This document shows positions 1-64,000 of a stretch of DNA of 64,000 bases, piece by piece. Below the pieces are notes generated by a model that was not told where the DNA came from, did not search any database, and worked only from the letters and a program-made list of their open reading frames with translations. Location of the stretch: contig NZ_BAAAHE010000045.1 of the NCBI RefSeq assembly GCF_039525035.1, positions 1 through 64,000 of the forward strand, read 5' to 3'. Both the position numbers and the translations under genes were made by a program. Source of the DNA: Sporichthya brevicatena. GTDB lineage: Bacteria > Actinomycetota > Actinomycetes > Sporichthyales > Sporichthyaceae. Within the stretch, counting starts at the first letter, position 1. Every line of letters begins with the position of its first letter.

Positions 1-1302
1 CTCGGGAGCACGCGGCGGCTCCGGAGCCCGCGGGGGCTCGGGGGCCCGGGCCGCGGGCGCGGCCGGAGCCACGGGCGCCGCCACCGGAGCCGGGGCAGCG
101 GGAGCCGCGACCGGCGCCGCGAGGACCGGGATCGAGGCGTCCCCGGCGAGCCGGCGTTCGATGCGGTCGAGGCGGGCGTGGAGGTCGCGGTCGCTGTCCC
201 CGGCGGCGGGGAGCAGCACCCGGGCGCAGATCAGCTCGAGCTGGAGGCGAGGGGCGGTGGCGCCGCGCATCTCGGTCAGGCCGGTGTTGACGATGTCGGC
301 GGCGCGGGAGAGCTCGGCGGACCCGAACCGGGCGGCCTGCTGGGCCATGCGCTCGACGGCGTCGGCGGGGGCGTCGATCAGACCGGTCGCCCCGGCGTCC
401 GGGACCGCGGCCAGGATCACCAGGTCGCGGAGGCGGTCGAGCAGGTCGGCGACGAAACGCCGGGGGTCGTGGCCGCCCTCGATCACGCGGTCGACGAGGC
501 GGAACACCGCCGCCCCGTCGTGGACGGCGAAGGCGTCGATGACGTCGTCGAGCAGGGCCGAGTCGGTGTACCCGAGCAGGGCGGTGGCGCGGCCGAGGGT
601 GAGGCCCTCGGGCCCGGCACCGGCCATCAGCTGGTCGAGGACCGACAGGCTGTCGCGGACGGACCCCGCGCCGGCCCGGACGACCAGCGGCAGCACGGCC
701 GGCTCGACCGGGACGTTCTCCCGCTCGCACAGCGTCGCGAGGTACTCCCGCAGCACGCCGGGCGGCACGAGCCGGAACGGGTAGTGGTGCGTCCGGGAGC
801 GGATGGTCGGGATGACCTTCTCCGGCTCCGTCGTCGCGAAGATGAACTTCAGGTGCTCCGGCGGCTCCTCGACGACCTTGAGCAGGGCGTTGAAGCCGGC
901 CGTCGTGACCATGTGCGCTTCGTCGACGATGTAGATCTTGTAGCGCGAGGCGGCCGGGGCGAACGCGGCGCGATCGCGCAGGTCACGGGCGTCGTCGACG
1001 CCACCGTGAGAGGCGGCGTCGATCTCGATGACGTCGAGCCCGCCGCTGCCGCCGCGGGCGAGGTCCAGGCAGGAGCGGCAGGTGCCGCAGGGGGTCGGCG
1101 TCGGGCCCTGCTCGCAGTTCAGCGCGCGGGCGAGGATGCGCGCGCTCGTGGTCTTCCCGCAGCCGCGGGGGCCGCTGAACAGGTACGCGTGGTTGACCCG
1201 GCCGTTGCGGATCGCGTTCTGCAACGGGTCGGTGACGTGTTCCTGCCCGATGACCTCGGCGAACGTCTCGGGGCGGTAGCGGCGGTACAGCGCGAGCGAC
1301 AC
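1..1302 (-). CDS. dnaX: DNA polymerase III gamma/tau subunit, 3' truncated by window edge
   Basis: Clamp-loader ATPase that opens and loads the beta sliding clamp at the replication fork. The reverse strand reads from a GTG at 1302 as VSLALYRRYRPETFAEVIGQ, followed by the Walker A motif GPRGCGKT, a zinc-binding Cys cluster (C-x-x-C-x-x-C within the 'CGTCRSC' stretch), the DEAH-like VDEAHM box and the sensor motif TTEPEK. These are in the usual DnaX order. The visible 434 codons cover the AAA+ and collar domains and end in a Pro/Ala-rich linker, so the tau-specific C-terminus lies beyond base 1. Only short fragments of other frames overlap it; a long plus-strand frame here is an antisense shadow. 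It lies next to the SRP RNA and tRNA-Ser genes, a common actinobacterial arrangement. Confidence 0.95.
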   Translation of the reverse strand, partial: MSLALYRRYRPETFAEVIGQEHVTDPLQNAIRNGRVNHAYLFSGPRGCGKTTSARILARALNCEQGPTPTPCGTCRSCLDLARGGSGGLDVIEIDAASHGGVDDARDLRDRAAFAPAASRYKIYIVDEAHMVTTAGFNALLKVVEEPPEHLKFIFATTEPEKVIPTIRSRTHHYPFRLVPPGVLREYLATLCERENVPVEPAVLPLVVRAGAGSVRDSLSVLDQLMAGAGPEGLTLGRATALLGYTDSALLDDVIDAFAVHDGAAVFRLVDRVIEGGHDPRRFVADLLDRLRDLVILAAVPDAGATGLIDAPADAVERMAQQAARFGSAELSRAADIVNTGLTEMRGATAPRLQLELICARVLLPAAGDSDRDLHARLDRIERRLAGDASIPVLAAPVAAPAAPAPVAAPVAPAAPAARAPEPPRAPEPPRAPE

Positions 1303-1391
1303 AACTTGACCCTACGGCCCACCGGGGACGGTCGGCAGACCACGGTGCTCACCTGGGCAGACCCGGGACGAATTGGGGGTGGATTCCGGAC

Positions 1392-1418
1392 GTACGGGGC
1401 CGTACCGTCGCGTTATCT
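1392..1418 (+). promoter_or_regulatory. Palindrome and possible promoter upstream of LVIVD gene
   Basis: A perfect 14-bp inverted repeat, GTACGG-GG-CCGTAC (1392-1405), is followed by TTATCT (1413-1418), which resembles a -10 box. It lies in the 158-bp gap between divergent dnaX and the secreted LVIVD gene. Assignment as a promoter/operator is an inference. Confidence 0.3.
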
Positions 1419-1460
1419 AAGACCTATCGATAAATCCCCCGCTCGCCCCCGGAGTGGCCC

Positions 1461-2930
1461 GTGCACCTCGGTATCGCCTCCCTCGCCGGCGTCCTCGCGC
1501 TCAGCCCGCTGGCCGTCGCGGCCGGCTCTCCCGCGCAGGCGGGGAGCTGGGACTCCGCCGTGCCCGTCGCCGACTGCGGCCCCGGCTCGAAGCCCGAGAC
1601 CGGGCTGCAGGGCCAGGTCCCCCTCGCCGACCGCACGAGCGGCCGCAGCCAGCAGGGCTACTCCTGCAACCTCGAACTGCTCGGGCAGTACCAGGGCGAG
1701 GGCACGACCTGGGTGAACCAGTCGTACCGGCACTGCGCCTACAACGCGACGTCGTTGTTCGGGATCGGCCGCAAGGTTTCCGAGGGCGTGCAGGTCATCG
1801 ACGTCTCGAACCCGCGCAGGCCCAAGCTCGCCGGGAACCTCACCAGCCCGGCGATGCTGACCGACACGTGGGAGAGCCTGAAGGTCAACGAGACGCGGGG
1901 CCTGCTGGCCGGCGTCTCGGTCGGCCCGGCGATCGGGACGCTCGCGTTCGACGTCTACGACATCCAGACCGACTGCACGCGCCCGAAGCTGCTCAACGGG
2001 CTCTCGACCTCGACCTTCACCCTGCCCGCGTCGACCGTCAACCACGAGGGCCAGTGGTCCCCGGACGGGCGGACGTACTGGGCGACCAGCGTCGCCGGCG
2101 GGGCGATCACCGCCATCGACGTCGACGACCCGGCGAACCCGCGCATCGCCGCCGTCAGCACGATCGGCTACGCCAACCACGGGTTCGAGCTCTCCGCCGA
2201 CGGCAACCGCATGTACCTGACCACCGGATTCCCGGCGGGCGTGGTCGTGCTCGACGTCAGCGAGGTGCAGGCGCGCAAGCCGGCGCCGCTGATCCGCGAG
2301 CTCGGCCGCGTCGCCTGGGGCGGACCGGCCACGATCGGCCAGCACACGATCCCGGTCACCTGGGGCGGCAAGCCGTACCTGGTTGCGGTCGACGAGTTCG
2401 CGGGCGAGGACATCCACATCGTCGACATCTCCGACGAGACGAGGCCGCGCGTCGTGCGCCAGATCCAGCTCGAGATCAGCCGCCCCGAGCACGCGGACCT
2501 CGCTGCCTCCGAGACCAAGGGCAACGGCCTGTTCGGCTACGACGCGCACTACTGCAGTGTCGACCGGCGGACCGACCCGACCGCGCTCGCGTGCGGGTTC
2601 TTCCAGTCCGGCGTGCGCGTCTTCGACGTCGTGGACCCGCTGAACCCGCGCGAGATCGCGTACTTCAACCCGCCGGCGCAGGTCGGGAAGAACGCGCAGC
2701 TGCTCGGCTCGGAGCACGCCGCGCACGGCGTCACCTACATCGGCAACGCCTCGAACGTCCGGGACGCCGGGCCGACCGGCGTCGGCTTCACCGGCCAGCC
2801 GGCGGACCTGACCGCGGACTGGTGCAGCTCGCCGCCGCGCTTCGTCGGGAAGAACCAGCTCTGGGTCGCCTGCCAGGACAATGGCTTCATGGCGCTCCGC
2901 TTCACGAACAACGCCTACCGCGCGCGGTGA
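1461..2930 (+). CDS. Secreted LVIVD-repeat (beta-propeller-like) protein
   Basis: Predicted exported protein of 489 residues. The GTG start at 1461 has GGAG about 8 bases upstream and is followed by a signal peptide (hydrophobic SLAGVLALSPLAVAAG, Ala-x-Ala site near residue 27). The mature part holds repeated strand motifs of the LVIVD type: VQVIDVSNPRRPKLAG, VVVLDVSE, IHIVDISDETRPRVV and VRVFDVVDPLNPREIA, each ending in a 'P..I/V' turn. This repeat is expected to fold as a beta-propeller. Several Cys residues (for example DCGPGS, YSCN, HCAYN, HYCSV) could form disulfides outside the membrane. The stop overlaps the start of the DUF305 gene by 4 bases (GTGA), so the two are translationally coupled. 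The biochemical role is unknown. Confidence 0.85.
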   Translation: MHLGIASLAGVLALSPLAVAAGSPAQAGSWDSAVPVADCGPGSKPETGLQGQVPLADRTSGRSQQGYSCNLELLGQYQGEGTTWVNQSYRHCAYNATSLFGIGRKVSEGVQVIDVSNPRRPKLAGNLTSPAMLTDTWESLKVNETRGLLAGVSVGPAIGTLAFDVYDIQTDCTRPKLLNGLSTSTFTLPASTVNHEGQWSPDGRTYWATSVAGGAITAIDVDDPANPRIAAVSTIGYANHGFELSADGNRMYLTTGFPAGVVVLDVSEVQARKPAPLIRELGRVAWGGPATIGQHTIPVTWGGKPYLVAVDEFAGEDIHIVDISDETRPRVVRQIQLEISRPEHADLAASETKGNGLFGYDAHYCSVDRRTDPTALACGFFQSGVRVFDVVDPLNPREIAYFNPPAQVGKNAQLLGSEHAAHGVTYIGNASNVRDAGPTGVGFTGQPADLTADWCSSPPRFVGKNQLWVACQDNGFMALRFTNNAYRAR

Positions 2931-3544
2931 AGCGCCCGTCCGCGCCGGTCGCCGTGGCGGCCGGCGCGCTGGTGCTCGGGCTCGGCGCCGGCATCGGGCT
3001 CGCCACGGCGCTCGACGACGACTCCGGCACGGCGGTGTCGGCTGCCGCGGCCACGCCGAGCGCGGTGGACATCGGCTTCAGCCAGGACATGATCGTCCAC
3101 CACGAGCAGGCCGTGCTGATGGCGCAGCTGGTCCGGGGCCGGACCGCCGACCCGAAGATCGCGGCCCTCGCGGCCGGGATCGAGTCCGACCAGCTTCTGG
3201 AGATCGGGACCCTGCGCGGCTACCTGGCGCTCTGGGACGCCCCGGTGCTGCCCGCCGGCCCCCCGATGACGTGGATGGCCGACCACCAGCACGGCGCCGC
3301 GATGCCGGGCATGGCGACGACTGCCCAGCTCAACCGCCTGCGGTCCGCGAAGGGCGCCGCGCTGGACCGGATGTTCCTCCAGCTCATGCTCCGCCACCAC
3401 GAGGGCGGTCAGCCGATGCTCAGCGACGCCGCGGCGAACGCCGCGATCCCCGCCGTCCGCGCCCTCGCGAGCCGGATGTCGTTCCACCAGGGCGAGGAGA
3501 TCCGGACGATCCAGGCTCTGCTGGCGACCACGCAGCCGTCCTGA
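2927..3544 (+). CDS. DUF305 family exported protein
   Basis: A 205-residue protein that starts at the GTG overlapping the stop of the LVIVD gene. An N-terminal membrane anchor or signal (VAVAAGALVLGLGAGIGLATAL) precedes a ferritin-like DUF305 helical domain. The family hallmarks are visible: DIGFSQDMIVHHEQAVLMA near residue 50, a second RMFLQLMLRHHEGGQPM motif, and Met/His-rich MTWMADHQHGAAMPGMA between them. His/Met pairs in this family are thought to bind metal (one cyanobacterial member, CopM, binds copper). Metal binding here is inferred from the motif only. Coupling to the upstream secreted propeller suggests a shared extracytoplasmic role. Confidence 0.88.
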   Translation: MKRPSAPVAVAAGALVLGLGAGIGLATALDDDSGTAVSAAAATPSAVDIGFSQDMIVHHEQAVLMAQLVRGRTADPKIAALAAGIESDQLLEIGTLRGYLALWDAPVLPAGPPMTWMADHQHGAAMPGMATTAQLNRLRSAKGAALDRMFLQLMLRHHEGGQPMLSDAAANAAIPAVRALASRMSFHQGEEIRTIQALLATTQPS

Positions 3545-3579
3545 CCGACGCCCGGGCGCAGGGCCGCGACTTAACGAAA

Positions 3580-3668
3580 AGGACCCCCCGCGCACCTACC
3601 AGAGCCCACCTACCCTTGCTGCCTTCCGGCCCTGGGGGGGTTCAGCAGGATGGCACCACGCGGGGAGC
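3580..3668 (-). ncRNA. ffs: Signal recognition particle RNA (4.5S, small type)
   Basis: The reverse strand contains the conserved SRP RNA apical domain: TCCTGCTGAA, a C-run, then AGGGCCGGAAGGCAGCAAGG, with complementary outer arms GCGTGG.../...GTGCGCGG closing the hairpin. It binds Ffh and targets nascent membrane proteins. The C-run, the GGAA tetraloop region and the AGCAAGG strand are diagnostic. A TACACT -10-like box lies just upstream on the reverse strand (about 3676-3681). The 3' side reads into CCTTTTCGTTAA, a plausible terminator tail. Ends are approximate to a few bases. Confidence 0.9.
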
Positions 3669-3771
3669 CGGGATCAGTGTACGGGGCGCCCGTCGGGTGG
3701 GAACCGGACGCACTCCACCCTCTCGCGGTCGGCGCGGGCTCCAGCTCCTAGTACCCTTGTCCACGCTCCAA

Positions 3772-3856
3772 GGAGGATTCGCCTAGTGGCCTAGGGCGCA
3801 CGCTTGGAAAGCGTGTTGGGGGCAACCCCTCACGAGTTCAAATCTCGTATCCTCCG
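3772..3856 (+). tRNA. tRNA-Ser (anticodon GGA)
   Basis: An 85-nt class II tRNA. Acceptor stem GGAGGAT pairs with ATCCTCC; the anticodon loop TTGGAAA carries GGA, which reads UCC/UCU; the long variable arm GTTGGGGGCAACCCCTC is typical of serine tRNA; the T loop is GTTCAAATC. CCA is not encoded (CCG follows). The 3' part from the anticodon loop onward (3804-3856) is duplicated at 13738-13790, which shows that a mobile element integrated here and restored the gene. Confidence 0.96.
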
Positions 3857-3869
3857 CCGGCTGAGCAGC
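3804..3869 (+). repeat. Left attachment site (attL) in tRNA-Ser
   Basis: A 56-bp stretch (3804-3859), from the tRNA anticodon loop through the 3' end plus CCG, is repeated without a mismatch at 13738-13793. After one mismatch (G/A) another 9 bp, CTGAGCAGC, also match (to 3869 and 13803). This is the core crossover region of a tyrosine-recombinase element. Confidence 0.93.
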
Positions 3870-3872
3870 ACA

Positions 3873-3910
3873 AACGCCGGGCGCCCATCGGGTGCCCGGC
3901 GTTCGTCTTT
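3873..3910 (+). terminator. Terminator after tRNA-Ser, element-borne
   Basis: AACGCCGGGCGCCC pairs with GGGTGCCCGGCGTT (14 bp, one G-U) around an ATC loop, followed by CGTCTTT. Because it lies inside attL, it was brought by the element. The terminator at 13804-13837 appears to be the original one. Confidence 0.75.
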
Positions 3911-3914
3911 CCGG

Positions 3915-3935
3915 TCCGTCTCAGTTTCCGTCTCA
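3915..3935 (+). repeat. Left arm-type repeats (integrase binding candidates)
   Basis: TCCGTCTCA occurs at 3915-3923 and 3927-3935, start-to-start 12 bp, in the same orientation. The same pair with the same 12-bp period occurs near the other end (13622-13642). Paired repeats near both att cores fit arm-binding sites of a tyrosine recombinase. Confidence 0.65.
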
Positions 3936-3978
3936 TTTGTCTTCTCGGTCCAAGGCGGTCGACGCGTAGCCTGAGGGC

Positions 3979-4209
3979 ATGCAGTTCGCGCGGATCACGG
4001 TGGAGCCGGACAAGATGGGCGGCGTGCCCTGTATCCGCGGCTTCCGCATTCCGGTCGCCACGGTGGTCGGCATGGTTGCCGAGGGGATGTCCACCGAGGA
4101 GATCCTCGCCGACTACCCGGATCTCGAAGCCGAGGACATCCGTGAGGCGCTGCTCTTCGCTGCGGAGGCCGTCCGCGATCGCGACTTGCCGCTGCGCCTC
4201 GGCGCGTGA
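3979..4209 (+). CDS. DUF433 antitoxin
   Basis: A 76-residue DUF433 protein. Visible features are the family's core pattern: DKMGGVPCIRGFRIPV (the 'G.P.I.GTRI.V' signature), then a small winged-helix segment with the MSTEEILADYPDLEAEDIREAL motif. DUF433 proteins are the usual upstream partner of DUF5615 PIN-like toxins. The stop overlaps the start of the DUF5615 gene by 4 bases (GTGA), so the pair is coupled. It is the first gene inside the left end of the mobile element, a position that suits an addiction module keeping the element in the cell. Regulation is probably by autorepression, inferred from the family. Confidence 0.88.
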   Translation: MQFARITVEPDKMGGVPCIRGFRIPVATVVGMVAEGMSTEEILADYPDLEAEDIREALLFAAEAVRDRDLPLRLGA

Positions 4210-4577
4210 GATTTCTTCTCGATGCCAGCCTCTCGCCCCGGGTTGGGGCCGCCCTGCGCGGGGCCGAACACGATGCGGTGCATGTGCGGGATCTGGGCCT
4301 CGCCAGCGCGAGCGATCCGGTCGTGCTTGAGACCGCGCTGGCGGACTCGCAGGTGCTGCTGACCGCTGACACCGACTTCGGCACCCTGCTCGCGCACTCC
4401 GGCGCAGAGCTGCCCAGCGTGGTCCTGTTCCGCGGCGAAGTGACGCGACGGCCGGATGAACAGGCCCAGCTGTTGCTGGCCAACCTCGACCAGATCTCTG
4501 AGGACCTCCTCGCCGGCGCGCTCGTGGTCATCGGCGACAAGCGCCTGCGGGTGCGCTCGCTTCCGATCGAGCGCTGA
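4206..4577 (+). CDS. DUF5615 PIN-like toxin
   Basis: A 123-residue protein of the DUF5615/Mut7-C-like PIN fold. Acidic residues typical of the active site are seen in MRFLLDASLSP (Asp6), in HVRDLGL, and in LLTADTDFGTLL. These proteins are predicted ribonucleases of toxin-antitoxin systems. The GTG start overlaps the DUF433 stop. The gene converges on the integrase gene with only 12 bases between the two stops. Toxicity has not been shown from sequence. Confidence 0.86.
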   Translation: MRFLLDASLSPRVGAALRGAEHDAVHVRDLGLASASDPVVLETALADSQVLLTADTDFGTLLAHSGAELPSVVLFRGEVTRRPDEQAQLLLANLDQISEDLLAGALVVIGDKRLRVRSLPIER

Positions 4578-4589
4578 CGACCCGCGCCG

Positions 4590-5834
4590 TCAGCGGCCAG
4601 GAGGCTCAGGACCAGAAGGCCGGTGATCCGGCCACAGCAGTCCGCCCACCTGGCGCGCGACGTCGCGGCGAACTGCGCCGGTGATGTGCTGGTACCGGGC
4701 GGCCATACCGGCATGGGACCAGCCCATGATCCCCATGACGGCGCGGTCGGGGATGCCGAGCACCAACAGCACCGTCGCGGCAGTGTGCCGCGCGTCGTGG
4801 AGTCGGGTTTCGCGCAGGCCGGCTTCTTCGAGCAACGCCTTCCAGGCTCGGTGGTCGGTGTTCATGTTCACCGCACGGCCGAGCGGGTCGGCGAAAAGCC
4901 ATCCTTCGTCGCGCCAAAGCTGCCCAGCGGTCTCGCGCTCGACGGTTTGCTCGGTCCGGTGCCGCCGCAACAGCTCGACGAGAGGGTCAGGCAGGCCGAT
5001 GCCACGGCGGCCGGCGCGAGACTTGGTGTTGGCGGTGTCACCGCGGACGTTTCGCTTGTCGGGGCAGTAGCCAGGACGCTCCCGCCCGCAAGGTGGGTCG
5101 CAGCCGTGTTCGTACTGCGGACGCACGCGCGTGCGGCGAACCCAGAGGATGCCGTTGTCCAGATCGACGTCGGCCCAGGTGAGTCCGAGTGCCTCCCCCT
5201 GGCGAAGCCCGAGCGCCAAGGCGAAGGCCCATCGCGCGCCGTTGCGACCGTTAGACGCGACCTCAAGAAGGCGATGGACCTCCGCCACGGTGTAGGGCTC
5301 GATCTCGTCCTCCTCGATCCGCGGGGCGTGAGCGATCGTGGCGACGTTGCGCGTGACGTGGCCGCGCCGCAGCGCGGCGTTGAGTGCGGCACGGATCGTC
5401 CGGTGAGCCTGGTGCACGGTGGCGGGCTTGCTGCCCCTCGCCAGCATGGCCGCGTAGAGCCGTTCGAGGTGCTCGGCCTGGAGCTTGTCCAGGCGATGGG
5501 CTCCGACGCCGGGGACCAGATGGACGCGTACTGCGACTTCGTAGGCGGCGTAGCTGCTGGGGCGCACGCTCGGCGCCGAGATGTTGGTGAGCCAGTGCTC
5601 GAGCCAGGTCTGGACGGTCCAGGTCTGGCCGGCGCGGCGGAGGTTCCCGCTCTCCCGGCCACGCTCCAGCTCGCGGACGGCCCGGATGACCTCGGCCTCG
5701 GTCGCGCGTTCGATGTGACGTCGGTCGGGGCTGCCGTCGTCACGGACTCCCACGGTGACCCGACCGTGCCACCGCCCGTCGGCCCCGAGATAGATCGAGG
5801 AGGCTCCGTTGGGCCGGCGTGATCGCTCGGTCAT
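4590..5834 (-). CDS. int: Tyrosine site-specific integrase of the element
   Basis: A 414-residue phage/ICE-type integrase. It has an N-terminal arm-binding region (about 1-70), a SAM-like core-binding domain (about 70-165) and a catalytic domain with the full set Arg211 (GLRQGEAL), Lys271, His346-x-x-Arg349 (LHDARH), His374 (GWSH) and Tyr381. An insert at about 241-262 carries three cysteines (GCDPPCG...YCP), known from several actinobacterial integrases and possibly metal-binding. The ATG start overlaps the excisionase stop (ATGA). It should recombine the tRNA-Ser attachment sites. It is separated from attL by the toxin-antitoxin pair. Confidence 0.95.
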   Translation of the reverse strand: MTERSRRPNGASSIYLGADGRWHGRVTVGVRDDGSPDRRHIERATEAEVIRAVRELERGRESGNLRRAGQTWTVQTWLEHWLTNISAPSVRPSSYAAYEVAVRVHLVPGVGAHRLDKLQAEHLERLYAAMLARGSKPATVHQAHRTIRAALNAALRRGHVTRNVATIAHAPRIEEDEIEPYTVAEVHRLLEVASNGRNGARWAFALALGLRQGEALGLTWADVDLDNGILWVRRTRVRPQYEHGCDPPCGRERPGYCPDKRNVRGDTANTKSRAGRRGIGLPDPLVELLRRHRTEQTVERETAGQLWRDEGWLFADPLGRAVNMNTDHRAWKALLEEAGLRETRLHDARHTAATVLLVLGIPDRAVMGIMGWSHAGMAARYQHITGAVRRDVARQVGGLLWPDHRPSGPEPPGR

Positions 5835-6055
5835 CGACGGTCCCCGCCGGTAGCTCGGAGACCGTCAACATAGGTAGCCAGGGCGTCGGCCGGGATGCGG
5901 CGCAGGCGACCGATCCGCACCGACTCGACGAGCCCTGCGGCGAGCAGTCCGTACATCGTGGTGCGGCCGATCCCCAGAGCTTCGGCTGCTTCCTCGACAG
6001 TGAGGATGAACCGCCGTCCTTGCGACGGAATCAGCGCGTCATCGGAATTCATCAT
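5831..6055 (-). CDS. xis: Excisionase / MerR-like helix-turn-helix protein
   Basis: A 74-residue small DNA-binding protein. Its centre reads LTVEEAAEALGIGRTTMYGLL followed by VRIGRLRRIPADAL, the excisionase/AlpA winged-HTH pattern. The start chosen is the first of two tandem ATG codons (6055), preceded by GGGGAGGG and overlapping the relaxase stop by 4 bases; a longer upstream frame lacks similarity. The stop overlaps the integrase start. The place between relaxase and integrase in one operon supports a role in directing excision. Confidence 0.88.
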   Translation of the reverse strand: MMNSDDALIPSQGRRFILTVEEAAEALGIGRTTMYGLLAAGLVESVRIGRLRRIPADALATYVDGLRATGGDRR

Positions 6056-9000
6056 GGCCCTCCCCTGGTCGGACCTTCGTGGTCCAGGTGACTGATCTGC
6101 ATGGGTTGCCGGCGGCCAGTTGGAGCCGACGGGCGGAATCGCATTTGGGCGTCCGTGGCGTGGGGAGCGTGCAGTCCGGTTGTCGCAGACGCCTCTATCC
6201 GTTGCTCCCACCGGCGTCGTAGCTCGGCCGTCGCTGCGGGCTCGACGGTCCGGCGGGCGAGGATGTCGGACATGACCTGACGGACCGTCATCTCCGGAGT
6301 GTCGCCGAGACCGACGTCGCGTGCGACGTAGGCGTGATTGGCCTCTCGGCCGCGCGTCATGCCGACGTAGAGCGGTTCGCGGCCGATGCCGGGACCGACC
6401 ACGATGTGGGCGCTGTCAGCAGTCCGGCCCTGGGCCCGGTGGATGGTGCTGGCATACCCGAGTTCGACGTCGCGTCGTACATACGTCGCCGGCAGCCGAA
6501 CCAGCTCCGGTGCCACACCGCGGTCACCACCGAGAGGAACCGCGTCGAGCGACCCGTCCGTGTGGACCCGCGTCACGCGCCACCGATCACCGTTCCGGAC
6601 GTGCGCACCCGCCGAGGGGATCGCCCGATCATTGCGACGCGTCACCACGACATCGCCGAGACCGGCGCGGGATCCGTCGTGCAGCGAAACCTCGCCTTGC
6701 GTGTCGACCACGCCCCAGCGGATCCGATCGCAGCGCGCGCGGTCGTTGAGGGCCCGCACGGTTTCCCGGTCGATGGCAAGGAGCACGCTGTCGCGGCCCA
6801 GGGCGCAATCGTCCGCCCACGCGCGGTAGGCCTTCTCGACCATCGCTTCGACTGGGCCGTCGTGCAGGCGGTCGTGCGCGGCGTAAGCGTCGAGACAGGC
6901 CGGATCGCCGAGCCGGAGCTGTCGGGTGGCTTCGGCCTCCCAGGCTTCGCTGAACCGGTGGAGACGTTCGAGCTCGACGGGATGACCTTCGTCGGCGAGC
7001 AGGGCGAAGGCACCGCCGGCGTCGACCGCTCCGAGCTGAAATTGGTCGCCGACAGCCACGACCTTGGCGCCCGCCGCGACCGCCTGGGAGACAAGAAGAT
7101 CGAGCTGGGCGGTTGGGGCCATCGCGGCTTCGTCGACGATGACTAACTGCCCGGGCCGCAGTTGCCACGCCTGACCGCTGGCCGTAGCCGGACCAGACTC
7201 GTGGATCCACTTGGCAAGGGTGTCGGCGTCGATGCCCACCGACGCACCGAGAACGGCGGCGGCAGCCGCGGAGGGAGCGAGACCGATCACGGTGCCGGCT
7301 CCGTGGGTGTGTTCCCACCCCGCCCGCAGCGCGCACAGGGCGCGGGTCTTGCCCGTGCCGGCCGGCCCGAGCAGAAGGTCGAGGCGTCTGCCGGAGGCGG
7401 CGATGCCCACCGCCGCGCGGGCTTGCTCGGCCGACAGGCGGGGTCTGCCGGGCAGCGGGCGGGCGGCGGCGAGGGCCTCGATCGACTGCGTGTCGGCGAC
7501 GGGGGCGGACATGTGGTCGTTGTGGGCGTCGAGCAAACGGGCTTCGGCGGCCAGGACTTTCCAGCTGCTGTAGGCGGGTTCGGGCGCGGCCGCGGTAGCG
7601 CCGTGCATCTCGTGCTGGATGTAGTGCGCGGGCGTCGTGGTCGCGGCGGGTGGGTCGAGGGCGACGCAACGGTCGAGGGCGGCGCTGACGACCGCGTCGA
7701 GCAGAGCCATCCGCGCGCCGGGGGAAGGCTGGCGCAGGGCGCGGGTTGTGCGGGCGGCTTCGGCGAGCAGGTTGGTCGCGGTCCAGGTGGCTCGGCGTTG
7801 GGCGAGCGCGGCGACAGTGGCCTCGGCATAGCGCCCCAGCAACACCTCGGGTATCTCGGCGACGCCGGCGGTGTCCGAGCCGGCAGCAGCGGGGAAGGTC
7901 GCCGCGATTGCCGGAGCGGTTGTCACGATGCTTGCCCGGCCGGCGTTTGCGCTGGTCAGCGCGTCGCGGACGATCGCGTCAACCGGTGTGCCGGTGACCG
8001 CTTCGGCGGTTGCCGCCCATCGGCTGCGGAGCTCGGCAAGCGGGGCGATGTCCTTGTCGGGGCGGGTGGCCAGCGTGGCCTGCTGGCGCAGTTTCAGGAC
8101 CTCGGCGCGGGTGGGTTCGCGGCCGTGGCTGTCGGTGAAGGTGGCGACCAGGTCTTGGGTGTGGGCGGTGATTGCCGCGGCGCGAGAGGAGAACGCCTCC
8201 AGCAGCGCGTCGGGGATGCCTTCGATCTCGTAGGCCGGGGTGCGTCGGGGTCCGCGGTCGCGGTAGCCGAAGGTGACGGGCAAGTGGGCGGCAAGCAGGT
8301 CGGCAATCGTGGAGTCGTAGATCTCGCTGCACGCCACCGCGGCTCGGAAGAGCACTTGCCCGTCCACGGCGCGCCAGCGCCCGTCGGGGCCTTGGACCTT
8401 GTTCGCGACCACGAGGTGGGTGTGCAGGTTCGGATCCCCGGCGCGGGTGTCGTAGTGGTCGAACGCGGCCGCGATCGCGCCCCGGGCGGGGACCCGGATC
8501 TTCGACCCGTCACCGATGCGGGTGTGCAGGAACCGGTCCTCGATCACGCCCAGTACCGCGGCCACGGCGTCCCGGTGCGCGCCCTCGACCGCGTGCCGCA
8601 CGTCCTGGTCACCGATGGCCCACAGCACGCTGACCGACTTCGGCACGGTGAAGGTCAGGTCGTAGCCGGCGACGGCGGTCCGTACTGGTCGGGCCTGCTC
8701 CTGGGACTCGATGGCGGCAACACTTGCGATGAGCTCAAGCTCGGGGAGGTCCGCCGGCAAGCGGGCCACGTGGGTGGCGATCCGCTCGGCCGCGGTCCGG
8801 AACTTCGGATACGCCAGCCCAAGGCGCTCCCCGGTCACCGGGTCGTGGCCGGACCCGAACAGTCGGCCCATCGCCTCCTCGGTCACCGTGGTGCCTGCGG
8901 GAAGGTCTTGCCCGTCGCCCGTGCCGAGGCCCGGCAACCCGGCGCCGATCCACGTCCCGGGTGGGTTGCCGGAGGCGGCGTAGTAGGCGACCAGCTCCTG

Positions 9001-9087
9001 CCCCGGCACCCGGACGACGTCATTGCTCGCGGTCTGCCGCAGCAGGTAGCGGTACCCGCTGCCGGCGGACATCGGCGAGATCGACAT
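6052..9087 (-). CDS. MobF-family conjugative relaxase/helicase (TraA-like)
   Basis: A 1011-residue two-part protein. The N-terminal relaxase has the Tyr pair at 35-36 (LVAYYAASG) and the three-His metal site His211, His222, His224 (FDHY...NLHTHLVV). The C-terminal part is a RecD/TraI-type superfamily I helicase: Walker A GPAGTGKT (574-581), Walker B LVIVDEAAM, and the late motif TIHRAQGRTAD. It nicks oriT and drives plasmid-type DNA transfer. The start ATG 9087 gives MSISPMSAGSGYRY, the normal N-terminus; a frame running to 9225 adds 46 unlikely residues. It is the first gene of the relaxase-xis-int operon. Confidence 0.93.
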   Translation of the reverse strand: MSISPMSAGSGYRYLLRQTASNDVVRVPGQELVAYYAASGNPPGTWIGAGLPGLGTGDGQDLPAGTTVTEEAMGRLFGSGHDPVTGERLGLAYPKFRTAAERIATHVARLPADLPELELIASVAAIESQEQARPVRTAVAGYDLTFTVPKSVSVLWAIGDQDVRHAVEGAHRDAVAAVLGVIEDRFLHTRIGDGSKIRVPARGAIAAAFDHYDTRAGDPNLHTHLVVANKVQGPDGRWRAVDGQVLFRAAVACSEIYDSTIADLLAAHLPVTFGYRDRGPRRTPAYEIEGIPDALLEAFSSRAAAITAHTQDLVATFTDSHGREPTRAEVLKLRQQATLATRPDKDIAPLAELRSRWAATAEAVTGTPVDAIVRDALTSANAGRASIVTTAPAIAATFPAAAGSDTAGVAEIPEVLLGRYAEATVAALAQRRATWTATNLLAEAARTTRALRQPSPGARMALLDAVVSAALDRCVALDPPAATTTPAHYIQHEMHGATAAAPEPAYSSWKVLAAEARLLDAHNDHMSAPVADTQSIEALAAARPLPGRPRLSAEQARAAVGIAASGRRLDLLLGPAGTGKTRALCALRAGWEHTHGAGTVIGLAPSAAAAAVLGASVGIDADTLAKWIHESGPATASGQAWQLRPGQLVIVDEAAMAPTAQLDLLVSQAVAAGAKVVAVGDQFQLGAVDAGGAFALLADEGHPVELERLHRFSEAWEAEATRQLRLGDPACLDAYAAHDRLHDGPVEAMVEKAYRAWADDCALGRDSVLLAIDRETVRALNDRARCDRIRWGVVDTQGEVSLHDGSRAGLGDVVVTRRNDRAIPSAGAHVRNGDRWRVTRVHTDGSLDAVPLGGDRGVAPELVRLPATYVRRDVELGYASTIHRAQGRTADSAHIVVGPGIGREPLYVGMTRGREANHAYVARDVGLGDTPEMTVRQVMSDILARRTVEPAATAELRRRWEQRIEASATTGLHAPHATDAQMRFRPSAPTGRRQPMQISHLDHEGPTRGGP

Positions 9088-9214
9088 CACCGTGGCCACC
9101 CCACCCGGCGTCCGCCCGCGCCAGCGGGCACGCCGGACCTCCCGGCGTATCCCTCTATGTGGGCGTCTTGGGGTAACCAAATCGACGGGAACCCCGGCGG
9201 AGTTGTCTCGGCTT

Positions 9215-9252
9215 GCACACCCCACCTGTGTGCGCGATCGCGTCTAGATCGC
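9215..9252. other. Candidate oriT: two adjacent inverted repeats
   Basis: In the 426-bp gap between the relaxase and MMPL genes are GCACAC-CCCACCT-GTGTGC (9215-9233) and, directly next to it, GCGATC-GCGTCTA-GATCGC (9234-9252). Both have 6-bp perfect arms and 7-base loops. Their place just upstream of a relaxase gene is typical of a nic region, but no nic site can be identified by eye. Confidence 0.4.
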
Positions 9253-9300
9253 CGACCTGGCGGTGCGCGGGCTCGGGACGAGCAAGAGGAGTGCTGCCCC

Positions 9301-9396
9301 TTCGACGACTTCGACGACTTCGACGACCTCGACGACCTCGACGACCTCGACGACCTCGACCTCGACCTCGACCTCGACCTCGACCTCGACCTCGAC
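9301..9396. repeat. Tandem repeat tract (TTCGACGAC)3 (CTCGACGAC)3 (CTCGAC)7
   Basis: 96 bp of uninterrupted short tandem repeats that change from 9-bp to 6-bp units. On the plus strand it would read Phe/Leu-Asp repeats; on the minus strand Ser-Arg repeats. Neither frame continues into a convincing protein. It lies between the candidate oriT and the MMPL 3' end. The rest of the gap 9088-9513 shows no gene. Confidence 0.85.
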
Positions 9397-9513
9397 GAGC
9401 AGCGTCCCGGCGAAGTCACGTGACTGATGGCGAGTACGCGGTTAGGCGTGAATGTCGGAGGAGGGCCGGCGCGGTGTGGACGGTTGCCGTCGCGAGTCGC
9501 GCGGATGCGTTGG

Positions 9514-12500
9514 TCAGCTGCAGGTTTGGGCGGGCCGTCTGCGCGGTGAGCGGGTGCGTGTCCAGTCTTTGGGCGCTTCGGTCAGTGCCATCTGCTCGAC
9601 GAGCCGGAGTGTTTGTGGGGCTGCGGCGTGCTGCCCGGCCGCGGAGTCGTCGCGCGCCGGGGCATTCAGCAGTGTCATCGAGGCCGTGGCGGTAAAGGTG
9701 ATGCCTTGGTAGGTGCCACGCAGCTCCTGCTGGTCGGCGGCGGGCATGCCGAGCGCCGCAACCCAGCAGGTGCGCTGGTTCTGGGTGCCGGTGACGTCAC
9801 CAGACATCTTGGTCTTTCGCTCCACGACGTAGCAGGTGATGCGTTGCCCCTCGACCTCGACCGAGCGGGCGCCAGTCACGGTCGAGCTGGTCTCGCCGCG
9901 GGTGCCGCCCGCTTTCCAGCGGCTGGTCCAGGTGTCGCCGATGCGGATCGGGGTTCGGATGAGCTGTTGGGGGGTGTCGAAGGTTCCTCCATAGGACAGG
10001 CCGAGGGCGCTGGCTTTGAGGTTGATCGCGTCGACCGATCCGGGGCCGTAACGGCGGGTTTCGTCGGTGGTGGCGAAGCTGGTTTCGGTGTGGACGCCGA
10101 ATTCGGGGCGGTCGGCGGTGCCCCCGGTGCGTGTGACGACGGCGTCGGCGTCCTCAGCAAAGGGCTGTGCGGACCCGGCGGCGCCGACCTTGCGCTGTCC
10201 TTCCACGCGATAGGTCCAGCTTCCTTCGGCTGGGGGTGTGATCGATGCCGGGGCTGACGCGCCCGGCGTTCTCTGGGGCGGCCTCGCCTCCGGCGTCGGG
10301 GTCGCCCCGTTGTTCTGAGTGTTGGCGGACGCCTTCGGGGACCGGCTCGGCTGCGGTTGGGGTTTGGCCGTACCGGGTGACGGCGTGGTCTTGACGGGAC
10401 CGCCGCCCGTGGCGGGCGAGGCAGGCGCCGCCGCTGTTGACGCGCGTTCGGCTGGGACCTGGACCACGCCGAGGTCCTCGCGGACGGCGAAGGCGAAGCC
10501 GGGGAGGGCAACGGCGAGGGCAAGCAGTCCGGCGGCGGATCCGGCGACCGCCAGCCGCGGCCGGAACCCGGTGCGGGTCAGGCCCGTCGACGGCCAGAAG
10601 GCGTACCGGCCAAGCAGGACGGTGGCGGCCGGGACCATCAAGGTGCGGACGACGAAGGTGTCGATGAGGACGCCGATGGCGACGCCGAAGCCGATCTGAC
10701 GCACGCTCGGGAGCGGGGTGATCAGCAATGCGGCGAAGGTTCCCGCCAACACGAACCCGGCGGCGGTGATGGTGGGACCGGTGCTGACCAGCGCGTGGGT
10801 GGTGGCGTCGCGGACGGTGCGTCCGCCGTCGAGTTCTTCGCGGATGCGTCCGACGATGAAAATGTTGTAGTCCGACCCGAGGGCGATGAGCATGACGAAG
10901 AGCAGGATCGGCAGGTAGAACGCGAGCCCCTGCTCGCCGAGCAGTCCTTGGAACACGAGCGTCGTGATGCCGATGGCGGCGAGCATCGAGAGCAGCACGC
11001 TGAACAGCAGGTAGAGCGGCGCGATCACCGAGCGCACCAGCAGGGCGAGGACGATCATGATCAGCGCGATGACGAGCGCGCCGACCGTCTTCAGGTCGCC
11101 GTTGATCAGGGTGTCGATGTCGGCGAAGTAGGCGCTCGGCCCGCCGATGGCGATCCGGGCATCGGTGACCTCGCTTCCCGCGAGCGCTCCCGCGGTGATC
11201 TCGTCGAGTCCTCGGACCGAGGTGAGGACATCGTGGGCGTAGGGGCTGTGGTCGAAGGCGACCACGATGCGGCTGGTTCGACCGTCGGCGGAGAGGAAGT
11301 AGTCCAGACGCTGAGTGAACTTGGGGTATTGGCGCAGCAGGTCGCCGCTGAGGCGCAAGCCCTCGGGTGAGGACAACGCCGCGACCAGCGGGCCGACATC
11401 GGTGCGGTTCGGGTCGATCCCGAGGGCGCGTAAGTCGGTGGTGCCGCCGGTGAACTCGGCGAGGGTCTTGGTGGTGAGTGGTGCGCCGGCCGGTTGCGTG
11501 ACCGAGCGGACCTCCGCCACACCCGGCACCGCGCGGAGGCGGTCCGTCAGCTTGTCGATCGCGGCGAGACGATCAGCGGCCAGCAGGGACTTTTCTGCCG
11601 AGACGACGACGAACGCCGGCGCGAGCGCACCCGGCGGGTAGTGCTCGGCCAGCAGGTCAAAACCCTGCCGGGCTCCGGCATCGGCGGGCAGTTCGGCGGG
11701 CAGGTCGAAAGAGGTCTTGGTCTGGCTGGCGGCGGCGGCCGGTACGGCCAGCACGGCCACGCTGACCAGCAACACGGCGACCGGGCGACGGCCCACGAGG
11801 TCGGCCACCCGCCGCCACCGCTGCTCCGCTCGGTCCGCCCCAGCTGCATCAGGCCGCGACGGCCAGAACACCGCCCGCCCAGCCAGACGCATCAGCGCGG
11901 GAGTCAGGGTGAGGGAAGCGAGGCCGGTGACCGCTACCGCCAGACCCAGGATCGGACCAAAGGAGTGGACGATCCCGAGCTCGGCGGCGAGGAACGCGAA
12001 GAAGCCCACACTGACGGTCACCGCAGACGCCACGACCGTGGGGGACACAGCGGATGTCGCCCGGGCCAGCCGAGAGACCGTGCCCGACTCGGAAGGGGTC
12101 CGCGTCTCCTCTCGGTAGCGGGACAGGACGAACATCGCGTAGTCGGTGCCGGCCCCGAAGGCCATCACGATCATGAAGGTCTCGGAGAGGCTGTGCACTT
12201 CAAGCCCGGCCTCGGCCAGGTAGCCGGCCAGCCCACGGGAGACCAGGAAGGCGCATCCGATCGTGGCCAACGAGATCAGCGGCGCCACGACCGAGCGGTA
12301 GACCGCGACCAGGATCAGCAGCACCAGGATGATCGTGGCGACCGCTGTCTTGTCGAAGGCCTCAACCGTCGCCTTTGCCTGGTCGGCTCCGAGCGCGGCG
12401 AGGCCGGTGACCTTGATCTGCAGGCCAGGCGGTCCGGTCGAGTTGACGTAGTCGCGCAGGAAACTGACGGTGCGTTCGGAGGAGACAGTGAAGATCTGGG

Positions 12501-12909
12501 CCTTGATGCTGACGATGATCAGTTCGGCTGCGCCGTCGGCCGAACGCAAAACCGGCGCGAGCTCAGGCGCGGACGCCGCCGTCTGCACGCTCTTGACGTA
12601 AGGCGCCGCCTGGGGCGAACGCAGGAAGTCCCCAACGCCCGCGATGTACTGATGATCGGCCGCTGTCAGCCCACCGTCGCGGGCCAGCACGATGACGGCC
12701 GGGTCCCGGGTCGGGTCGTCCGGGAAGGCGGCCCGCAGAAGCGCGTCGGCCTGGCCGGAGGGCGCGGAGGCCGGGACGAACGCCGTCTGGTCGGCGGTGC
12801 CGAGGTCGCGCACGCTCGGCGCGGTGAGCGTGAGCCACACCGTGCCGACGATCCAGACCAACGCCATCGGCCAGGCCCAGCGCTCGACGAAGCGGGCACC
12901 CGACCTCAC
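9514..12909 (-). CDS. MMPL-family exporter with C-terminal extracytoplasmic domain
   Basis: A 1131-residue RND-type MMPL transporter. Two repeats, each one TM, a large outer loop and a bundle of TMs, are visible. The proton-relay Asp-Tyr pairs occur in FGAGTDYAMFV and LGSDYNIFIV. Unlike usual MMPL proteins (700-800 aa), it continues after an extra TM (LAVAGSAAGLLALAVALPGF, about residue 785) into a Pro/Ala/Thr linker and a folded C-terminal part of about 250 residues. That part has a Cys pair (ITCYVVE, RTCWVAAL) and would sit outside the membrane. The GTG start overlaps the tetR stop (GTGA). Probable cargo of the mobile element for export of a lipid or toxic compound; the substrate is unknown. 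Confidence 0.88.
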   Translation of the reverse strand: MRSGARFVERWAWPMALVWIVGTVWLTLTAPSVRDLGTADQTAFVPASAPSGQADALLRAAFPDDPTRDPAVIVLARDGGLTAADHQYIAGVGDFLRSPQAAPYVKSVQTAASAPELAPVLRSADGAAELIIVSIKAQIFTVSSERTVSFLRDYVNSTGPPGLQIKVTGLAALGADQAKATVEAFDKTAVATIILVLLILVAVYRSVVAPLISLATIGCAFLVSRGLAGYLAEAGLEVHSLSETFMIVMAFGAGTDYAMFVLSRYREETRTPSESGTVSRLARATSAVSPTVVASAVTVSVGFFAFLAAELGIVHSFGPILGLAVAVTGLASLTLTPALMRLAGRAVFWPSRPDAAGADRAEQRWRRVADLVGRRPVAVLLVSVAVLAVPAAAASQTKTSFDLPAELPADAGARQGFDLLAEHYPPGALAPAFVVVSAEKSLLAADRLAAIDKLTDRLRAVPGVAEVRSVTQPAGAPLTTKTLAEFTGGTTDLRALGIDPNRTDVGPLVAALSSPEGLRLSGDLLRQYPKFTQRLDYFLSADGRTSRIVVAFDHSPYAHDVLTSVRGLDEITAGALAGSEVTDARIAIGGPSAYFADIDTLINGDLKTVGALVIALIMIVLALLVRSVIAPLYLLFSVLLSMLAAIGITTLVFQGLLGEQGLAFYLPILLFVMLIALGSDYNIFIVGRIREELDGGRTVRDATTHALVSTGPTITAAGFVLAGTFAALLITPLPSVRQIGFGVAIGVLIDTFVVRTLMVPAATVLLGRYAFWPSTGLTRTGFRPRLAVAGSAAGLLALAVALPGFAFAVREDLGVVQVPAERASTAAAPASPATGGGPVKTTPSPGTAKPQPQPSRSPKASANTQNNGATPTPEARPPQRTPGASAPASITPPAEGSWTYRVEGQRKVGAAGSAQPFAEDADAVVTRTGGTADRPEFGVHTETSFATTDETRRYGPGSVDAINLKASALGLSYGGTFDTPQQLIRTPIRIGDTWTSRWKAGGTRGETSSTVTGARSVEVEGQRITCYVVERKTKMSGDVTGTQNQRTCWVAALGMPAADQQELRGTYQGITFTATASMTLLNAPARDDSAAGQHAAAPQTLRLVEQMALTEAPKDWTRTRSPRRRPAQTCS

Positions 12910-13490
12910 GGCCGGGGCTCCAGCCCGCCCAGCAGCAGATTGACGAGCGAGTCGGACATCGCTTCGGGCTCCAGTTCGGCCCCGACAACCAGCGCCTGCA
13001 GTGCGGCGATGATGACGGCGCCGAACAACGCCGAGGCCGTCGCCACGGGATCACCGACGGAGCGCAAGGAGCCATCGGCCGCGCCCTCTTCCAGCACCGC
13101 GATCACGGGCACGTGGAAAACCGGGAACAGCTCAGCGACTGTCTCCGACAGTTGGCCGGCCTGTTCCAGGTTGCCGATCAGCACACGGCAGGCCTCGGGA
13201 TGCTCGACCACGGTCTGCACGACGCCGCGAATGACGGCATCCAGCCGATCGCGGGCCGTCCCAGGCTCGGTGGTCGCCTCCTTGATCGCCATCTCGAGAT
13301 GGCCGATGGTCGAGTGCATCAACCAGCCGAGCACGGCGTCCTTGCCGCGGAAGTGGTAGTAGAGCGTCGCTCGGGGGACGCCGGAAGCGGCCACCAAGTC
13401 GTCCATCCGCGTCGCGCCGAAGCCCTTACGGATGAACACCTCGGCCAGCGACCGGGCCGAGTTCAGCAACCACGCGGGTTGGGGGCGCAC
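12906..13490 (-). CDS. TetR-family regulator of the MMPL exporter
   Basis: A 194-residue TetR repressor with an N-terminal HTH: ATRMDDLVAASGVPRATLYYHFRGKDAVL, typical of the family, then a helical ligand domain (TetR_C-like). The open frame can begin at GTG 13490. An in-frame ATG at 13520 is followed after MTSKIQG by a TGA, so the natural start may have been interrupted, or the GTG is used by reinitiation. The gene overlaps the exporter start by 4 bases, so the two form one operon. The inverted repeat TTGGACGT-T-ACGTCCAA just upstream is the likely autoregulatory operator. Confidence 0.9.
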   Translation of the reverse strand: MRPQPAWLLNSARSLAEVFIRKGFGATRMDDLVAASGVPRATLYYHFRGKDAVLGWLMHSTIGHLEMAIKEATTEPGTARDRLDAVIRGVVQTVVEHPEACRVLIGNLEQAGQLSETVAELFPVFHVPVIAVLEEGAADGSLRSVGDPVATASALFGAVIIAALQALVVGAELEPEAMSDSLVNLLLGGLEPRP

Positions 13491-13509
13491 GGCTCGTCAG
13501 CCCTGGATC

Positions 13510-13539
13510 TTGGACGTCATGATTGGACGTTACGTCCAA
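13510..13539 (-). promoter_or_regulatory. TetR operator with three half-sites
   Basis: A perfect inverted repeat TTGGACGT-T-ACGTCCAA (13523-13539), plus a third copy of TTGGACGT at 13510-13517 in direct orientation, 13 bp from the first. It sits at the 5' end of the tetR-MMPL operon and covers the possible ATG at 13520. Confidence 0.7.
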
Positions 13540-13621
13540 ACTCAACATCTAACAAGGGCACCGTGCAAGCTGGTCACGGCGGTCCGCCTACTCCGGCTGC
13601 GCCGACCGCTTCCTGGGCGCT

Positions 13622-13642
13622 TCCGTCTCATTTCCCGTCTCA
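13622..13642 (+). repeat. Right arm-type repeats (integrase binding candidates)
   Basis: TCCGTCTCA at 13622-13630 and CCCGTCTCA at 13634-13642, start-to-start 12 bp, matching the left-end pair at 3915-3935 in orientation and spacing, and extending to TTCGTC against TTTGTC downstream. Confidence 0.65.
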
Positions 13643-13737
13643 TTCGTCGGCGTCCGAAGCCGTCCGGCGGGGTCCAAGCGCCGCGATTTCACGCTCAGGA
13701 GGCCTTCACGGACCTCCCCGAACAGGCCCGGCCAGAG

Positions 13738-13803
13738 TTGGAAAGCGTGTTGGGGGCAACCCCTCACGAGTTCAAATCTCGTATCCTCCGCCGACTGAGC
13801 AGC
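13738..13803 (+). repeat. Right attachment site (attR), 3' remnant of tRNA-Ser
   Basis: 56 bp identical to 3804-3859, then 9 of 10 further bases identical. It holds only the tRNA from the anticodon loop to the 3' end, so it is not a working tRNA gene. It is the original chromosomal 3' half displaced by integration. Confidence 0.93.
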
Positions 13804-13837
13804 GAAGGCCGGGCGTCCACCGTGACGCCCGGCCTTC
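13804..13837. terminator. Terminator hairpin after attR
   Basis: GAAGGCCGGGCGTC (13804-13817) pairs perfectly with GACGCCCGGCCTTC (13824-13837), loop CACCGT. Probably the ancestral tRNA-Ser terminator; it also lies just past the vapC stop on the minus strand. There is no strong T-run. Confidence 0.65.
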
Positions 13838-13850
13838 GGAGTCTCGCGGC

Positions 13851-14255
13851 TCAGGACTGGTCGAGCGGCCCGACCAGGACCTCGGCGCGGGCGCCGGGGA
13901 CGTTGCGCAGTCGCCCGTCGAAGGTGATCAGCGGTGCGCCGACCTGCTCCGCGAGGGCCAGGTAGGACGCGTCGTAGGCCGTGGCGTTGCGGCGCAGTTC
14001 CCAGACCCGGGCCGCCAGCAGTTCGTAGGGCCACAACCCGAGGTCGAGGTCCAGCAGGTCCCGGTGGGCGAGGGCGGCCTGATCCGAACTGATCAGCTCG
14101 GCCGCGGCGTGCCGGCGGAGGACGTTCGCCGTCTCGAACAGCACGAGGTGAGGAGCGACCAGCGGTCCGCGCCCGATCGCGTCGACGACCCATGCGCCGG
14201 CCGGTCCGGCATCGGTCAGCAACGCGACCAGAGCGGACGCGTCGACCACCTTCAC
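13851..14255 (-). CDS. VapC-like PIN-domain toxin
   Basis: A 134-residue PIN-domain protein. The acidic active-site residues are visible in VKVVDASALVALL (Asp5), LFETANVLRR (Glu), YDASYLALAEQ (Asp) and LITFDGRL (Asp). PIN toxins cleave RNA, often tRNA. The start is the GTG at 14255 that overlaps the vapB stop (GTGA); a long frame running upstream of it is a shadow. The pair lies immediately outside the right end of the mobile element. The N-terminal Asp-Ala-Ser and central Asp-Ala-Ser/Tyr patterns match VapC of mycobacteria. Confidence 0.9.
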   Translation of the reverse strand: MKVVDASALVALLTDAGPAGAWVVDAIGRGPLVAPHLVLFETANVLRRHAAAELISSDQAALAHRDLLDLDLGLWPYELLAARVWELRRNATAYDASYLALAEQVGAPLITFDGRLRNVPGARAEVLVGPLDQS

Positions 14256-14488
14256 CGGCGGTCCTGGTCCAACTCCGCGACGACGTACGCCATGTCGACC
14301 CGGGTGCCGGTCTCGGCCACGCGAGAGCGCGCCCGCGCGATGACGTCGGGGAGCGACGGCCGGGAGGCGGTCTCGATCAGGTGCGCCCGCAGGTACTCCT
14401 GCAGGCTCTGGCCCGCGCCGGCGGCCCGAGCGGCCAGCACGTCGCGGACCTCGTCGGGAACGTTCCGAATGGTGATGGCCACGCTCAT
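14252..14488 (-). CDS. VapB-like antitoxin
   Basis: A 78-residue antitoxin. The N-terminus MSVAITIRNVPDEVRDVLAARAA is a ribbon-helix-helix (FitA/VapB type) DNA-binding motif, followed by GQSLQEYLRAHLIE and a C-terminal toxin-wrapping tail. The start ATG 14488 is chosen because the RHH motif begins there; upstream codons of the frame are not family-like. It overlaps vapC by 4 bases, so antitoxin and toxin are coupled. Expected to neutralize VapC and repress its own promoter. Confidence 0.87.
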   Translation of the reverse strand: MSVAITIRNVPDEVRDVLAARAAGAGQSLQEYLRAHLIETASRPSLPDVIARARSRVAETGTRVDMAYVVAELDQDRR

Positions 14489-14561
14489 GCCTGCACAATA
14501 GCTGCACTGCAGGCGTTTCGCAGCTCCACCCGTTGTCGCCACCCGGTGCAAGGCTGGGGTG

Positions 14562-15296
14562 ATGACGGAGATCGCGGACCGGTCGGTGACCGGTGTTCGG
14601 TGCCGGGACCTGGACGTCCGGCAGGCGGGGTTCTGGAACATCCGGATGCGGGACACCTGGATTCAGGACGTCGAGATCGACGGCGACGTCGAGAACCTCC
14701 GCATCAACGGCATCGACGTCGGGCCCCTGATCGAGGCCGAACTCGACCGGCGGTACCCGCTGCGGCCCAAGATGCGCCCGACCGACCTCGCCGGGTTCTC
14801 CGAGGCCGTGGACATCCTGGAGACGCTGTGGGCGCGCACGGTCGCGCGGGCGCGGGCCCTGCCGCCGGAACTGCTCCACGAGCGGGTCGACGGCGAGTGG
14901 TCGTTCGTCCAGACGCTGCGTCACCTGCTGTTCGCGACCGACATCTGGATCAGCCGCGCGCTCCTCGGCAACCCACGGCCCTGGCACCCCCTCGGGCTGC
15001 CGTTCGAGGAGATGGAGCCCCATCCGGAGATCCCGGTCGCCCACGACGCCCGGCCCGACCTCGACGAGGTCCTCCCCCTCCGCGCCGAGCGGTACGCCCT
15101 CCTCCGCCGCGTGCTGGAGGACCTCACCCCCGAAGGCCTCGCCGCCACGACCGAGCCCGTCGAGGGGCCCGGTTACCCGCCGGCCGGCCGGTATCCCGTC
15201 GCCAAGTGCCTGACGACCGTCCTCAACGAGGAATGGCAGCACCGCCTCTACGCGGAGCGGGATCTCGACGCCCTCGAAGCGCGGCAGGCCGGCTGA
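14562..15296 (+). CDS. DinB-superfamily protein with N-terminal pentapeptide-like segment
   Basis: A 244-residue protein. The first 55 residues contain strand repeats like a short pentapeptide coil (VRCRDLDVRQAGFWNIRMRD, then IDGDVENLRINGIDVG). The rest is a DinB/MDMPI four-helix bundle with metal-site His candidates in TLRHLLFATDIW and EEWQHRLYAERDL. DinB-fold proteins include thiol-dependent (mycothiol/bacillithiol) transferases, so a detoxification role is possible but not proven. ATG 14562 is preceded directly by a GTG that could also start it. It converges on the tetR gene, with one base between the stops. Confidence 0.8.
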   Translation: MTEIADRSVTGVRCRDLDVRQAGFWNIRMRDTWIQDVEIDGDVENLRINGIDVGPLIEAELDRRYPLRPKMRPTDLAGFSEAVDILETLWARTVARARALPPELLHERVDGEWSFVQTLRHLLFATDIWISRALLGNPRPWHPLGLPFEEMEPHPEIPVAHDARPDLDEVLPLRAERYALLRRVLEDLTPEGLAATTEPVEGPGYPPAGRYPVAKCLTTVLNEEWQHRLYAERDLDALEARQAG

Positions 15297-15297
15297 C

Positions 15298-15894
15298 TCA
15301 GCGCGCGAGCGCAAGCAGGGCGTCGCGGGCGTCGGCGCGGGTCTGGGCCCAGGCGCGGTCGAGCGGCTCGGTCGGGGCGCCGGTGGCGTACATCAGCGCG
15401 AGGCCGCGCATCGTGTTGAGCAGGACGTCCGCGCGGACCTCGAGGCGCCTGGGGCTGCGGACCGGGCCCGCCATCGCGCGGATCACGGCGCGGATCGCCT
15501 CGTCGAGGTCCTCCTCGAGCTGCAGCACCCGCGGGTGGAGCTTCGGGTCGGTGCGGGCGGCCACGTAGACCTCGAGCGCGGCGGTGTAGATCGGGTCGTT
15601 GAACTTGTCCCACAGCGCGTCGAGGCCGACCTCGACGCGGCGGGGCCCGGCGGGGATGTCCTCCAGCATCGCGAGCACCTCGTCGGTGCGGCGGCGCCCG
15701 ATCTCCTCGACGACCTCGACGACGAGCCGCGCCTTGTCCGGGTACTGGTGGGTCACCGCCCCCCGGGAGACGCCGGCACGCTCGGCGACCGCCGCGATCG
15801 TCACGCCGGGGTACCCGCGCTCGACCAGGCAGGCGATGGTCGCGGCGATCACCTTCTCCCGGGTCGCGGAACTGCGCTCCACCTGCGTCGCCAC
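15298..15894 (-). CDS. TetR-family regulator divergent from flavin monooxygenase
   Basis: A 198-residue TetR protein: the HTH is TREKVIAATIACLVERGYPGVTIAAVAERAGVSRGAVTHQY, followed by a helical C-terminal domain. GTG 15894 is the chosen start (VATQVERSSATREK) since the frame beyond it runs through the operator region. Located head-to-head with the monooxygenase, with 74 bases between the starts filled with inverted and direct repeats. It most likely represses itself and the monooxygenase; the inducer is unknown. Confidence 0.88.
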   Translation of the reverse strand: MATQVERSSATREKVIAATIACLVERGYPGVTIAAVAERAGVSRGAVTHQYPDKARLVVEVVEEIGRRRTDEVLAMLEDIPAGPRRVEVGLDALWDKFNDPIYTAALEVYVAARTDPKLHPRVLQLEEDLDEAIRAVIRAMAGPVRSPRRLEVRADVLLNTMRGLALMYATGAPTEPLDRAWAQTRADARDALLALAR

Positions 15895-15904
15895 GACCCC
15901 TAGT

Positions 15905-15955
15905 TTACGGGACGCCTGTCCGGTAACTTGCCGGATACACGTCCCGTAACTTGCC
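15905..15955. promoter_or_regulatory. TetR operator region between tetR and monooxygenase
   Basis: Outer inverted repeat TTACGGGACG (15905-15914) / CGTCCCGTAA (15940-15949). Inner inverted repeat TCCGG (15919-15923) / CCGGA (15931-15935). Also a direct repeat GTCCGGTAACTTGCC (15918) and GTCCCGTAACTTGCC (15941) with a single mismatch. This nested layout suggests two repressor dimers. Confidence 0.65.
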
Positions 15956-15968
15956 CCCGGGAGCTCAC

Positions 15969-17435
15969 GTGAGCCGACGTGACCCACGCATTGCCGTCAT
16001 CGGGGCCGGCATGTCCGGCCTCTGCCTCGCCGCCAAGATGCGTGCGGCCGGGATGGAGAACGTCGTCCTGTTCGAGAAGGCCGACCGGGTCGGCGGGACG
16101 TGGCGGGAGAACACCTACCCGGGCCTCAATTGTGACGTCCCGTCACGTTACTACTCCTACAGCTTCGCACCGAACCCCCACTGGACCCGGCTCTACTCCC
16201 CGGGGGCGGAGATTCAGGAGTACCTGCGCCGCGTGGCGCGGGACCTCGACCTCGAACGGCACATTCGCTTCCGCACCGAGGTGCAGGAGGCGGAGTGGAT
16301 CGACGGCCGCTGGCGCGTGCGCACCACGGACGGCACGGAGGAGGACTTCGACTTCCTCGTCTCCGCCGCCGGCGTCCTGCACCACCCGCGGATCGCCGAC
16401 ATCCCGGGCCTCGACTCCTTCGCCGGCGCCTCGTTCCACTCGGCGCAGTGGGACCACTCCGTCCCGCTCGACGGTCGTCGGGTCGCCGTCATCGGCAGCG
16501 GCTCGACCGCCACCCAGATCACGATCGCGCTCGCCCCGCGGTGCGCGGAATTCAAACTCTTCGCCCGCACCCCGCAGTGGGTCTACCCGACCCCGAATCC
16601 GCGGTACCAGCAGTGGAGCCGACTGCTGCTCGCGTCGTTCCCCGCCCTGAACCGGCGCTGGGGCCGGATCTCCTACCGGTTCTGGCAGACCGTGCTCGAG
16701 CAGGTGTTCGGCATGGCGGTCATCCGGCCCGGGTGGCAGCGGCGTCTGGTCACCGTGGCCTGCCACCTGCACCTGCGCCGGGTGAAGGACCCCGCCCTCC
16801 GCGAGCGACTGCGCCCGAAGGACAAGCCCGCGTGCAAGCGGATGATCTTCGCCTCGAAGTTCTACAAACGCTTCAACGACGGGGACGCCACGCTCGTCGA
16901 CACCCCGATCGACCGGGTGACGGAGCAAGGCATCCGCACCACCGACGGGCAGCTGCACGAGGTCGACGTGATCGTGCTCGCGACCGGGTTCCACGCCCAC
17001 ACCTACCTGCGCCCCGTCGAGGTGATCGGACCCGACGGGCTGCGCCTGTCGAAGGTCTGGAGCAGTGAACCCCGCGGCTACCGCACGGTCGCCCTGCCCG
17101 GTTTCCCGAACTTCTTCCTGCTGCTCGGGCCGCACTCGCCGATCGGCAACCAGTCGCTGTTCATGATCACCGAGACGCAGGTCGACTACCTGCTGCAGTG
17201 GGTGGAGCGCTGGCGCGCCGGCGAGTACGACGCCGCCACCCCGACCGAGGACGCCACCGACGCGTTCCAGGCCGAGATGCGCCGCGCCTATCCGGACACG
17301 ATCTGGACCAGCGGCTGCCAGAGCTGGTACCTCGGCGCCGACGGTCTCCCCGCGCTGTGGCCGTTCACCCCGCAGGACCACCGCGACATGCTCGCCGAGC
17401 CGAACCTCGCCGAGTGGGAGCTGACCAAGGTCTGA
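15969..17435 (+). CDS. Flavin-containing (Baeyer-Villiger-type) monooxygenase
   Basis: A 488-residue FAD/NADPH enzyme. The N-terminal FAD motif is AVIGAGMSGLCLAAKM; an NADPH Rossmann motif AVIGSGSTATQIT lies near residue 175; the GGTW motif and the late ATGF motif (VLATGFHAH) typical of class B monooxygenases are present. Between the FAD and NADPH motifs is the FHSAQWDH stretch, which resembles the FxGxxxHxxxW fingerprint (FHSAQW). Such enzymes insert oxygen into ketones or oxidize heteroatoms. GTG 15969 has GGGAG upstream. Control by the divergent TetR is likely; the substrate is unknown. Confidence 0.88.
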   Translation: MSRRDPRIAVIGAGMSGLCLAAKMRAAGMENVVLFEKADRVGGTWRENTYPGLNCDVPSRYYSYSFAPNPHWTRLYSPGAEIQEYLRRVARDLDLERHIRFRTEVQEAEWIDGRWRVRTTDGTEEDFDFLVSAAGVLHHPRIADIPGLDSFAGASFHSAQWDHSVPLDGRRVAVIGSGSTATQITIALAPRCAEFKLFARTPQWVYPTPNPRYQQWSRLLLASFPALNRRWGRISYRFWQTVLEQVFGMAVIRPGWQRRLVTVACHLHLRRVKDPALRERLRPKDKPACKRMIFASKFYKRFNDGDATLVDTPIDRVTEQGIRTTDGQLHEVDVIVLATGFHAHTYLRPVEVIGPDGLRLSKVWSSEPRGYRTVALPGFPNFFLLLGPHSPIGNQSLFMITETQVDYLLQWVERWRAGEYDAATPTEDATDAFQAEMRRAYPDTIWTSGCQSWYLGADGLPALWPFTPQDHRDMLAEPNLAEWELTKV

Positions 17436-17448
17436 ATCTGGCGCGACG

Positions 17449-18129
17449 TCAGACGCGAGCGACCCGCTGCGCCGCCCGGCCCGCGAGCCGCTCGACCTGG
17501 CCCAGCGAGGGCCACCGGCCGTCCGGGCGGACTGACGTCACGATCAGCTCGGCCGCGCCCACCTGGGCGTGCAGGTCGATGCCGCGGATCCGGACGACTA
17601 CCCCTTCGAGCAGGGCCCGCACCTCGTACCGGAACCCGACCGCCAGACTCGCCGCGCCCACGTCCACCGGCACCGGCTCGATCAGCACGCGCCGAACCTT
17701 CGCCCCCTGCTCGGTGAACAACGCCGTGAGCGCCTGCCCGTAGCAATCGACGCCGCGCACGGTGGTCAGGCGGGCAAGGTCCGTCCGCGCACGCGCCGGC
17801 GTCCCGAGCACGACGGACCGCGATCCGATCTGCGACGGGCGCTTCGTGAAGGCCCGGCCGTCGTGGCGCGCGGCGTAACTGGGCGCCGCCACCCCGAGGC
17901 ACGCGTACCGGGCCGCGTCCTTCTCTTCCGCACTTGTCCCGGATTGTTCCTGGACCGAGTAGCCCGGCAGGTCGCGTCGGCGCAGCACGGCGGCCTTCGC
18001 GAGCCGCTCGGCCTTCGCCTCCCGGACCGCCGCCCGGTCCGGCGAGGACCCCGGGGCCGCGACCGCCGACGCGGGCGCGAGCGACGCCAACGCCAGAGCG
18101 GCTGATGTCACCACGACTCGCAGAAACAT
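17449..18129 (-). CDS. Secreted protein of unknown function
   Basis: A 226-residue protein, not recognized. The start ATG 18129 has a strong GGGAGGAAA ribosome site. A clear signal peptide (VVVTSAALALASLAPASAVA, cleavage after AVA-AP) precedes a mature domain of about 200 residues. The mature domain has LRRRDLPGYSVQEQS near its N-terminus, Cys in YACLGV and VDCYGQ that may form a disulfide, and alternating strand-like segments. The LPGYSV.E pattern is reminiscent of small exported actinobacterial proteins of unknown role. It converges with the monooxygenase gene (13 bases between stops). Confidence 0.75.
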   Translation of the reverse strand: MFLRVVVTSAALALASLAPASAVAAPGSSPDRAAVREAKAERLAKAAVLRRRDLPGYSVQEQSGTSAEEKDAARYACLGVAAPSYAARHDGRAFTKRPSQIGSRSVVLGTPARARTDLARLTTVRGVDCYGQALTALFTEQGAKVRRVLIEPVPVDVGAASLAVGFRYEVRALLEGVVVRIRGIDLHAQVGAAELIVTSVRPDGRWPSLGQVERLAGRAAQRVARV

Positions 18130-18266
18130 GCTTTTCCTCCCGTCCCGGTCGTTTCCGGCCGCTCCCGCCCCGAAACGCCGCGGCGCGAACCGGACGTGCG
18201 TACGCCTTCGGGACGGTGAACGTCGGGGTCATCAAGTGGGGACCGCGGCCCTCCGAAGCGGAGTGC

Positions 18267-20018
18267 ATGACCTCGCTGCTGGACCGCCGGAATGTCCTCA
18301 CCCTGGCGGCCCTCGTCGCCGCCTCGGGCGTCGTCGGCGTCGCCGAGGCCGGCGGCGCCGAGGCGGCCACGACGGCCAAGGCGAAGAAGAAGGCCAAGAA
18401 GAAGCTGACGCCGAAGCAGCTCCGCGCCCGCCGGCGCCGTCAGGCCCGCAAGCGCGCCGCTGAGAAGGCCAAGCAGAAGAAGCCGGCGCCCGCTCCCGCC
18501 CCGAAGCCCGCCCCGACACCGACCCCGGCTCCGAAGCCGAGCCCGGCGCCGAGCCCCAGCCCGACACCCAGCCCACTGCCGGCGACGGACGCCTTCACCC
18601 TCCACCTGCTCCGGCGGGCGACGTTCGGGATCACGCCCGACCTGCTCGCCGACGTCACGAAGGCGGGCGGGGTCCAGGGCTGGCTCGACCAGCAGCTGAA
18701 CCCCGGCGGCCTCGCCGACGTCCCGGCCGCCGTCCTCGCCCGCTGGCCGCTGCACGCCGCGGACCCCCCGGTCGTCCACGCCGCCGGCTCGTTCGGCCAC
18801 TGGAAGTCGATGGAGGACCTCGTCCGCGCGACGGTGGCCCGCCAGCTGTGGTCGAAGCGTCAGCTCTTCGAGGTGATGGTCGACTTCTGGTCCAACCACC
18901 TCAACATCACCTGCCCGAGCAGCGAGGTCTGGTCGACCAAGGCATGGGACGACAAGAACGTCATCCGCAAGCACGCCCTCGGCCGGTTCGAGGACATGCT
19001 CATCGCCTCGATGACGTCGCCCGCGATGCTGCTCTACCTGGACAACGCCACCTCGCGCGGCACCGCCCCGAACGAGAACTACGCCCGGGAACTCCTCGAG
19101 CTCCACACCGTCGGGGTCGACGCCGGCTACGGCCGCGCGGACATCCTCGGCGTCGCGCGGACCCTGAGCGGCTTGACGGTGTGGGACCCGTGGACCGGCG
19201 GCACCGCCACCAACGTCGGCACGTTCCGCTACAACGCGAACTGGCACTACGTCGGCAAGGTGACCGTGCTCGGCTGGTCGCACGCGAACGCGACCAAGAA
19301 CGACGGGCCGGCCGCCGCGGCGTCGCTCGCCACCTACCTCGCCCGGCATCCCGCGACCGCGGAGCGGATCGCCACCAAGCTCGCCGTGCGCTTCGTCTCC
19401 GACACCCCGCCGGCCGCGCTCGTCGAGCGCCTGGCCCGCGTGTATCTCGACCACGACACCGCGATCGTGCCCGTCCTCCGCGCACTGTTCGCGTCCGCGG
19501 AGTTCGCCGCCTCGACGGGCAAGAAGGTGCGCCGCCCGCTCGAGGACCTGATCGCCGCCTGGCGCGCGGTCGGGGTGCAACCGAAGCCGACGGACACGAA
19601 CCCCGACGGCGCGATCGCGGGTCTGCGCTGGATGCTCATGCTGCTCGGCCACGCGCCGCTCGGCTGGGCACCGCCCAACGGCTACCCCGACGTCGCCTCC
19701 GCGTGGGGCGGAGCCGGCCGGACGCTGAACCGCTGGAACGCGCACATCGCGACCACCCAGCAGTGGTGGCCCGAGGGGGTGACGTGGCCGGACCTCGCCG
19801 ACCACCTCCTCGACGGCAAGACCCCCGCGACCCGCGGCGCGCTCATCGACGTCCTGATCGCGCGACTGCTCCCGGGCATCTCCGTCTCCACCGCCCACCG
19901 CAACGCGATGCTCGCCTTCCTCGGCGCGGACGGCCGGATCCGCGACGGCGACACCACGTGGCTGTTCCCTGTCCTCGTCGCCGTCGTCCTCGACAGCCCG
20001 CACTGGAGCATCCGATGA
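18267..20018 (+). CDS. DUF1800 family exported protein
   Basis: A 583-residue DUF1800 protein. Residues 1-35 form an export signal (RRNVLTLAALVAASGVVGVAEAG, close to a Tat signal). It is followed by an unusual Lys/Arg/Ala-rich block (AKKKAKKKLTPKQLRARRRR) and a Pro-Ala/Pro-Thr linker, then the DUF1800 body starting at HLLRRATFGITPDLL with WLDQQLNP, FWSNHLNIT, NENYARELLELHTVG and the C-terminal GWAPPNGYPD motif. The stop overlaps the DUF1501 start (ATGA). These two families are nearly always paired; their function is not settled. Confidence 0.9.
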   Translation: MTSLLDRRNVLTLAALVAASGVVGVAEAGGAEAATTAKAKKKAKKKLTPKQLRARRRRQARKRAAEKAKQKKPAPAPAPKPAPTPTPAPKPSPAPSPSPTPSPLPATDAFTLHLLRRATFGITPDLLADVTKAGGVQGWLDQQLNPGGLADVPAAVLARWPLHAADPPVVHAAGSFGHWKSMEDLVRATVARQLWSKRQLFEVMVDFWSNHLNITCPSSEVWSTKAWDDKNVIRKHALGRFEDMLIASMTSPAMLLYLDNATSRGTAPNENYARELLELHTVGVDAGYGRADILGVARTLSGLTVWDPWTGGTATNVGTFRYNANWHYVGKVTVLGWSHANATKNDGPAAAASLATYLARHPATAERIATKLAVRFVSDTPPAALVERLARVYLDHDTAIVPVLRALFASAEFAASTGKKVRRPLEDLIAAWRAVGVQPKPTDTNPDGAIAGLRWMLMLLGHAPLGWAPPNGYPDVASAWGGAGRTLNRWNAHIATTQQWWPEGVTWPDLADHLLDGKTPATRGALIDVLIARLLPGISVSTAHRNAMLAFLGADGRIRDGDTTWLFPVLVAVVLDSPHWSIR

Positions 20019-21298
20019 CCCGTCAGATCCCGTCGCCGAACGACGGCTGCCCGGAGTGCGCCGAGGTCGGCACGCTGAACCGGCGCCGCTTCCTCCAGGC
20101 GCTCGGCGTCACCGGCGCGGCCGTCGCGGCGACCCCGGCGCTCTCGGCCCGGGCGGCCTACGCGGCCGGCGCGTACTCCGGGCCGATCCTGCTCGTGATC
20201 TCGCTGCGCGGCGGCATGGACGGGCTCAGCCTGGTGCCGCCGGTCGGCGACCCGGACTACGCCCGCAAGCGGCCGAACATCGCGATCCCCACGGCGACCG
20301 CGATCCCGACCGGCAACCCCACGTTCGGCCTGCACCCGGCGCTCGCGCCGCTCAAGCCGCTGTGGAACGACGGCCGGTTGGCGTTCGTGCACGCGGTCGG
20401 GTCGCCGGACGCGAGCCGGAGCCACTTCTCCGCCACCGACGAACTCGATCGGGCCGCGCCGGGCACGAGCATCCGCACCGGGTGGCTCGACCGTGTCCTC
20501 GGCGTCGCGGGCACCGGCACGACGTTCGAGGCGGTCGCGCTCGGCACCGGTGGCGTCCCGCGCCTGATGTCGGGGCCGAACGAGGCGCTCGGCCTGGCGT
20601 CGCTGGCCACGTTCAAGCTGCAGAGCCTGGACTGGGTCGGCCCGCGTCTGACGACCGCCCTGCGCGCGCTGCACGACAACGCGAACCTCCCGCACGCGTC
20701 CGCCGCGACCGCGACGCTCGCCGCGCTCGACACCGCGGCGTCGGTCGTCACCAACCACGGCAGCCCCCGCAACGGCGCCGTCTACCCGAAGAACAGCGCG
20801 CTCGGCGCGGCGCTCGCCGACGCCGCCGCACTGATCCGGGCGAACGTCGGGCTGCAGGCGCTCGCCGTCGACGTCGGCGACTGGGACATGCACAGCGGTC
20901 TCGGCAACCGTGGCGAGGGCGCGTTCGCCGTCAAGGCCGGGGATATCGCGGCCAGCCTCGCGGCGTTCGCCACCGACCTGGGCGACGCCTTCAACCGCGT
21001 CACGGTCGTGACGCTGAGCGAGTTCGGTCGCCGCGTTCAGGAGAACGGCAGCGGCGGCGTCGACCACGGTTACGGCAACGCGGTGCTGCTCGCCGGCGGC
21101 GGGCTGGTGGGCACCAAGGTGCACGGCACCTGGCCCACCCTGGCCGACGCCAAGCTCGACCACGGCGACCTCGCCGGGACCACGGACTTCCGCAACGTGC
21201 TCGGCGAGTACCTCGTGAAGCGAGCCGGCCTGACAACCAGTCAGCTCGGGACCGTGTTTCCCGGCGTCACCCCGTCGTTCGTCGGCGCGTTCCGCTGA
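20015..21298 (+). CDS. DUF1501 family Tat-exported protein
   Basis: A 427-residue partner of the DUF1800 protein. The N-terminus CPEC...NRRRFLQALGVTGAAVAATPALSA is a twin-arginine signal. The body shows the sulfatase-like DUF1501 pattern: LLVISLRGGMDGLSLV, HAVGSPDASRSHFSATD, DVGDWDMHSG, TLSEFGRRVQENGSGGVDHGYGN and TDFRNVLGEYL. The Asp/His residues in these motifs suggest a metal-dependent phosphoesterase fold. Start ATG 20015 overlaps the upstream stop. Both proteins act outside the membrane, possibly as a complex (inference from pairing). Confidence 0.92.
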   Translation: MTRQIPSPNDGCPECAEVGTLNRRRFLQALGVTGAAVAATPALSARAAYAAGAYSGPILLVISLRGGMDGLSLVPPVGDPDYARKRPNIAIPTATAIPTGNPTFGLHPALAPLKPLWNDGRLAFVHAVGSPDASRSHFSATDELDRAAPGTSIRTGWLDRVLGVAGTGTTFEAVALGTGGVPRLMSGPNEALGLASLATFKLQSLDWVGPRLTTALRALHDNANLPHASAATATLAALDTAASVVTNHGSPRNGAVYPKNSALGAALADAAALIRANVGLQALAVDVGDWDMHSGLGNRGEGAFAVKAGDIAASLAAFATDLGDAFNRVTVVTLSEFGRRVQENGSGGVDHGYGNAVLLAGGGLVGTKVHGTWPTLADAKLDHGDLAGTTDFRNVLGEYLVKRAGLTTSQLGTVFPGVTPSFVGAFR

Positions 21299-21307
21299 CC
21301 CCGGCGG

Positions 21308-22465
21308 TCAGCGCAACCCGTAGGTGGAGGCGATGATCTCCCGCTGGATCTCGTTGGTGCCCGCGTAGATCGTCGGGGAGATGGCGTCACGCAGGTGACG
21401 TTCCATCTCGTACTCGGTGGCGTACCCGTACCCGCCCATGAGCTGGACGCCTTCGAGCGCGAGCGCCTTCGCCGTCTCGGTCACCTTGACCTTGGCCATC
21501 GAGGTGAGACGGACCAGGTCCTGCGGTTCACCCAGGTTGTGGTGCGCGCGGTAGACGGTGTCGTAGGCGAGGCTGCGGGCGGCCTCCAGCTCCAGTGCCA
21601 TCGTCGCGATCCGGTGCCGGACGGCCTGGAACGTCCCGATCTTCTGGCCGAACTGGGCCCGGACGGTGACGTAGGCCAGCAGGTCGTCGAACGTCCGCTG
21701 CGCCATGCCGATGCCCTGCGCCGCGCACACCAACCGCTCGCCGTTGAGGCCGGCCATCAGCTGGTTCCAGGCACCGCCACGCTCCCCGACCAGCGCGTCC
21801 TCCCCGACGAAGACGTCGGTGAAGAAGATGTCGTTGACCTCCTTGCCACCCATCGTCGAGATCGGCCGGACCTCCACGCCCGGGGTGTTCGCCGGCACCT
21901 CGAGCATCGACAGCCCCGTGCGCGGGTTGTCGCCGCGCTCGGTCCGGACGGTCACGAGGATGACGTCGGCGAAGTGCGCGTCCGAGCACCACGTCTTCTG
22001 CCCGTTGAGTACGTAACCGCCGTCGACGGGCTCGGCCTTGCAGGCGATCCCGGACAGGTCCGATCCCGCGCCCGGCTCGGAGATGCTGATCGAGTAGAGC
22101 GTCCCCTCGGTGATCGCACTCAGGACCCGCTTGCGCTGGGCGTCGGTCCCGAAGCGCTTGAAGATCCCGGCGCACGTGTGCGACGTCCCCGCCCCGTGCA
22201 CCGGGGCCATCCCGTACCAGAGCTCCTCGAAGAACAGGAACTGCTCGATCAGCCCGCCCCCGCTGCCCCCGAACTCCTCCGGCAGCGAGACGCCGAGGTA
22301 CCCGGTGGCCGCGAGCTTGCGATACAGCTCCGGGCTGTGGGACTCCAACCCGTTCTGGGTGTAGGCGTCCCGCTGCTCCTTGGTCCCCACCTCGCGGCGG
22401 CAGAACGCCCGCACCGCCTCGGCGAAGTCCTCCTGCTCGGAGGTGAACCGCCAGGACTTCGCCAC
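21308..22465 (-). CDS. Acyl-CoA dehydrogenase
   Basis: A 385-residue FAD-dependent acyl-CoA dehydrogenase for alpha,beta-oxidation of an acyl-CoA. The three domains are present: an N-terminal helical part; the middle beta domain with YSISISEPGAGSDLSGIACKAEPVDGGY and TWCSDAHFAD; and a C-terminal helical part ending IYAGTNEIQREIIASTYGLR. The position that is Glu in medium-chain enzymes (EGT) is Ala (AGT), as in several actinobacterial FadE proteins, so the base must lie elsewhere. GTG 22465 is chosen for the GAGGAG site 7 bases upstream. A palindrome upstream suggests TetR-type control. Confidence 0.92.
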   Translation of the reverse strand: MAKSWRFTSEQEDFAEAVRAFCRREVGTKEQRDAYTQNGLESHSPELYRKLAATGYLGVSLPEEFGGSGGGLIEQFLFFEELWYGMAPVHGAGTSHTCAGIFKRFGTDAQRKRVLSAITEGTLYSISISEPGAGSDLSGIACKAEPVDGGYVLNGQKTWCSDAHFADVILVTVRTERGDNPRTGLSMLEVPANTPGVEVRPISTMGGKEVNDIFFTDVFVGEDALVGERGGAWNQLMAGLNGERLVCAAQGIGMAQRTFDDLLAYVTVRAQFGQKIGTFQAVRHRIATMALELEAARSLAYDTVYRAHHNLGEPQDLVRLTSMAKVKVTETAKALALEGVQLMGGYGYATEYEMERHLRDAISPTIYAGTNEIQREIIASTYGLR

Positions 22466-22482
22466 GCCCGCTCCTCGGTTAA

Positions 22483-22497
22483 AGATACGCAGTATCT
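22483..22497 (-). promoter_or_regulatory. Operator-like palindrome upstream of acyl-CoA dehydrogenase
   Basis: AGATAC-GCA-GTATCT, perfect 6-bp arms, 18 bases before the GTG start in an AT-rich island of a GC-rich region. Likely a binding site for an unlinked TetR/GntR regulator of lipid genes (inference). Confidence 0.5.
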
Positions 22498-22554
22498 CAA
22501 TATTCGCGTCCGGGCCCGGCGGTGTCAATCGCCATGCCCTCCCGCCCCGGCGTC

Positions 22555-22645
22555 CCGTGCCCATCTCCACCGAGTGCGCAGATCGGCACCACTCCGACGC
22601 CGCTCCCCCGTGCCGACCTCCACCGAGTGCGCAGATAAGCACCAC
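22555..22645. repeat. Two 38-bp intergenic direct repeats
   Basis: Units at 22555-22592 and 22608-22645 (53-bp period) share CCGTGCC, CTCCACCGAGTGCGCAGAT and CACCAC with 6 differing bases. Within unit 1, CATCTCCACCGAG also occurs at 45339-45351 inside another palindromic repeat array. They lie between the acyl-CoA dehydrogenase start and the DHA2 exporter stop. Confidence 0.75.
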
Positions 22646-22669
22646 CGCCGGGCCGGGTGGCCCCATCGC

Positions 22670-24196
22670 TCATGGAACGTCCACGCCCGGCGGCACCGCG
22701 GACCGCTCTCGACCCGGCGCGATGAAAGCGACGGCGGCGGCACAGACGACGGTGACGATCGCGGACGCGAGCATCGCGCCGTGGAGCCCGCTGAGGAACG
22801 CGGCCTGGGCCTCGGCCACCGCCGGTGCGGCGGCGGGTCCGAGCTCCGCACCGACCTGCAGCGCGCCGGCCAATGACGCCTCCGCGGCCTCCCGCGCCGG
22901 CGGGGGCAGGGCCTCCACGGCCGGACCGAGCTCGCGGCTGTAGCCGGTGGCGAGCAGCGATCCCGCGACGGCGATCCCGATCGCGGCCCCGACCTCGCGC
23001 ACGGCGTCGTTGACGGCGCTCGCGACGCCCTGCTTCGCGGCCGGGACGCTGCGCAGGATCGCGACGGTCGCCGGGGTGACGCACAGGCCGAGCGTCGCGC
23101 CGATCGACAGCAGCCCGGTCTGGAACAGGACCGTGTCGCCCTTCTCCAGCTGCGTCAACAACAGGAACCCGGTCGTCAACGGCACGAAGCCGACCACCGA
23201 GACCACGCGGAGCCCGAACCGCTCGACGAGCGGCGGTCCGGCGAGCGCGAACGGCAGGATCGTGAGCGCGGCCGGCAGCAGCATCAGCCCCGCGTCCAAC
23301 GGCGAGCGCCCCTCGATCAGCTGCAGGTACTGCACGACGAGGAAGAAGAACCCGAACAGCATCGCGAACAGGACGACGAGCGAGACGCTGCCGGCCAGCA
23401 CGCGGCGGGAGCGGAAGATGCGGATGTCGAGCAGCGGATGCGCGCGGCGCACCTGGCTGACGCCGAACAGCACGGCGCACGCGACGCCACTCGCGACGCA
23501 GCCGAGGAACACCGCCGAGTCCCAGCCGTGGCTGGGCGCCTCGTTGATGCCGAAGACCACGAGACCGATCGCCGCGGCGCTCGTGACCGCGCCGAAGCTG
23601 TCGAAGCGGCGGCGCTCGTCGTCGCGGGACTCGTCGATCAGCGGACCGGCGAGTGTCGTGAGCAGCGCAGCCGCCGCGGAGACGTAGAGGATCGCCGGCC
23701 AGTCCGCGAACTCCAGGATCAGCCCGCCGAACGCGAGGCCGAGCGCGCCACCGAGCGTCGCGGTGGTGACCCACACCGCGACCGCGCGTTCCTGCGCGGC
23801 GCCGCGCATCGTGGTCGTGATCAGCGACAGCGTCGCCGGCATCACCAGCGCCGCACCCACGCCGGCGAGGGCGCGGGAGGCGATGAGGACGTTGGGGTTC
23901 TCGCCGAGCGGGCCGAGCAGGCACGCCAGCGAGAAGACGACCAGGCCCGCCATCAACGCGCGGCGCCGGCCGTAGCGATCGCCGAGCGCCCCGCACGGCA
24001 GCAGCAGGCCCGCGAAGACGACCGTGTAGGAGTCGATGACCCACGTCAGTTGGCCCTGTGTCGCGCCCGTCGCCCGGCCGATCTCGGGCAGCGCCGTGTT
24101 CAGCGAGGTCATCGAGCCCATGACCATCGCGAGGGCGCCGCAGATCACCGCCAGCCCGATGATCGGGCTGCGGGGCCGGATCTCCGCGCGGTGCAT
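22670..24196 (-). CDS. DHA2-family (14-TM) MFS drug exporter
   Basis: About 508 residues. Typical 14-helix EmrB/QacA-type drug:H+ antiporter: TM1 with AMVMGSMTSLNTALPEI, motif A GALGDRYGRRRALM after TM2, motif C-like ALVMPATLSL region, and a terminal helix near AMLASAIVTVVCAAAVAF. ATG 24196 is taken as start since it places about 10 residues before TM1; a GTG at 24247 would add 17 residues. No regulator lies next to it. Expected substrates are hydrophobic or cationic toxic compounds, unknown in detail. Confidence 0.88.
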   Translation of the reverse strand: MHRAEIRPRSPIIGLAVICGALAMVMGSMTSLNTALPEIGRATGATQGQLTWVIDSYTVVFAGLLLPCGALGDRYGRRRALMAGLVVFSLACLLGPLGENPNVLIASRALAGVGAALVMPATLSLITTTMRGAAQERAVAVWVTTATLGGALGLAFGGLILEFADWPAILYVSAAAALLTTLAGPLIDESRDDERRRFDSFGAVTSAAAIGLVVFGINEAPSHGWDSAVFLGCVASGVACAVLFGVSQVRRAHPLLDIRIFRSRRVLAGSVSLVVLFAMLFGFFFLVVQYLQLIEGRSPLDAGLMLLPAALTILPFALAGPPLVERFGLRVVSVVGFVPLTTGFLLLTQLEKGDTVLFQTGLLSIGATLGLCVTPATVAILRSVPAAKQGVASAVNDAVREVGAAIGIAVAGSLLATGYSRELGPAVEALPPPAREAAEASLAGALQVGAELGPAAAPAVAEAQAAFLSGLHGAMLASAIVTVVCAAAVAFIAPGRERSAVPPGVDVP

Positions 24197-24322
24197 GCGC
24201 TCAGCCAACACCCGAGGCGGGGCGCACCGCACCGTCACGTTGTTCACAGGTGGGCGGTTCGTCCTCGGCCGAAAGATCGATTCCGCGGGTCCGGGTCGCC
24301 CGGCGACGATTCATGTCCCACC

Positions 24323-25141
24323 ATGGACCCCGTGGACACCCCTGCCGAGGCGTCCCGTCGATCCTTCCTGCGCATGGCGGGTGTCGGCGTGGCCGGAACC
24401 GTGGGCGCGGGCGCGCTGGTCGGCACCGCCGTCGGCGCCGAGCGCTACCACGAGGTCTCGTCCGCGCGCCGGCGCGGCGACGGCGCGACGGTCGCGCAGC
24501 TCTCCAGCGCGACCAGCATCAGCGTGATGTGGCGGGCGCGGACGGAGCGCAAGGTCGTCGCGCTGACGTTCGACGACGGCCCCGGCGCCGAGCACACCGC
24601 GCGTCTGCTCGACGACCTGCGCGCCGCCGACGTGCGCGCCACCTTCGCGGTCGTCGGCCGCAACGCCGCCCGGTTCCCCGACCTGATCCGCCGCCAGCAC
24701 GACGAGGGCCACGAGATCGCCAACCACACCTGGGGGCACACCGACCTGAGCATGCGCGAGTACGACGGCTGCCGTCGCGAGCTGGAACGCACCGACGATC
24801 TCGTCGCGGAGCTCACCGGCGCGCCCACGGCGGTGATCCGCCCGCCCTGGGGCCGCATCAACGGCAACCTGTTGCAGTACGCCGCCCAGAGCGGCCAGAA
24901 GGTCGTCCTGTGGGACATGCGCCTGCTGGAGAGCGAGCTCGACAGTGCGGGCAACACCGCCTACGTCCTCGAGCACCTGCGGCCCGGCACGGTCGTCCTG
25001 GCCCACGACGCCGGCCTGGCCAGGCGCAAGGTCGGCATGGCCGCGATCCCGGGCATCCTCGCCGGGGCCAAGGAGCTCGGCTACGAGTTCGTCACCGCCG
25101 GCGAGATGTTCGCCCTCGATCACGCCGCCCAGGAGGGGTGA
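24323..25141 (+). CDS. Tat-exported polysaccharide deacetylase (NodB fold)
   Basis: A 272-residue carbohydrate esterase family 4 enzyme. The N-terminal twin-Arg signal is SRRSFLRMAGVGVAG. Catalytic motifs in order: LTFDDGP (Asp-Asp), NHTWGHTD (His-x3-His metal site), RPPWG, and LAHDAG (motif 5 His). It should remove N-acetyl groups from peptidoglycan or a related glycan outside the membrane. The start ATG 24323 lies 75 bases from the divergent DHA2 gene's nearest alternative start. The stop codon is inside a long hairpin (25134-25177). Confidence 0.92.
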   Translation: MDPVDTPAEASRRSFLRMAGVGVAGTVGAGALVGTAVGAERYHEVSSARRRGDGATVAQLSSATSISVMWRARTERKVVALTFDDGPGAEHTARLLDDLRAADVRATFAVVGRNAARFPDLIRRQHDEGHEIANHTWGHTDLSMREYDGCRRELERTDDLVAELTGAPTAVIRPPWGRINGNLLQYAAQSGQKVVLWDMRLLESELDSAGNTAYVLEHLRPGTVVLAHDAGLARRKVGMAAIPGILAGAKELGYEFVTAGEMFALDHAAQEG

Positions 25142-25177
25142 CACCCCTTTCTGGCGCCAGAAAGGGTGTCACCCCTT
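25134..25177. repeat. Palindromic repeat, GGGTGTCACCC family, at gene end
   Basis: Arms GGGGTGACACCCCTTTCTGGC and GCCAGAAAGGGTGTCACCCC are complementary apart from one extra C. The hairpin includes the deacetylase stop codon and can act as terminator. The same design recurs at 39046-39095 and, shortened, at 49999-50015. Confidence 0.85.
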
Positions 25178-25208
25178 GTGGCGGGCGGGAGGCCTACGCT
25201 CGGGTGCC

Positions 25209-25916
25209 GTGACCTCTCCGGAGCCCCTCCACCTCCCCGAGGGTGAGGTCGCCGTCTGGTGGGCGCACGCCCGCCCCCGGTCGGCGGGTCTGTTGACGCT
25301 GCTCGACCCCATCGAGTCGACGCGGCTGGCGGCCCTGCCGCGGGCCGGCGACCGCGACCGGTTCGCGTCCGCGCACATCCTGACCCGGCTCGTGCTCGCG
25401 GCCTACCTCTACGCCTACACCGACGACCTGCTGTTGCGCGCGACCTGCCGGACCTGCGGCGCGGAGGGGCACGGCAAGCCCGGTTTCCACACCCTCGACG
25501 ACCCGCTGTACCACTACTCGCTGGCCTACGCGGGCGCGCGCGTCGGCGTCGCGATCGCTCGCGTCCCGGTCGGGCTGGACGTCGTCGTCATGACCGACGA
25601 CCGCCCGCACCCCGCCGCGCTGGGCTGGGCCCGCACCGAGGCGCTGCTCAAGGCAACCGGTCACGGGCTCACGGTCCCGCCGGACGACGTGCGGATCACC
25701 GGCCCCGAGGAGGAGCCCGCGCTCCTCGACTGGGCCGACGGCCCGGACCCCAAGGACGTCCAGCTCGCCGACCTCGCCCCGGGCGCCGGCCACGTCGCCG
25801 CGCTCGCGGTCCTCACCGCCGACGTCATCGACCCCGAGCGCAACCTGCCCCTGCGCGTCACCGAGCACGACGGCGAGCCGCTGATCGCCGCCGCCGAGCC
25901 GCCCTCGATCGCCTGA
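25209..25916 (+). CDS. Divergent 4'-phosphopantetheinyl transferase-superfamily protein
   Basis: 235 residues with the Sfp layout: DRDRFASAHILTRLVLA, the CRTCGAEGHGKP motif (Cys80, Cys83), YHYSLAYAG in place of the usual FSLSHS, VGLDVVV in place of G-V/I-D-x-E, and WARTEALLKATGHGL in place of WxxKEAxxKxxG. So Asp124 is kept, but the second Mg ligand Glu is Val126 and the Lys of WxxKEA is Thr143. Either it is a weakened enzyme or a non-catalytic relative; normal PPTases move phosphopantetheine from CoA to carrier proteins. GTG 25209 is the start. No carrier-protein gene is nearby. Confidence 0.75.
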   Translation: MTSPEPLHLPEGEVAVWWAHARPRSAGLLTLLDPIESTRLAALPRAGDRDRFASAHILTRLVLAAYLYAYTDDLLLRATCRTCGAEGHGKPGFHTLDDPLYHYSLAYAGARVGVAIARVPVGLDVVVMTDDRPHPAALGWARTEALLKATGHGLTVPPDDVRITGPEEEPALLDWADGPDPKDVQLADLAPGAGHVAALAVLTADVIDPERNLPLRVTEHDGEPLIAAAEPPSIA

Positions 25917-26004
25917 GCCACCCGGGCGGGGAAACCCACTGGGCGGCCGTCGGGGGAGGAAGGCAGACTGTCGCGGTGCGCTTCGAAGACTCCCGGGGCC
26001 GCGT

Positions 26005-27741
26005 GTGCTGATCCCCCTGCTGCGGGAGCACCTGCGCCCCTACCGCCGGCTCCTCCTCGCGGTGGTCGTTCTCCAGCTCGCGTCGACCCTGGCCGCGCTG
26101 TACCTGCCGACGCTGAACGCGGACCTCATCGACAACGGCATCGTCCGCGGCGACACCGGCCACATCCTGCGGGTCGGCGCCGTCATGCTCGTGTTCACCG
26201 CGCTGCAGGTGGCGGCCGCGATCGCGGCCGTGTTCGTCGGGGCGAAGGTGTCGATGGCGGTCGGGCGTGACCTGCGCGCCGCCGTGTTCCATCGCGTCCA
26301 GTCCTTCTCCGGCGAGGAGCTCGCGCGCTTCGGCGCCCCGTCGTTGATCACGCGGACCACGAACGACGCTCAACAGGTCCAGGGCTTCCTGCAGGTCACG
26401 TTCACGATGGCGGTCCCGGCGCCGGTCTCCGCCGTCGGCGGCATCGCGCTCGCGCTGCACCAGGACGTGCCGTTGTCCGCGGTCTTCCTGATCGTCCTGC
26501 CGGCCCTGGTCGTCGCGGTCACGTTGCTGATCCGGGCGATGCACCCGCTGTTCCGCGAGATGCAGTCCGGCATCGACGAGGTGAGCCGGATCCTGCGGGA
26601 GCAGATCACGGGCGTCCGCGTCATCCGCGCCTTCGTGCGCGAGGAGCACGAGACGGCGCGCTTCACCCGCGCGAACGCCGACCTCCGCGACGTCGCGCTC
26701 TCGAGCGGCCGGCTGTTCGCGCTGATGTTCCCGACCGTGCTGTTCGTCGTGAACGCCGCCAGCGTCGGCGTCCTGTGGTTCGGCGGCCACCGCATCGACG
26801 ACGGCGGCATGCAGCTCGGCGCCCTGACCGCGTTCCTGTCCTACCTGATGCAGATCATGTTCGCGGTCATGATGGCCACGTTCACGCTCTCGCAGATGCC
26901 ACGCGCCGAGGTCTGCGCGGAACGCATCACCGACGTGCTCGACACCGAACCCACCGTTGCCCCGCCGGTCGACGGCGTCACCGAGATGCCCACTCCCGGC
27001 ACGCTCGAGCTGCGCGACGTCGAGTTCCGCTTCCCCGGCGCGGAGGACCCGGTGCTGCGGGGCGTGGATCTGACGGTGACTCGCGGCAGCGTCACCGCGA
27101 TCGTCGGCGGCACGGGATCCGGCAAGACGACGTTGTGCTCACTGATCCCGCGCCTGATCGACCCGAGCGCCGGCGTCGTCCGTGTCGGCGGCGTGGACGC
27201 CCGCCAGCTCGACCCCGCGGCACTGGCCCGCGCGATCGGGTACGTGCCCCAGCGGCCGTACCTGTTCTCGGGGACGATCGCCACCAACCTTGAGTTCGGC
27301 CGCCCCGGTGCGACCGAGGACGAGATGTGGGCAGCGCTCGAGGTCGCACAGGCCGCGGAGTTCGTCCGCGCGATGCCCGAGGGACTGCACTCCCCCATCG
27401 CGCAGGGCGGGTCCAACGTGTCCGGCGGCCAGCGCCAGCGCCTCGCGATCGCTCGCGCCCTGATCGCCCGGCCGGACCTCTACGTCTTCGACGACGCCTT
27501 CTCCGCGCTCGACAACAGCACCGACGCCGCCCTGCGGGCCGCGCTGGTCCCGTGGACCGCCGGCGCAACGGTGCTCATCGTCGCCCAGCGGGTCGGCACG
27601 ATCCGGAAAGCCGACTCCATCGTCGTCCTCGACGGCGGCCGCGTCGTCGGCACCGGTACGCACGACGAGCTGATGGCGTCGAACCCGACCTACCAGGAGA
27701 TCGTGCTCTCTCAGCTCTCGGCGGCGGAGGCGGCCCGATGA
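26005..27741 (+). CDS. ABC exporter subunit 1 (degenerate ATPase site half)
   Basis: 578 residues: six TMs (residues 1-320) then a nucleotide-binding domain. Walker A GGTGSGKTT and signature VSGGQRQRL are intact. The Walker B region reads LYVFDDAFSALD (Asp where catalytic Glu is expected) and the H-loop is IVAQRVGTI (Gln for His). This is the classic non-catalytic half of a heterodimeric exporter. The GTG start is at 26005. The stop overlaps the next gene by 4 bases (ATGA). It forms a dimer with the following protein, in the cytoplasmic membrane. Confidence 0.92.
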   Translation: MLIPLLREHLRPYRRLLLAVVVLQLASTLAALYLPTLNADLIDNGIVRGDTGHILRVGAVMLVFTALQVAAAIAAVFVGAKVSMAVGRDLRAAVFHRVQSFSGEELARFGAPSLITRTTNDAQQVQGFLQVTFTMAVPAPVSAVGGIALALHQDVPLSAVFLIVLPALVVAVTLLIRAMHPLFREMQSGIDEVSRILREQITGVRVIRAFVREEHETARFTRANADLRDVALSSGRLFALMFPTVLFVVNAASVGVLWFGGHRIDDGGMQLGALTAFLSYLMQIMFAVMMATFTLSQMPRAEVCAERITDVLDTEPTVAPPVDGVTEMPTPGTLELRDVEFRFPGAEDPVLRGVDLTVTRGSVTAIVGGTGSGKTTLCSLIPRLIDPSAGVVRVGGVDARQLDPAALARAIGYVPQRPYLFSGTIATNLEFGRPGATEDEMWAALEVAQAAEFVRAMPEGLHSPIAQGGSNVSGGQRQRLAIARALIARPDLYVFDDAFSALDNSTDAALRAALVPWTAGATVLIVAQRVGTIRKADSIVVLDGGRVVGTGTHDELMASNPTYQEIVLSQLSAAEAAR

Positions 27742-29711
27742 CCGCCCCGGCCCGCGGTCCGGCCCCGCCCGGCGCCCGGCCCGTCGGCGGCGGTCCACAG
27801 GCGACGGCGATGCTCCTCGCGATGCCGACCGAGAAGTCGCTGCACTTCAAGGCGTCCTCGCTGCGTCTGCTGCGGCTGATGCGGCCCGAGCGGCTGCTGG
27901 TCGTGATCGCCGTTCTGTGCGGCCTGCTGTCGGTCACGCTCAGCGTCCTCGGCCCCTACCTGCTCGGGAAGGCGACGGACGTCATCGTCGGCGGCGTCGT
28001 CACCCGTGACCTGCCGCCCAATCTGACGAACGATCAGGTCATTGCCGAACTGGAGCAGTCCGGCCGCAGCGAGCTGGCCGACCTCGTGCGGAACGTGGAC
28101 GCCACACCGGGCGAGGGCGTCGACTTCACCCGGCTCGGCCACGTGCTGCTGATCGCGTTCGCGGTGTACGCGTTCGGCGCGATGTTCTCCCTCGTGCAGG
28201 GCCGGCTCGCGGCGACGGTCGTCCAGCGCCTCGTCTACCGGCTCCGCCAGGACGCGCAGGCCAAGCTCGACCGCCTGCCGCTGCGGTACTTCGACACCCA
28301 CCCGCGCGGGGAGATCCTCTCCCGCACCACCAACGACCTCGACAACATCGCGCAGACGCTGCAGCAGTCGTTGAGCCAGTTGCTCACCGCGCTGATCACG
28401 ATCCTCGGCGTCCTCGCGATGATGTTCTGGATCTCGCCGCTGCTCGCCGTCATCGTGCTGATCAGCGTCCCGCTGTCGATCCGCATCACGAAGGCGATCG
28501 GCAAGCGCTCACAGCCGCAGTTCGTGAAGCAGTGGTCGACGACCGGGCGCCTGAACGCGCACGTCGAGGAGATGTACACCGGGCACGCGCTGGTCCGCGC
28601 GTTCGGCCGCGGCCCGGAGTCGGCGGAGATCTTCGACCGCCACAACGACGAGCTCTACGCCAGCTCGTTCCGCGCCCAGTTCATCTCCGGGATCATCGGC
28701 CCGACGATGCAGCTGGTCGGCAACCTGACCTACGTCGTGGTCGCGGTCGTCGGGGGCCTGCGCGTGGCGAGCGGGTCGCTCTCGCTCGGCGAGGTGCAGG
28801 CGTTCATCCAGTACACGCGGCAGTTCTCGATGCCGGTCACGCAGGCGGCGTCGATGGCGAACCTGCTGCAGTCGGGCATCGCGTCGGCGGAGCGCGTCTT
28901 CGACCTCCTCGACGCCGAGGAACAGAGCCCGGAGCCGGCGCCGGTCCCCCGCGAGGGACGGATCCGCGGGGCGGTCGAGTTCGAGAACGTCTCGTTCCGC
29001 TACGAGGCGGACCGGCCGCTCATCGAGAACCTCTCGCTCTCGGTGCCGGCCGGCGCGACGGTCGCGATTGTCGGCCCGACGGGCGCGGGCAAGACGACCC
29101 TGGTCAACCTGCTGCTGCGGTTCTACGACCTCGACGCCGGCCGCATCACGATCGACGGCGTCGACGTCGCGACGATGCCGCGGCCCCAGGTGCGCGCCGA
29201 CATCGGCATGGTCCTGCAGGACACCTGGCTCTTCGGCGGGACCGTCGCGGACAACATTGCTTACGGCCGGCCAGGCGTCGGCCGCGCGGAGGTCGTCGCC
29301 GCGGCGAGGGCAACGCACGTCGACCACCTGGTCCGGACGCTGCCCGACGGCTACGACACGGTGCTGGACGCCGCCGGCTCCGACCTCTCCGCCGGGGAAC
29401 GTCAACTGGTGACGATCGCCCGCGCGTTCCTCGCGGACCCGCCGATCCTCGTGCTCGACGAGGCGACGAGCTTCGTCGACACCCGCACCGAACTGCTGAT
29501 CCAGCGCGGGACCTCGACCCTCGCCCAGGGCCGGACGTGCTTCGTCATCGCCCACCGCCTCTCGACGATTCGCGACGCCGACGTCATCCTCGTGCTGGAG
29601 GACGGGCGGATCGTGGAACAGGGCAACCACAAGTCCCTGCTCGCTGCGAACGGCCCCTACGCCCGGCTCTACAACGCGCAGTTCTCCGCCGCGATCGCCG
29701 AGACGGACTGA
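27738..29711 (+). CDS. ABC exporter subunit 2 (catalytic half)
   Basis: 657 residues. A 40-residue hydrophilic N-terminus, six TMs with an extra loop after TM1 (about 95-140), then the nucleotide-binding domain: Walker A VGPTGAGKTT, signature LSAGERQ (degenerate, LSGGQ expected), Walker B ILVLDEATSFVD with catalytic Glu, and H-loop FVIAHRLSTI. The degenerate signature faces the degenerate Walker B of subunit 1, so the pair has one active ATP site, as in TM287/288 or BmrCD. The start ATG 27738 overlaps the upstream stop. Likely multidrug or lipid export; the substrate is unknown. Confidence 0.93.
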   Translation: MTAPARGPAPPGARPVGGGPQATAMLLAMPTEKSLHFKASSLRLLRLMRPERLLVVIAVLCGLLSVTLSVLGPYLLGKATDVIVGGVVTRDLPPNLTNDQVIAELEQSGRSELADLVRNVDATPGEGVDFTRLGHVLLIAFAVYAFGAMFSLVQGRLAATVVQRLVYRLRQDAQAKLDRLPLRYFDTHPRGEILSRTTNDLDNIAQTLQQSLSQLLTALITILGVLAMMFWISPLLAVIVLISVPLSIRITKAIGKRSQPQFVKQWSTTGRLNAHVEEMYTGHALVRAFGRGPESAEIFDRHNDELYASSFRAQFISGIIGPTMQLVGNLTYVVVAVVGGLRVASGSLSLGEVQAFIQYTRQFSMPVTQAASMANLLQSGIASAERVFDLLDAEEQSPEPAPVPREGRIRGAVEFENVSFRYEADRPLIENLSLSVPAGATVAIVGPTGAGKTTLVNLLLRFYDLDAGRITIDGVDVATMPRPQVRADIGMVLQDTWLFGGTVADNIAYGRPGVGRAEVVAAARATHVDHLVRTLPDGYDTVLDAAGSDLSAGERQLVTIARAFLADPPILVLDEATSFVDTRTELLIQRGTSTLAQGRTCFVIAHRLSTIRDADVILVLEDGRIVEQGNHKSLLAANGPYARLYNAQFSAAIAETD

Positions 29712-29745
29712 ACTCTCCCGAGCGAGCAGGAGAGCTGACGAATCG

Positions 29746-31458
29746 TCAGACCGCGACGATCGTGGGGTAGTCCGGCCGCCACATACTCTGGTGGACGAGC
29801 TGGACGAGGTCGGAGAGGTCGGCCTGGGCGAGGCCCTCCTTCTCCGCGGCCTGGGCGACGGCGATCGCGACGGCGGCGGAGACCTTGCGGAGGGAGTCGA
29901 CGGGGGGCAGGAGCGGAGCACCCGGGCCCGTGCCGGCGGCGATCTTCGCGACGGCCTCGGCGGCGGCGAGAAGCATGCCGTCACTGACCCGCTTCGCCCG
30001 CGCGATGGCGACGCCGAGGCCGAGGCCCGGGAACACCAGCGCGTTGTTCGCCTGCGCGATCGAGTACCGGCGGCCCTTGTACTCGACCGGCGCGAAGGGG
30101 CTGCCGGTCGCGATCAGCGCACGCCCGTCGGTCCATTCGAGCAGGTCCGAGGGCAGCGCCTCGACCTTCGAGGTGGGGTTCGACAGCGGCATGATCACCG
30201 GACGTTCGCAGTGCGCGGCCATCTCACGGACCAGCGACTCGGTGAACGAGGCCGGCTGCGCCGAGGTCCCGATCAGCATCGTCGGGTGCACCTCGCGGAC
30301 GACGTCCGCGAGCTTGGCGACCTGACCCTCGGGCGCCCAGCCGGCGACCTCGGCCGCGGGACGGGCGTACGGGACCTGGAAGTCACGGATCAGCGCGGCC
30401 TGGTCGTCCGAGATCAGGCCCTTGCTGCCGATCGCGTAGAAGCGGGCGGTCGCCTCCGCGGGCGAGAGACCCTCGGCGATCATGATGTCGCGCATCATGT
30501 CCGCGATGCCGATGCCCGCGGTGCCGGCGCCATGGATGACGACGGTGTGGTCGCGCATCCGCGTCCCGGACTCACGCAGGGCGGCGATGGCGGCCGCGAC
30601 GACCACCGCGGCCGTGCCCTGCATGTCGTCGTTGAACGTGCAGCAGGTGTCGCGGTACTTGTTCAGCACGCGCCGCGCGTTGGAGGCCCCGAGGTCCTCC
30701 CAGTGCAGCATCGCGTGCGGGAAGTACTGCCCGGCCGCGTCGACGAAGGCGTCGAGCAGGGCGTCGTAACGCTCGTCGCGCACGCGGGCGTGCCGGTTGC
30801 CGAGGTAGAGCTCGTCGTTGAGGAGCTCGAGGTTGTCAGTGCCGGCGTCGAGCATCACCGGCACGACGCGAGCCGGGTGGATGCCGGCGGCCGCGGTGTA
30901 GACCGCGAGCTTGCCGACCGCGATCTGCGCGCCGCCGACGCCCCAGTCGCCGATGCCAAGGATGCCCTCGCCGTCGGTGGCGACGATCAGGTCGACGTCG
31001 TCGGGATCGAGGTTCAGGTTCGCGAACGCCTGCGGGACCTCGTCGATGTTGTTCACCGACAGGTAGAGGCCGCGAGGACGGCGGAACTCGTGGCTGAACC
31101 GCTCGATCGCCTCACCGATCGTCGGGGTGTAGACGATCGGGAGCATCTCGTCGAGGTTGTCCGCGAGCACGCGGTAGAACAGGACCTCGTTGCGGTCGCG
31201 CAGGTTCGTGAGGAAGACGTGCTTGTCCAGCGGGGTCGGCTGCCGCAGGTACTGGGCGTAGATCCGGCGCGCCTGCTTCGAGATGTCGATCGACCGCTGC
31301 GGCAGCAGACCGGTGAGCCCGAGGGCGCGGCGCTCGGCGTCGGAGAAGGCCGTACCGCGGTTCAGCAGGGGCAACTGGAGCACCGCGTGACCACGGACGC
31401 GTACATGGGCGGTCCAGCCGTCCGGTCCGGACGTGAGCTCGAAAGGCTGTTCCGCCAT
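29746..31458 (-). CDS. NAD-dependent malic enzyme
   Basis: 570 residues, full length for the long bacterial/eukaryote-type malic enzyme that turns malate into pyruvate and CO2 with reduction of NAD. Seen: the N-terminal malic domain with LPIVYTPTIGEAIERFSHEFRRPRGLYLS (catalytic Tyr region), VATDGEGILGIGDWG, FNDDMQGTAAV (metal-binding Asp) and the Rossmann motif VIHGAGTAGIGIADM. C-terminal MPLSNPTSKVEA and QANNALVFPGLGLG follow. ATG 31458 is chosen over one 10 codons upstream for the GAGGAAAA site. A single-gene unit between the ABC exporter and a tetR gene. Confidence 0.95.
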   Translation of the reverse strand: MAEQPFELTSGPDGWTAHVRVRGHAVLQLPLLNRGTAFSDAERRALGLTGLLPQRSIDISKQARRIYAQYLRQPTPLDKHVFLTNLRDRNEVLFYRVLADNLDEMLPIVYTPTIGEAIERFSHEFRRPRGLYLSVNNIDEVPQAFANLNLDPDDVDLIVATDGEGILGIGDWGVGGAQIAVGKLAVYTAAAGIHPARVVPVMLDAGTDNLELLNDELYLGNRHARVRDERYDALLDAFVDAAGQYFPHAMLHWEDLGASNARRVLNKYRDTCCTFNDDMQGTAAVVVAAAIAALRESGTRMRDHTVVIHGAGTAGIGIADMMRDIMIAEGLSPAEATARFYAIGSKGLISDDQAALIRDFQVPYARPAAEVAGWAPEGQVAKLADVVREVHPTMLIGTSAQPASFTESLVREMAAHCERPVIMPLSNPTSKVEALPSDLLEWTDGRALIATGSPFAPVEYKGRRYSIAQANNALVFPGLGLGVAIARAKRVSDGMLLAAAEAVAKIAAGTGPGAPLLPPVDSLRKVSAAVAIAVAQAAEKEGLAQADLSDLVQLVHQSMWRPDYPTIVAV

Positions 31459-31510
31459 GGCGTTTTCCTCCCCAGGAAGACCCTCCATCTTGGCTTACGG
31501 GCCAGAGTGG

Positions 31511-32158
31511 TCAGCGCCGGGAGGTGCGTCCGGCCTCGTTGATGCTGTCGATCTCCGCAGGAACGAGCGGCGGAACCGTGAACGACGTCACATCCGATCG
31601 CTCGGCGCGGAGGCCGTCGAGGAGCAACTCGAGGTACCGGCGCCACACGTCCGGGCGCACCTCGCGACTGGCCTCGGCGATGCCGCCGAGCATGCGCAGG
31701 AGCATCGGGAAGTCGGTCGGCGCGGCGTCGGCGCGCAGGTGCCCGTCGGCCTGAGCCCGCTCGAAGACGGCGGTGACGATCGGCAGCATCGTCTCCCGCA
31801 CCTCCTCGCGGCCGCCGGGTCGGCCGATCAGGACCTCGAACAGGCCCTGATCCCGCGCCACCACCTCACCGAGGCTCTCCAGCAACCGGCGGAGCCCCTG
31901 CCAGGAGTCGGCCTCCTCGCGGGCCCGGGCCGCCAGTGCGGCGACGTCCCGCAGTCGTTCCTCGAAGAGCGCGTCGACGAGCGCCTCGCGATTCTCGAAC
32001 CGGCGGTAGACGGTCCCCACCCCGAGCCCGGCGTGCGCGGCAATGTCGTCGAGCGTCGCCTCGAGACCGCGCGCCGCGAAGACCTCCTCGGCCGCGGCGA
32101 GGATCCGCTCCCGGTTGCGCGCGGCGTCCGCACGCAGCGGTTTCTCGGGGGCGGTCAT
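31511..32158 (-). CDS. TetR-family repressor of the DHA2 exporters
   Basis: A 215-residue TetR protein with HTH region RNRERILAAAEEVFAARGLEATLDDIAAHAGLGVGTVYRRF and a helical sensor domain. Start ATG 32158 (MTAPEKPLRADAARN); a GTG three codons upstream is possible. It is divergent from a tandem pair of DHA2 exporters, with two near-identical operators between. By analogy to known divergent pairs it should repress the exporters until the drug or a related ligand binds. Confidence 0.9.
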   Translation of the reverse strand: MTAPEKPLRADAARNRERILAAAEEVFAARGLEATLDDIAAHAGLGVGTVYRRFENREALVDALFEERLRDVAALAARAREEADSWQGLRRLLESLGEVVARDQGLFEVLIGRPGGREEVRETMLPIVTAVFERAQADGHLRADAAPTDFPMLLRMLGGIAEASREVRPDVWRRYLELLLDGLRAERSDVTSFTVPPLVPAEIDSINEAGRTSRR

Positions 32159-32180
32159 GTGATTCACGTTATCAAATAAC

Positions 32181-32240
32181 CGGAGGTGGAACCTCCGCTT
32201 CGTTGCTACCGTCTCAGGGCAAGCGGAGGACAGTCCTCCG
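32181..32240. promoter_or_regulatory. Two TetR operators, inverted relative to each other
   Basis: CGGAGGT-GGA-ACCTCCG (32181-32197) and CGGAGGA-CAG-TCCTCCG (32224-32240), start-to-start 43 bp. Flanks also match when one is reversed: AAGCGGAGG on one side and CCTCCGGTTA on the other. Each site lies near one of the divergent genes, so one probably governs tetR and the other the exporter. Confidence 0.82.
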
Positions 32241-32263
32241 GTTAGAGCACGGAGGCACCGCCC

Positions 32264-33820
32264 ATGTCCGCCACCACGGTTCCGGCCTCGCGGCCGGACG
32301 ACGCCGCCCGTCCGGGCCAGGCGCACCCGGAGATCCCGCACCAGGTCGCACCCGCCGACGGGGTCGAGCAGGAGAGCGCCGCCGCGCGGGCTCACCGGCA
32401 CCGCTGGCTGGTGCTCGGCGTCCTCGGCATCGCGCAGCTGATGGTCGTCCTCGACGCGACGATCATGAACGTCGCGCTCCCGGCCGCGCAGAACGCGCTC
32501 GCGTTCTCCGACAGCGACCGGCAGTGGGTCGTCACCGCGTACGCGCTCGCGTTCGGCAGCCTGCTGCCGCTCGGCGGCCGGCTCTCGGACCTGTTCGGCC
32601 GGCGCGCGACGCTTCTCGTCGGGCTGGTCGGCTTCGCGGCCGCGTCCGCGCTCGGCGGCGCGGCACAGAACTTCGAGGTGCTCGTGACCGCCCGCGCGCT
32701 GCAGGGCGTGTTCGGCGCGCTGCTGGCGCCCGCCTGCCTGAGCCTGCTCACGACGACCTTCACCGACCCGAAGGAACGGGCCAAGGCCTTCGGCGTCTTC
32801 GGTGCCCTCGCCGGCACCGGCGGCGCGATCGGGCTGCTGCTCGGTGGTGCCCTGACCACCTACGCCTCGTGGCGCTGGGCGCTGTACATCAACCTGGTCT
32901 TCGCGGCCGTGGCGATCGTCGGCACCGCCGTCCTGCTCCCCCGCATGCAGCGCAGCGGCCAGGTGCGCCTCGACCTGCCGGGCACACTGACGATCTCCGC
33001 CGGCCTGTTCGCGCTGGTCTACGGGTTCTCGCACGCCGAGACCGACGGCTGGAGCAACGGCGTCACGATCTCCTCCCTCGCGGCCGCGGCCGTACTGCTC
33101 GTGCTCTTCGTGGTCCTGCAGACCCGAGTCTCGGACCCGCTGCTCCCGATGCGCGTCCTCGCCGACCGCACCCGGTCCGGCGCGTACCTCGCCGTGCTGA
33201 TCTCGGGCGCCGGGATGTTCGCGGTGTTCCTGTACCTGACGTACTACCTGCAGGCGGTTCTGGGCTTCTCGGCCATCCGCACCGGCGTCGCCTTCCTGCC
33301 GATGGTGGTCGCGCTGATCACCATGGCGCAGATCGCGAACATCGTGCTGCTACGCCGCATGGGCCCACGGGTCCTGGTCACGCTCGGCATGGCGGTCGCC
33401 GCGCTCGGCATGAGCGACTTCACCGTCATCACCGTCGAGGGCGACTACGCGACGCAGGTCCTGCCGGGCCTGATCGTGATGGGCATGGGCATCGGCCTGA
33501 TCTTCGCCCCGGCCATGCAGGCCGCGATCACGGGCATCGAGACGCGGGACTCCGGCGTCGCCTCCGCGATCGTCAACACGGCGCAGCAGGTCGGTGGCTC
33601 GGTGGGCCTGGCCCTGCTGGGCACGGTGGCCGGCGACGCGCTCACCTCGCACCTGGCGAAGGGTGAGGACGCCCGGTCCGCGATGGTCGAGTCCTACGTG
33701 ACGACCTTCTGGTGGGCGACCGCGATCTTCGCCGTCGGCGCGGTGCTGGTGGGCCTGCTGCTCCGCTCGGGCCGTCTGCCGGAAGCGGCCGAAGGGGCCG
33801 AGCCGGTGGTGGCGCACTGA
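32264..33820 (+). CDS. DHA2-family MFS exporter, copy 1
   Basis: 518 residues, 14-TM drug:H+ antiporter. A 47-residue Ala/Pro-rich hydrophilic tail precedes TM1 (LVLGVLGIAQLMVVLDATIM, with the Asp that QacA-type proteins use). Motif A is GGRLSDLFGRRATLL. ATG 32264 has GGAGG nine bases upstream. It is followed 12 bases later by a close paralogue, with long stretches of identity (for example VVTAYALAFGSLL, ALAGTGGA), so the pair arose by tandem duplication. Regulated by the divergent TetR, as judged from the operator. Confidence 0.92.
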   Translation: MSATTVPASRPDDAARPGQAHPEIPHQVAPADGVEQESAAARAHRHRWLVLGVLGIAQLMVVLDATIMNVALPAAQNALAFSDSDRQWVVTAYALAFGSLLPLGGRLSDLFGRRATLLVGLVGFAAASALGGAAQNFEVLVTARALQGVFGALLAPACLSLLTTTFTDPKERAKAFGVFGALAGTGGAIGLLLGGALTTYASWRWALYINLVFAAVAIVGTAVLLPRMQRSGQVRLDLPGTLTISAGLFALVYGFSHAETDGWSNGVTISSLAAAAVLLVLFVVLQTRVSDPLLPMRVLADRTRSGAYLAVLISGAGMFAVFLYLTYYLQAVLGFSAIRTGVAFLPMVVALITMAQIANIVLLRRMGPRVLVTLGMAVAALGMSDFTVITVEGDYATQVLPGLIVMGMGIGLIFAPAMQAAITGIETRDSGVASAIVNTAQQVGGSVGLALLGTVAGDALTSHLAKGEDARSAMVESYVTTFWWATAIFAVGAVLVGLLLRSGRLPEAAEGAEPVVAH

Positions 33821-33832
33821 CACCATGGTGAG

Positions 33833-35374
33833 GTGACGATCCCGACCCCGCGGCCCGCGTCCGCGCCGCAGGAACCTGCACCACCGACCGAGCCACCGGC
33901 GCCGTCGCGCCGGTGGCTCGTCATGTCGGTCCTGGGGATCGCGCAGCTGATGGTCGTGCTCGACGCGACGATCATGAACGTCGCCCTGCCGTCGGCCCAG
34001 GCCGCGCTCGGCATCTCCGACTCCGACCGCCAGTGGGTCGTCACCGCCTACGCCCTCGCCTTCGGCAGCCTGCTCCTTCTCGGCGGCCGGGTCAGCGATC
34101 TGATCGGCCGGCGGGCGACGTTCCTGCTCGGCCTGGTCGGCTTCGCGACCGCGTCGGCGATCGGGGGCGCCGCCCAGAACTTCGCGACGCTCGTGAGCGC
34201 CCGCGTCGGCCAGGGCGTCTTCGCGGCCCTCCTCGCACCGGCGGCCCTCAGTCTGCTGACCACCACGTTCACCGACCCGCGCGAGCGGGCGAAGGCCTTC
34301 GCGATCTTCGGGGCTCTGGCCGGCACCGGCGGGGCCGTCGGACTGCTGCTGGGCGGGAGCCTGACGACCTACGCGTCCTGGCGCTGGGCGCTCTACGTCA
34401 ACATCGCCTTCGCCGCCGTCGCGTTCCTCGGGGCGGTCCTGCTGCTGCCGAGGATCCCGCGCGGGCCGCGGCCGAAGCTCGACCTGATCGGCACCCTGAC
34501 CGCCTCGACCGGTCTGTTCGCGCTCGTGTTCGGGCTCTCCCGCGCGGAGACCGACGGCTGGTCGGACGACCTCACCGTCTTCTCCCTGGTCGCGTCCTCC
34601 GCCCTGTTGACGAGCTTCGTCGCGCTGCAGCGCACGTTCGCGCGCCAGGGCCGCCATCCCCTGCTGCCGCCGTCGATCGTGGCCGATCGTGACCGCGCCG
34701 GCGCGTTCCTCGCGATGCTCATCACGGGCTCGGGGATGTTCGCCGTGTTCCTGTTCCTGACCTACTACCTGCAGACGGTCATGGGGTACTCGGCGATCCG
34801 CACCGGCTGCGCGTTCCTGCCGATGGTCGCGATGATCGTGGTCTTCTCCCAGCTGACCAACCTGGTGCTGCTGCCCCGGATGGGGGCGCGCGTCCTGATC
34901 CCGCTCGGCATGGCGGTCGCCGCGCTCGCGATGAGCGACTGGACGACGATCGACGCCCACGGCGACTACGCGACCGAGGTGCTGCCCGGCTTCCTCGTCC
35001 TGGGCATGGGCCTGGGCCTGATCTTCTCGCCGACGATCCAGGGCGCCGTGTCCCGCGTGCACCCGCGGGACGCCGGCGTCGCCTCGGCCCTGGTCAACAC
35101 CATGCAGCAGGTGGGTGGGTCGATCGGCATCGCGCTGCTGTCGACGATCGCGGCCGACGCCGCCGAGGACCGGCTCGCCGGCCGCGAGTCGACGCCGTTC
35201 GCCCTCGCCGACGCCGCGGCCCACTCCTACGTCGTCGCGTTCTGGTGGGCGTGCGCGATCTTCTCCGTCGGCGCGGTGGTGGTGGCGCTGCTCCTGCGCG
35301 CCCCGGCTCAGCCGGCGAGCAGCAACTCGCTCAGCGGCCGCCGCTCCCGCGGGGCGCGCTCCCGCGCCGCGTAG
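33833..35374 (+). CDS. DHA2-family MFS exporter, copy 2
   Basis: 513 residues, paralogue of the preceding exporter with a shorter N-terminus. It keeps LMVVLDATIMNVALPSAQAAL, GGRVSDLIGRRATFLL and the C-terminal MQQVGGSIGIALLSTIAADAAEDRLAG. GTG 33833 is the likely start, in one transcript with copy 1. Its last 67 bases, coding for SNSLSGRRSRGARSRAA, overlap the 3' end of the nitroreductase gene on the other strand, so the Arg-rich C-terminus is probably an extension beyond the usual end. Confidence 0.91.
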   Translation: MTIPTPRPASAPQEPAPPTEPPAPSRRWLVMSVLGIAQLMVVLDATIMNVALPSAQAALGISDSDRQWVVTAYALAFGSLLLLGGRVSDLIGRRATFLLGLVGFATASAIGGAAQNFATLVSARVGQGVFAALLAPAALSLLTTTFTDPRERAKAFAIFGALAGTGGAVGLLLGGSLTTYASWRWALYVNIAFAAVAFLGAVLLLPRIPRGPRPKLDLIGTLTASTGLFALVFGLSRAETDGWSDDLTVFSLVASSALLTSFVALQRTFARQGRHPLLPPSIVADRDRAGAFLAMLITGSGMFAVFLFLTYYLQTVMGYSAIRTGCAFLPMVAMIVVFSQLTNLVLLPRMGARVLIPLGMAVAALAMSDWTTIDAHGDYATEVLPGFLVLGMGLGLIFSPTIQGAVSRVHPRDAGVASALVNTMQQVGGSIGIALLSTIAADAAEDRLAGRESTPFALADAAAHSYVVAFWWACAIFSVGAVVVALLLRAPAQPASSNSLSGRRSRGARSRAA

Positions 35375-35907
35375 GGCTCCGGGAGGTCGGCCTCGGGGTC
35401 GAGCTGCCCGATCGCCACGACCGAGATCGGGCGCAGCTCCGGCGCCAGCCCGAAGCGGGCCACGACGCCGTCGGCGTCGAACCCGCCCATCTGATGCACC
35501 GCCAGCCCAAGCTCCTCGGCCTGGACCGACAGGTGGGCCACGGCCTGCCCGGTGTCGTACACGGCCCACGGGGCCGTGCTCGCCGGTGCGGTGTCGGCGA
35601 CCGCCACGATCAACAGCGAGGCCCGCGGGGCCCAGGCCTGGTTACCGGGATTGAGCAGCTCGACGATCGCGTCGAAGGTCTGCTCGCCCCGGCGGCCCAC
35701 CAGGAAGCGCCACGGCTGGGCGTTCGCGGCCGACGGCGCCCAGCGGGCGGCCTCCAGCAGCGCGTGCAGGTCGCCGTCGGAGACCTCGTGCGCGGGATCG
35801 AACCCGCGCGGGCTCCATCGCCCGGCGAGCAGTGGGTGCAGGCGAGCCTGCGTGTCCGCCTGCCGGTCCGGCAGGGGCGCACGCGTCACGGTCGGTGTTG
35901 CAGACAT
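35308..35907 (-). CDS. Nitroreductase-family FMN protein
   Basis: 199 residues of the nitroreductase fold: HPLLAGRWSPRGFDPAHEVSD, the FMN-phosphate-binding ARWAPSAANAQPWRF, and a late AELRPISVVAIGQ stretch. Such enzymes use NAD(P)H to reduce nitro groups, quinones or enones. ATG 35907 is chosen (MSATPTVTRAPLPDR) rather than a frame nine codons longer. The 3' end overlaps the DHA2 copy 2 gene by 67 bases in antisense. An imperfectly known palindrome lies upstream. Confidence 0.88.
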   Translation of the reverse strand: MSATPTVTRAPLPDRQADTQARLHPLLAGRWSPRGFDPAHEVSDGDLHALLEAARWAPSAANAQPWRFLVGRRGEQTFDAIVELLNPGNQAWAPRASLLIVAVADTAPASTAPWAVYDTGQAVAHLSVQAEELGLAVHQMGGFDADGVVARFGLAPELRPISVVAIGQLDPEADLPEPYAARERAPRERRPLSELLLAG

Positions 35908-35937
35908 GGCGGTCCCCCAGCATCGACGTCTCATACA

Positions 35938-35950
35938 TGACGTGTCGTCA
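35938..35950. promoter_or_regulatory. Small palindrome upstream of nitroreductase
   Basis: TGACG-TGT-CGTCA, 30 bases upstream of the nitroreductase start and also downstream of the pirin gene. Possible operator, low certainty. Confidence 0.3.
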
Positions 35951-35985
35951 GAACTGTTGCGTGGTAGCGGGATCGTGCCCGGAGA

Positions 35986-36753
35986 TCAGCTCGCCAGCGT
36001 GGCGTGCATCTCCCAGACGAGGATCTCGGCCGGCTCCGTCCCCGCGGTGACGCGCTGTCCACCGGTGGCGGTGAACCGGACGGCGTCGCCCGGCGCGAGC
36101 ACCCCGGCGCCCTCGAGCTCGACCGAGCCGCGGGGCACGAACAGGTGCAGGTACGGGGCCTCGGGCAGCGTCACGCTCTGCCCGGGCGCGAGCCGGGCGG
36201 CATGCAGCGCGGCGTAGCGGTTGCGGATCCGGATCGCGGCCGCGTCGGCGTGCTGCGGCATGCCGGACGCCACCGGGATCAGTCCGCCGGAGAGCAGCTC
36301 ACCGTCGATCTCGAGCTGTTCGTACCCCGGTTCCACGCCGTTCTCGTCGGGCACGACCCACATCTGGACGAAGTGGACCGGCTCGTCGTGCTGCTCGCCG
36401 CCCAGGCGCCACGAGTCGTTCTTCTCCGAGTGCAGGATTCCGGTTCCCGCACTCATCCGCTGCGCCAGCCCGGGGTAGATGACCCCGGAGTGGCCGGTCG
36501 AGTCCTGGTGGACCAGCGACCCGGTCAGGACCCAGGTGACGATCTCCATGTCCCGGTGGGGATGCGTCTCGAACCCCATCCCCGGCGTCACGATGTCGTC
36601 GTTGTTCACCAGCAGCAGGCCGTGGTGGACGTTGGTCGGGTCCCAGTGGTGGCCGAAAGAGAAGGAGTGCTTCGAGTCCAGCCAGCCGATGTCGGTCTTC
36701 GCGCGGTCCTCCGCGCGCCGGACCTCGAGCTTCGGCTGCAGCAGCGTGCTCAT
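35986..36753 (-). CDS. Pirin family protein (bicupin)
   Basis: 255 residues. The N-terminal cupin has the pirin signature: DSKHSFSFGHHWDPTNVHHG, FETHPHRDMEIVTWVLTGSLVHQDS and GTGILHSE, giving the three His and Glu metal ligands. The C-terminal half is a second cupin. Some pirins act as quercetin 2,3-dioxygenases; others bind transcription factors, so the exact role is open. ATG 36753 has GGGAGG nine bases upstream; an ATG three codons earlier is too close to that site. It is downstream of the yceI-like gene on the same strand (50 bases apart). Confidence 0.9.
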   Translation of the reverse strand: MSTLLQPKLEVRRAEDRAKTDIGWLDSKHSFSFGHHWDPTNVHHGLLLVNNDDIVTPGMGFETHPHRDMEIVTWVLTGSLVHQDSTGHSGVIYPGLAQRMSAGTGILHSEKNDSWRLGGEQHDEPVHFVQMWVVPDENGVEPGYEQLEIDGELLSGGLIPVASGMPQHADAAAIRIRNRYAALHAARLAPGQSVTLPEAPYLHLFVPRGSVELEGAGVLAPGDAVRFTATGGQRVTAGTEPAEILVWEMHATLAS

Positions 36754-36803
36754 GGAGCTCATCCTCCCTCGTACGTTCGGGACCTGCTGGTCGTGTCGTG
36801 CGC

Positions 36804-37355
36804 TCAGGCGTTCTTGACGGCGGAGACGTCGAACTCGAGCGTGATCTTCTCGGAGACCAGGACACCGCCGGCCTCGAGCGCGGCGTTGAAGTTGACGCCC
36901 CAGTCCTTGCGGTTGATGACGGCCTTGCCCTCGAAGCCGACGCGGGTGTTGCCCCACGGGTCGACAGCCAGGCCGGTGTACTCGAAGTCCACCGCGACCT
37001 GCTTGGTGACGCCCTTGATGGTGAGGTCGCCGATCAGGCGGTACTGGTCGTCGCCGAGCGACTCGGCCGAGGTGGAGACGAAGGTGATCTCCGGGTAGGT
37101 CGCGGCGTCGAAGAAGTCGTTGGTGCGCAGGTGCTCGTCGCGCTGGTCGTTGCCGGTGTCGACGCTGGCCACCTGGATCGTCAGCGAGGCGGAGCTGCGG
37201 GTCGGGTCCTCGGCGTCCAGGTGGGCGGTGCCGGTGAACTCGGTGAAGGCGCCGCGGACCTTGGTCACCATCGCGTGCCGGGCCACGAAGCCGAGGCGCG
37301 TGTGCGTGGTGTCGAGGGTGTAGTCGCCGGTCAGCTGAGAAACGGTGGTGGTCAT
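36804..37355 (-). CDS. YceI-family lipocalin-like protein
   Basis: 183 residues forming the YceI beta-barrel: GDYTLDTTHTRLGFVARHAMVTKVRGAFTEF at the N-terminus, SVDTGNDQRDEHLRTNDFFDAATYPEITF in the middle and DFEYTGLAVDPWGNTRVGFEGKAVINRKDWG near the end. YceI proteins bind polyisoprenoid lipids or amides. No signal peptide is seen, so it is cytoplasmic here. It is head-to-head with a MarR gene, with palindromes in between. Pairing of yceI with marR is common and suggests a redox or lipid stress response. Confidence 0.93.
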   Translation of the reverse strand: MTTTVSQLTGDYTLDTTHTRLGFVARHAMVTKVRGAFTEFTGTAHLDAEDPTRSSASLTIQVASVDTGNDQRDEHLRTNDFFDAATYPEITFVSTSAESLGDDQYRLIGDLTIKGVTKQVAVDFEYTGLAVDPWGNTRVGFEGKAVINRKDWGVNFNAALEAGGVLVSEKITLEFDVSAVKNA

Positions 37356-37379
37356 GGGAAGCTCCTGTCGGGCGAAGTG

Positions 37380-37423
37380 GTTGATGTATCAACGACTCTA
37401 AGGAGTAGGTCGATGACATGTCA
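37380..37423. promoter_or_regulatory. MarR operator palindromes between yceI-like and marR genes
   Basis: GTTGAT-GT-ATCAAC (37380-37393) and TGACA-TGTCA (37414-37423); the second overlaps the marR start codon. The RBS AAGGAG lies between them. Both fit MarR-type operators. Confidence 0.65.
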
Positions 37424-38012
37424 ACTACCGCCGTGGCAGAATGATTCCGTGACGCAGCCCACTGCCGACGAGACCCACTGGCTCACCGACCGTGAGCAGG
37501 TGGCCTGGCGCGCGATGATCGCGATGTGGACCCGGCTGAACGCCCAGCTGGCCCGCGAGATGGCCGCCAACTCCGAGCTCTCGATGGCCGACTTCTCCGT
37601 CCTCGTCGCGCTGACCGACACCTGCGCCGGGCGCACCCGCGCCTTCTCCCTCGCCGAGGCGCTGCAGTGGGAGAAGAGCCGCCTGTCCCACCAGCTCGCC
37701 CGGATGGAGAAGCGCGGCCTGATCGAGCGGACCGAGTGCGCCGAGGACGGCCGCGGCCAGATCGTCGGCGTCACGGCCGCCGGTCGCCGGGCGATCGAGG
37801 CGGCCGCCCCACCCCACGTCGCCGCCGTCCGCCGGCTGTTCCTCGACGCCCTGACCCCGGATCAGCTCGAGACCATGACCGAGATCGCGAAGGCCGCACT
37901 GCTCCGGATCGACGGCACCGTCGAGATCCCCGGCCTGCCCCAGGCCTGCGGCGAGGCCACGGCCACCGCTCCGGCCAACGGTTCCCATGAACCGCACGGG
38001 GAGCGCGTATAG
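37413..38012 (+). CDS. MarR-family regulator
   Basis: 199 residues. Winged-HTH domain: LSMADFSVLVALTDT, FSLAEALQWEKSRLSHQLARMEKRGLIERTECAEDGRGQIVGVTAAGRRAIEAA, the standard MarR wing. The start is set at ATG 37413 because AAGGAG precedes it at good spacing; a GTG at 37449 has no such site. Divergent from the yceI-like gene, which it probably represses together with itself. The first twelve residues (MTCQ...) include one Cys, but a redox-sensor role cannot be claimed. Confidence 0.9.
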   Translation: MTCQLPPWQNDSVTQPTADETHWLTDREQVAWRAMIAMWTRLNAQLAREMAANSELSMADFSVLVALTDTCAGRTRAFSLAEALQWEKSRLSHQLARMEKRGLIERTECAEDGRGQIVGVTAAGRRAIEAAAPPHVAAVRRLFLDALTPDQLETMTEIAKAALLRIDGTVEIPGLPQACGEATATAPANGSHEPHGERV

Positions 38013-38022
38013 GGTCAGGCGC

Positions 38023-38322
38023 GTGATTTTCAAGCGCGTCGGTGAGGGTCGTCCCTATCCCGACCACGGCACCAGCCAGCGGGCGTGGTCAGTCGTCCCC
38101 CCGCGTGCCGTGCGTCTCGACCAGCTGATCACCACCAAGAGTCAGCTCGACCTGGCCACCCTGCTCTCCGAGGACTCGACGTTCTACGGCGATCTGTTCG
38201 CCCACGTCGTGGAATGGCGCGGCGAGCTCTACCTGGAGGACGGGCTGCACCGCGCGGTTCGCGCGGCACTGCGGCAGCGCACCGTCGTCCACGCCCGAAT
38301 CCTCGAACTCGGCGACGACTGA
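38023..38322 (+). CDS. Conserved VapB-antitoxin-like actinobacterial protein
   Basis: 99 residues. Conserved actinobacterial protein, read as VIFKRVGEGRPYPDHG, then RLDQLITTKSQLDLATLLSEDSTFYGDLFAHVVEWRGELYLEDGLHRAVRAAL. Databases often label its family as VapB-type antitoxin, but no toxin gene is nearby, so a toxin-antitoxin role is doubtful. The GTG start is at 38023, 10 bases after the marR stop. It precedes a LytR_C protein, a neighbourhood seen in other actinobacteria. Function unknown. Confidence 0.75.
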   Translation: MIFKRVGEGRPYPDHGTSQRAWSVVPPRAVRLDQLITTKSQLDLATLLSEDSTFYGDLFAHVVEWRGELYLEDGLHRAVRAALRQRTVVHARILELGDD

Positions 38323-38493
38323 AACTCCGTCGCTCCGTTCGGGTGATCTCGATTTCATGACTCCCCGATGTGGGGGCAACGGTTGACCTAGCCTGGGCCA
38401 AGGAGCTGGTCAGCCCGCCCGTCCGGGCCGGATGATCAATACCGCGGGGGCGGGTTCCACCCTCGCTCGGGGACATCAGGTCAGGGGAGAACC

Positions 38494-39036
38494 GTGAACG
38501 TGTTTCGACCGCCGGGGAGCAGCAGTGTTCCGCGGTTCCGGCCGGTCAACACCCGCAAACGCGTGCGGAACGTGTCGATCGTGCTCGCGAGCTGCACCGT
38601 GCTCGGCATCGGGGCCTGGACCTTCGGCGTGAACCCCAACGGCGACTGGCGGACCAAGTGCGAGCGCGGCGAGTACGTCGCCCCGCGCCCGGACCCGGTC
38701 ACCGTCAACGTCTACAACGGCACGGGCCTCGGCGGTCTCGCCGCGACGATCAAGACCCAGCTGGAGGAAAAGGGCTTCCAGATCGGCGAGGTTGCCAACG
38801 ACCCGATCGGCCGGAAGATCCGCGGCACCGGCGAGGTCCGCTACGGCGCGGCCGCCGAGACGACCAACATCATCCGTGCGCTGCGCTCCTGGCAGCCCGG
38901 CATGGTGCTCGTGAAGGACCGCCGGCCCGGCCCGGAGGTCGACTTCGTCATGGGCCAGAAGTTCGACGCGCTGCTCGAGAAGCCCGAACCGCCGCCGGAC
39001 ACGCCCAAGGCGGCCTGCAAGTCCGACAGCGAGTAA
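38494..39036 (+). CDS. LytR_C domain membrane protein
   Basis: 180 residues. One TM (VSIVLASCTVLGIGAWTFGV, about 28-47), then an external LytR C-terminal domain: VTVNVYNGTGLGGLAATIKTQLEEKGFQIGEVAND and RYGAAAETTNIIRALRSW. This domain occurs at the end of LytR-CpsA-Psr enzymes but here stands alone, without the catalytic part. It may bind cell-wall polymers. The GTG start at 38494 follows a 171-bp gap with no other gene. A 50-bp perfect palindrome follows its stop. Confidence 0.9.
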   Translation: MNVFRPPGSSSVPRFRPVNTRKRVRNVSIVLASCTVLGIGAWTFGVNPNGDWRTKCERGEYVAPRPDPVTVNVYNGTGLGGLAATIKTQLEEKGFQIGEVANDPIGRKIRGTGEVRYGAAAETTNIIRALRSWQPGMVLVKDRRPGPEVDFVMGQKFDALLEKPEPPPDTPKAACKSDSE

Positions 39037-39045
39037 CAGCCGTAC

Positions 39046-39095
39046 CAGTGGGGGTGTCACCCTTTCCGGCGCCGGAAAGGGTGACACCCCCACTG
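39046..39095. repeat. Perfect 50-bp palindrome, GGGTGTCACCC family
   Basis: Left arm 39046-39070 (begins CAGTGGGGGTGTCACCC) and right arm 39071-39095 are exact reverse complements, meeting at GGC/GCC. It lies 10 bases after the LytR_C stop. Same core and centre (CCTTTCYGGCGCCRGAAAGG) as at 25134-25177. Confidence 0.92.
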
Positions 39096-39129
39096 CGGTG
39101 CGCGCGGTTCTCGGGCGGTCTTTAACGCT

Positions 39130-39172
39130 GAAGGCCCGGTAACTCCGTCACTCGGACGGGTTCCGGGCCTTC
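39130..39172. terminator. Bidirectional terminator between LytR_C and bldC
   Basis: GAAGGCCCGG (39130-39139) pairs with CCGGGCCTTC (39163-39172); an inner stem CCGTC/GACGG sits within the loop. It lies 3' of bldC (minus strand) and of the LytR_C gene. Confidence 0.75.
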
Positions 39173-39290
39173 GGCCGTTCGGCTGAATTCTGTTGTCGAC
39201 CTCGGAGTCGCGGCGGCGACTACCGGTGGTCTGCGGCGGAGCGGTGTCGGGGAGGGACCAACACCGCACGCCGCGGCGCGTCGGTGGTGC

Positions 39291-39506
39291 TCAGTTGTCC
39301 AGGCGGCTGGACTGCTGGGGAATGGTCCCCTGCAGCAGCTGGCGAACCTCGGACTCGCGGTACCGGCGGTGCCCGCCGAGCGTGCGGATCGAGGTGAGCT
39401 TGCCGGCCTTGGCCCAACGCGTGACCGTCTTCGGGTCGACGCGGAACATGGTGGCCACCTCAGCCGGCGTGAGCAGGGCCTCGGTCTCCGGGGTACGTGC
39501 GTTCAT
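39291..39506 (-). CDS. bldC: BldC-type MerR-like developmental regulator
   Basis: 71 residues, almost only a winged HTH: LLTPAEVATMFRVDPKTVTRWAKAGKLTSIRTLGGHRRYRESEVRQLLQG. This is the BldC pattern of Streptomyces, where it binds A/T-rich direct repeats cooperatively and holds back sporulation genes. ATG 39506 has AGGAGGAG eight bases upstream. A 445-bp intergenic region separates it from divergent vdh, as expected for a long regulated promoter. The neighbourhood purF-purM-DUF3073-vdh is shared with Streptomyces. Confidence 0.95.
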   Translation of the reverse strand: MNARTPETEALLTPAEVATMFRVDPKTVTRWAKAGKLTSIRTLGGHRRYRESEVRQLLQGTIPQQSSRLDN

Positions 39507-39951
39507 GGCGGGCTCCTCCTAGTCGAGCGGCCTTGGTGCCGTCTCGTACAACGATGGTGCCCTAGGGGCCGGATGTCCGTAATGGTCCTACCGGATCATT
39601 TTGGAGCAAGCCGACCGGCCAGGGACCAGGTCAACCGAACGGACGATGCCTTTTTCCGATCGTCGGCACGCCTTCTGCAGCCCTATCCGGTAGGACCCGG
39701 CCTGCGCGCTGATGTGCCTGATCAGAGATTACCTTTGGTATGTCGCTGGTCAACCAGCATGGCCGTAGTCGGGACCACTCACCAACGAATGGTCAATTAT
39801 TTCTTTTGCGCCATCCGGTGGAGACAACGCGGGCAGGGACTGAAGAAGCCGTCCAAATCGCCGCGCCCGAGGTGGGGAAACCGGCCGCCGCATTCACCGC
39901 TCCGGCCGTACCCTGAACGGCGCAAAGGCGCCTCAGAGGAAGGTTCCGGCC
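39507..39951. promoter_or_regulatory. Long bldC/vdh divergent control region
   Basis: A 445-bp gene-free stretch of lower GC than its surroundings. It holds a perfect 12-bp inverted repeat, GTCCTACCGGAT (39585-39596) and ATCCGGTAGGAC (39685-39696), 88 bp apart. It also has a palindrome GCTGGT-CA-ACCAGC (39745-39758) and A/T-rich stretches (near 39650 and 39794). No plausible small gene was seen. Confidence 0.6.
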
Positions 39952-41067
39952 GTGAAGGAAACTCCGAGCTCGGGATTGGGCACGGGGTTGTTCAGCGGGC
40001 TCGGACATCCGGACACCGGGCACGAGCAGGTCGTTTTCTGCCAGGACCCGGACAGCGGGCTGGCCGCGATTGTCGCGATCTACTCCACCTCACTGGGGCC
40101 CGCCCTCGGCGGGACGCGGTTCTTCCCGTACCCGAGCACCGAGGCCGCGCTGGCGGACGTGCTGAACCTGTCCCGGGCGATGGCCTACAAGAACGCGCTG
40201 GCCGGCCTCGACCACGGCGGCGGCAAGGCCGTCATCCTCGGCGACCCGACCCGGGACAAGTCCGAGGCCCTGCTCCGCGCGTACGGGCGTTTCGTGGCCT
40301 CCCTCGGCGGGCGGTACGTCACCGCCTGCGACGTCGGCACCTACCCGCCGGACATGGACCTGGTCGCCCGGGAGTGTCGCTTCGCGACCGGCCGCTCCCC
40401 CGAGCACGGCGGCGCCGGCGACTCCTCGATCCTGACCGCCTGGGGCGTCTACCAGGCCATGCGCGCCTGCGCGGAGCACGCGTGGGGCGACCCGAGCCTC
40501 GGCGGCCGGCGCGTCGGCGTCGCCGGCGTCGGCAAGGTCGGCCGGCACCTGGTCGACCACCTGGCGGCCGAGGGCGCGGACATCCTGGTCACGGACGTGT
40601 CCGGCGCGGCGCTGGCCCGCGTCCAGGCCGACCACCCGGAGGTCCGGATCGTCGCCGACACCGACACGCTCATCCGCTCCGACCTGGACGTCTACGCCCC
40701 CTGCGCCCTCGGCGGGGCGCTGAACGACGAGACCGTCCCGGCCCTGAGCGCCCGCGTCGTCTGCGGCGGGGCCAACAACCAGCTCGCGCACCCCGGCGTC
40801 GAGAAGGCCCTGCAGGACCGCGGGGTGCTCTACGCCCCGGACTACCTGGTCAACGCCGGGGGCGTCATCCAGGTCGCGGACGAGCTCGACGGCTTCAACT
40901 TCGAGCGCGCGAAGGCCCGCGCCGGTGCGATCTACGACACCACGAAGCGCGTGTTCGCCCTGGCCGAGGCCGAGGGTGTGCCGCCTGCGGTGGCCGCGGA
41001 CCGCCTGGCCGAGGCGCGGATGCGCTCCGTCGGACGCCTGCGGGGGATCCTGCTTCCGGGGACGTGA
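39952..41067 (+). CDS. vdh: Valine/leucine dehydrogenase (Glu/Leu/Phe/Val family)
   Basis: 371 residues. Reversibly deaminates branched-chain amino acids with NAD. Seen: [47 protein letters not shown] (substrate Lys residues, catalytic Lys in GGGKAV), [13 protein letters not shown], the Rossmann motif [17 protein letters not shown], and [12 protein letters not shown] 39952 follows AGAGGAAGG. Position beside bldC and DUF3073 supports naming as vdh, which in streptomycetes feeds polyketide precursor supply; activity as leucine dehydrogenase is an equal possibility. Confidence 0.92.
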
Positions 41068-41178
41068 CCGGGTCGCCGTGTCGCGCGGCGGTTCCACCAG
41101 GTACCGTGGGCACCGGAATCGAGCCAAGAACTGACGCGCCGCACGGGGCCTTAGCCCCTGCACAGAGGGGGTCGAGCC

Positions 41179-41376
41179 ATGGGGCGCGGCCGAGCCAAGG
41201 CCAAGCAGACGAAGGTCGCCCGCGAGCTGAAGTACAGCACCGGCGGGACGGACCTCGAGCGGCTGCGTGCCGAACTCGTGGGCAGCGGCAACGCCCAGGA
41301 GAACGACGCCGTCGCGGACGACGAGGACGACCCCTACGCCGCGTACGTCGACCCGGACGAGGACGACGACCGCTAG
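41179..41376 (+). CDS. DUF3073 family small acidic protein
   Basis: 65 residues: MGRGRAKAKQTKVARELKYS at the basic N-terminus and a strongly acidic tail (DDEDDPYAAYVDPDEDDD). This is the DUF3073 family, limited to actinobacteria and typically encoded beside purM. Function is unknown. The ATG has GAGGGGG upstream. It converges on purM. Confidence 0.93.
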   Translation: MGRGRAKAKQTKVARELKYSTGGTDLERLRAELVGSGNAQENDAVADDEDDPYAAYVDPDEDDDR

Positions 41377-41415
41377 GTCCGTCCCCGGGTCTGTCCCGGT
41401 CCCCCGCGGACCGTC

Positions 41416-42510
41416 CTAGGGCCCGTGCGACCCGTGCAGGGTCGCCCGACCGGTCCCGGGCGTGATCTCGCCGAGCACCCACGCCGGGAGCCCGCGCGCC
41501 GCCAGGCGGGCGAGCACGGCGTCGGCGTCCGTCGGCGCGACGACGGCGACCATGCCGACGCCCATGTTCAGCGTGCGCTCCAGCTCGAGCTGGGCGACGC
41601 CGCCGAGCTCGCCGATCAGGGCGAAGATCGCCGGCGGGGTCCAGGTCGTGCGGTCGAGCGCGGCGTCGACGCTCGCCGGGAGCACCCGCTCCAGGTTCGC
41701 CGCGAGCCCGCCGCCGGTGACGTGGCACAGCGCGTGGACCTCGAGCTTCGGGCCCGCGGCGGAGCCGCGGAGCAGGTCCAGGCAGTCGAGCGAGTAGATC
41801 CGGGTCGGCTCGAGCAGCTCCTCGCCGAGCGTCCGGCCGAGCTCCGGGACGTCGCGGTGGACGTCCCAGCCGGCGGTCGCGAAAAAGACGTGGCGGGCGA
41901 GCGAGTACCCGTTGGAGTGCAGGCCCGACGCGGCCATGGCGATGACGACGTCCCCGGCGCGGACGCGGTCGGCACCGATCAGGTCCGGCTCGTCGACGAC
42001 GCCCGTGCCGGCGCCGGCGATGTCGTACTCGTCGGGCCCGAGCAGGCCGGGGTGCTCCGCGGTCTCGCCGCCGACCAGCGCGCAGCCGGCGCGGCGGCAG
42101 CCCTCGGCGATGCCGGAGACGATCGCGGCGATCCGCTCCGGGACGACCTTGCCGCAGGCGATGTAGTCGGTCATGAACAGCGGCTCGGCGCCGCAGACGA
42201 CGAGGTCGTCCATGACCATCGCGACCAGGTCGATGCCCACGGTGTCGTGGACGTCCATCCGCTGCGCGATCGCGACCTTCGTGCCGACGCCGTCGGTGGC
42301 GCTGGCGAGCAGCGGCGCGGTCATGTTCTTGAGCGCGTCGGCCCGAAACAGGCCGGCGAACCCGCCGAGCCCGCCGAAGACCTCGGGCCGGCCGGCGCGG
42401 GCCACGGAGGCCTTCATCAGCTCGACCGCGCGGTCGCCGGCCTCGATGTCGACACCGGCCGCCGCGTACGTGGCGCCCCCGGTCCGCTCGCTCACGGGTG
42501 CCTCGCTCAC
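41416..42510 (-). CDS. purM: Phosphoribosylformylglycinamidine cyclo-ligase
   Basis: 364 residues. AIR synthase, fifth step of purine synthesis, ATP-dependent ring closure of FGAM to AIR. Family pattern: YAAAGVDIEAGDRAVELMK, LLASATDGVGTKVAIAQ, DLVVCGAEPLFMTDYIACGK, ALVGGETAEHPGL and ASGLHSNGYSLAR, ending with HVTGGGLAANLERV. The GTG start at 42510 overlaps the purF stop (GTGA); a second GTG five codons in is an alternative. It is the last gene of the purF-purM operon. Confidence 0.96.
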   Translation of the reverse strand: MSEAPVSERTGGATYAAAGVDIEAGDRAVELMKASVARAGRPEVFGGLGGFAGLFRADALKNMTAPLLASATDGVGTKVAIAQRMDVHDTVGIDLVAMVMDDLVVCGAEPLFMTDYIACGKVVPERIAAIVSGIAEGCRRAGCALVGGETAEHPGLLGPDEYDIAGAGTGVVDEPDLIGADRVRAGDVVIAMAASGLHSNGYSLARHVFFATAGWDVHRDVPELGRTLGEELLEPTRIYSLDCLDLLRGSAAGPKLEVHALCHVTGGGLAANLERVLPASVDAALDRTTWTPPAIFALIGELGGVAQLELERTLNMGVGMVAVVAPTDADAVLARLAARGLPAWVLGEITPGTGRATLHGSHGP

Positions 42511-44030
42511 GGGTTGGACGTCGTCGTGATGCTGTGCGTCGGCGTCTGGATGGCCGGGGTGGCCGTCTCCAGCACGTGCTTGCCGAGCAGTTCGGGATCC
42601 GGCAGCTCGACCGGGTACTGACCGGTGAAGCAGGCCGAGCACAGGCGCTCCGGCGCGATGGTGGTCGCGGCGTAGAGCCCGTCGAGGGAGATGTAGGCGA
42701 GCGAGTCGGCGCCGACCGAGGCGCAGATCTCCTCGGTCGAGAGGCCGTTGGCGATCAGCTCCGCGCGGGTGGCGAAGTCGATGCCGTAGAAGCACGGCCA
42801 CTTCACCGGCGGGGACGAGATGCGGATGTGCACCTCGCGGGCGCCGGCCTCGCGGAGCATCCGCACGAGCGCGCGCTGGGTGTTGCCGCGCACGATCGAG
42901 TCGTCGACGACAACGAGGCGCTTGCCCTCGATGACCTCGCGCAGCGGGTTGAGCTTGAGCCGGATACCCAGCTGACGGATCGTCTGCGAGGGCTGGATGA
43001 ACGTGCGCCCCACGTAGGAGTTCTTCACGAGCCCCTGGCCGTAGGGGATGCCGCTCTCCTGCGCGAAGCCGATCGCGGCGGGGGTGCCGGACTCGGGCGT
43101 CGCGATGACCAGGTCGGCCTCGACGGGGGCCTCCCGGGCCAGCTGGCGACCCATCTCCAGGCGCGAGGCGTTGACGTTGCGGCCCGCGATCTCGGTGTCG
43201 GGACGGGCCAGGTAGACGTACTCGAAGACGCAGCCCTTGGGGTCGGCCTGGGCGAAGTGCTGGCTGCGCAGGCCGGCCTCGTCGATCGCGATCAGCTCGC
43301 CCGGCTCGATCTCGCGGACCCGCGCGGCGCCGACGATGTCCAGCGCGGCGGTCTCGGACGCGACGACCCAGCCCCGCTCGAGGCGGCCGAGCACCAGCGG
43401 GCGGATGCCCTGCGGGTCGCGGGCGGCGTAGAGCGTCGACTCGTCCATGAACACGAACGAGAACGCGCCGCGCAGCTGCGGCAGCAGGTCCATGGCCGCG
43501 GCCTCGAGCGACCGGCTCGGGTGCGAGGCGAGGAGCTCGGTGACGAGGTCGGTGTCCGACGACGCCGCCTGACCGCCCTGGCGGCGGACGCGCTCGCGGT
43601 CGAGGTTGCACTGGTTCGCGACCAGCTCGGCGAGGTCACCGGTGTTGGTGAGGTTGCCGTTGTGCGCGACGGCGGCCGAGCCCGTCGGCGTCGAACGGAA
43701 CGTCGGCTGGGCGTTCTCCCACGTCGGCGAGCCGGTCGTGGAGTAACGCGTGTGGCCGATCGCGATGTGGCCGATCAGCGAGTTGAGCGTCGACTCGTCG
43801 AAGACCTGGGGCACGAGGCCCATGTCCTTGTAGACGACCACCGACTGTCCGTCGCCCACCGCAATGCCGGCCGACTCCTGGCCGCGGTGCTGGAGGGCGT
43901 AGAGACCGAAGTAGGTGAGCTTCGCCACCTCTTCGCCGGGGGCCCAGACTCCGAAGACACCGCACGCGTCCTGCGGGCCTTTTTCGAAGGGGTCAAGATC
44001 GGTCGAGAGCTTGCCGTCGCCTCGGGGCAC
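42507..44030 (-). CDS. purF: Amidophosphoribosyltransferase
   Basis: 507 residues. First committed step of purine synthesis: PRPP plus glutamine to phosphoribosylamine. Glutaminase domain: DACGVFGVWAPGEEVAKLTYFGLYALQHRGQESAGI, with the Cys that is normally freed by cleavage. The phosphoribosyltransferase domain has VVVDDSIVRGNTQ (PRPP loop) and the late Cys-rich RLCSACF of the Fe-S type. GTG 44030 gives the normal VPRGDGKLSTDL N-terminus; a GTG at 44054 lies inside the preceding gene. The stop overlaps purM. Confidence 0.95.
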   Translation of the reverse strand: MPRGDGKLSTDLDPFEKGPQDACGVFGVWAPGEEVAKLTYFGLYALQHRGQESAGIAVGDGQSVVVYKDMGLVPQVFDESTLNSLIGHIAIGHTRYSTTGSPTWENAQPTFRSTPTGSAAVAHNGNLTNTGDLAELVANQCNLDRERVRRQGGQAASSDTDLVTELLASHPSRSLEAAAMDLLPQLRGAFSFVFMDESTLYAARDPQGIRPLVLGRLERGWVVASETAALDIVGAARVREIEPGELIAIDEAGLRSQHFAQADPKGCVFEYVYLARPDTEIAGRNVNASRLEMGRQLAREAPVEADLVIATPESGTPAAIGFAQESGIPYGQGLVKNSYVGRTFIQPSQTIRQLGIRLKLNPLREVIEGKRLVVVDDSIVRGNTQRALVRMLREAGAREVHIRISSPPVKWPCFYGIDFATRAELIANGLSTEEICASVGADSLAYISLDGLYAATTIAPERLCSACFTGQYPVELPDPELLGKHVLETATPAIQTPTHSITTTSNP

Positions 44031-44040
44031 GTACTCGATT

Positions 44041-44871
44041 CTAGGTGCCCGCACCCACCAGGTCGGACGTGGCTTGCAGCACGTGCGGCCAGGCCGACGA
44101 TCCGGGCGTCACGAGCGTGAAGTGGTCCTCCCACTCGAGCACCCGCAACTCGGTCGCGTCGCCGGCCTCGCGAGCCGCCGCGGCGTACACCGCGCCGCAG
44201 TCCACGGGCACGTGCTCGTCCAGCCCGCCGTGCAGGCAGATCGTCGGGACGCCGGTCGGCACCAGCCGCGCCGGGTCGGCGACGGCGTAGCGGCCGTCCG
44301 GGTCGTCCTCGGGCGCGGCGCCGAGGAACGCCTCGACGGCGCCGTCCCCGAGCCCGGCGGCGACGGCCCACTCCAGGTGCGCGACGCCGGCGAGGCAGAG
44401 GACCCCGCGGATCGGCGGCGGGGTCGCGCGGTGCCCGGGTGCCTCCGCGGGCAGGCGGTGCCGGCTCGCGGCCCACAGGGCGAGGTGCCCGCCGGCGGAG
44501 TGGCCCATCAGCACGACGCGCTCCGCGTCGACCAGGCCGGGCTCCAGCTCGGTCAGCAGCTCGGGCAGGACGTCGAGCGCGGCGGCGACGTCGAGCAGCG
44601 TCTCCGGGTAGCCGCCGCCCCCGCCGACGCGGCGGTACTCGATCGCGGCGACGACGTAGCCGTGCCCGGCCAGAGCGGCGCACTGCGGGGCCGTGTGGCC
44701 GCGGTCGTACTGCTCGCGCCAGAACCCGCCGTGGATCACCACGACCAGCGGGCGGCCGCCCGCGTCCGGGGGTGCGAGCACCTCGACGACGTGGTCACGG
44801 TGGCGGCCGTAGCGCACCTGCTCGTGCCGCAGCCCCTCCGCCGCGGCGGCGGACCGAAACTCCGGATGCAT
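44041..44871 (-). CDS. Alpha/beta hydrolase (esterase)
   Basis: 276 residues of the alpha/beta-hydrolase fold. Oxyanion motif VVVIHGGFW, nucleophile GHSAGGHLAL (Ser), and acid/base residues in ICLHGGLDEHVPVD (Asp) and WEDHFTLV (His). Resembles kynurenine formamidase-like or acyl esterases, but the substrate cannot be told. ATG 44871. The stop lies 10 bases before purF on the same strand, so it may be co-transcribed with purF-purM. Confidence 0.88.
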   Translation of the reverse strand: MHPEFRSAAAAEGLRHEQVRYGRHRDHVVEVLAPPDAGGRPLVVVIHGGFWREQYDRGHTAPQCAALAGHGYVVAAIEYRRVGGGGGYPETLLDVAAALDVLPELLTELEPGLVDAERVVLMGHSAGGHLALWAASRHRLPAEAPGHRATPPPIRGVLCLAGVAHLEWAVAAGLGDGAVEAFLGAAPEDDPDGRYAVADPARLVPTGVPTICLHGGLDEHVPVDCGAVYAAAAREAGDATELRVLEWEDHFTLVTPGSSAWPHVLQATSDLVGAGT

Positions 44872-44943
44872 GCCGCGGAGCCTCCCACGGCAACCGGGTG
44901 CATCCCATTGACTGCGTTTCGTGTCGGCCGTTGCACTACGGCC

Positions 44944-45318
44944 ATGCGCACCCCTCTGCTCGTCACCGTCGTCGGCGCGACCCTGCTCGCGGGTCTCGCC
45001 GACCCGGCGGCCGCCGACAGCCGCGGCCGCATCAAGCTCTGCGTCACCGGCGGCGGCCCGCTCGGCGTCTTCGCCGACGGCCCCGACCTCCGCACCGCGA
45101 CGCTGACGAACAAGTGCAAGGGCTTCCTGGTCCGCCCCGGCCAGTACTACGTCGGGATCCAGGGCTACGCGGTCCCGGACAACTGCTCCTCCAACGGCGC
45201 CACCGTCCGCCGCGGCAAGTACAGCTACCGCGCCCCGGAGACCCTCCTCACCACCGTCGAGCCGGCGAAGACCACGAAGATCACCTTCGCCCTCGACTGC
45301 TCCCTCCCGACCCGCTGA
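44944..45318 (+). CDS. Small secreted protein of unknown function
   Basis: 124 residues, not recognized. Signal peptide (LLVTVVGATLLAGLADPAAA, cleavage after AAA-DS) and a mature part of about 100 residues with four Cys (KLCVTG, NKCKGF, DNCSSN, LDCSLP), likely two disulfides. Starts ATG 44944, with TTGACT 37 bases upstream as a possible -35 box. It is the only plus-strand gene inside the otherwise minus-strand purine block, which suggests insertion of a small unit here. A double palindrome follows its stop. Confidence 0.75.
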   Translation: MRTPLLVTVVGATLLAGLADPAAADSRGRIKLCVTGGGPLGVFADGPDLRTATLTNKCKGFLVRPGQYYVGIQGYAVPDNCSSNGATVRRGKYSYRAPETLLTTVEPAKTTKITFALDCSLPTR

Positions 45319-45329
45319 CCCCCACCCAC

Positions 45330-45383
45330 TGGAGATGACATCTCCACCGAGAAGGGCCCGATCCCGTGGAGATGACATCTCCA
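45330..45383. repeat. Paired palindromes TGGAGATGACATCTCCA
   Basis: Identical 17-bp palindromes at 45330-45346 and 45367-45383, start-to-start 37 bp, between convergent genes. Same arrangement and same 37-bp spacing at 51494-51547. May be a bidirectional terminator or a protein-binding repeat. Confidence 0.9.
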
Positions 45384-45402
45384 CTGCCGGGGGCGGGGAG
45401 GG

Positions 45403-45756
45403 TCAGAGCAGGGCGGAGATGTCGGCGCGGTCGCCGCTCGCGTAGAGGGCGCCGGAGTCGACCGCGGCGTCCCAGGTGAGCCGCTTGGTGACCAGGGCGA
45501 GCCAGGTCGCGGGGTCGGTCTCGACCACGTTGGGCGGGGTGCCGCGACGGTGCCGGACGCCGGGGACGCACTGGACCGCCCCGACCGGGGGGACGCGCAC
45601 CTCGACCGCGGAACCGGGGTGCCGCTCGGCGAGCTCGGCCAGGGTGTGCCGGACCGCGGTCGTGACGACCTCGCGCGTGACGCCGTCGGGGTCGGCCGCC
45701 CACGCGGCGAGGGCGGCCCGGCCCTCGGCCGGGTCCACGCGTCGACGCGGAGGCAT
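45403..45756 (-). CDS. Sterol-carrier-family (SCP2-like) protein
   Basis: 117 residues: RHTLAELAERHPGSAVEVRVPPVGAVQCV, then RHRRGTPPNVVETDPATWLALVTKRLTWDAAVDSGALYASGDRADIS. It is a small SCP2-type lipid-binding fold that is regularly encoded downstream of purL in actinobacteria. The ligand and function are not known. The gap to the purL stop is only 12 bases, so it is part of the purS-purQ-purL operon. Confidence 0.88.
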   Translation of the reverse strand: MPPRRRVDPAEGRAALAAWAADPDGVTREVVTTAVRHTLAELAERHPGSAVEVRVPPVGAVQCVPGVRHRRGTPPNVVETDPATWLALVTKRLTWDAAVDSGALYASGDRADISALL

Positions 45757-45768
45757 GACGGGCGGAGC

Positions 45769-48018
45769 TCAGGCCAGGGCGGCCGGGAGCGTCGCGGTGT
45801 GGGCCTCGCGCAGGTCGGACAGCGAGATCTCGATGTCCGCGTTGATCCGCAGCGAGCCACCGCCGACCGTGCCGATCTCCGCCACCGTGACGCCGTGCAT
45901 CTCGGCGAACGCCTCGACCGCGTAGCGGTGCTGGGCGGGCACGGAGACGATCGCGCGGGCGGCGGACTCGCTGAACAGCGCGACGAACGCGTCCAGGCCG
46001 GTCGGGAGCTCGACGCGGGCGCCGATTCCGTTGGCCAGGCAGCACTCGACGAGACCCTGGGCGAGCCCGCCCTCGGAGAGGTCGTGGGCGGAGGAGAACA
46101 CGCCCTGCTCGGCGCCCTCCACGAGCACGGCGGCGAGGGAGCGCTCGGCCTCGAGGTCGACCATCGGCGGCGTGCCGCCGAGGTGCCCGTGGACGACGTG
46201 CGCCCACTCCGACCCGTCGAGCTCCTCGCGGGTGTCGCCCAGCAGCAGGATCGTGTCGCCGTCGTTCACGAAGCCCATCGGCACGCGGGTGCGGACGTCG
46301 GGCAGCACGCCGAGCACGCCGACGACCGGCGTCGGGAGGATCGCGGTCTCGCCGGTCTGGTTGTAGAAGGAGACGTTGCCGCCGGTGACCGGGACCTCGA
46401 GCTCGAGACAGCCGTCGGCCAGGCCGCGGACGGCCTCGGCGAACTGCCACATGACGCCCGGGTCCTCGGGCGAGCCGAAGTTCAGGCAGTCGGTGACCGC
46501 GAGCGGCCGTGCGCCCTTGGCGGCGACGTTGCGGTACGCCTCGGCCAGCGCCAGCTGCGCACCCGCGTACGGGTCGAGCCGCGCGAACCGGCCGTTGCAG
46601 TCGGTGGAGACGGCGACGCCGAGACCGGACTCCTCGTCGACGCGCACGACACCGGCGTCGTCGGGCATCGCGAGCACGGTGTTGCCGAGGACGTAGCGGT
46701 CGTACTGCGAGGTGATCCAGCTCTTGTCACAGAGGTTCGGCGAACCGGCCAGGCGCAAAATCGTCGCGCGCAGCTCGGCCGCGGTCGCGGGGCGCGGCAG
46801 ACGTGACGCCGTGTCAGCCTGCAGCGCGTCCTGGTCCGCCGGACGCTCGTAGGGGCGCTCGTAGACCGGGCCCTCGTGCGCGACCGTCCGCGGCGGGACG
46901 TCGACGACGGTCTCGCCGCGCCACTCGACGGTGAGCCGGCCGGAGTCGTTGACCTCGCCGATCACGACGGCCTCGACGTCCCACTTCGAGCAGATCTCGA
47001 GGAACGCGTCGACCTTGCTCGGCTCGACGATCGCGCACATGCGCTCCTGCGACTCGCTCATGAGGATCTCCTCCGGAGCGAGCGTCGAGTCACGCAGCGG
47101 GACACGGTCGAGCACGACGTGCATGCCGCCGGCGCCGGCCGAGGAGAGTTCGGTCGTCGCGCAGGACAGCCCGGCGCCGCCGAGGTCCTGGATGCCGACG
47201 ACGAGGTCCGCGGCGAAGATCTCCAGACAGCACTCGATGAGCACCTTCTCGGCGAACGGGTCGCCGACCTGGACGCTCGGGCGCTTGCTCGGACCCTCGG
47301 CGTCGAAGGTCTCGGACGCGAGCACGGAGACCCCGCCGATGCCGTCGCCGCCGGTGCGGGCGCCGAACAGGATGACCTGGTTGCCGGGGCCGGAGGCCTT
47401 GGCGAGCTTGATGTCGTCGTGCTTCATCACGCCCACGCAGAGGGCGTTCACGAGCGGGTTGCCGAGATAGGTCGGGTCGAAGACGACCTCGCCGCCGATG
47501 TTCGGCAGGCCGAGGCAGTTGCCGTAACCACCGATGCCGGCGACGACGCCGGGCAGGACGCGGCGGGTGTCCTCGGCGTCGAGCGGGCCGAAGCGCAGCG
47601 GGTCCATGACCGCGACCGGGCGGGCACCCATCGTGAGGATGTCGCGCACGATGCCGCCGATGCCGGTGGCCGCGCCCTGGTAGGGCTCGACGTAGCTCGG
47701 GTGGTTGTGCGACTCGACCTTGAACGTGACCGCGTAGCCGTCACCGATGTCGACGACGCCGGCGTTCTCGCCCATGCCGACCATGAGGACGTCGGTCTGC
47801 GGGGCCTTCTCGCCGAACTGGCGCAGGTGCACCTTCGAGGACTTGTAGGAGCAGTGCTCGCTCCACATCACCGAGTACATCGCCAGCTCGCAGCTGGTGG
47901 GCCGGCGGCCGAGGATCTCGCGGATCCGGGCGTACTCGTCGGGCTTGAGGCCGAGGTCGGCGTAGGGCTGGGTGACGTCGGGCGTCGTCTCGGCGGACTT
48001 GACGGTGTCCAGGCTCAC
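45769..48018 (-). CDS. purL: Phosphoribosylformylglycinamidine synthase subunit PurL
   Basis: 749 residues, the small PurL type that needs PurS and PurQ. It makes FGAM from FGAR with ammonia from PurQ and ATP. Key parts: [75 protein letters not shown], and the second half [21 protein letters not shown] through [13 protein letters not shown]. The GTG start overlaps the purQ stop (GTGA); a frame running to 48246 is an extension with no family match. Confidence 0.96.
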
Positions 48019-48713
48019 GCGGAGCTCCCGGACATCGCCGGGGTCAGCAGGCTGTTCAGCAGCGAGGTGAACAGCACCAGGCCGTCCACGCTCGGGCCGG
48101 TCAGGGTGCTGATCGCGTGCTCCGGGTGCGGCATCAGGCCCACGACGTTGCCGGCTTCGTTGCGGATGCCGGCGATGTCGTTGCGCGAGCCGTTCGGGTT
48201 GCCGTTGATGTAGCGAAAGACGATGCGGTCGAGGGTCTCGAGCCACTCGAGCGTCTCGGGGTCGGCGATGTAGCCGCCCTCGCCGTTCTTCACCGGGACG
48301 AGGATTTCCTGACCCATCCTCAGATCACGGGTCCAGGGGGTGTCGACGTTCTCGACACGCAGCCACTGGTCGCGGCAGACGAAGTGCTGGTTGTCGTTGC
48401 GGACCAGCGCGCCCGGCAGCAGGTGCGACTCGCAGAGGACCTGGAAGCCGTTGCAGATCCCGAGAACCGGCAGGCCCTTGTTCGCCGCGGCGATGATCGA
48501 CTCCATCACCGGCGAGAACCGGGCGATGGCCCCGCAGCGGAGGTAGTCGCCGTAGGAGAACCCGCCGGGGAGCACGACGCCGTCGACGCCCTGCAGGTCG
48601 GTGTCCCGGTGCCAGAGCCGGACGGGCTCGGCGCCGGCGGCGCGGACGGCGCGCGCGGCGTCCCCGTCGTCCAGCGAGCCGGGGAACGTGACGACGCCGA
48701 CGCGGGCGGTCAT
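48015..48713 (-). CDS. purQ: Phosphoribosylformylglycinamidine synthase subunit PurQ
   Basis: 232 residues. Class I glutamine amidotransferase that feeds ammonia to PurL. Motifs: [26 protein letters not shown], nucleophile Cys in [10 protein letters not shown], and the His-Glu pair in [11 protein letters not shown] 48713 overlaps the purS stop (ATGA) and the stop overlaps the purL start, so the three genes are tightly coupled. Confidence 0.96.
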
Positions 48714-48955
48714 GACTCCACCCGGACCGTGTACTCCTCGATCACCGTGTTGGCGAGGAGGGTCTCGGCCATCTGCTCGACCTTGGCGAGGGCGGCTTCG
48801 TCGAGCTCACCCTCCACCTCGACCTCGAAACGCTTGCCCTGCCGGACGCCGGACACCGTCTCGAACCCCATCCGGCCCAGGGCTTTCTGGATCGCCTGGC
48901 CCTGCGGGTCGAGAATCTCCGGCTTCGGCATGACGTCGACCACAACGCGGGCCAC
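48710..48955 (-). CDS. purS: Phosphoribosylformylglycinamidine synthase subunit PurS
   Basis: 81 residues: [41 protein letters not shown] is the PurS signature. It bridges PurQ and PurL in the complex. GTG start 48955. First gene of the purS-purQ-purL-SCP operon; the 69-bp gap to divergent galE must hold both promoters. Confidence 0.95.
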
Positions 48956-49024
48956 GAACGCTCCTCATGAAGTCCTGCGGAAGGATGGGGTCAGGCTACC
49001 TGTCCGGCGGAAACGGGGATCGAC

Positions 49025-49984
49025 GTGAAGCTGCTGGTCACCGGTGGCGCGGGTTACATCGGCAGTGTGGTCACGGCGCTGCTGCTCGCCGACGGCCACG
49101 ACGTCGTCGTCCTCGACGACCTCTCGACCGGCCACGCGGACGCCGTCCCGGCCGGCGCCGAGCTCGTCCGGGCCCGCGTCCACGACGCCGCGGACGTGCT
49201 GGACCCGTCGTTCGACGCGGTCCTGCACTTCGCGGCGAAGTCCCTGGTCGGGGAGTCGGTCGCCCGTCCGGAGCTGTACTGGGAGAACAACGTCGTCGGG
49301 TCGCTGGCGCTGCTGGACGCGATGCGCGGCGCCGGGGTGCGGCGCCTGGTCTTCTCCTCCACCGCGGCGACCTACGGCGAGCCGGACACGATGCCCATCA
49401 CCGAGGACACCCCGCCCCGGCCCACGAACCCGTACGGCATGACCAAGCTCACCGTCGACATGGCGATCGCGGCCGAGTGCGCCGCCCACGAACTCGGGGC
49501 CTTCAGCCTGCGGTACTTCAACGTCGCGGGCGCCCACCTCGGCGGCGCGGTCCCGCTCGGCGAGCGGCACGACCCCGAGACACACCTGATCCCGAACCTG
49601 CTCAAGGTCGCGACCGGCGAGAACCCGGAGGCCAAGCTGTTCGGCTCGGACTATCCGACCCGGGACGGGACGTGCGTCCGCGACTACATCCACGTCACCG
49701 ACCTCGCCGACGCCCACGTCCGCGCCCTGACCCGGATCACCCCGGGCCGGCACGAGATCTGCAACCTCGGCAGCGGGTCCGGCTTCACCGTCCGGGAAGT
49801 CCTCGCCGCGGTCCGCGCGGTCACCGGCCACCCGATCCCGGCCGCCGACCACCCGCGCCGCCCCGGCGACCCCCCGACGCTGATCGCGTCCAACGCCCGC
49901 GCCCGCGAGCTGCTGGAGTGGACCCCGGTCCGCGACATCACCGCGATGGCCGCCGACGCCTGGGCCTTCGCGCAGAAAGCCTGA
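49025..49984 (+). CDS. galE: UDP-glucose 4-epimerase
   Basis: 319 residues, extended short-chain dehydrogenase fold. NAD motif VTGGAGYIGSVV, active-site Ser-Thr (VFSSTAATYGE) and Tyr-x3-Lys (NPYGMTKLTVD), and the substrate region RYFNVAGAHLGG. Interconverts UDP-glucose and UDP-galactose for cell-surface sugars. GTG start 49025, divergent from purS. A palindrome of the GGGTGTCACCC family follows the stop. Confidence 0.93.
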   Translation: MKLLVTGGAGYIGSVVTALLLADGHDVVVLDDLSTGHADAVPAGAELVRARVHDAADVLDPSFDAVLHFAAKSLVGESVARPELYWENNVVGSLALLDAMRGAGVRRLVFSSTAATYGEPDTMPITEDTPPRPTNPYGMTKLTVDMAIAAECAAHELGAFSLRYFNVAGAHLGGAVPLGERHDPETHLIPNLLKVATGENPEAKLFGSDYPTRDGTCVRDYIHVTDLADAHVRALTRITPGRHEICNLGSGSGFTVREVLAAVRAVTGHPIPAADHPRRPGDPPTLIASNARARELLEWTPVRDITAMAADAWAFAQKA

Positions 49985-49998
49985 CGCCGCCGGTGAAA

Positions 49999-50015
49999 AA
50001 AGGGTGTCACCCTTT
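49999..50015. repeat. Short palindrome, GGGTGTCACCC family, after galE
   Basis: AAAGGGTG-T-CACCCTTT, 15 bases past the galE stop. It is the core of the larger hairpins at 25134-25177 and 39046-39095, here as a half-size version. Confidence 0.75.
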
Positions 50016-50247
50016 GGTGACGAGGGCGGGCGCTGGGCCGTCCGACGGACTACGAATCGGGCGCTGCGGCACATACCGGCCGACGGCGCTGGAGTTCACC
50101 CGGTCGCGAGCGCAACAGTTGGCGAAATCGCCGGACGGCGCGCGGGGGGCGTGCCTACTCTCAGTTATCTCGAAGGCCATCGCGCGGGGGTGCGGTCGCC
50201 GGATCTGAGGGCTCGGGGGAGCCTGCGATGTGTGGGCGGGTGGGGGA

Positions 50248-51474
50248 ATGACGACGTCCAGAACGGGTGGTCAGGGCACTCGTGTGCCGACGGACACCGC
50301 GCTGATTGCGGCCGCGCGCCGCGGCGACATCGACGCTTTCGACTCGCTCACGGACCGTCACCGTGAGGCTGCGCTCCGCTTCGTCCGTCGTACCTCGCAC
50401 GGCTCGGACCACCTCGTCGACGCCGCCATCACCGCCACCCGCGCCGACCTGCTGACCGGCTCCGGTCCCACGACCGCGTTCCGCGCCCACCTGCTCGACG
50501 CCGTGCGGCGCGAGCAGGGCGGGATGCGCCGCGGCCGCCGCAAGGGCGTCGAGGGCGAGACCGGGCCGTTCCCGGCCGCGTGCGTCGCCACGACCGCGAA
50601 GGCCTTCGCCGGCCTGTCCGAGGAGGCCCAGGCCGCCCTCTGGCACACCGAGGTCGAGGGCGAACCGCTGCTGGAGACCGGCAAGCTGCTGGGCCTGGAC
50701 GCGACCGGCGTCGCCGAGCTCAGCTTCGCCGCCCGCGACACCCTGCGCGCCGCCCAGTTGCTGGAGCACCGGGCCGCGATCAGCAGCCCCGACTGCCGCT
50801 GGACGACCAACCGCCTCGGCGGCTACGCCCGCAACACCCTCTCCGCCGAGGACCACACCAAGGTTTCCGAGCACCTCGACGGCTGCGACCTGTGCGCCGG
50901 CGTCGCTCCCGCCGTGATCGCGGTCGAGTCCGACCTCGCGCTGCTCGTCGCCACCGTCGTGCTCGGGTCGGCCGCGGAGGCGTACCTGGACCGTGAGGGC
51001 GCCGGGATCGCCCGCGCCGGCGGTTTCGCCGGGCTGATGCGGGACGCCGCGCGCCCCGTCGCCGTCGCGATCTCCGCGATCGCCCTGATCACCGCCGGCC
51101 TGCTGGGCACCCTCGCCTTCGCCGACGAGGACACCGCCAAGCGCGAGGTCGCGACCCCGTCGACGTTCACCGCGATCCCGGTCGCGCCGACGAACCCGAT
51201 CTCCGACGACGGCCCCTCCTCCGGCGAGGGCTCGTCGGGCCGCGAGGACGTCCGCCCGACCCCGAGGCCCAAGGCCCGTACCGAGGCCCGGTCCGTCGTC
51301 CGGACCGAGCGCGTCACCACCGTCGAGGTCTCGGACGTGAAGTCCGACCCGGTCCGGCCCGTGGTCGAGGACGAGACCGAGGACGACGGCCTCTCGCTCA
51401 ACCTCGGCGTCACGAAGCTGAACATCAACCCCGGTGCGGGCCTGCTCGGCCTGCCGGGGATCTCCCTGGGCTGA
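50248..51474 (+). CDS. Sigma-factor-like / anti-sigma zinc-finger fusion membrane protein
   Basis: 408 residues. Residues 15-170 resemble a degenerate ECF sigma factor (LIAAARRGDIDAFDSLTDRHREAALRFVRR at region 2; AGLSEEAQAALWHTEVEGEPLLETGKLLGL at region 4). Residues about 188-220 are an anti-sigma zinc finger with His209-x3-Cys213-x2-Cys216. One TM spans about 271-290, followed by an external Thr/Arg/Asp-rich tail ending in GLSLNLGVTKLNINPG. ATG 50248 has GGGGGA upstream. A single polypeptide with sigma and anti-sigma parts could signal from outside to transcription, though DNA binding is unproven. Confidence 0.82.
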   Translation: MTTSRTGGQGTRVPTDTALIAAARRGDIDAFDSLTDRHREAALRFVRRTSHGSDHLVDAAITATRADLLTGSGPTTAFRAHLLDAVRREQGGMRRGRRKGVEGETGPFPAACVATTAKAFAGLSEEAQAALWHTEVEGEPLLETGKLLGLDATGVAELSFAARDTLRAAQLLEHRAAISSPDCRWTTNRLGGYARNTLSAEDHTKVSEHLDGCDLCAGVAPAVIAVESDLALLVATVVLGSAAEAYLDREGAGIARAGGFAGLMRDAARPVAVAISAIALITAGLLGTLAFADEDTAKREVATPSTFTAIPVAPTNPISDDGPSSGEGSSGREDVRPTPRPKARTEARSVVRTERVTTVEVSDVKSDPVRPVVEDETEDDGLSLNLGVTKLNINPGAGLLGLPGISLG

Positions 51475-51493
51475 CCGGCACCACCACCTGCAC

Positions 51494-51547
51494 TGGAGAT
51501 GTCATCTCCAGTGCCGTGGGCCGGATGCACTGGAGATGTCATCTCCA
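51494..51547. repeat. Paired palindromes TGGAGATGTCATCTCCA
   Basis: 17-bp palindromes at 51494-51510 and 51531-51547, start-to-start 37 bp, between the convergent sigma-like gene and purB. Reverse-complement equivalent of the pair at 45330-45383. Confidence 0.9.
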
Positions 51548-51557
51548 ATGCCGGGGG

Positions 51558-52865
51558 TCAGGCGAGCTTCTCCAGGCGCTCGAACATCGGCGCGAGGCGG
51601 GCGACGAACCGCTCGGGACGGCAGACCTCGTCGAGGCGCGCCTCGTCGAGGGTGATGCCGGCGTCGGCGGCGCGGGCGCGCAGGGTCTCCCGGAACGGGA
51701 TGCCCTCCTGCCAGGTCTGCATCGCCGCGCCCTGGACGAGGGCGTAGGCGTCCTCGCGGGAGGCGCCCATCTCGACGACCTCGAGCAGGACCGTCGAGCT
51801 GTAGATCAGGCCGCCGGTGAGGTCGAGGTTCGCGCGCATGCGCTCGGCGTCGACGACCAGGCCCGAGACCAGGCGGTTCGTCAGGTGCAGCAGGTAGTCC
51901 GTCGCGGCCGCGGCGTCGGGCAGGGCGATGCGCTCCACCGACGAGTGCGAGATGTCGCGCTCGTGCCAGAGCGGGATGCCCTCCATGACCGGCACGATCT
52001 GCGCCCGCACGATGCGGGCCATGCCGCAGATGCGCTCGGAGAGGATCGGGTTCTTCTTGTGCGGCATGGCCGACGAGCCCTTCTGGCCCTTGCCGAAGGG
52101 CTCCCAGGTCTCGCGGACCTCGGTGCGCTGGCCGTGCCGGACCTCGAGGGCGATCGCCTCGCAGACCGTCGCCAGAATCGCGAGCGCCGACACCCACTCG
52201 GAGATGCCGTCACGCAGCACGACCTGCGTCGAGACGTCGGCCGGGCGCAGCCCGAGCGCGGCGGCGACGTGGGTCTCGACGGCGGGGTCGATGTTCGAGT
52301 ACGTCCCGACGGCGCCCGAGATCGCCATGACGGCGACGGACTCGCGGGCGCGGCGCAGGCGGTCGCGGGAGCGGGCCATGCCGAAGGCGAAGTCCGCGAC
52401 GCGGTGGCCCCAGACGTCCGGCTCGCCGTGGATGCCGTGGGTGCGGCCGACGCGCAGGGTCTCGCGGTGCGCGAGCGCGTGGTCGCGCAGCGTCGCGACG
52501 AGGGTGTCCGCCTTCTCCAGCAGGATGTCCGTCGCCTCGACCAGCTGCAGCCCGAGGGCGGTGTCGAGCAGGTCGGAGGACGTCATGCCGAAGTGCACGT
52601 AGGCCGCGGCCTCGCGGGGCGTGGTGTTGTCCGCCCACGCCGAGAGGAACGCGATGACGTCGTGCTGCGTGACGTCCTCGATCGCCTTCACGGCCTCGGG
52701 GGTCGGCGGGGGCGCGTTGCGCACCGGCTCGACGACGTCGGCCGGCACGACGCCCGCCGCCGCGTGCGCCTCCAGCACCAACGTCTCCACGTGGCACCAC
52801 AGCTCGTACTTGTGCGCCTCGCTCCAGACGCGGCCCATCTCGGGCAGGGTGTACCGCTCAATCAC
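51558..52865 (-). CDS. purB: Adenylosuccinate lyase
   Basis: 435 residues. Splits SAICAR and adenylosuccinate, removing fumarate. Fumarase/aspartase-superfamily motifs: FGMTSSDLLDTALG, GRTHGIHGEPDVWG (catalytic His), and the signature GSSAMPHKKNPILSERI with the mobile-loop Ser. GTG 52865 gives VIERYTLPEMGRVWSEAHK, the standard N-terminus. Last gene of purA-purD-purB, 37 bases after purD. Confidence 0.96.
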   Translation of the reverse strand: MIERYTLPEMGRVWSEAHKYELWCHVETLVLEAHAAAGVVPADVVEPVRNAPPPTPEAVKAIEDVTQHDVIAFLSAWADNTTPREAAAYVHFGMTSSDLLDTALGLQLVEATDILLEKADTLVATLRDHALAHRETLRVGRTHGIHGEPDVWGHRVADFAFGMARSRDRLRRARESVAVMAISGAVGTYSNIDPAVETHVAAALGLRPADVSTQVVLRDGISEWVSALAILATVCEAIALEVRHGQRTEVRETWEPFGKGQKGSSAMPHKKNPILSERICGMARIVRAQIVPVMEGIPLWHERDISHSSVERIALPDAAAATDYLLHLTNRLVSGLVVDAERMRANLDLTGGLIYSSTVLLEVVEMGASREDAYALVQGAAMQTWQEGIPFRETLRARAADAGITLDEARLDEVCRPERFVARLAPMFERLEKLA

Positions 52866-52902
52866 CGGGCCATCCTCCCGTACGGCCCCCCGTACCCCGA
52901 AA

Positions 52903-54171
52903 TCAGCCGGGGACGGTGATCTCGCCGCGCTCGGCGGCGAGGGCGATGTCGGTGCGGTGGTGGGAGCCGTCGAGGGTGACCGCGGCAACGCCGGCGTAGG
53001 CGCGGGAGCGGGCCTCGGCGAGGTCCGTCCCGGTCGCGGTGACGCACAGGACGCGGCCGCCGGCGCTGACGACCTCTCCGGCGTCGTTGCGGGCGGTGCC
53101 CGCGTGGATCACGTGCACACCCTCCAGCGCATTGGCCGCGTCGAGGCCGGTGATCGGGTCGCCGGTGCGCGGGGTGCCCGGGTAGTTGTGGGACGCGACG
53201 ACGACGGTCACCGCGGAGCCGGAGTGCCAGGTCAGCGGCTCGGCCTGGTCGAGCTCCCCGGTCGCCGCGGCGAGCAGCAGCGCGCCGAGCGGGTTGCGCA
53301 GCAGCGCGAGGACGACCTGTGTCTCCGGGTCGCCGAAGCGCGCGTTGAACTCGACGACGCGCAGCCCGCGCGAGGTCAGCGCGAGACCGGCGTAGAGCAG
53401 ACCTGCGAACGGCGTCCCGCGCCGCCGCATCTCGTCGACGGTCGGCTGCAGGACGCGCTCCGTCACCTGTTCGACGAGGCCGGCCGGGGCCCACCGCAGC
53501 GGCGAGTACGCGCCCATGCCGCCGGTGTTCGGCCCGGAGTCGCCGTCGCCGACGCGCTTGAAGTCCTGCGCGGGCTGCAGCGGGCGAACGGTCTGACCAT
53601 CCGTCAGAGCGAAGAGGGAGACCTCCGGCCCGTCGAGGAACTCCTCGACGACGACCCGGCCCGCACACGCCTTCGCGTGAGCCAGCGCCGCCTCGCGGTC
53701 GGAGGTGACCACGACGCCCTTGCCGGCGGCGAGGCCGTCGTCCTTGACGACGTAGGGCGCACCGAACGCGTCGAGCGCGGCCGCGACCTGGTCGAGGTCG
53801 TCGCAGACGCGCGCCATCGCGGTCGGCACCCCGGCCGCGGCCATCACGTCCTTGGCGAAGGCCTTCGAGCCCTCGAGCACCGCCGCCGCGGCGGACGGTC
53901 CGAAGCAGGCGATCCCCCGGGCGCGCACCGCGTCCGCGACACCGGCGACCAGCGGACCCTCCGGCCCGACGACGACGAGGTCGGCGTCGAGGGAGTCGGC
54001 GAGGTCCGCGACCGCCGCGGGGTCGGTCGCCGCCACCGGGTGGAGCGTCGCGAGATCCGCGATGCCCGCGTTCCCGGGTGCGCAGTGCACCGCGGTGACC
54101 GACGGGTCGTTCGACAGGGCCAGACAGAGCGCGTGCTCGCGGCCACCGCCGCCGATCACCAGAACCTTCAC
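52903..54171 (-). CDS. purD: Phosphoribosylamine-glycine ligase
   Basis: 422 residues, ATP-grasp enzyme of the second purine step. N-terminal [18 protein letters not shown]-grasp core with [39 protein letters not shown]; and [19 protein letters not shown] 54171 starts it; a frame extending to 54741 is a shadow over purA. It follows purA by 23 bases on the same strand. Confidence 0.96.
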
Positions 54172-54194
54172 GGTCGGCGAGCCTAACCCGCGCG

Positions 54195-55493
<1,299 letters not shown>

Positions 55494-55622
55494 GCGGTCG
55501 CGCCTCTCCGATGTCGTTTACCTGCCGGACGGACTGCCGGCGAACAGCGCCCCAGGCTAGTGCGAACCCGATGCGTCCGGCCAAGTGAGGGCTCGTGGCC
55601 ACCGTTGGCCGGACGCAATGAC

Positions 55623-58439
55623 CTAGCTTCGAGGCGCTGCGAGAGCGTCCGCCGCGGCCTGGCTGCTCTCGGCCAGGAAGGAGAAGCAGCGCTGCGCCTC
55701 CGCCTCCTCACCGATCGCGGCCGCGGCCCGGCCGAGCGCGTGCAGCGAGCGCAGGAAGCCCTGGTTGGGCTCGTGCTCCCACGGCACCGGCCCGTGGCCG
55801 CGCCAGCCGTTGCGCCGCAGCGCGTCGAGGCCGCGGTGGTAGCCGGTGCGCGCGTACGCGTAGGACTCGACGACCGAGCCCCGCGTGTACGCCGCGTCGG
55901 CCAGCGTCGCCCAGGCCCGCGAGTAGTCCGGGAACTGGGCGGCCACCTCAGTGGCGTCGGTGCCGCTGTCCATCAGGTCGCGAGCCTCGGGCAGTTCGGG
56001 CAGCAGCGTGGCCGGGGGCCCCGCGAGCAGGTTCTCGTGCGTCGTCACGCGGCCCATTGTGCCGTTGCGGCCGGACGAGGGCGACGGCACGGCCCCGCTC
56101 CCGGCGGCCGGCGCGCTGACCGGGACCACGGGCGGGGGCGTGACGGCCTCGGCCGGCGTGTCCGGCGTCGTGACCTCGGTCAGGGCGGCCGGGGTGGCAG
56201 CCGCCGCGGCCGCAGCGGCGGCGGCGATGCCGACCAGCGCCGGCACCGGGGCACCGGCGGGGGCACCGGCGGGAGCACCGACGGGAGCGCCGTCCTCCGG
56301 CGAACGCCGCGCGGTCGGGACGTAGTCGGCCTTGCCCATCTTGTTCGGCCACCAGATGTGGCGGTCGAAGTCGAGGGCGAGCGCGGTCACCAGGACCGAG
56401 CGGACGATGAAGGTGTCGATGATGACGCCGACCGCGACCACGAACCCGATCTCGACCATGAACACCATCGGGATCGCGCACATCACCGCGAAGGTGCCGG
56501 CGAGGACCAGGCCCGCCGAGGTGATGACGCCGCCGGTGGCGGTGAGGCCGATGATCGCGCCCCTGCGGGTGCCGTGCTGCCGCGCCTCCTCCTGGACGCG
56601 CGTCATCAGGAAGATGTTGTAGTCGATGCCGAGCGCGACGAGGAACACGAACGCCATCAGCGGCAGACCCGCGTCGGCACCCGCGTAGTTCAGCGGCCCG
56701 GTGAAGACCAGCGAGCTCAGGCCGAACGCCGCGGCGAAGGACAGGACGACCGTCGCCAGCAGGAGGATCGGCGCGAGCAGCGACCGCAGCAGCCCGATCA
56801 GGATCAGGAAGACCACGGCGAGGGTGATCGGGATGACCACCTTGTTGTCGCGGCTCGACGCGTCCTGGGTGTCGAGTGCGACCGCGGTGCTGCCACCGAC
56901 GTGCGCGTTGCCCTCGTCGACCTGGTGGACCGCGTCGCGGACGCGTTCGATGGTGCGCTTGGCGGCCTTGCTGTCCGGCGGGTCCTCGAGCGTCGCCTCG
57001 ATGTAGGCGAGGCCGTTCTGGACCGGGGCCTGGACGACCGAGCCCTCGACGATGCCGGGGACGCCCCCGAGGACGTCGGCCATCTCCTGGCTCTTGCCGC
57101 CGTTGCCCATGACGATGACGGGGTCACCGCTGCCGGCCGGGAAGTGCGCCTGCAGGGCGCGGGCGCCGACGACCGAGTCCTGGGTCTTGGTGAAGCTGTC
57201 CTCGAACGCGAGGCCGCTGGCCGAGAGCTGCGTGACGCCGAGCGCGAGCGCGCCCAGCGCGAGCGAGGTGCCGATCCAGATCGGGCGCGGCTTGGTGGCG
57301 ACGACGTTCGCGACCTTCGCCCAGACACCGCGCTCGGACGGGTCCTCGGTGCCGAAGTTCGGGTGCGTGGGCCAGAACATCCACCGGCCGCCGAGGACCA
57401 GGAACGCCGGAAGCAGCGTCATCATCACGCAGAGTCCGACGCCGATGCTGATCGCCAGCACCGGGCCCATGCTCGACGTGGAGTTCATGTCCGCGAAGGA
57501 CAGGCAGAGCATGCCGAGGATGACGGTGACGCCGCTGGCGAAGACCGCCGGGCCCGCCCGGTGCAGTGCGAACGCCATCGCCTCGTGCCGGTCCTCGTGG
57601 CGCCGCAGCTCCTCGCGGTAGCGGGCGACGAGCAGCAGGGCGTAGTCGGTCCCGGCGCCGAAGACCAGGATCGCCGCGATGATCTGAGCCTGCGCCGTCA
57701 CGGTGATCGCGCCGCCGTCGGCGAGCAGGTAGATCATGCCGAGCGCGACCGAGAGCGCAGCCAGCGCCGACAGCACCGGCAGCAGCCAGAGGACCGGGCT
57801 CCGGTACGTGATCAGCAGGATGACGATGACGACGCACATCGCCGCGAGCAGCACGGCGCCCTCGGTGCCCTCGAACGCATCGGCGAAGTCGCCGTTGAAC
57901 CCGGCGGGGCCGGTGACGTGGACGAGCAGGCCGTCACCGGGCTGGTCGAAGGACTTGATCTCCTCGACGAAGCCGGGCAGCTTCTTCCAGCCGTCGCCCT
58001 TCTCGCCCATGTCGTACGGGACGAGCATCTGCAGGGCCTGGCCGTCGGCCGACTCGAACGGGCCCTGGACCTCGGCCTCGACGCCCTCGATCTCGGCAAA
58101 GGACGCGACGTCGTTGCGCGCGCGCTCACGGTCGGCGTCGGTGAGGCCCTCGCGCCGCTCGTAGACGACGACCGCCATGGCCTCGTTCGGGTTGTTGAAG
58201 CCCTCCATGGCCTTGTAGACCTGCGTGGACTCCGCGCTGCCCGGCAGCCAGTTGACCGCGTCGTTCTCCTGGACGTCGCCGAGCTTGCCGGCGAGCGGAC
58301 CCATGCAGGCGGCGAAGATCACCCAGAAGAGGATGACCACGTACTTGGTCTTCGGCCCGCACGGGAAGCGCGCGAGCTTGCCCGCACCGCTGGCCCCGCT
58401 GGCAGTGCCGACGGAGCCGCCCGCCATGTCGCCGTCCAT
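55623..58439 (-). CDS. MMPL transporter with fused C-terminal DUF3151 domain
   Basis: 938 residues in one frame. Residues 1 to about 715 are an MMPL transporter: two RND-like repeats with the Asp-Tyr pairs FGAGTDYALLL and LGIDYNIFLM. A Pro/Ala-rich low-complexity linker (about 725-795) leads to a complete DUF3151 domain (about 798-938): TTHENLLAGPPATLLPELPEAR, SYAYARTGYHRGLDALRRNGWRGHGPVPWEHEPNQGFLRSLHALGRAA. DUF3151 is normally a separate gene beside purA. ATG 58439 has GGAGGA upstream. An internal GTG at 56048 might also yield DUF3151 alone. Confidence 0.85.
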   Translation of the reverse strand: MDGDMAGGSVGTASGASGAGKLARFPCGPKTKYVVILFWVIFAACMGPLAGKLGDVQENDAVNWLPGSAESTQVYKAMEGFNNPNEAMAVVVYERREGLTDADRERARNDVASFAEIEGVEAEVQGPFESADGQALQMLVPYDMGEKGDGWKKLPGFVEEIKSFDQPGDGLLVHVTGPAGFNGDFADAFEGTEGAVLLAAMCVVIVILLITYRSPVLWLLPVLSALAALSVALGMIYLLADGGAITVTAQAQIIAAILVFGAGTDYALLLVARYREELRRHEDRHEAMAFALHRAGPAVFASGVTVILGMLCLSFADMNSTSSMGPVLAISIGVGLCVMMTLLPAFLVLGGRWMFWPTHPNFGTEDPSERGVWAKVANVVATKPRPIWIGTSLALGALALGVTQLSASGLAFEDSFTKTQDSVVGARALQAHFPAGSGDPVIVMGNGGKSQEMADVLGGVPGIVEGSVVQAPVQNGLAYIEATLEDPPDSKAAKRTIERVRDAVHQVDEGNAHVGGSTAVALDTQDASSRDNKVVIPITLAVVFLILIGLLRSLLAPILLLATVVLSFAAAFGLSSLVFTGPLNYAGADAGLPLMAFVFLVALGIDYNIFLMTRVQEEARQHGTRRGAIIGLTATGGVITSAGLVLAGTFAVMCAIPMVFMVEIGFVVAVGVIIDTFIVRSVLVTALALDFDRHIWWPNKMGKADYVPTARRSPEDGAPVGAPAGAPAGAPVPALVGIAAAAAAAAAATPAALTEVTTPDTPAEAVTPPPVVPVSAPAAGSGAVPSPSSGRNGTMGRVTTHENLLAGPPATLLPELPEARDLMDSGTDATEVAAQFPDYSRAWATLADAAYTRGSVVESYAYARTGYHRGLDALRRNGWRGHGPVPWEHEPNQGFLRSLHALGRAAAAIGEEAEAQRCFSFLAESSQAAADALAAPRS

Positions 58440-58625
58440 CCCGGAGTCCTCCGCGCGTCTGCCCGAGGTGTCCCTGGTGTCACACTCGTCGCACCGTGCA
58501 TCGTTCCAGCCCGCGCGTTCGCGTCACCAGCGCTGTGAGCTTGATTCACGATTTCCTGAACGGGGCTTCAACGTCGGATTGTAGAACCGCGTTCCACCGG
58601 TCCAGAAGTTGACCAAGCCCGGGGG

Positions 58626-59825
58626 TCAGCTGCGCGTCTCGATGCCCCCACGCCAGGTGGTGGAGTCGACGTCGATGCCCCGGTCCTCGCCGGCGCCACC
58701 GTCGAGCCGGTCCCGGCCGCGGCCGCCGATCAGCAGGTCGTTGCCGTCGCCGCCGCGCAGGATGTCGTGGCCCGCGTCGCCGCAGAGGATGTCGTGGCCG
58801 CCGCGCCCGGAGATGCGGTCGTTGCCGAGCCGCCCGCGGATCAGGTCGTTCGCGGCGGAGCCGACGAGCACGTCGTCCCCGTCCGTCCCCTCTCTGAGCA
58901 CCCAGCCGTCCGGCACGGGGCCGTCGGGCGCGCACACGCGCGTGATGTCGACGCCCTGCAGGAGCTGAGTGAAGCGCAGCTGGATGATCCCGTCCGCCTG
59001 GGCGGGCGCGATGCCGAAGGTCGTGCCGGGCCGGCCGAAGCCACTGCCGCCCCCGCCACCCCCGGCCCGGGTGGTCAGCCCGGACGTGAGCGCGCGGGCC
59101 GCCCCACCGCCGCCGTAGTAGCCGCCGCCCCCGCCGGCACCGGCCCCGGTGCCGCCGAGGCCCCGGGTTCCGGCCTTCGCCTCGGCCGCCCCGGCGCCGC
59201 CCCGCGTCTCGGTCGCGCCGGACCCCGCCCCGGCCGCGCTGCCCCCGAGACCGGCCGTGCCGATCGAGCCGCCGCCCACCCCGCCGTTGCTGCGCCGGTC
59301 GGGCGCGGCCCCGCCGCCACCGCCACCGCCGGCGGCGATCAACGGGTCCGTGGTCAGCGGGTCGGGACTGACGCCGCCCTCCCGCAGGTGGATCTCGGTG
59401 CGGCCCCCGCCGCCCCCGGCCCCCGGAGTACCGGCGGCGCCGCCGCCGTTGATGCCGCCGTGCGCGGGCCGACCCCCGATCGCCGTGGCGTTGCCGCCAC
59501 GACCGCCGACCCGCAGGTCCCAGACCTCCCCCGGTTCGACGAGCAGCACCGCGTGCGCGGTGCCGCCACGACCACCGAAGCTCGTGTCCGGCGGCCCGTC
59601 GCCGCCGGCCGCGCCCTGCACGTAGGCGTCGATCGAACTGACGCCCGCCGGCACGACGAAGCGGATCGGCTTCTCGCTCGGCCTGGCGAACACGCACAGC
59701 ACATCGAGCCCGCTGGTGGTGCACTCGCGGGGCAGTTCGCGGGCCGACGCGGCCGCGCCCGGAAGCGCGGCCACACCCGCAGCCATCATCAGAACGACCA
59801 GCGGCGCACTGAACTGACGCTTCAT
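58626..59825 (-). CDS. Secreted glycine-rich protein with RTX calcium-binding repeats
   Basis: About 399 residues. Signal peptide (LVVLMMAAGVAALPGAAA), a short beta domain with Cys pair, and a glycine-rich region of about 200 residues with blocks such as GGGGGGGAA and GAGAGGGGGYYGGGG. The C-terminal RTX nonapeptide repeats are GTDGDDVLVG, GRLGNDRISG, GDAGHDILRG, GDGNDLLIGG and GRGRDRLDGG. The last part binds Ca2+ in this family. ATG 59825 or the GTG next to it starts it. Likely a cell-surface or extracellular protein; the role is unknown. Confidence 0.85.
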   Translation of the reverse strand: MKRQFSAPLVVLMMAAGVAALPGAAASARELPRECTTSGLDVLCVFARPSEKPIRFVVPAGVSSIDAYVQGAAGGDGPPDTSFGGRGGTAHAVLLVEPGEVWDLRVGGRGGNATAIGGRPAHGGINGGGAAGTPGAGGGGGRTEIHLREGGVSPDPLTTDPLIAAGGGGGGGAAPDRRSNGGVGGGSIGTAGLGGSAAGAGSGATETRGGAGAAEAKAGTRGLGGTGAGAGGGGGYYGGGGAARALTSGLTTRAGGGGGGSGFGRPGTTFGIAPAQADGIIQLRFTQLLQGVDITRVCAPDGPVPDGWVLREGTDGDDVLVGSAANDLIRGRLGNDRISGRGGHDILCGDAGHDILRGGDGNDLLIGGRGRDRLDGGAGEDRGIDVDSTTWRGGIETRS

Positions 59826-59944
59826 CACCGAGACCTGCCCCCCGAACCGCCCCTCAGGCTCGACGGTAGGGGGAGATCAGTGCGACGCTGCGCACACTGC
59901 GCTGTTCGAGCGAACCGCCCGAAACCGGCAGCGACCCGATCGGG

Positions 59945-60841
59945 CTAGTCGACCGAGGCCTCGTAGATCGCGTCGATCGCGGAGGCGAGGGTGGCGTTGA
60001 ACTCGTCGTCGGTCTGGCGGTCGGAGACACCCTCGACCAGCGCGCGGGAGAAGCTCGCGATGACGCCCGGGTTCTGCTTGAGCAACGCGCAGGCCTCCTC
60101 GCGCGAGTAGCCGCCGGAGAGGGCGACGACGCGCTGGACGTGCGGCTCCGCGACGAGCGGGCTGTAGTAGCCCGCCTCGGTCGGGATCGTCAGCTTGAGC
60201 ATGATCGGGGTGTCGGCGGAGAGCTGCTCGGCCTGCTTCTGGATGTGCTCGCGGAGCAGGACCTCGGCCTCCTGCTTGGTCGGGCTCTTGATCGAGACCT
60301 CGGGCTCCAGGATCGGCACGAGGCCGGCGGCGGCGATCTGCGCGCCGATCTCGAACTGCTGCTCGACGATCGCCGCGATGCCGTCGGGGTTCGCCTCGTG
60401 GATGACCGAGCGCATCTTCGTGCCGTAGACGCCCTTCGCGACGGCGCGGGCGAGGAGCTCGTCGAGGCCCGGGATCGGCTTCATCAGCTGGACGCCGTTG
60501 GCGGTCTCCTCGAGGCCCTTGTCGACCTTGAGGAAGGGAACGACGCCGCGCTCGTTCCAGAGGTACTCGGCGGTGTCCCGGCCGTCGATCTGCCGGTCCA
60601 TCGTCATCTCGAACAGGATCGCGCCCAGCACCTTGTCGCCGGTGAACGCGGGGGACTTGATGATGCGCGTGCGCATCGCGTGCATGAGGTCGAACATCTC
60701 GGCGTCGTTCGAGTAACGCGACTCCTCGATGCCGTAGTCGCGCAGCGCCTTCGGGGTGCTCCCACCGCTCTGGTCCAGGGCGGCGATGAAGCCCTTGCCG
60801 TTGACGACCTTCTCCTGCATGGCCTCACGCTGGCTGCTCAT
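59945..60841 (-). CDS. fba: Fructose-bisphosphate aldolase, class I
   Basis: 298 residues, Schiff-base class I aldolase of glycolysis. MQEKVVNGKGFIAALDQSGGSTPKALRDYGI, PFLKVDKGLEE, VPILEPEVSIKSPTK, and MLKLTIPTEAGYYSPL with candidate catalytic Lys, followed by VALSGGYSREEACALL. ATG 60841 has GGGAGA upstream. The MMPL-DUF3151/purA side and this gene form a neighbourhood (fba, DUF3151, purA) conserved in actinobacteria. Confidence 0.93.
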   Translation of the reverse strand: MSSQREAMQEKVVNGKGFIAALDQSGGSTPKALRDYGIEESRYSNDAEMFDLMHAMRTRIIKSPAFTGDKVLGAILFEMTMDRQIDGRDTAEYLWNERGVVPFLKVDKGLEETANGVQLMKPIPGLDELLARAVAKGVYGTKMRSVIHEANPDGIAAIVEQQFEIGAQIAAAGLVPILEPEVSIKSPTKQEAEVLLREHIQKQAEQLSADTPIMLKLTIPTEAGYYSPLVAEPHVQRVVALSGGYSREEACALLKQNPGVIASFSRALVEGVSDRQTDDEFNATLASAIDAIYEASVD

Positions 60842-60879
60842 GTCTCTCCCGGTGCTTCTCGGCGGTAGGGGCAGGCTAT

Positions 60880-62256
60880 CTACCCCAGCCGCGCGGCGAC
60901 CTCACGGGCGGCGAGCGTGACCGGGTCCCACAGCGGGGAGAACGGCGGGGCGTAGGAGAGGTCGACGTCGGCGAGCTCGTCCGCGCTCAGTCCGCACCAG
61001 ACCGCGGTGGCGATGACGTCGATGCGTTTCGCGGCCCCCTCGTTGCGGCCGACGATCTGCCCGCCGAGGATCCGGCCCGAGCTGCGCTCGGCGATCAGCT
61101 TCACCCGGATCGGCCCCGCCTCGGGCATGTAGCCGGCCCGGGTGGTGGACTCCACGGTCGCGGCGACGGCGTCGAACCCGGCGTCGGCGGCGGCCTGCTC
61201 CCCCAGGCCGGTGCGCCCGATCTCCAGGGCGCAGATCTTGGTCACGGCGGTGCCGATGACGCCCGGGAAGCGGGCGTCACGTCCGGCGAGGTTGGCGCCG
61301 ATCACCCGGCCGTGCCGATTCGCGTGCGTGCCGAGCGCGACGGTGACGTACCGGTCGGCGATCCGGTCGTGGACCTCGACGCAGTCCCCGCCGGCCCAGA
61401 TGTGCCCGGCCGCGGGATGGTCGCCGGTGACCCGCTGCCGGTCGTCGGTGCGGAGGCCGCCCGCGTCCCCGATCGGCAGCCCGGCGTCCCTCGCCAGCCC
61501 GACCGCCGGTCTCGCCCCGAGGCCGCACACGACGAGGTCGGCGGCGAACGTCCCGTCGCCGGTGACGACGCCGGTGACGCGGCGGCCGCCCGCACCGGTG
61601 GGGGTGGTCTCGAACGCCTCGACCTCGACGCCGGTGCGGACGGCGATGCCCTCGCCCTCCATCGCGGCGCGGACGTGCACACCGAGGTCCTCATCGAGCG
61701 TGCCCATCGGCTGCGCACCGCGGTCGAGAACGGTGACCGCCAGGCCCTGGCGCAGCAGCGCCTCCGCCATCTCGATGCCGATGTAGCCGGCGCCGACGAC
61801 CACGGCCTGCTCCGCCCCGGAGGCGACGGCGTCGAGGATCGCCTGCCCGTCCGGGATCCGCTGGACGGACAGCACGCCCGCCGCGTCGTGCCCGGGCACC
61901 GTCAGCTTCCCCGGCTCGGCCCCGGTCGCGAGGACGAGGTGGTCCCAGCCGACCGTCGTCTCGGACCCGTCCGGCTCCCGGGCCGTCACCGTGCCCGCGG
62001 CCGGGTCGATCCCCACCACCTCGGTCCGCAGCCGGACGTCGACGCCCCGGCGGCGGTGCTCCTCCGGCGAGCGGGCGATCAGGTCGGACCAGTTCGCGAC
62101 GTCACCGGCGACCCAGTAGGGGATGCCGCAGGCCGAGTAGGAGGTGTACTCGCCGCGTTCGAAGGCGATCACCTCCAGGTCCGGGCGGGCCCGCTTGGCG
62201 GCCGAGGCCGCGCTCATGCCGGCGGCGTCGCCGCCGACCACCACGACCCGGGTCAT
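60880..62256 (-). CDS. CoA-disulfide reductase/NADH oxidase-like flavoprotein
   Basis: 458 residues. FAD motif VVVVGGDAAGMSAASAAKR; redox Cys in TSYSACGIPYW (single active-site Cys as in CoA-disulfide reductase); NAD motif AVVVGAGYIGIEMAEALL; FAD motif IWAGGDCVEV; and a C-terminal dimerization domain (IRVKLIAERSSGRILGGQIVG). Reduces a thiol disulfide or oxygen with NAD(P)H. ATG 62256 overlaps the stop of the RNA methyltransferase gene upstream by 4 bases (ATGA). It is followed by fba. Confidence 0.9.
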   Translation of the reverse strand: MTRVVVVGGDAAGMSAASAAKRARPDLEVIAFERGEYTSYSACGIPYWVAGDVANWSDLIARSPEEHRRRGVDVRLRTEVVGIDPAAGTVTAREPDGSETTVGWDHLVLATGAEPGKLTVPGHDAAGVLSVQRIPDGQAILDAVASGAEQAVVVGAGYIGIEMAEALLRQGLAVTVLDRGAQPMGTLDEDLGVHVRAAMEGEGIAVRTGVEVEAFETTPTGAGGRRVTGVVTGDGTFAADLVVCGLGARPAVGLARDAGLPIGDAGGLRTDDRQRVTGDHPAAGHIWAGGDCVEVHDRIADRYVTVALGTHANRHGRVIGANLAGRDARFPGVIGTAVTKICALEIGRTGLGEQAAADAGFDAVAATVESTTRAGYMPEAGPIRVKLIAERSSGRILGGQIVGRNEGAAKRIDVIATAVWCGLSADELADVDLSYAPPFSPLWDPVTLAAREVAARLG

Positions 62257-62942
62257 CCGTCCACCTCCGCAGGGGGTTCCTGCCCCGGTTCCTGCCCGAA
62301 CACGTGCCGGCGGACCCACGCGTGCATCGCGATCGCCGACGCCGCACCGGCATTGATCGACCGCGTCGACCCGAACTGCGCGATCGAGAGGATCGCCTCG
62401 CACCGGGCGTGCGCGGCCGCGGACAGGCCCGGGCCCTCCTGGCCGAAGAGCAGGACGCACTCCCGCGGCAGCGGGTAGGTCTCCAGCGGGACCGACCCCG
62501 GGAGGTTGTCGACCCCGATCAGCGGCAGGCCGGCCGCGGCGGCCCAGGCGCCGAGCGCCGCCGCGTCCGGGTGGTGCCGGACGTGCTGGTAGCGGTCGGT
62601 GACCATCGCGCCCCGGCGGTTCCAGCGTCGCTGCCCGACGATGTGAACCTCCGCGGCCAGGAACGCGTTCGCGGTCCGCACGACCGAGCCGATGTTGAAG
62701 TCGTGCTGCCAGTTCTCGATCGCGACGTGGAAGGTGTGCCGCCGCGTGTCCAGGTCGGCGACCACGGCCTCGCGGCGCCAGTAGCGGTACCGGTCGACGA
62801 CGTTGCGCCGGTCCCCGTTCGCGAGCAGGTCCGGGTCCAGCCGCGGGTCGTCCGGCCAGGGCTCCGGGTGGGGGCCCACGCCGACGTCCAGGACGTCCTC
62901 GGCCCCGCCCCGGCCCTCCGACTCACCGCGGTCCTCCGACAC
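62253..62942 (-). CDS. SPOUT-family RNA methyltransferase (TrmH-like)
   Basis: 229 residues. The three SPOUT motifs are seen: NIGSVVRTANAFLAAEV (motif 1), VLLFGQEGPGLSAAA (motif 2) and SIAQFGSTRSINAGAASAIAMHAW (motif 3), which form the knot that binds S-adenosylmethionine. It should methylate a tRNA or rRNA ribose. GTG start 62942. The stop overlaps the next gene's start. Confidence 0.9.
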   Translation of the reverse strand: MSEDRGESEGRGGAEDVLDVGVGPHPEPWPDDPRLDPDLLANGDRRNVVDRYRYWRREAVVADLDTRRHTFHVAIENWQHDFNIGSVVRTANAFLAAEVHIVGQRRWNRRGAMVTDRYQHVRHHPDAAALGAWAAAAGLPLIGVDNLPGSVPLETYPLPRECVLLFGQEGPGLSAAAHARCEAILSIAQFGSTRSINAGAASAIAMHAWVRRHVFGQEPGQEPPAEVDG

Positions 62943-63002
62943 GGAGCGAGACTAGGGCCCCGCTCCGCCCGCCCGGGGACCCCGGCGCGGGACACTGGTG
63001 TC

Positions 63003-63704
63003 GTGATCACCTCGGACTCGGCTCGAACCGCGCCCTCGCACGCACTGCGGATCGCCCTCGGCCCCGCGCTCTCCGTCGTCCTGGCTGCCGGCCTGCTCGC
63101 CGGCTGCGGCGGCGACGACGACCCGATCCCGTCGTCGGCCGCCGACCAGACGCCGGTCAAGTCCCGGCCGATCGGCGAGACCCCGGAGCCGACGCCGACC
63201 CCGTCGGCGTCCTCCTCCCCCGACGGCGCCGCCACCGCCGGACCGGCGACCACCCCGGCCCCGGGCGGGGTCGAGGTGAAGGGGAACGGGATCACGTTCC
63301 GCCTGCCGGGCGAACCGGAGCGCTTCACGCAGACCGGCAAGGCCGGCTCCACGTCGATCACCTTCGACATCTTCCGTTACGAGGCCGCGACCGAGGTGTA
63401 CACCGTGACCCGCGGCCACTACCCGAAGGTCGGGACGCTGCCCAGCCTCAAGGAGGCGCTGGAGACCTCCGCGAAACAGGCCGGCGGCAAGATCGCGACC
63501 TCACGGACCTTCACCTACAAGAAGAAGCCCGCGATCGAGGGCACGATCGTCGGCGTCAAGGACAAGGGCAAGGAAGTCACGATCTTCGCCCGCTACGTCG
63601 TCGTGGACCGCGTGATGTACGGCCTGCTCTTCCTCGACCGGGGCGGCAGCGCCGGGCCGACCTCGGCGTTTCTCACCTTCGTCAACTCCGTGGAGTTCTC
63701 CTGA
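63003..63704 (+). CDS. Lipoprotein of unknown function
   Basis: 233 residues. N-terminal lipobox LLAGC (Cys35), a Thr/Pro-rich linker of about 55 residues, then a domain of about 140 residues: VEVKGNGITFRLPGEPERFTQTGK, SITFDIFRYEAATEVYTV, and a C-terminal VMYGLLFLDRGGSAGPTSAFLTFVNSVEF. This resembles small actinobacterial lipoproteins that share a fold with the next one; function unknown. GTG start 63003, head-to-head with the methyltransferase gene. The stop overlaps the next start by one base. Confidence 0.75.
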   Translation: MITSDSARTAPSHALRIALGPALSVVLAAGLLAGCGGDDDPIPSSAADQTPVKSRPIGETPEPTPTPSASSSPDGAATAGPATTPAPGGVEVKGNGITFRLPGEPERFTQTGKAGSTSITFDIFRYEAATEVYTVTRGHYPKVGTLPSLKEALETSAKQAGGKIATSRTFTYKKKPAIEGTIVGVKDKGKEVTIFARYVVVDRVMYGLLFLDRGGSAGPTSAFLTFVNSVEFS

Positions 63705-64000
63705 TGCGCCGCACCCGCTTCGCGCCCGCCCTGCTCGCGGGGGCCCTGCTCCTGACCGGTTGCGGCGAGGGCGAGGCTCCGGAGGCGCTGCCGTCGGTGA
63801 CGCCCGAGCCCAGCCCCACCTCGACCGCGTTCACCGCGAAGGGCAAGGGCTACTCGATCGTCTTCCCGGAGGCGGCGCGGAACACCAAGGAGCGCGCGAA
63901 GACCGGGCTGAAGCTGACCTACGACGTCTGGACGCTGCGGACCGAGAACGCGGACTTCTCCAGCAGTCGGGCGTCCTACGCGAACCACGGCAAGCCGAAC
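63704..64000 (+). CDS. Second tandem lipoprotein, 3' truncated by window edge
   Basis: The first 99 residues are seen: lipobox LLTGC (Cys20), a Pro/Thr linker, then KGKGYSIVFPEAARNTKERAKTGLKLTYDVW. This parallels the start of the preceding lipoprotein's mature domain, so the two are tandem paralogues. The end lies beyond base 64000. ATG overlaps the previous stop (TGATG). Confidence 0.78.
   Translation, partial: MRRTRFAPALLAGALLLTGCGEGEAPEALPSVTPEPSPTSTAFTAKGKGYSIVFPEAARNTKERAKTGLKLTYDVWTLRTENADFSSSRASYANHGKPN

Follow-up and report, generated by a model that had tools for sequence, protein, structure and literature searches.

An in-frame fusion of an MMPL exporter to DUF3151 in Sporichthya, with a probable nested leaderless DUF3151 gene

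The DNA analysed here, called the window, is a stretch of 64,000 nucleotides from Sporichthya brevicatena. Its minus strand carries a frame of 938 uninterrupted codons from ATG 58439, in which an MMPL transporter is continued by a DUF3151 domain with no stop between them. The initial annotation had proposed this fusion and had placed DUF3151 in the last 141 residues after an Ala/Pro linker. Both proposals are borne out, since Pfam recognizes the two domains, the linker and DUF3151 occupy residues 703-797 and 798-938, respectively, and the fusion is in frame in the three genomes of the genus (G000, the window genome, G001 and G002). The features of the locus are the following:

55623..58439, minus strand: single ORF for an MMPL exporter, a linker and DUF3151 (938 aa), with the same architecture in G001 and G002
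56334..58439, minus strand: MMPL/RND transporter core, residues 1-702 (Pfam PF03176, AF2 model, WWP motif)
56049..56333, minus strand: Ala/Pro-rich linker, residues 703-797, predicted to be disordered (AF2 pLDDT, indels, pN/pS)
55623..56048, minus strand: DUF3151 domain, residues 798-938 (Pfam PF11349), and probable nested gene (141 aa) from GTG 56048
56056..56061, minus strand: CACAAT, putative -10 of a leaderless promoter, lying within linker codons 7 nt 5' of GTG 56048
56055..56057, minus strand: alternative in-frame ATG, three codons 5' of the GTG, which would add MGR (from the sequence)
58447..58452, minus strand: GGAGGA, Shine-Dalgarno of the MMPL start (from the sequence)
58578..58583, minus strand: TACAAT, putative -10 of the MMPL gene's own promoter (aligned upstream regions; kept in all three genomes)

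The exporter part matches PF03176 from residue 65 onward in two stretches (2.6e-126), with 421 bits against a gathering score of 20.5. The C-terminal part matches PF11349 at residues 807-931 (2.1e-53) and covers the profile almost entirely (positions 2-126 of 127; 180-186 bits against a gathering score of 28.4), while the 141-residue short form alone gives 3.7e-55. Asp-Tyr pairs are the proton-relay motifs of MmpL/RND membrane helices and both are kept in the exporter core, in GTDYALL (263) and GIDYNIF (604). The best PDB sequence matches of this core are MmpL4 and MmpL5 (1.8e-53), to which it is related but shorter; it scores below the cut-off of TIGR00833 for the ActII/MmpL4-5 subfamily (513.5 bits versus 874.7) and below that of the MmpL3 equivalog NF052608 (75 bits versus 1400). 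Stand-alone MMPL/RND exporters of other Actinomycetes (PF03176; 59, 54 and 53% identity in G010, G011 and G021) share the core up to WWP, the motif that follows the last helix, and end about 15-30 residues past it. Unlike the fusion, they have no linker and no DUF3151, whereas in the genus a linker of roughly 100-120 residues and then DUF3151 are added after WWP. The linker is read in the MMPL gene's own frame and the exporter has no other stop, so that a ribosome translating to the end also makes DUF3151.

The fused frames measure 966, 960 and 977 codons from stop to stop in G000, G001 and G002, and translation from the homologous ATG gives 947 and 950 aa in the latter two. Each genome of the genus has one DUF3151, of which the fusion locus is the sole copy. 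The window genome being a draft of 89 contigs, a sequence or assembly error that joined two genes was considered and rejected: the same fused frame, with diverged linkers, occurs in two further assemblies, one of them (G001) a single contig of 5.5 Mb, and this explanation retains next to no probability. The alternative named at the outset, an error here with separate genes in the relatives, fails within the genus, where three of three genomes are fused. The comparison of gene models in close relatives was extended to the sister genus, in which DUF3151 is a separate gene in both genomes (157 and 173 codons from stop to stop) and no MMPL was found near it in either of the two examined. In one of them (G004), the first ATG of DUF3151 lies 45 nt past the end of an unrelated ORF, judged hydrolase-like from its sequence. 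The fusion is a real, genus-wide new domain architecture.

Location of DUF3151 beside purA, described as usual in the initial annotation, was confirmed in many relatives. In G003 (locus L113), DUF3151 and purA are separated by an ORF on the opposite strand (2696-4174, plus strand) that by eye resembles FAD/NAD-type oxidoreductases. The next gene upstream of the fusion in the window (58626-59828, minus strand) encodes a glycine-rich domain and, after it, RTX calcium-binding repeats (Pfam PF12810, PF00353), with a likely signal peptide, as judged by eye; it is conserved in G001, and in G002 the conservation extends to its C-terminal part at least. The aldolase at 59945-60841 (minus strand) matches the class I type (Pfam PF00274), and a search with it as query found no such enzyme near DUF3151 in the sister genus. 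A second MMPL-type gene (10588-12921, minus strand; frame of 1178 codons) is about 28-42% identical to the fused MMPL over matched stretches. Finally, the strand opposite purA and the fusion has an open frame of 1383 codons (54387-58538, plus strand), which has the look of a shadow ORF arising from GC-rich coding sequence.

The stop-free frame alone is weak evidence for the fusion. Absence of stops was rejected as proof, since at least 450 open codons lie upstream in about one in eight DUF3151 loci among the class-wide matches listed, and in a neutral simulation of the linker with substitutions alone none of the three tips acquired a stop in 37% of runs. When indels of any length were allowed, the frame stayed open in only about 0.6% of runs (about 0.006). 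Between G000 and G001 the linker indels are of 15, 15, 48, 3 and 3 nt plus a 7/1 pair netting 6, all net multiples of 3, with the caveat that GCC-type repeats can favour indels of three; a frame kept through indels of this kind is not expected by chance. In the same pair, substitutions fall 5, 10 and 19 times on codon positions 1, 2 and 3 and the linker pN/pS is 0.37 (bootstrap 0.18-0.69). The linker GC content is 0.91-0.95 at third against 0.64-0.73 at second positions, and the motif PALVG(I/V) is common to the three linkers. By these measures the linker evolves like coding DNA. Against the more distant G002 its pN/pS rises to 0.69 and 0.89, near neutral, which indicates that the constraint is loose; the fusion is carried by three genomes, two of which are close.

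These values bear on the possibility that the tail is incidental, the ancestor of the genus having lost the MMPL stop and the long read-through being tolerated, so that only free DUF3151 would act and the tether would have no function. The easily explained lack of stops in DNA of 80% GC, the fast and nearly neutral change of the linker against G002, the strict conservation of the nested start and its -10-like element and the lack of an MMPL neighbour in the other lineages examined all agree with it. Nevertheless, the frame-keeping indels and the pN/pS of the close pair indicate that the tail does not drift quite freely, and we regard read-through as rather unlikely.

The initial annotation had also suggested that an internal GTG at 56048 may give both forms of the protein. 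Its position is confirmed, and the second form itself has strong indirect support from a conserved -10-like element of the leaderless type. In alignments, GTG 56048 falls on the ATG with which free-standing DUF3151 genes begin. Of 110 distinct loci, 64% have a [CT]ANNNT hexamer separated from the DUF3151 start by a spacer of 6-8 nt, versus 0-2.7% at upstream-shifted positions, many of these loci belonging to related streptomycetes so that the counts are not independent. The fairer class-wide set of 28 loci gives 57% versus 0-7%. The widespread occurrence of such a hexamer at a fixed spacing (L001-L115) suggests that DUF3151 was ancestrally leaderless. Within the genus, CACAAT-GGGCCGC-GTG is identical in G000, G001 and G002, its CACAAT being homologous to the hexamer of the relatives at the same spacing. 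G000 and G001 share all 27 codons from 780 to 806, and G000 and G002 the eight codons for RNGTMGRV; identity of the latter pair at four-fold sites is 61% for the core and 42% for the linker. Of the 51 Thr codons in the window ORF, only the one inside the hexamer is ACA, and it is kept in G002.

Leaderless genes, which are common in Actinobacteria, are marked by TA-like signals about 12 bp upstream of the start (PMC3160421; PMC3898074). Nested DUF3151 shows the same traits, with a conserved -10-like hexamer about 12 nt 5' of its start, and reading of the sequence revealed no Shine-Dalgarno before GTG 56048 or before the alternative ATG at 56055..56057. By contrast, the MMPL start has a GGAGGA Shine-Dalgarno and its own conserved TACAAT upstream. 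A nested leaderless DUF3151 gene with its -10 in the linker codons is probable, judging from these sequence features. Free-standing DUF3151 of Actinomycetes (PF11349) is the same domain, about 50-73% identical to the fused one, with the same purA neighbour and the same leaderless-type start region; only the fused gene has its start and -10 inside the codons of another gene and a frame continuous with it. Short in-frame forms can come from internal promoters, for instance FtsWs in Caulobacter (PMC4117421), likewise the C-terminal product of a nested in-frame gene. However, FtsWs represents part of the host protein itself, whereas nested DUF3151 is a whole, independently conserved family.

It could also be that the fusion is the only product, the -10-like element being a relic or a chance match and all DUF3151 of the genus being membrane-bound. 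The hexamer begins with C rather than the T of TANNNT and has no recognisable -35, and the fused frame appears to be selected, as such an explanation would have it. It fits poorly with the identical codons at residues 780-806 of G000 and G001, with the retention of hexamer, spacing and rare ACA codon in G002, and with an element that sits where free-standing relatives have their promoter; we hold it to be very unlikely.

In the AF2 model of the full-length protein, the exporter is confident over about residues 17-702 and pLDDT falls under 50 at 703-804, giving two confident domains with a disordered linker between them. DUF3151 modelled alone (pLDDT 93) has seven predicted helices. TPR domains predominate in its fold comparison, with a best Z of 10.8, a range (under about 13) in which Z can reflect a common helical-repeat arrangement; Foldseek gave E-values no better than 6.5e-3, and a search of PDB sequences with the DUF3151 profile found no match (best E 0.47). 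From these models, a TPR-like adaptor role of DUF3151 is plausible. The usual topology of the MMPL family comprises 12 helices, which would place the exporter C-terminus, and DUF3151 with it, in the cytoplasm. A poly-Ala stretch near residues 728-754 scores weakly hydrophobic in G000; were it to span the membrane as an additional helix, DUF3151 would lie on the opposite side.

The initial annotation had taken the fusion as linking DUF3151 to a membrane exporter. Such a physical link does exist in the genus, but as a general tie the claim is weak. The MMPL core was searched for and not found in five long-frame loci (G111, G347, G073, G132, G152) and in 80 further DUF3151 loci, and the 778-codon frame of G037 holds no MMPL either; the class-wide search retained best matches only, and these negative results cover the loci listed. 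Among the loci examined, MMPL adjoins DUF3151 only in this genus. Because the neighbour is absent from the other lineages examined, the fusion alone does not prove a general functional partnership of MMPL and DUF3151, and such a partnership is not supported. The broader idea that DUF3151 is a cytosolic TPR-like adaptor serving an MMPL exporter even where the two are separate, the fusion with its tethered and free forms (the latter from a promoter in linker codons) exposing that partnership, seems quite unlikely. There is a precedent for a cytosolic partner on this exporter class, as MmpL5 holds the small helical cytosolic AcpM on its cytoplasmic face (PMC12346298). That partner is a separate acyl carrier protein, whereas DUF3151 is covalently fused, and a covalent partner of the DUF3151 family on an MMPL exporter was not found in the literature searched. 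One study mentions a connection between DUF3151 and UPF0421/DUF939, a different family of membrane proteins (PMC9425974), and this lead is separate from the MMPL fusion.

The explanation that we favour, with somewhat better than even confidence, is a genus-specific fusion with a nested gene, by which one locus would supply tethered and free DUF3151, the domain acting as an adaptor. Transcription from the MMPL gene's own promoter would yield the 938-aa protein, a proton-driven MMPL/RND exporter whose cytoplasmic C-terminus is joined through some 100 flexible residues to the small DUF3151 domain, helical and TPR-like in its fold. From the -10 within the linker codons, a second, leaderless transcript would begin on GTG 56048 or close beside it and would yield DUF3151 as a free protein of 141 aa, like that of other actinobacteria. 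DUF3151 would serve as a protein-binding adaptor present in two pools, one brought to the membrane by the fusion and one, soluble, provided by the nested gene. The sequence leads us to infer that both products are made and that tethering matters, and the nested start suggests that soluble DUF3151 is still wanted.

DUF3151 is present in 84% of 393 sampled genomes of the class, and the literature searched contained two passing mentions but no dedicated study of its function. The membrane tether, the TPR-like model and the leaderless-type start are three concrete handles on this family, and the locus is an example of a gene that would keep its own promoter inside the codons of the gene fused to it. 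The fusion, together with the probable nested leaderless gene, is an interesting and testable finding of moderate weight.
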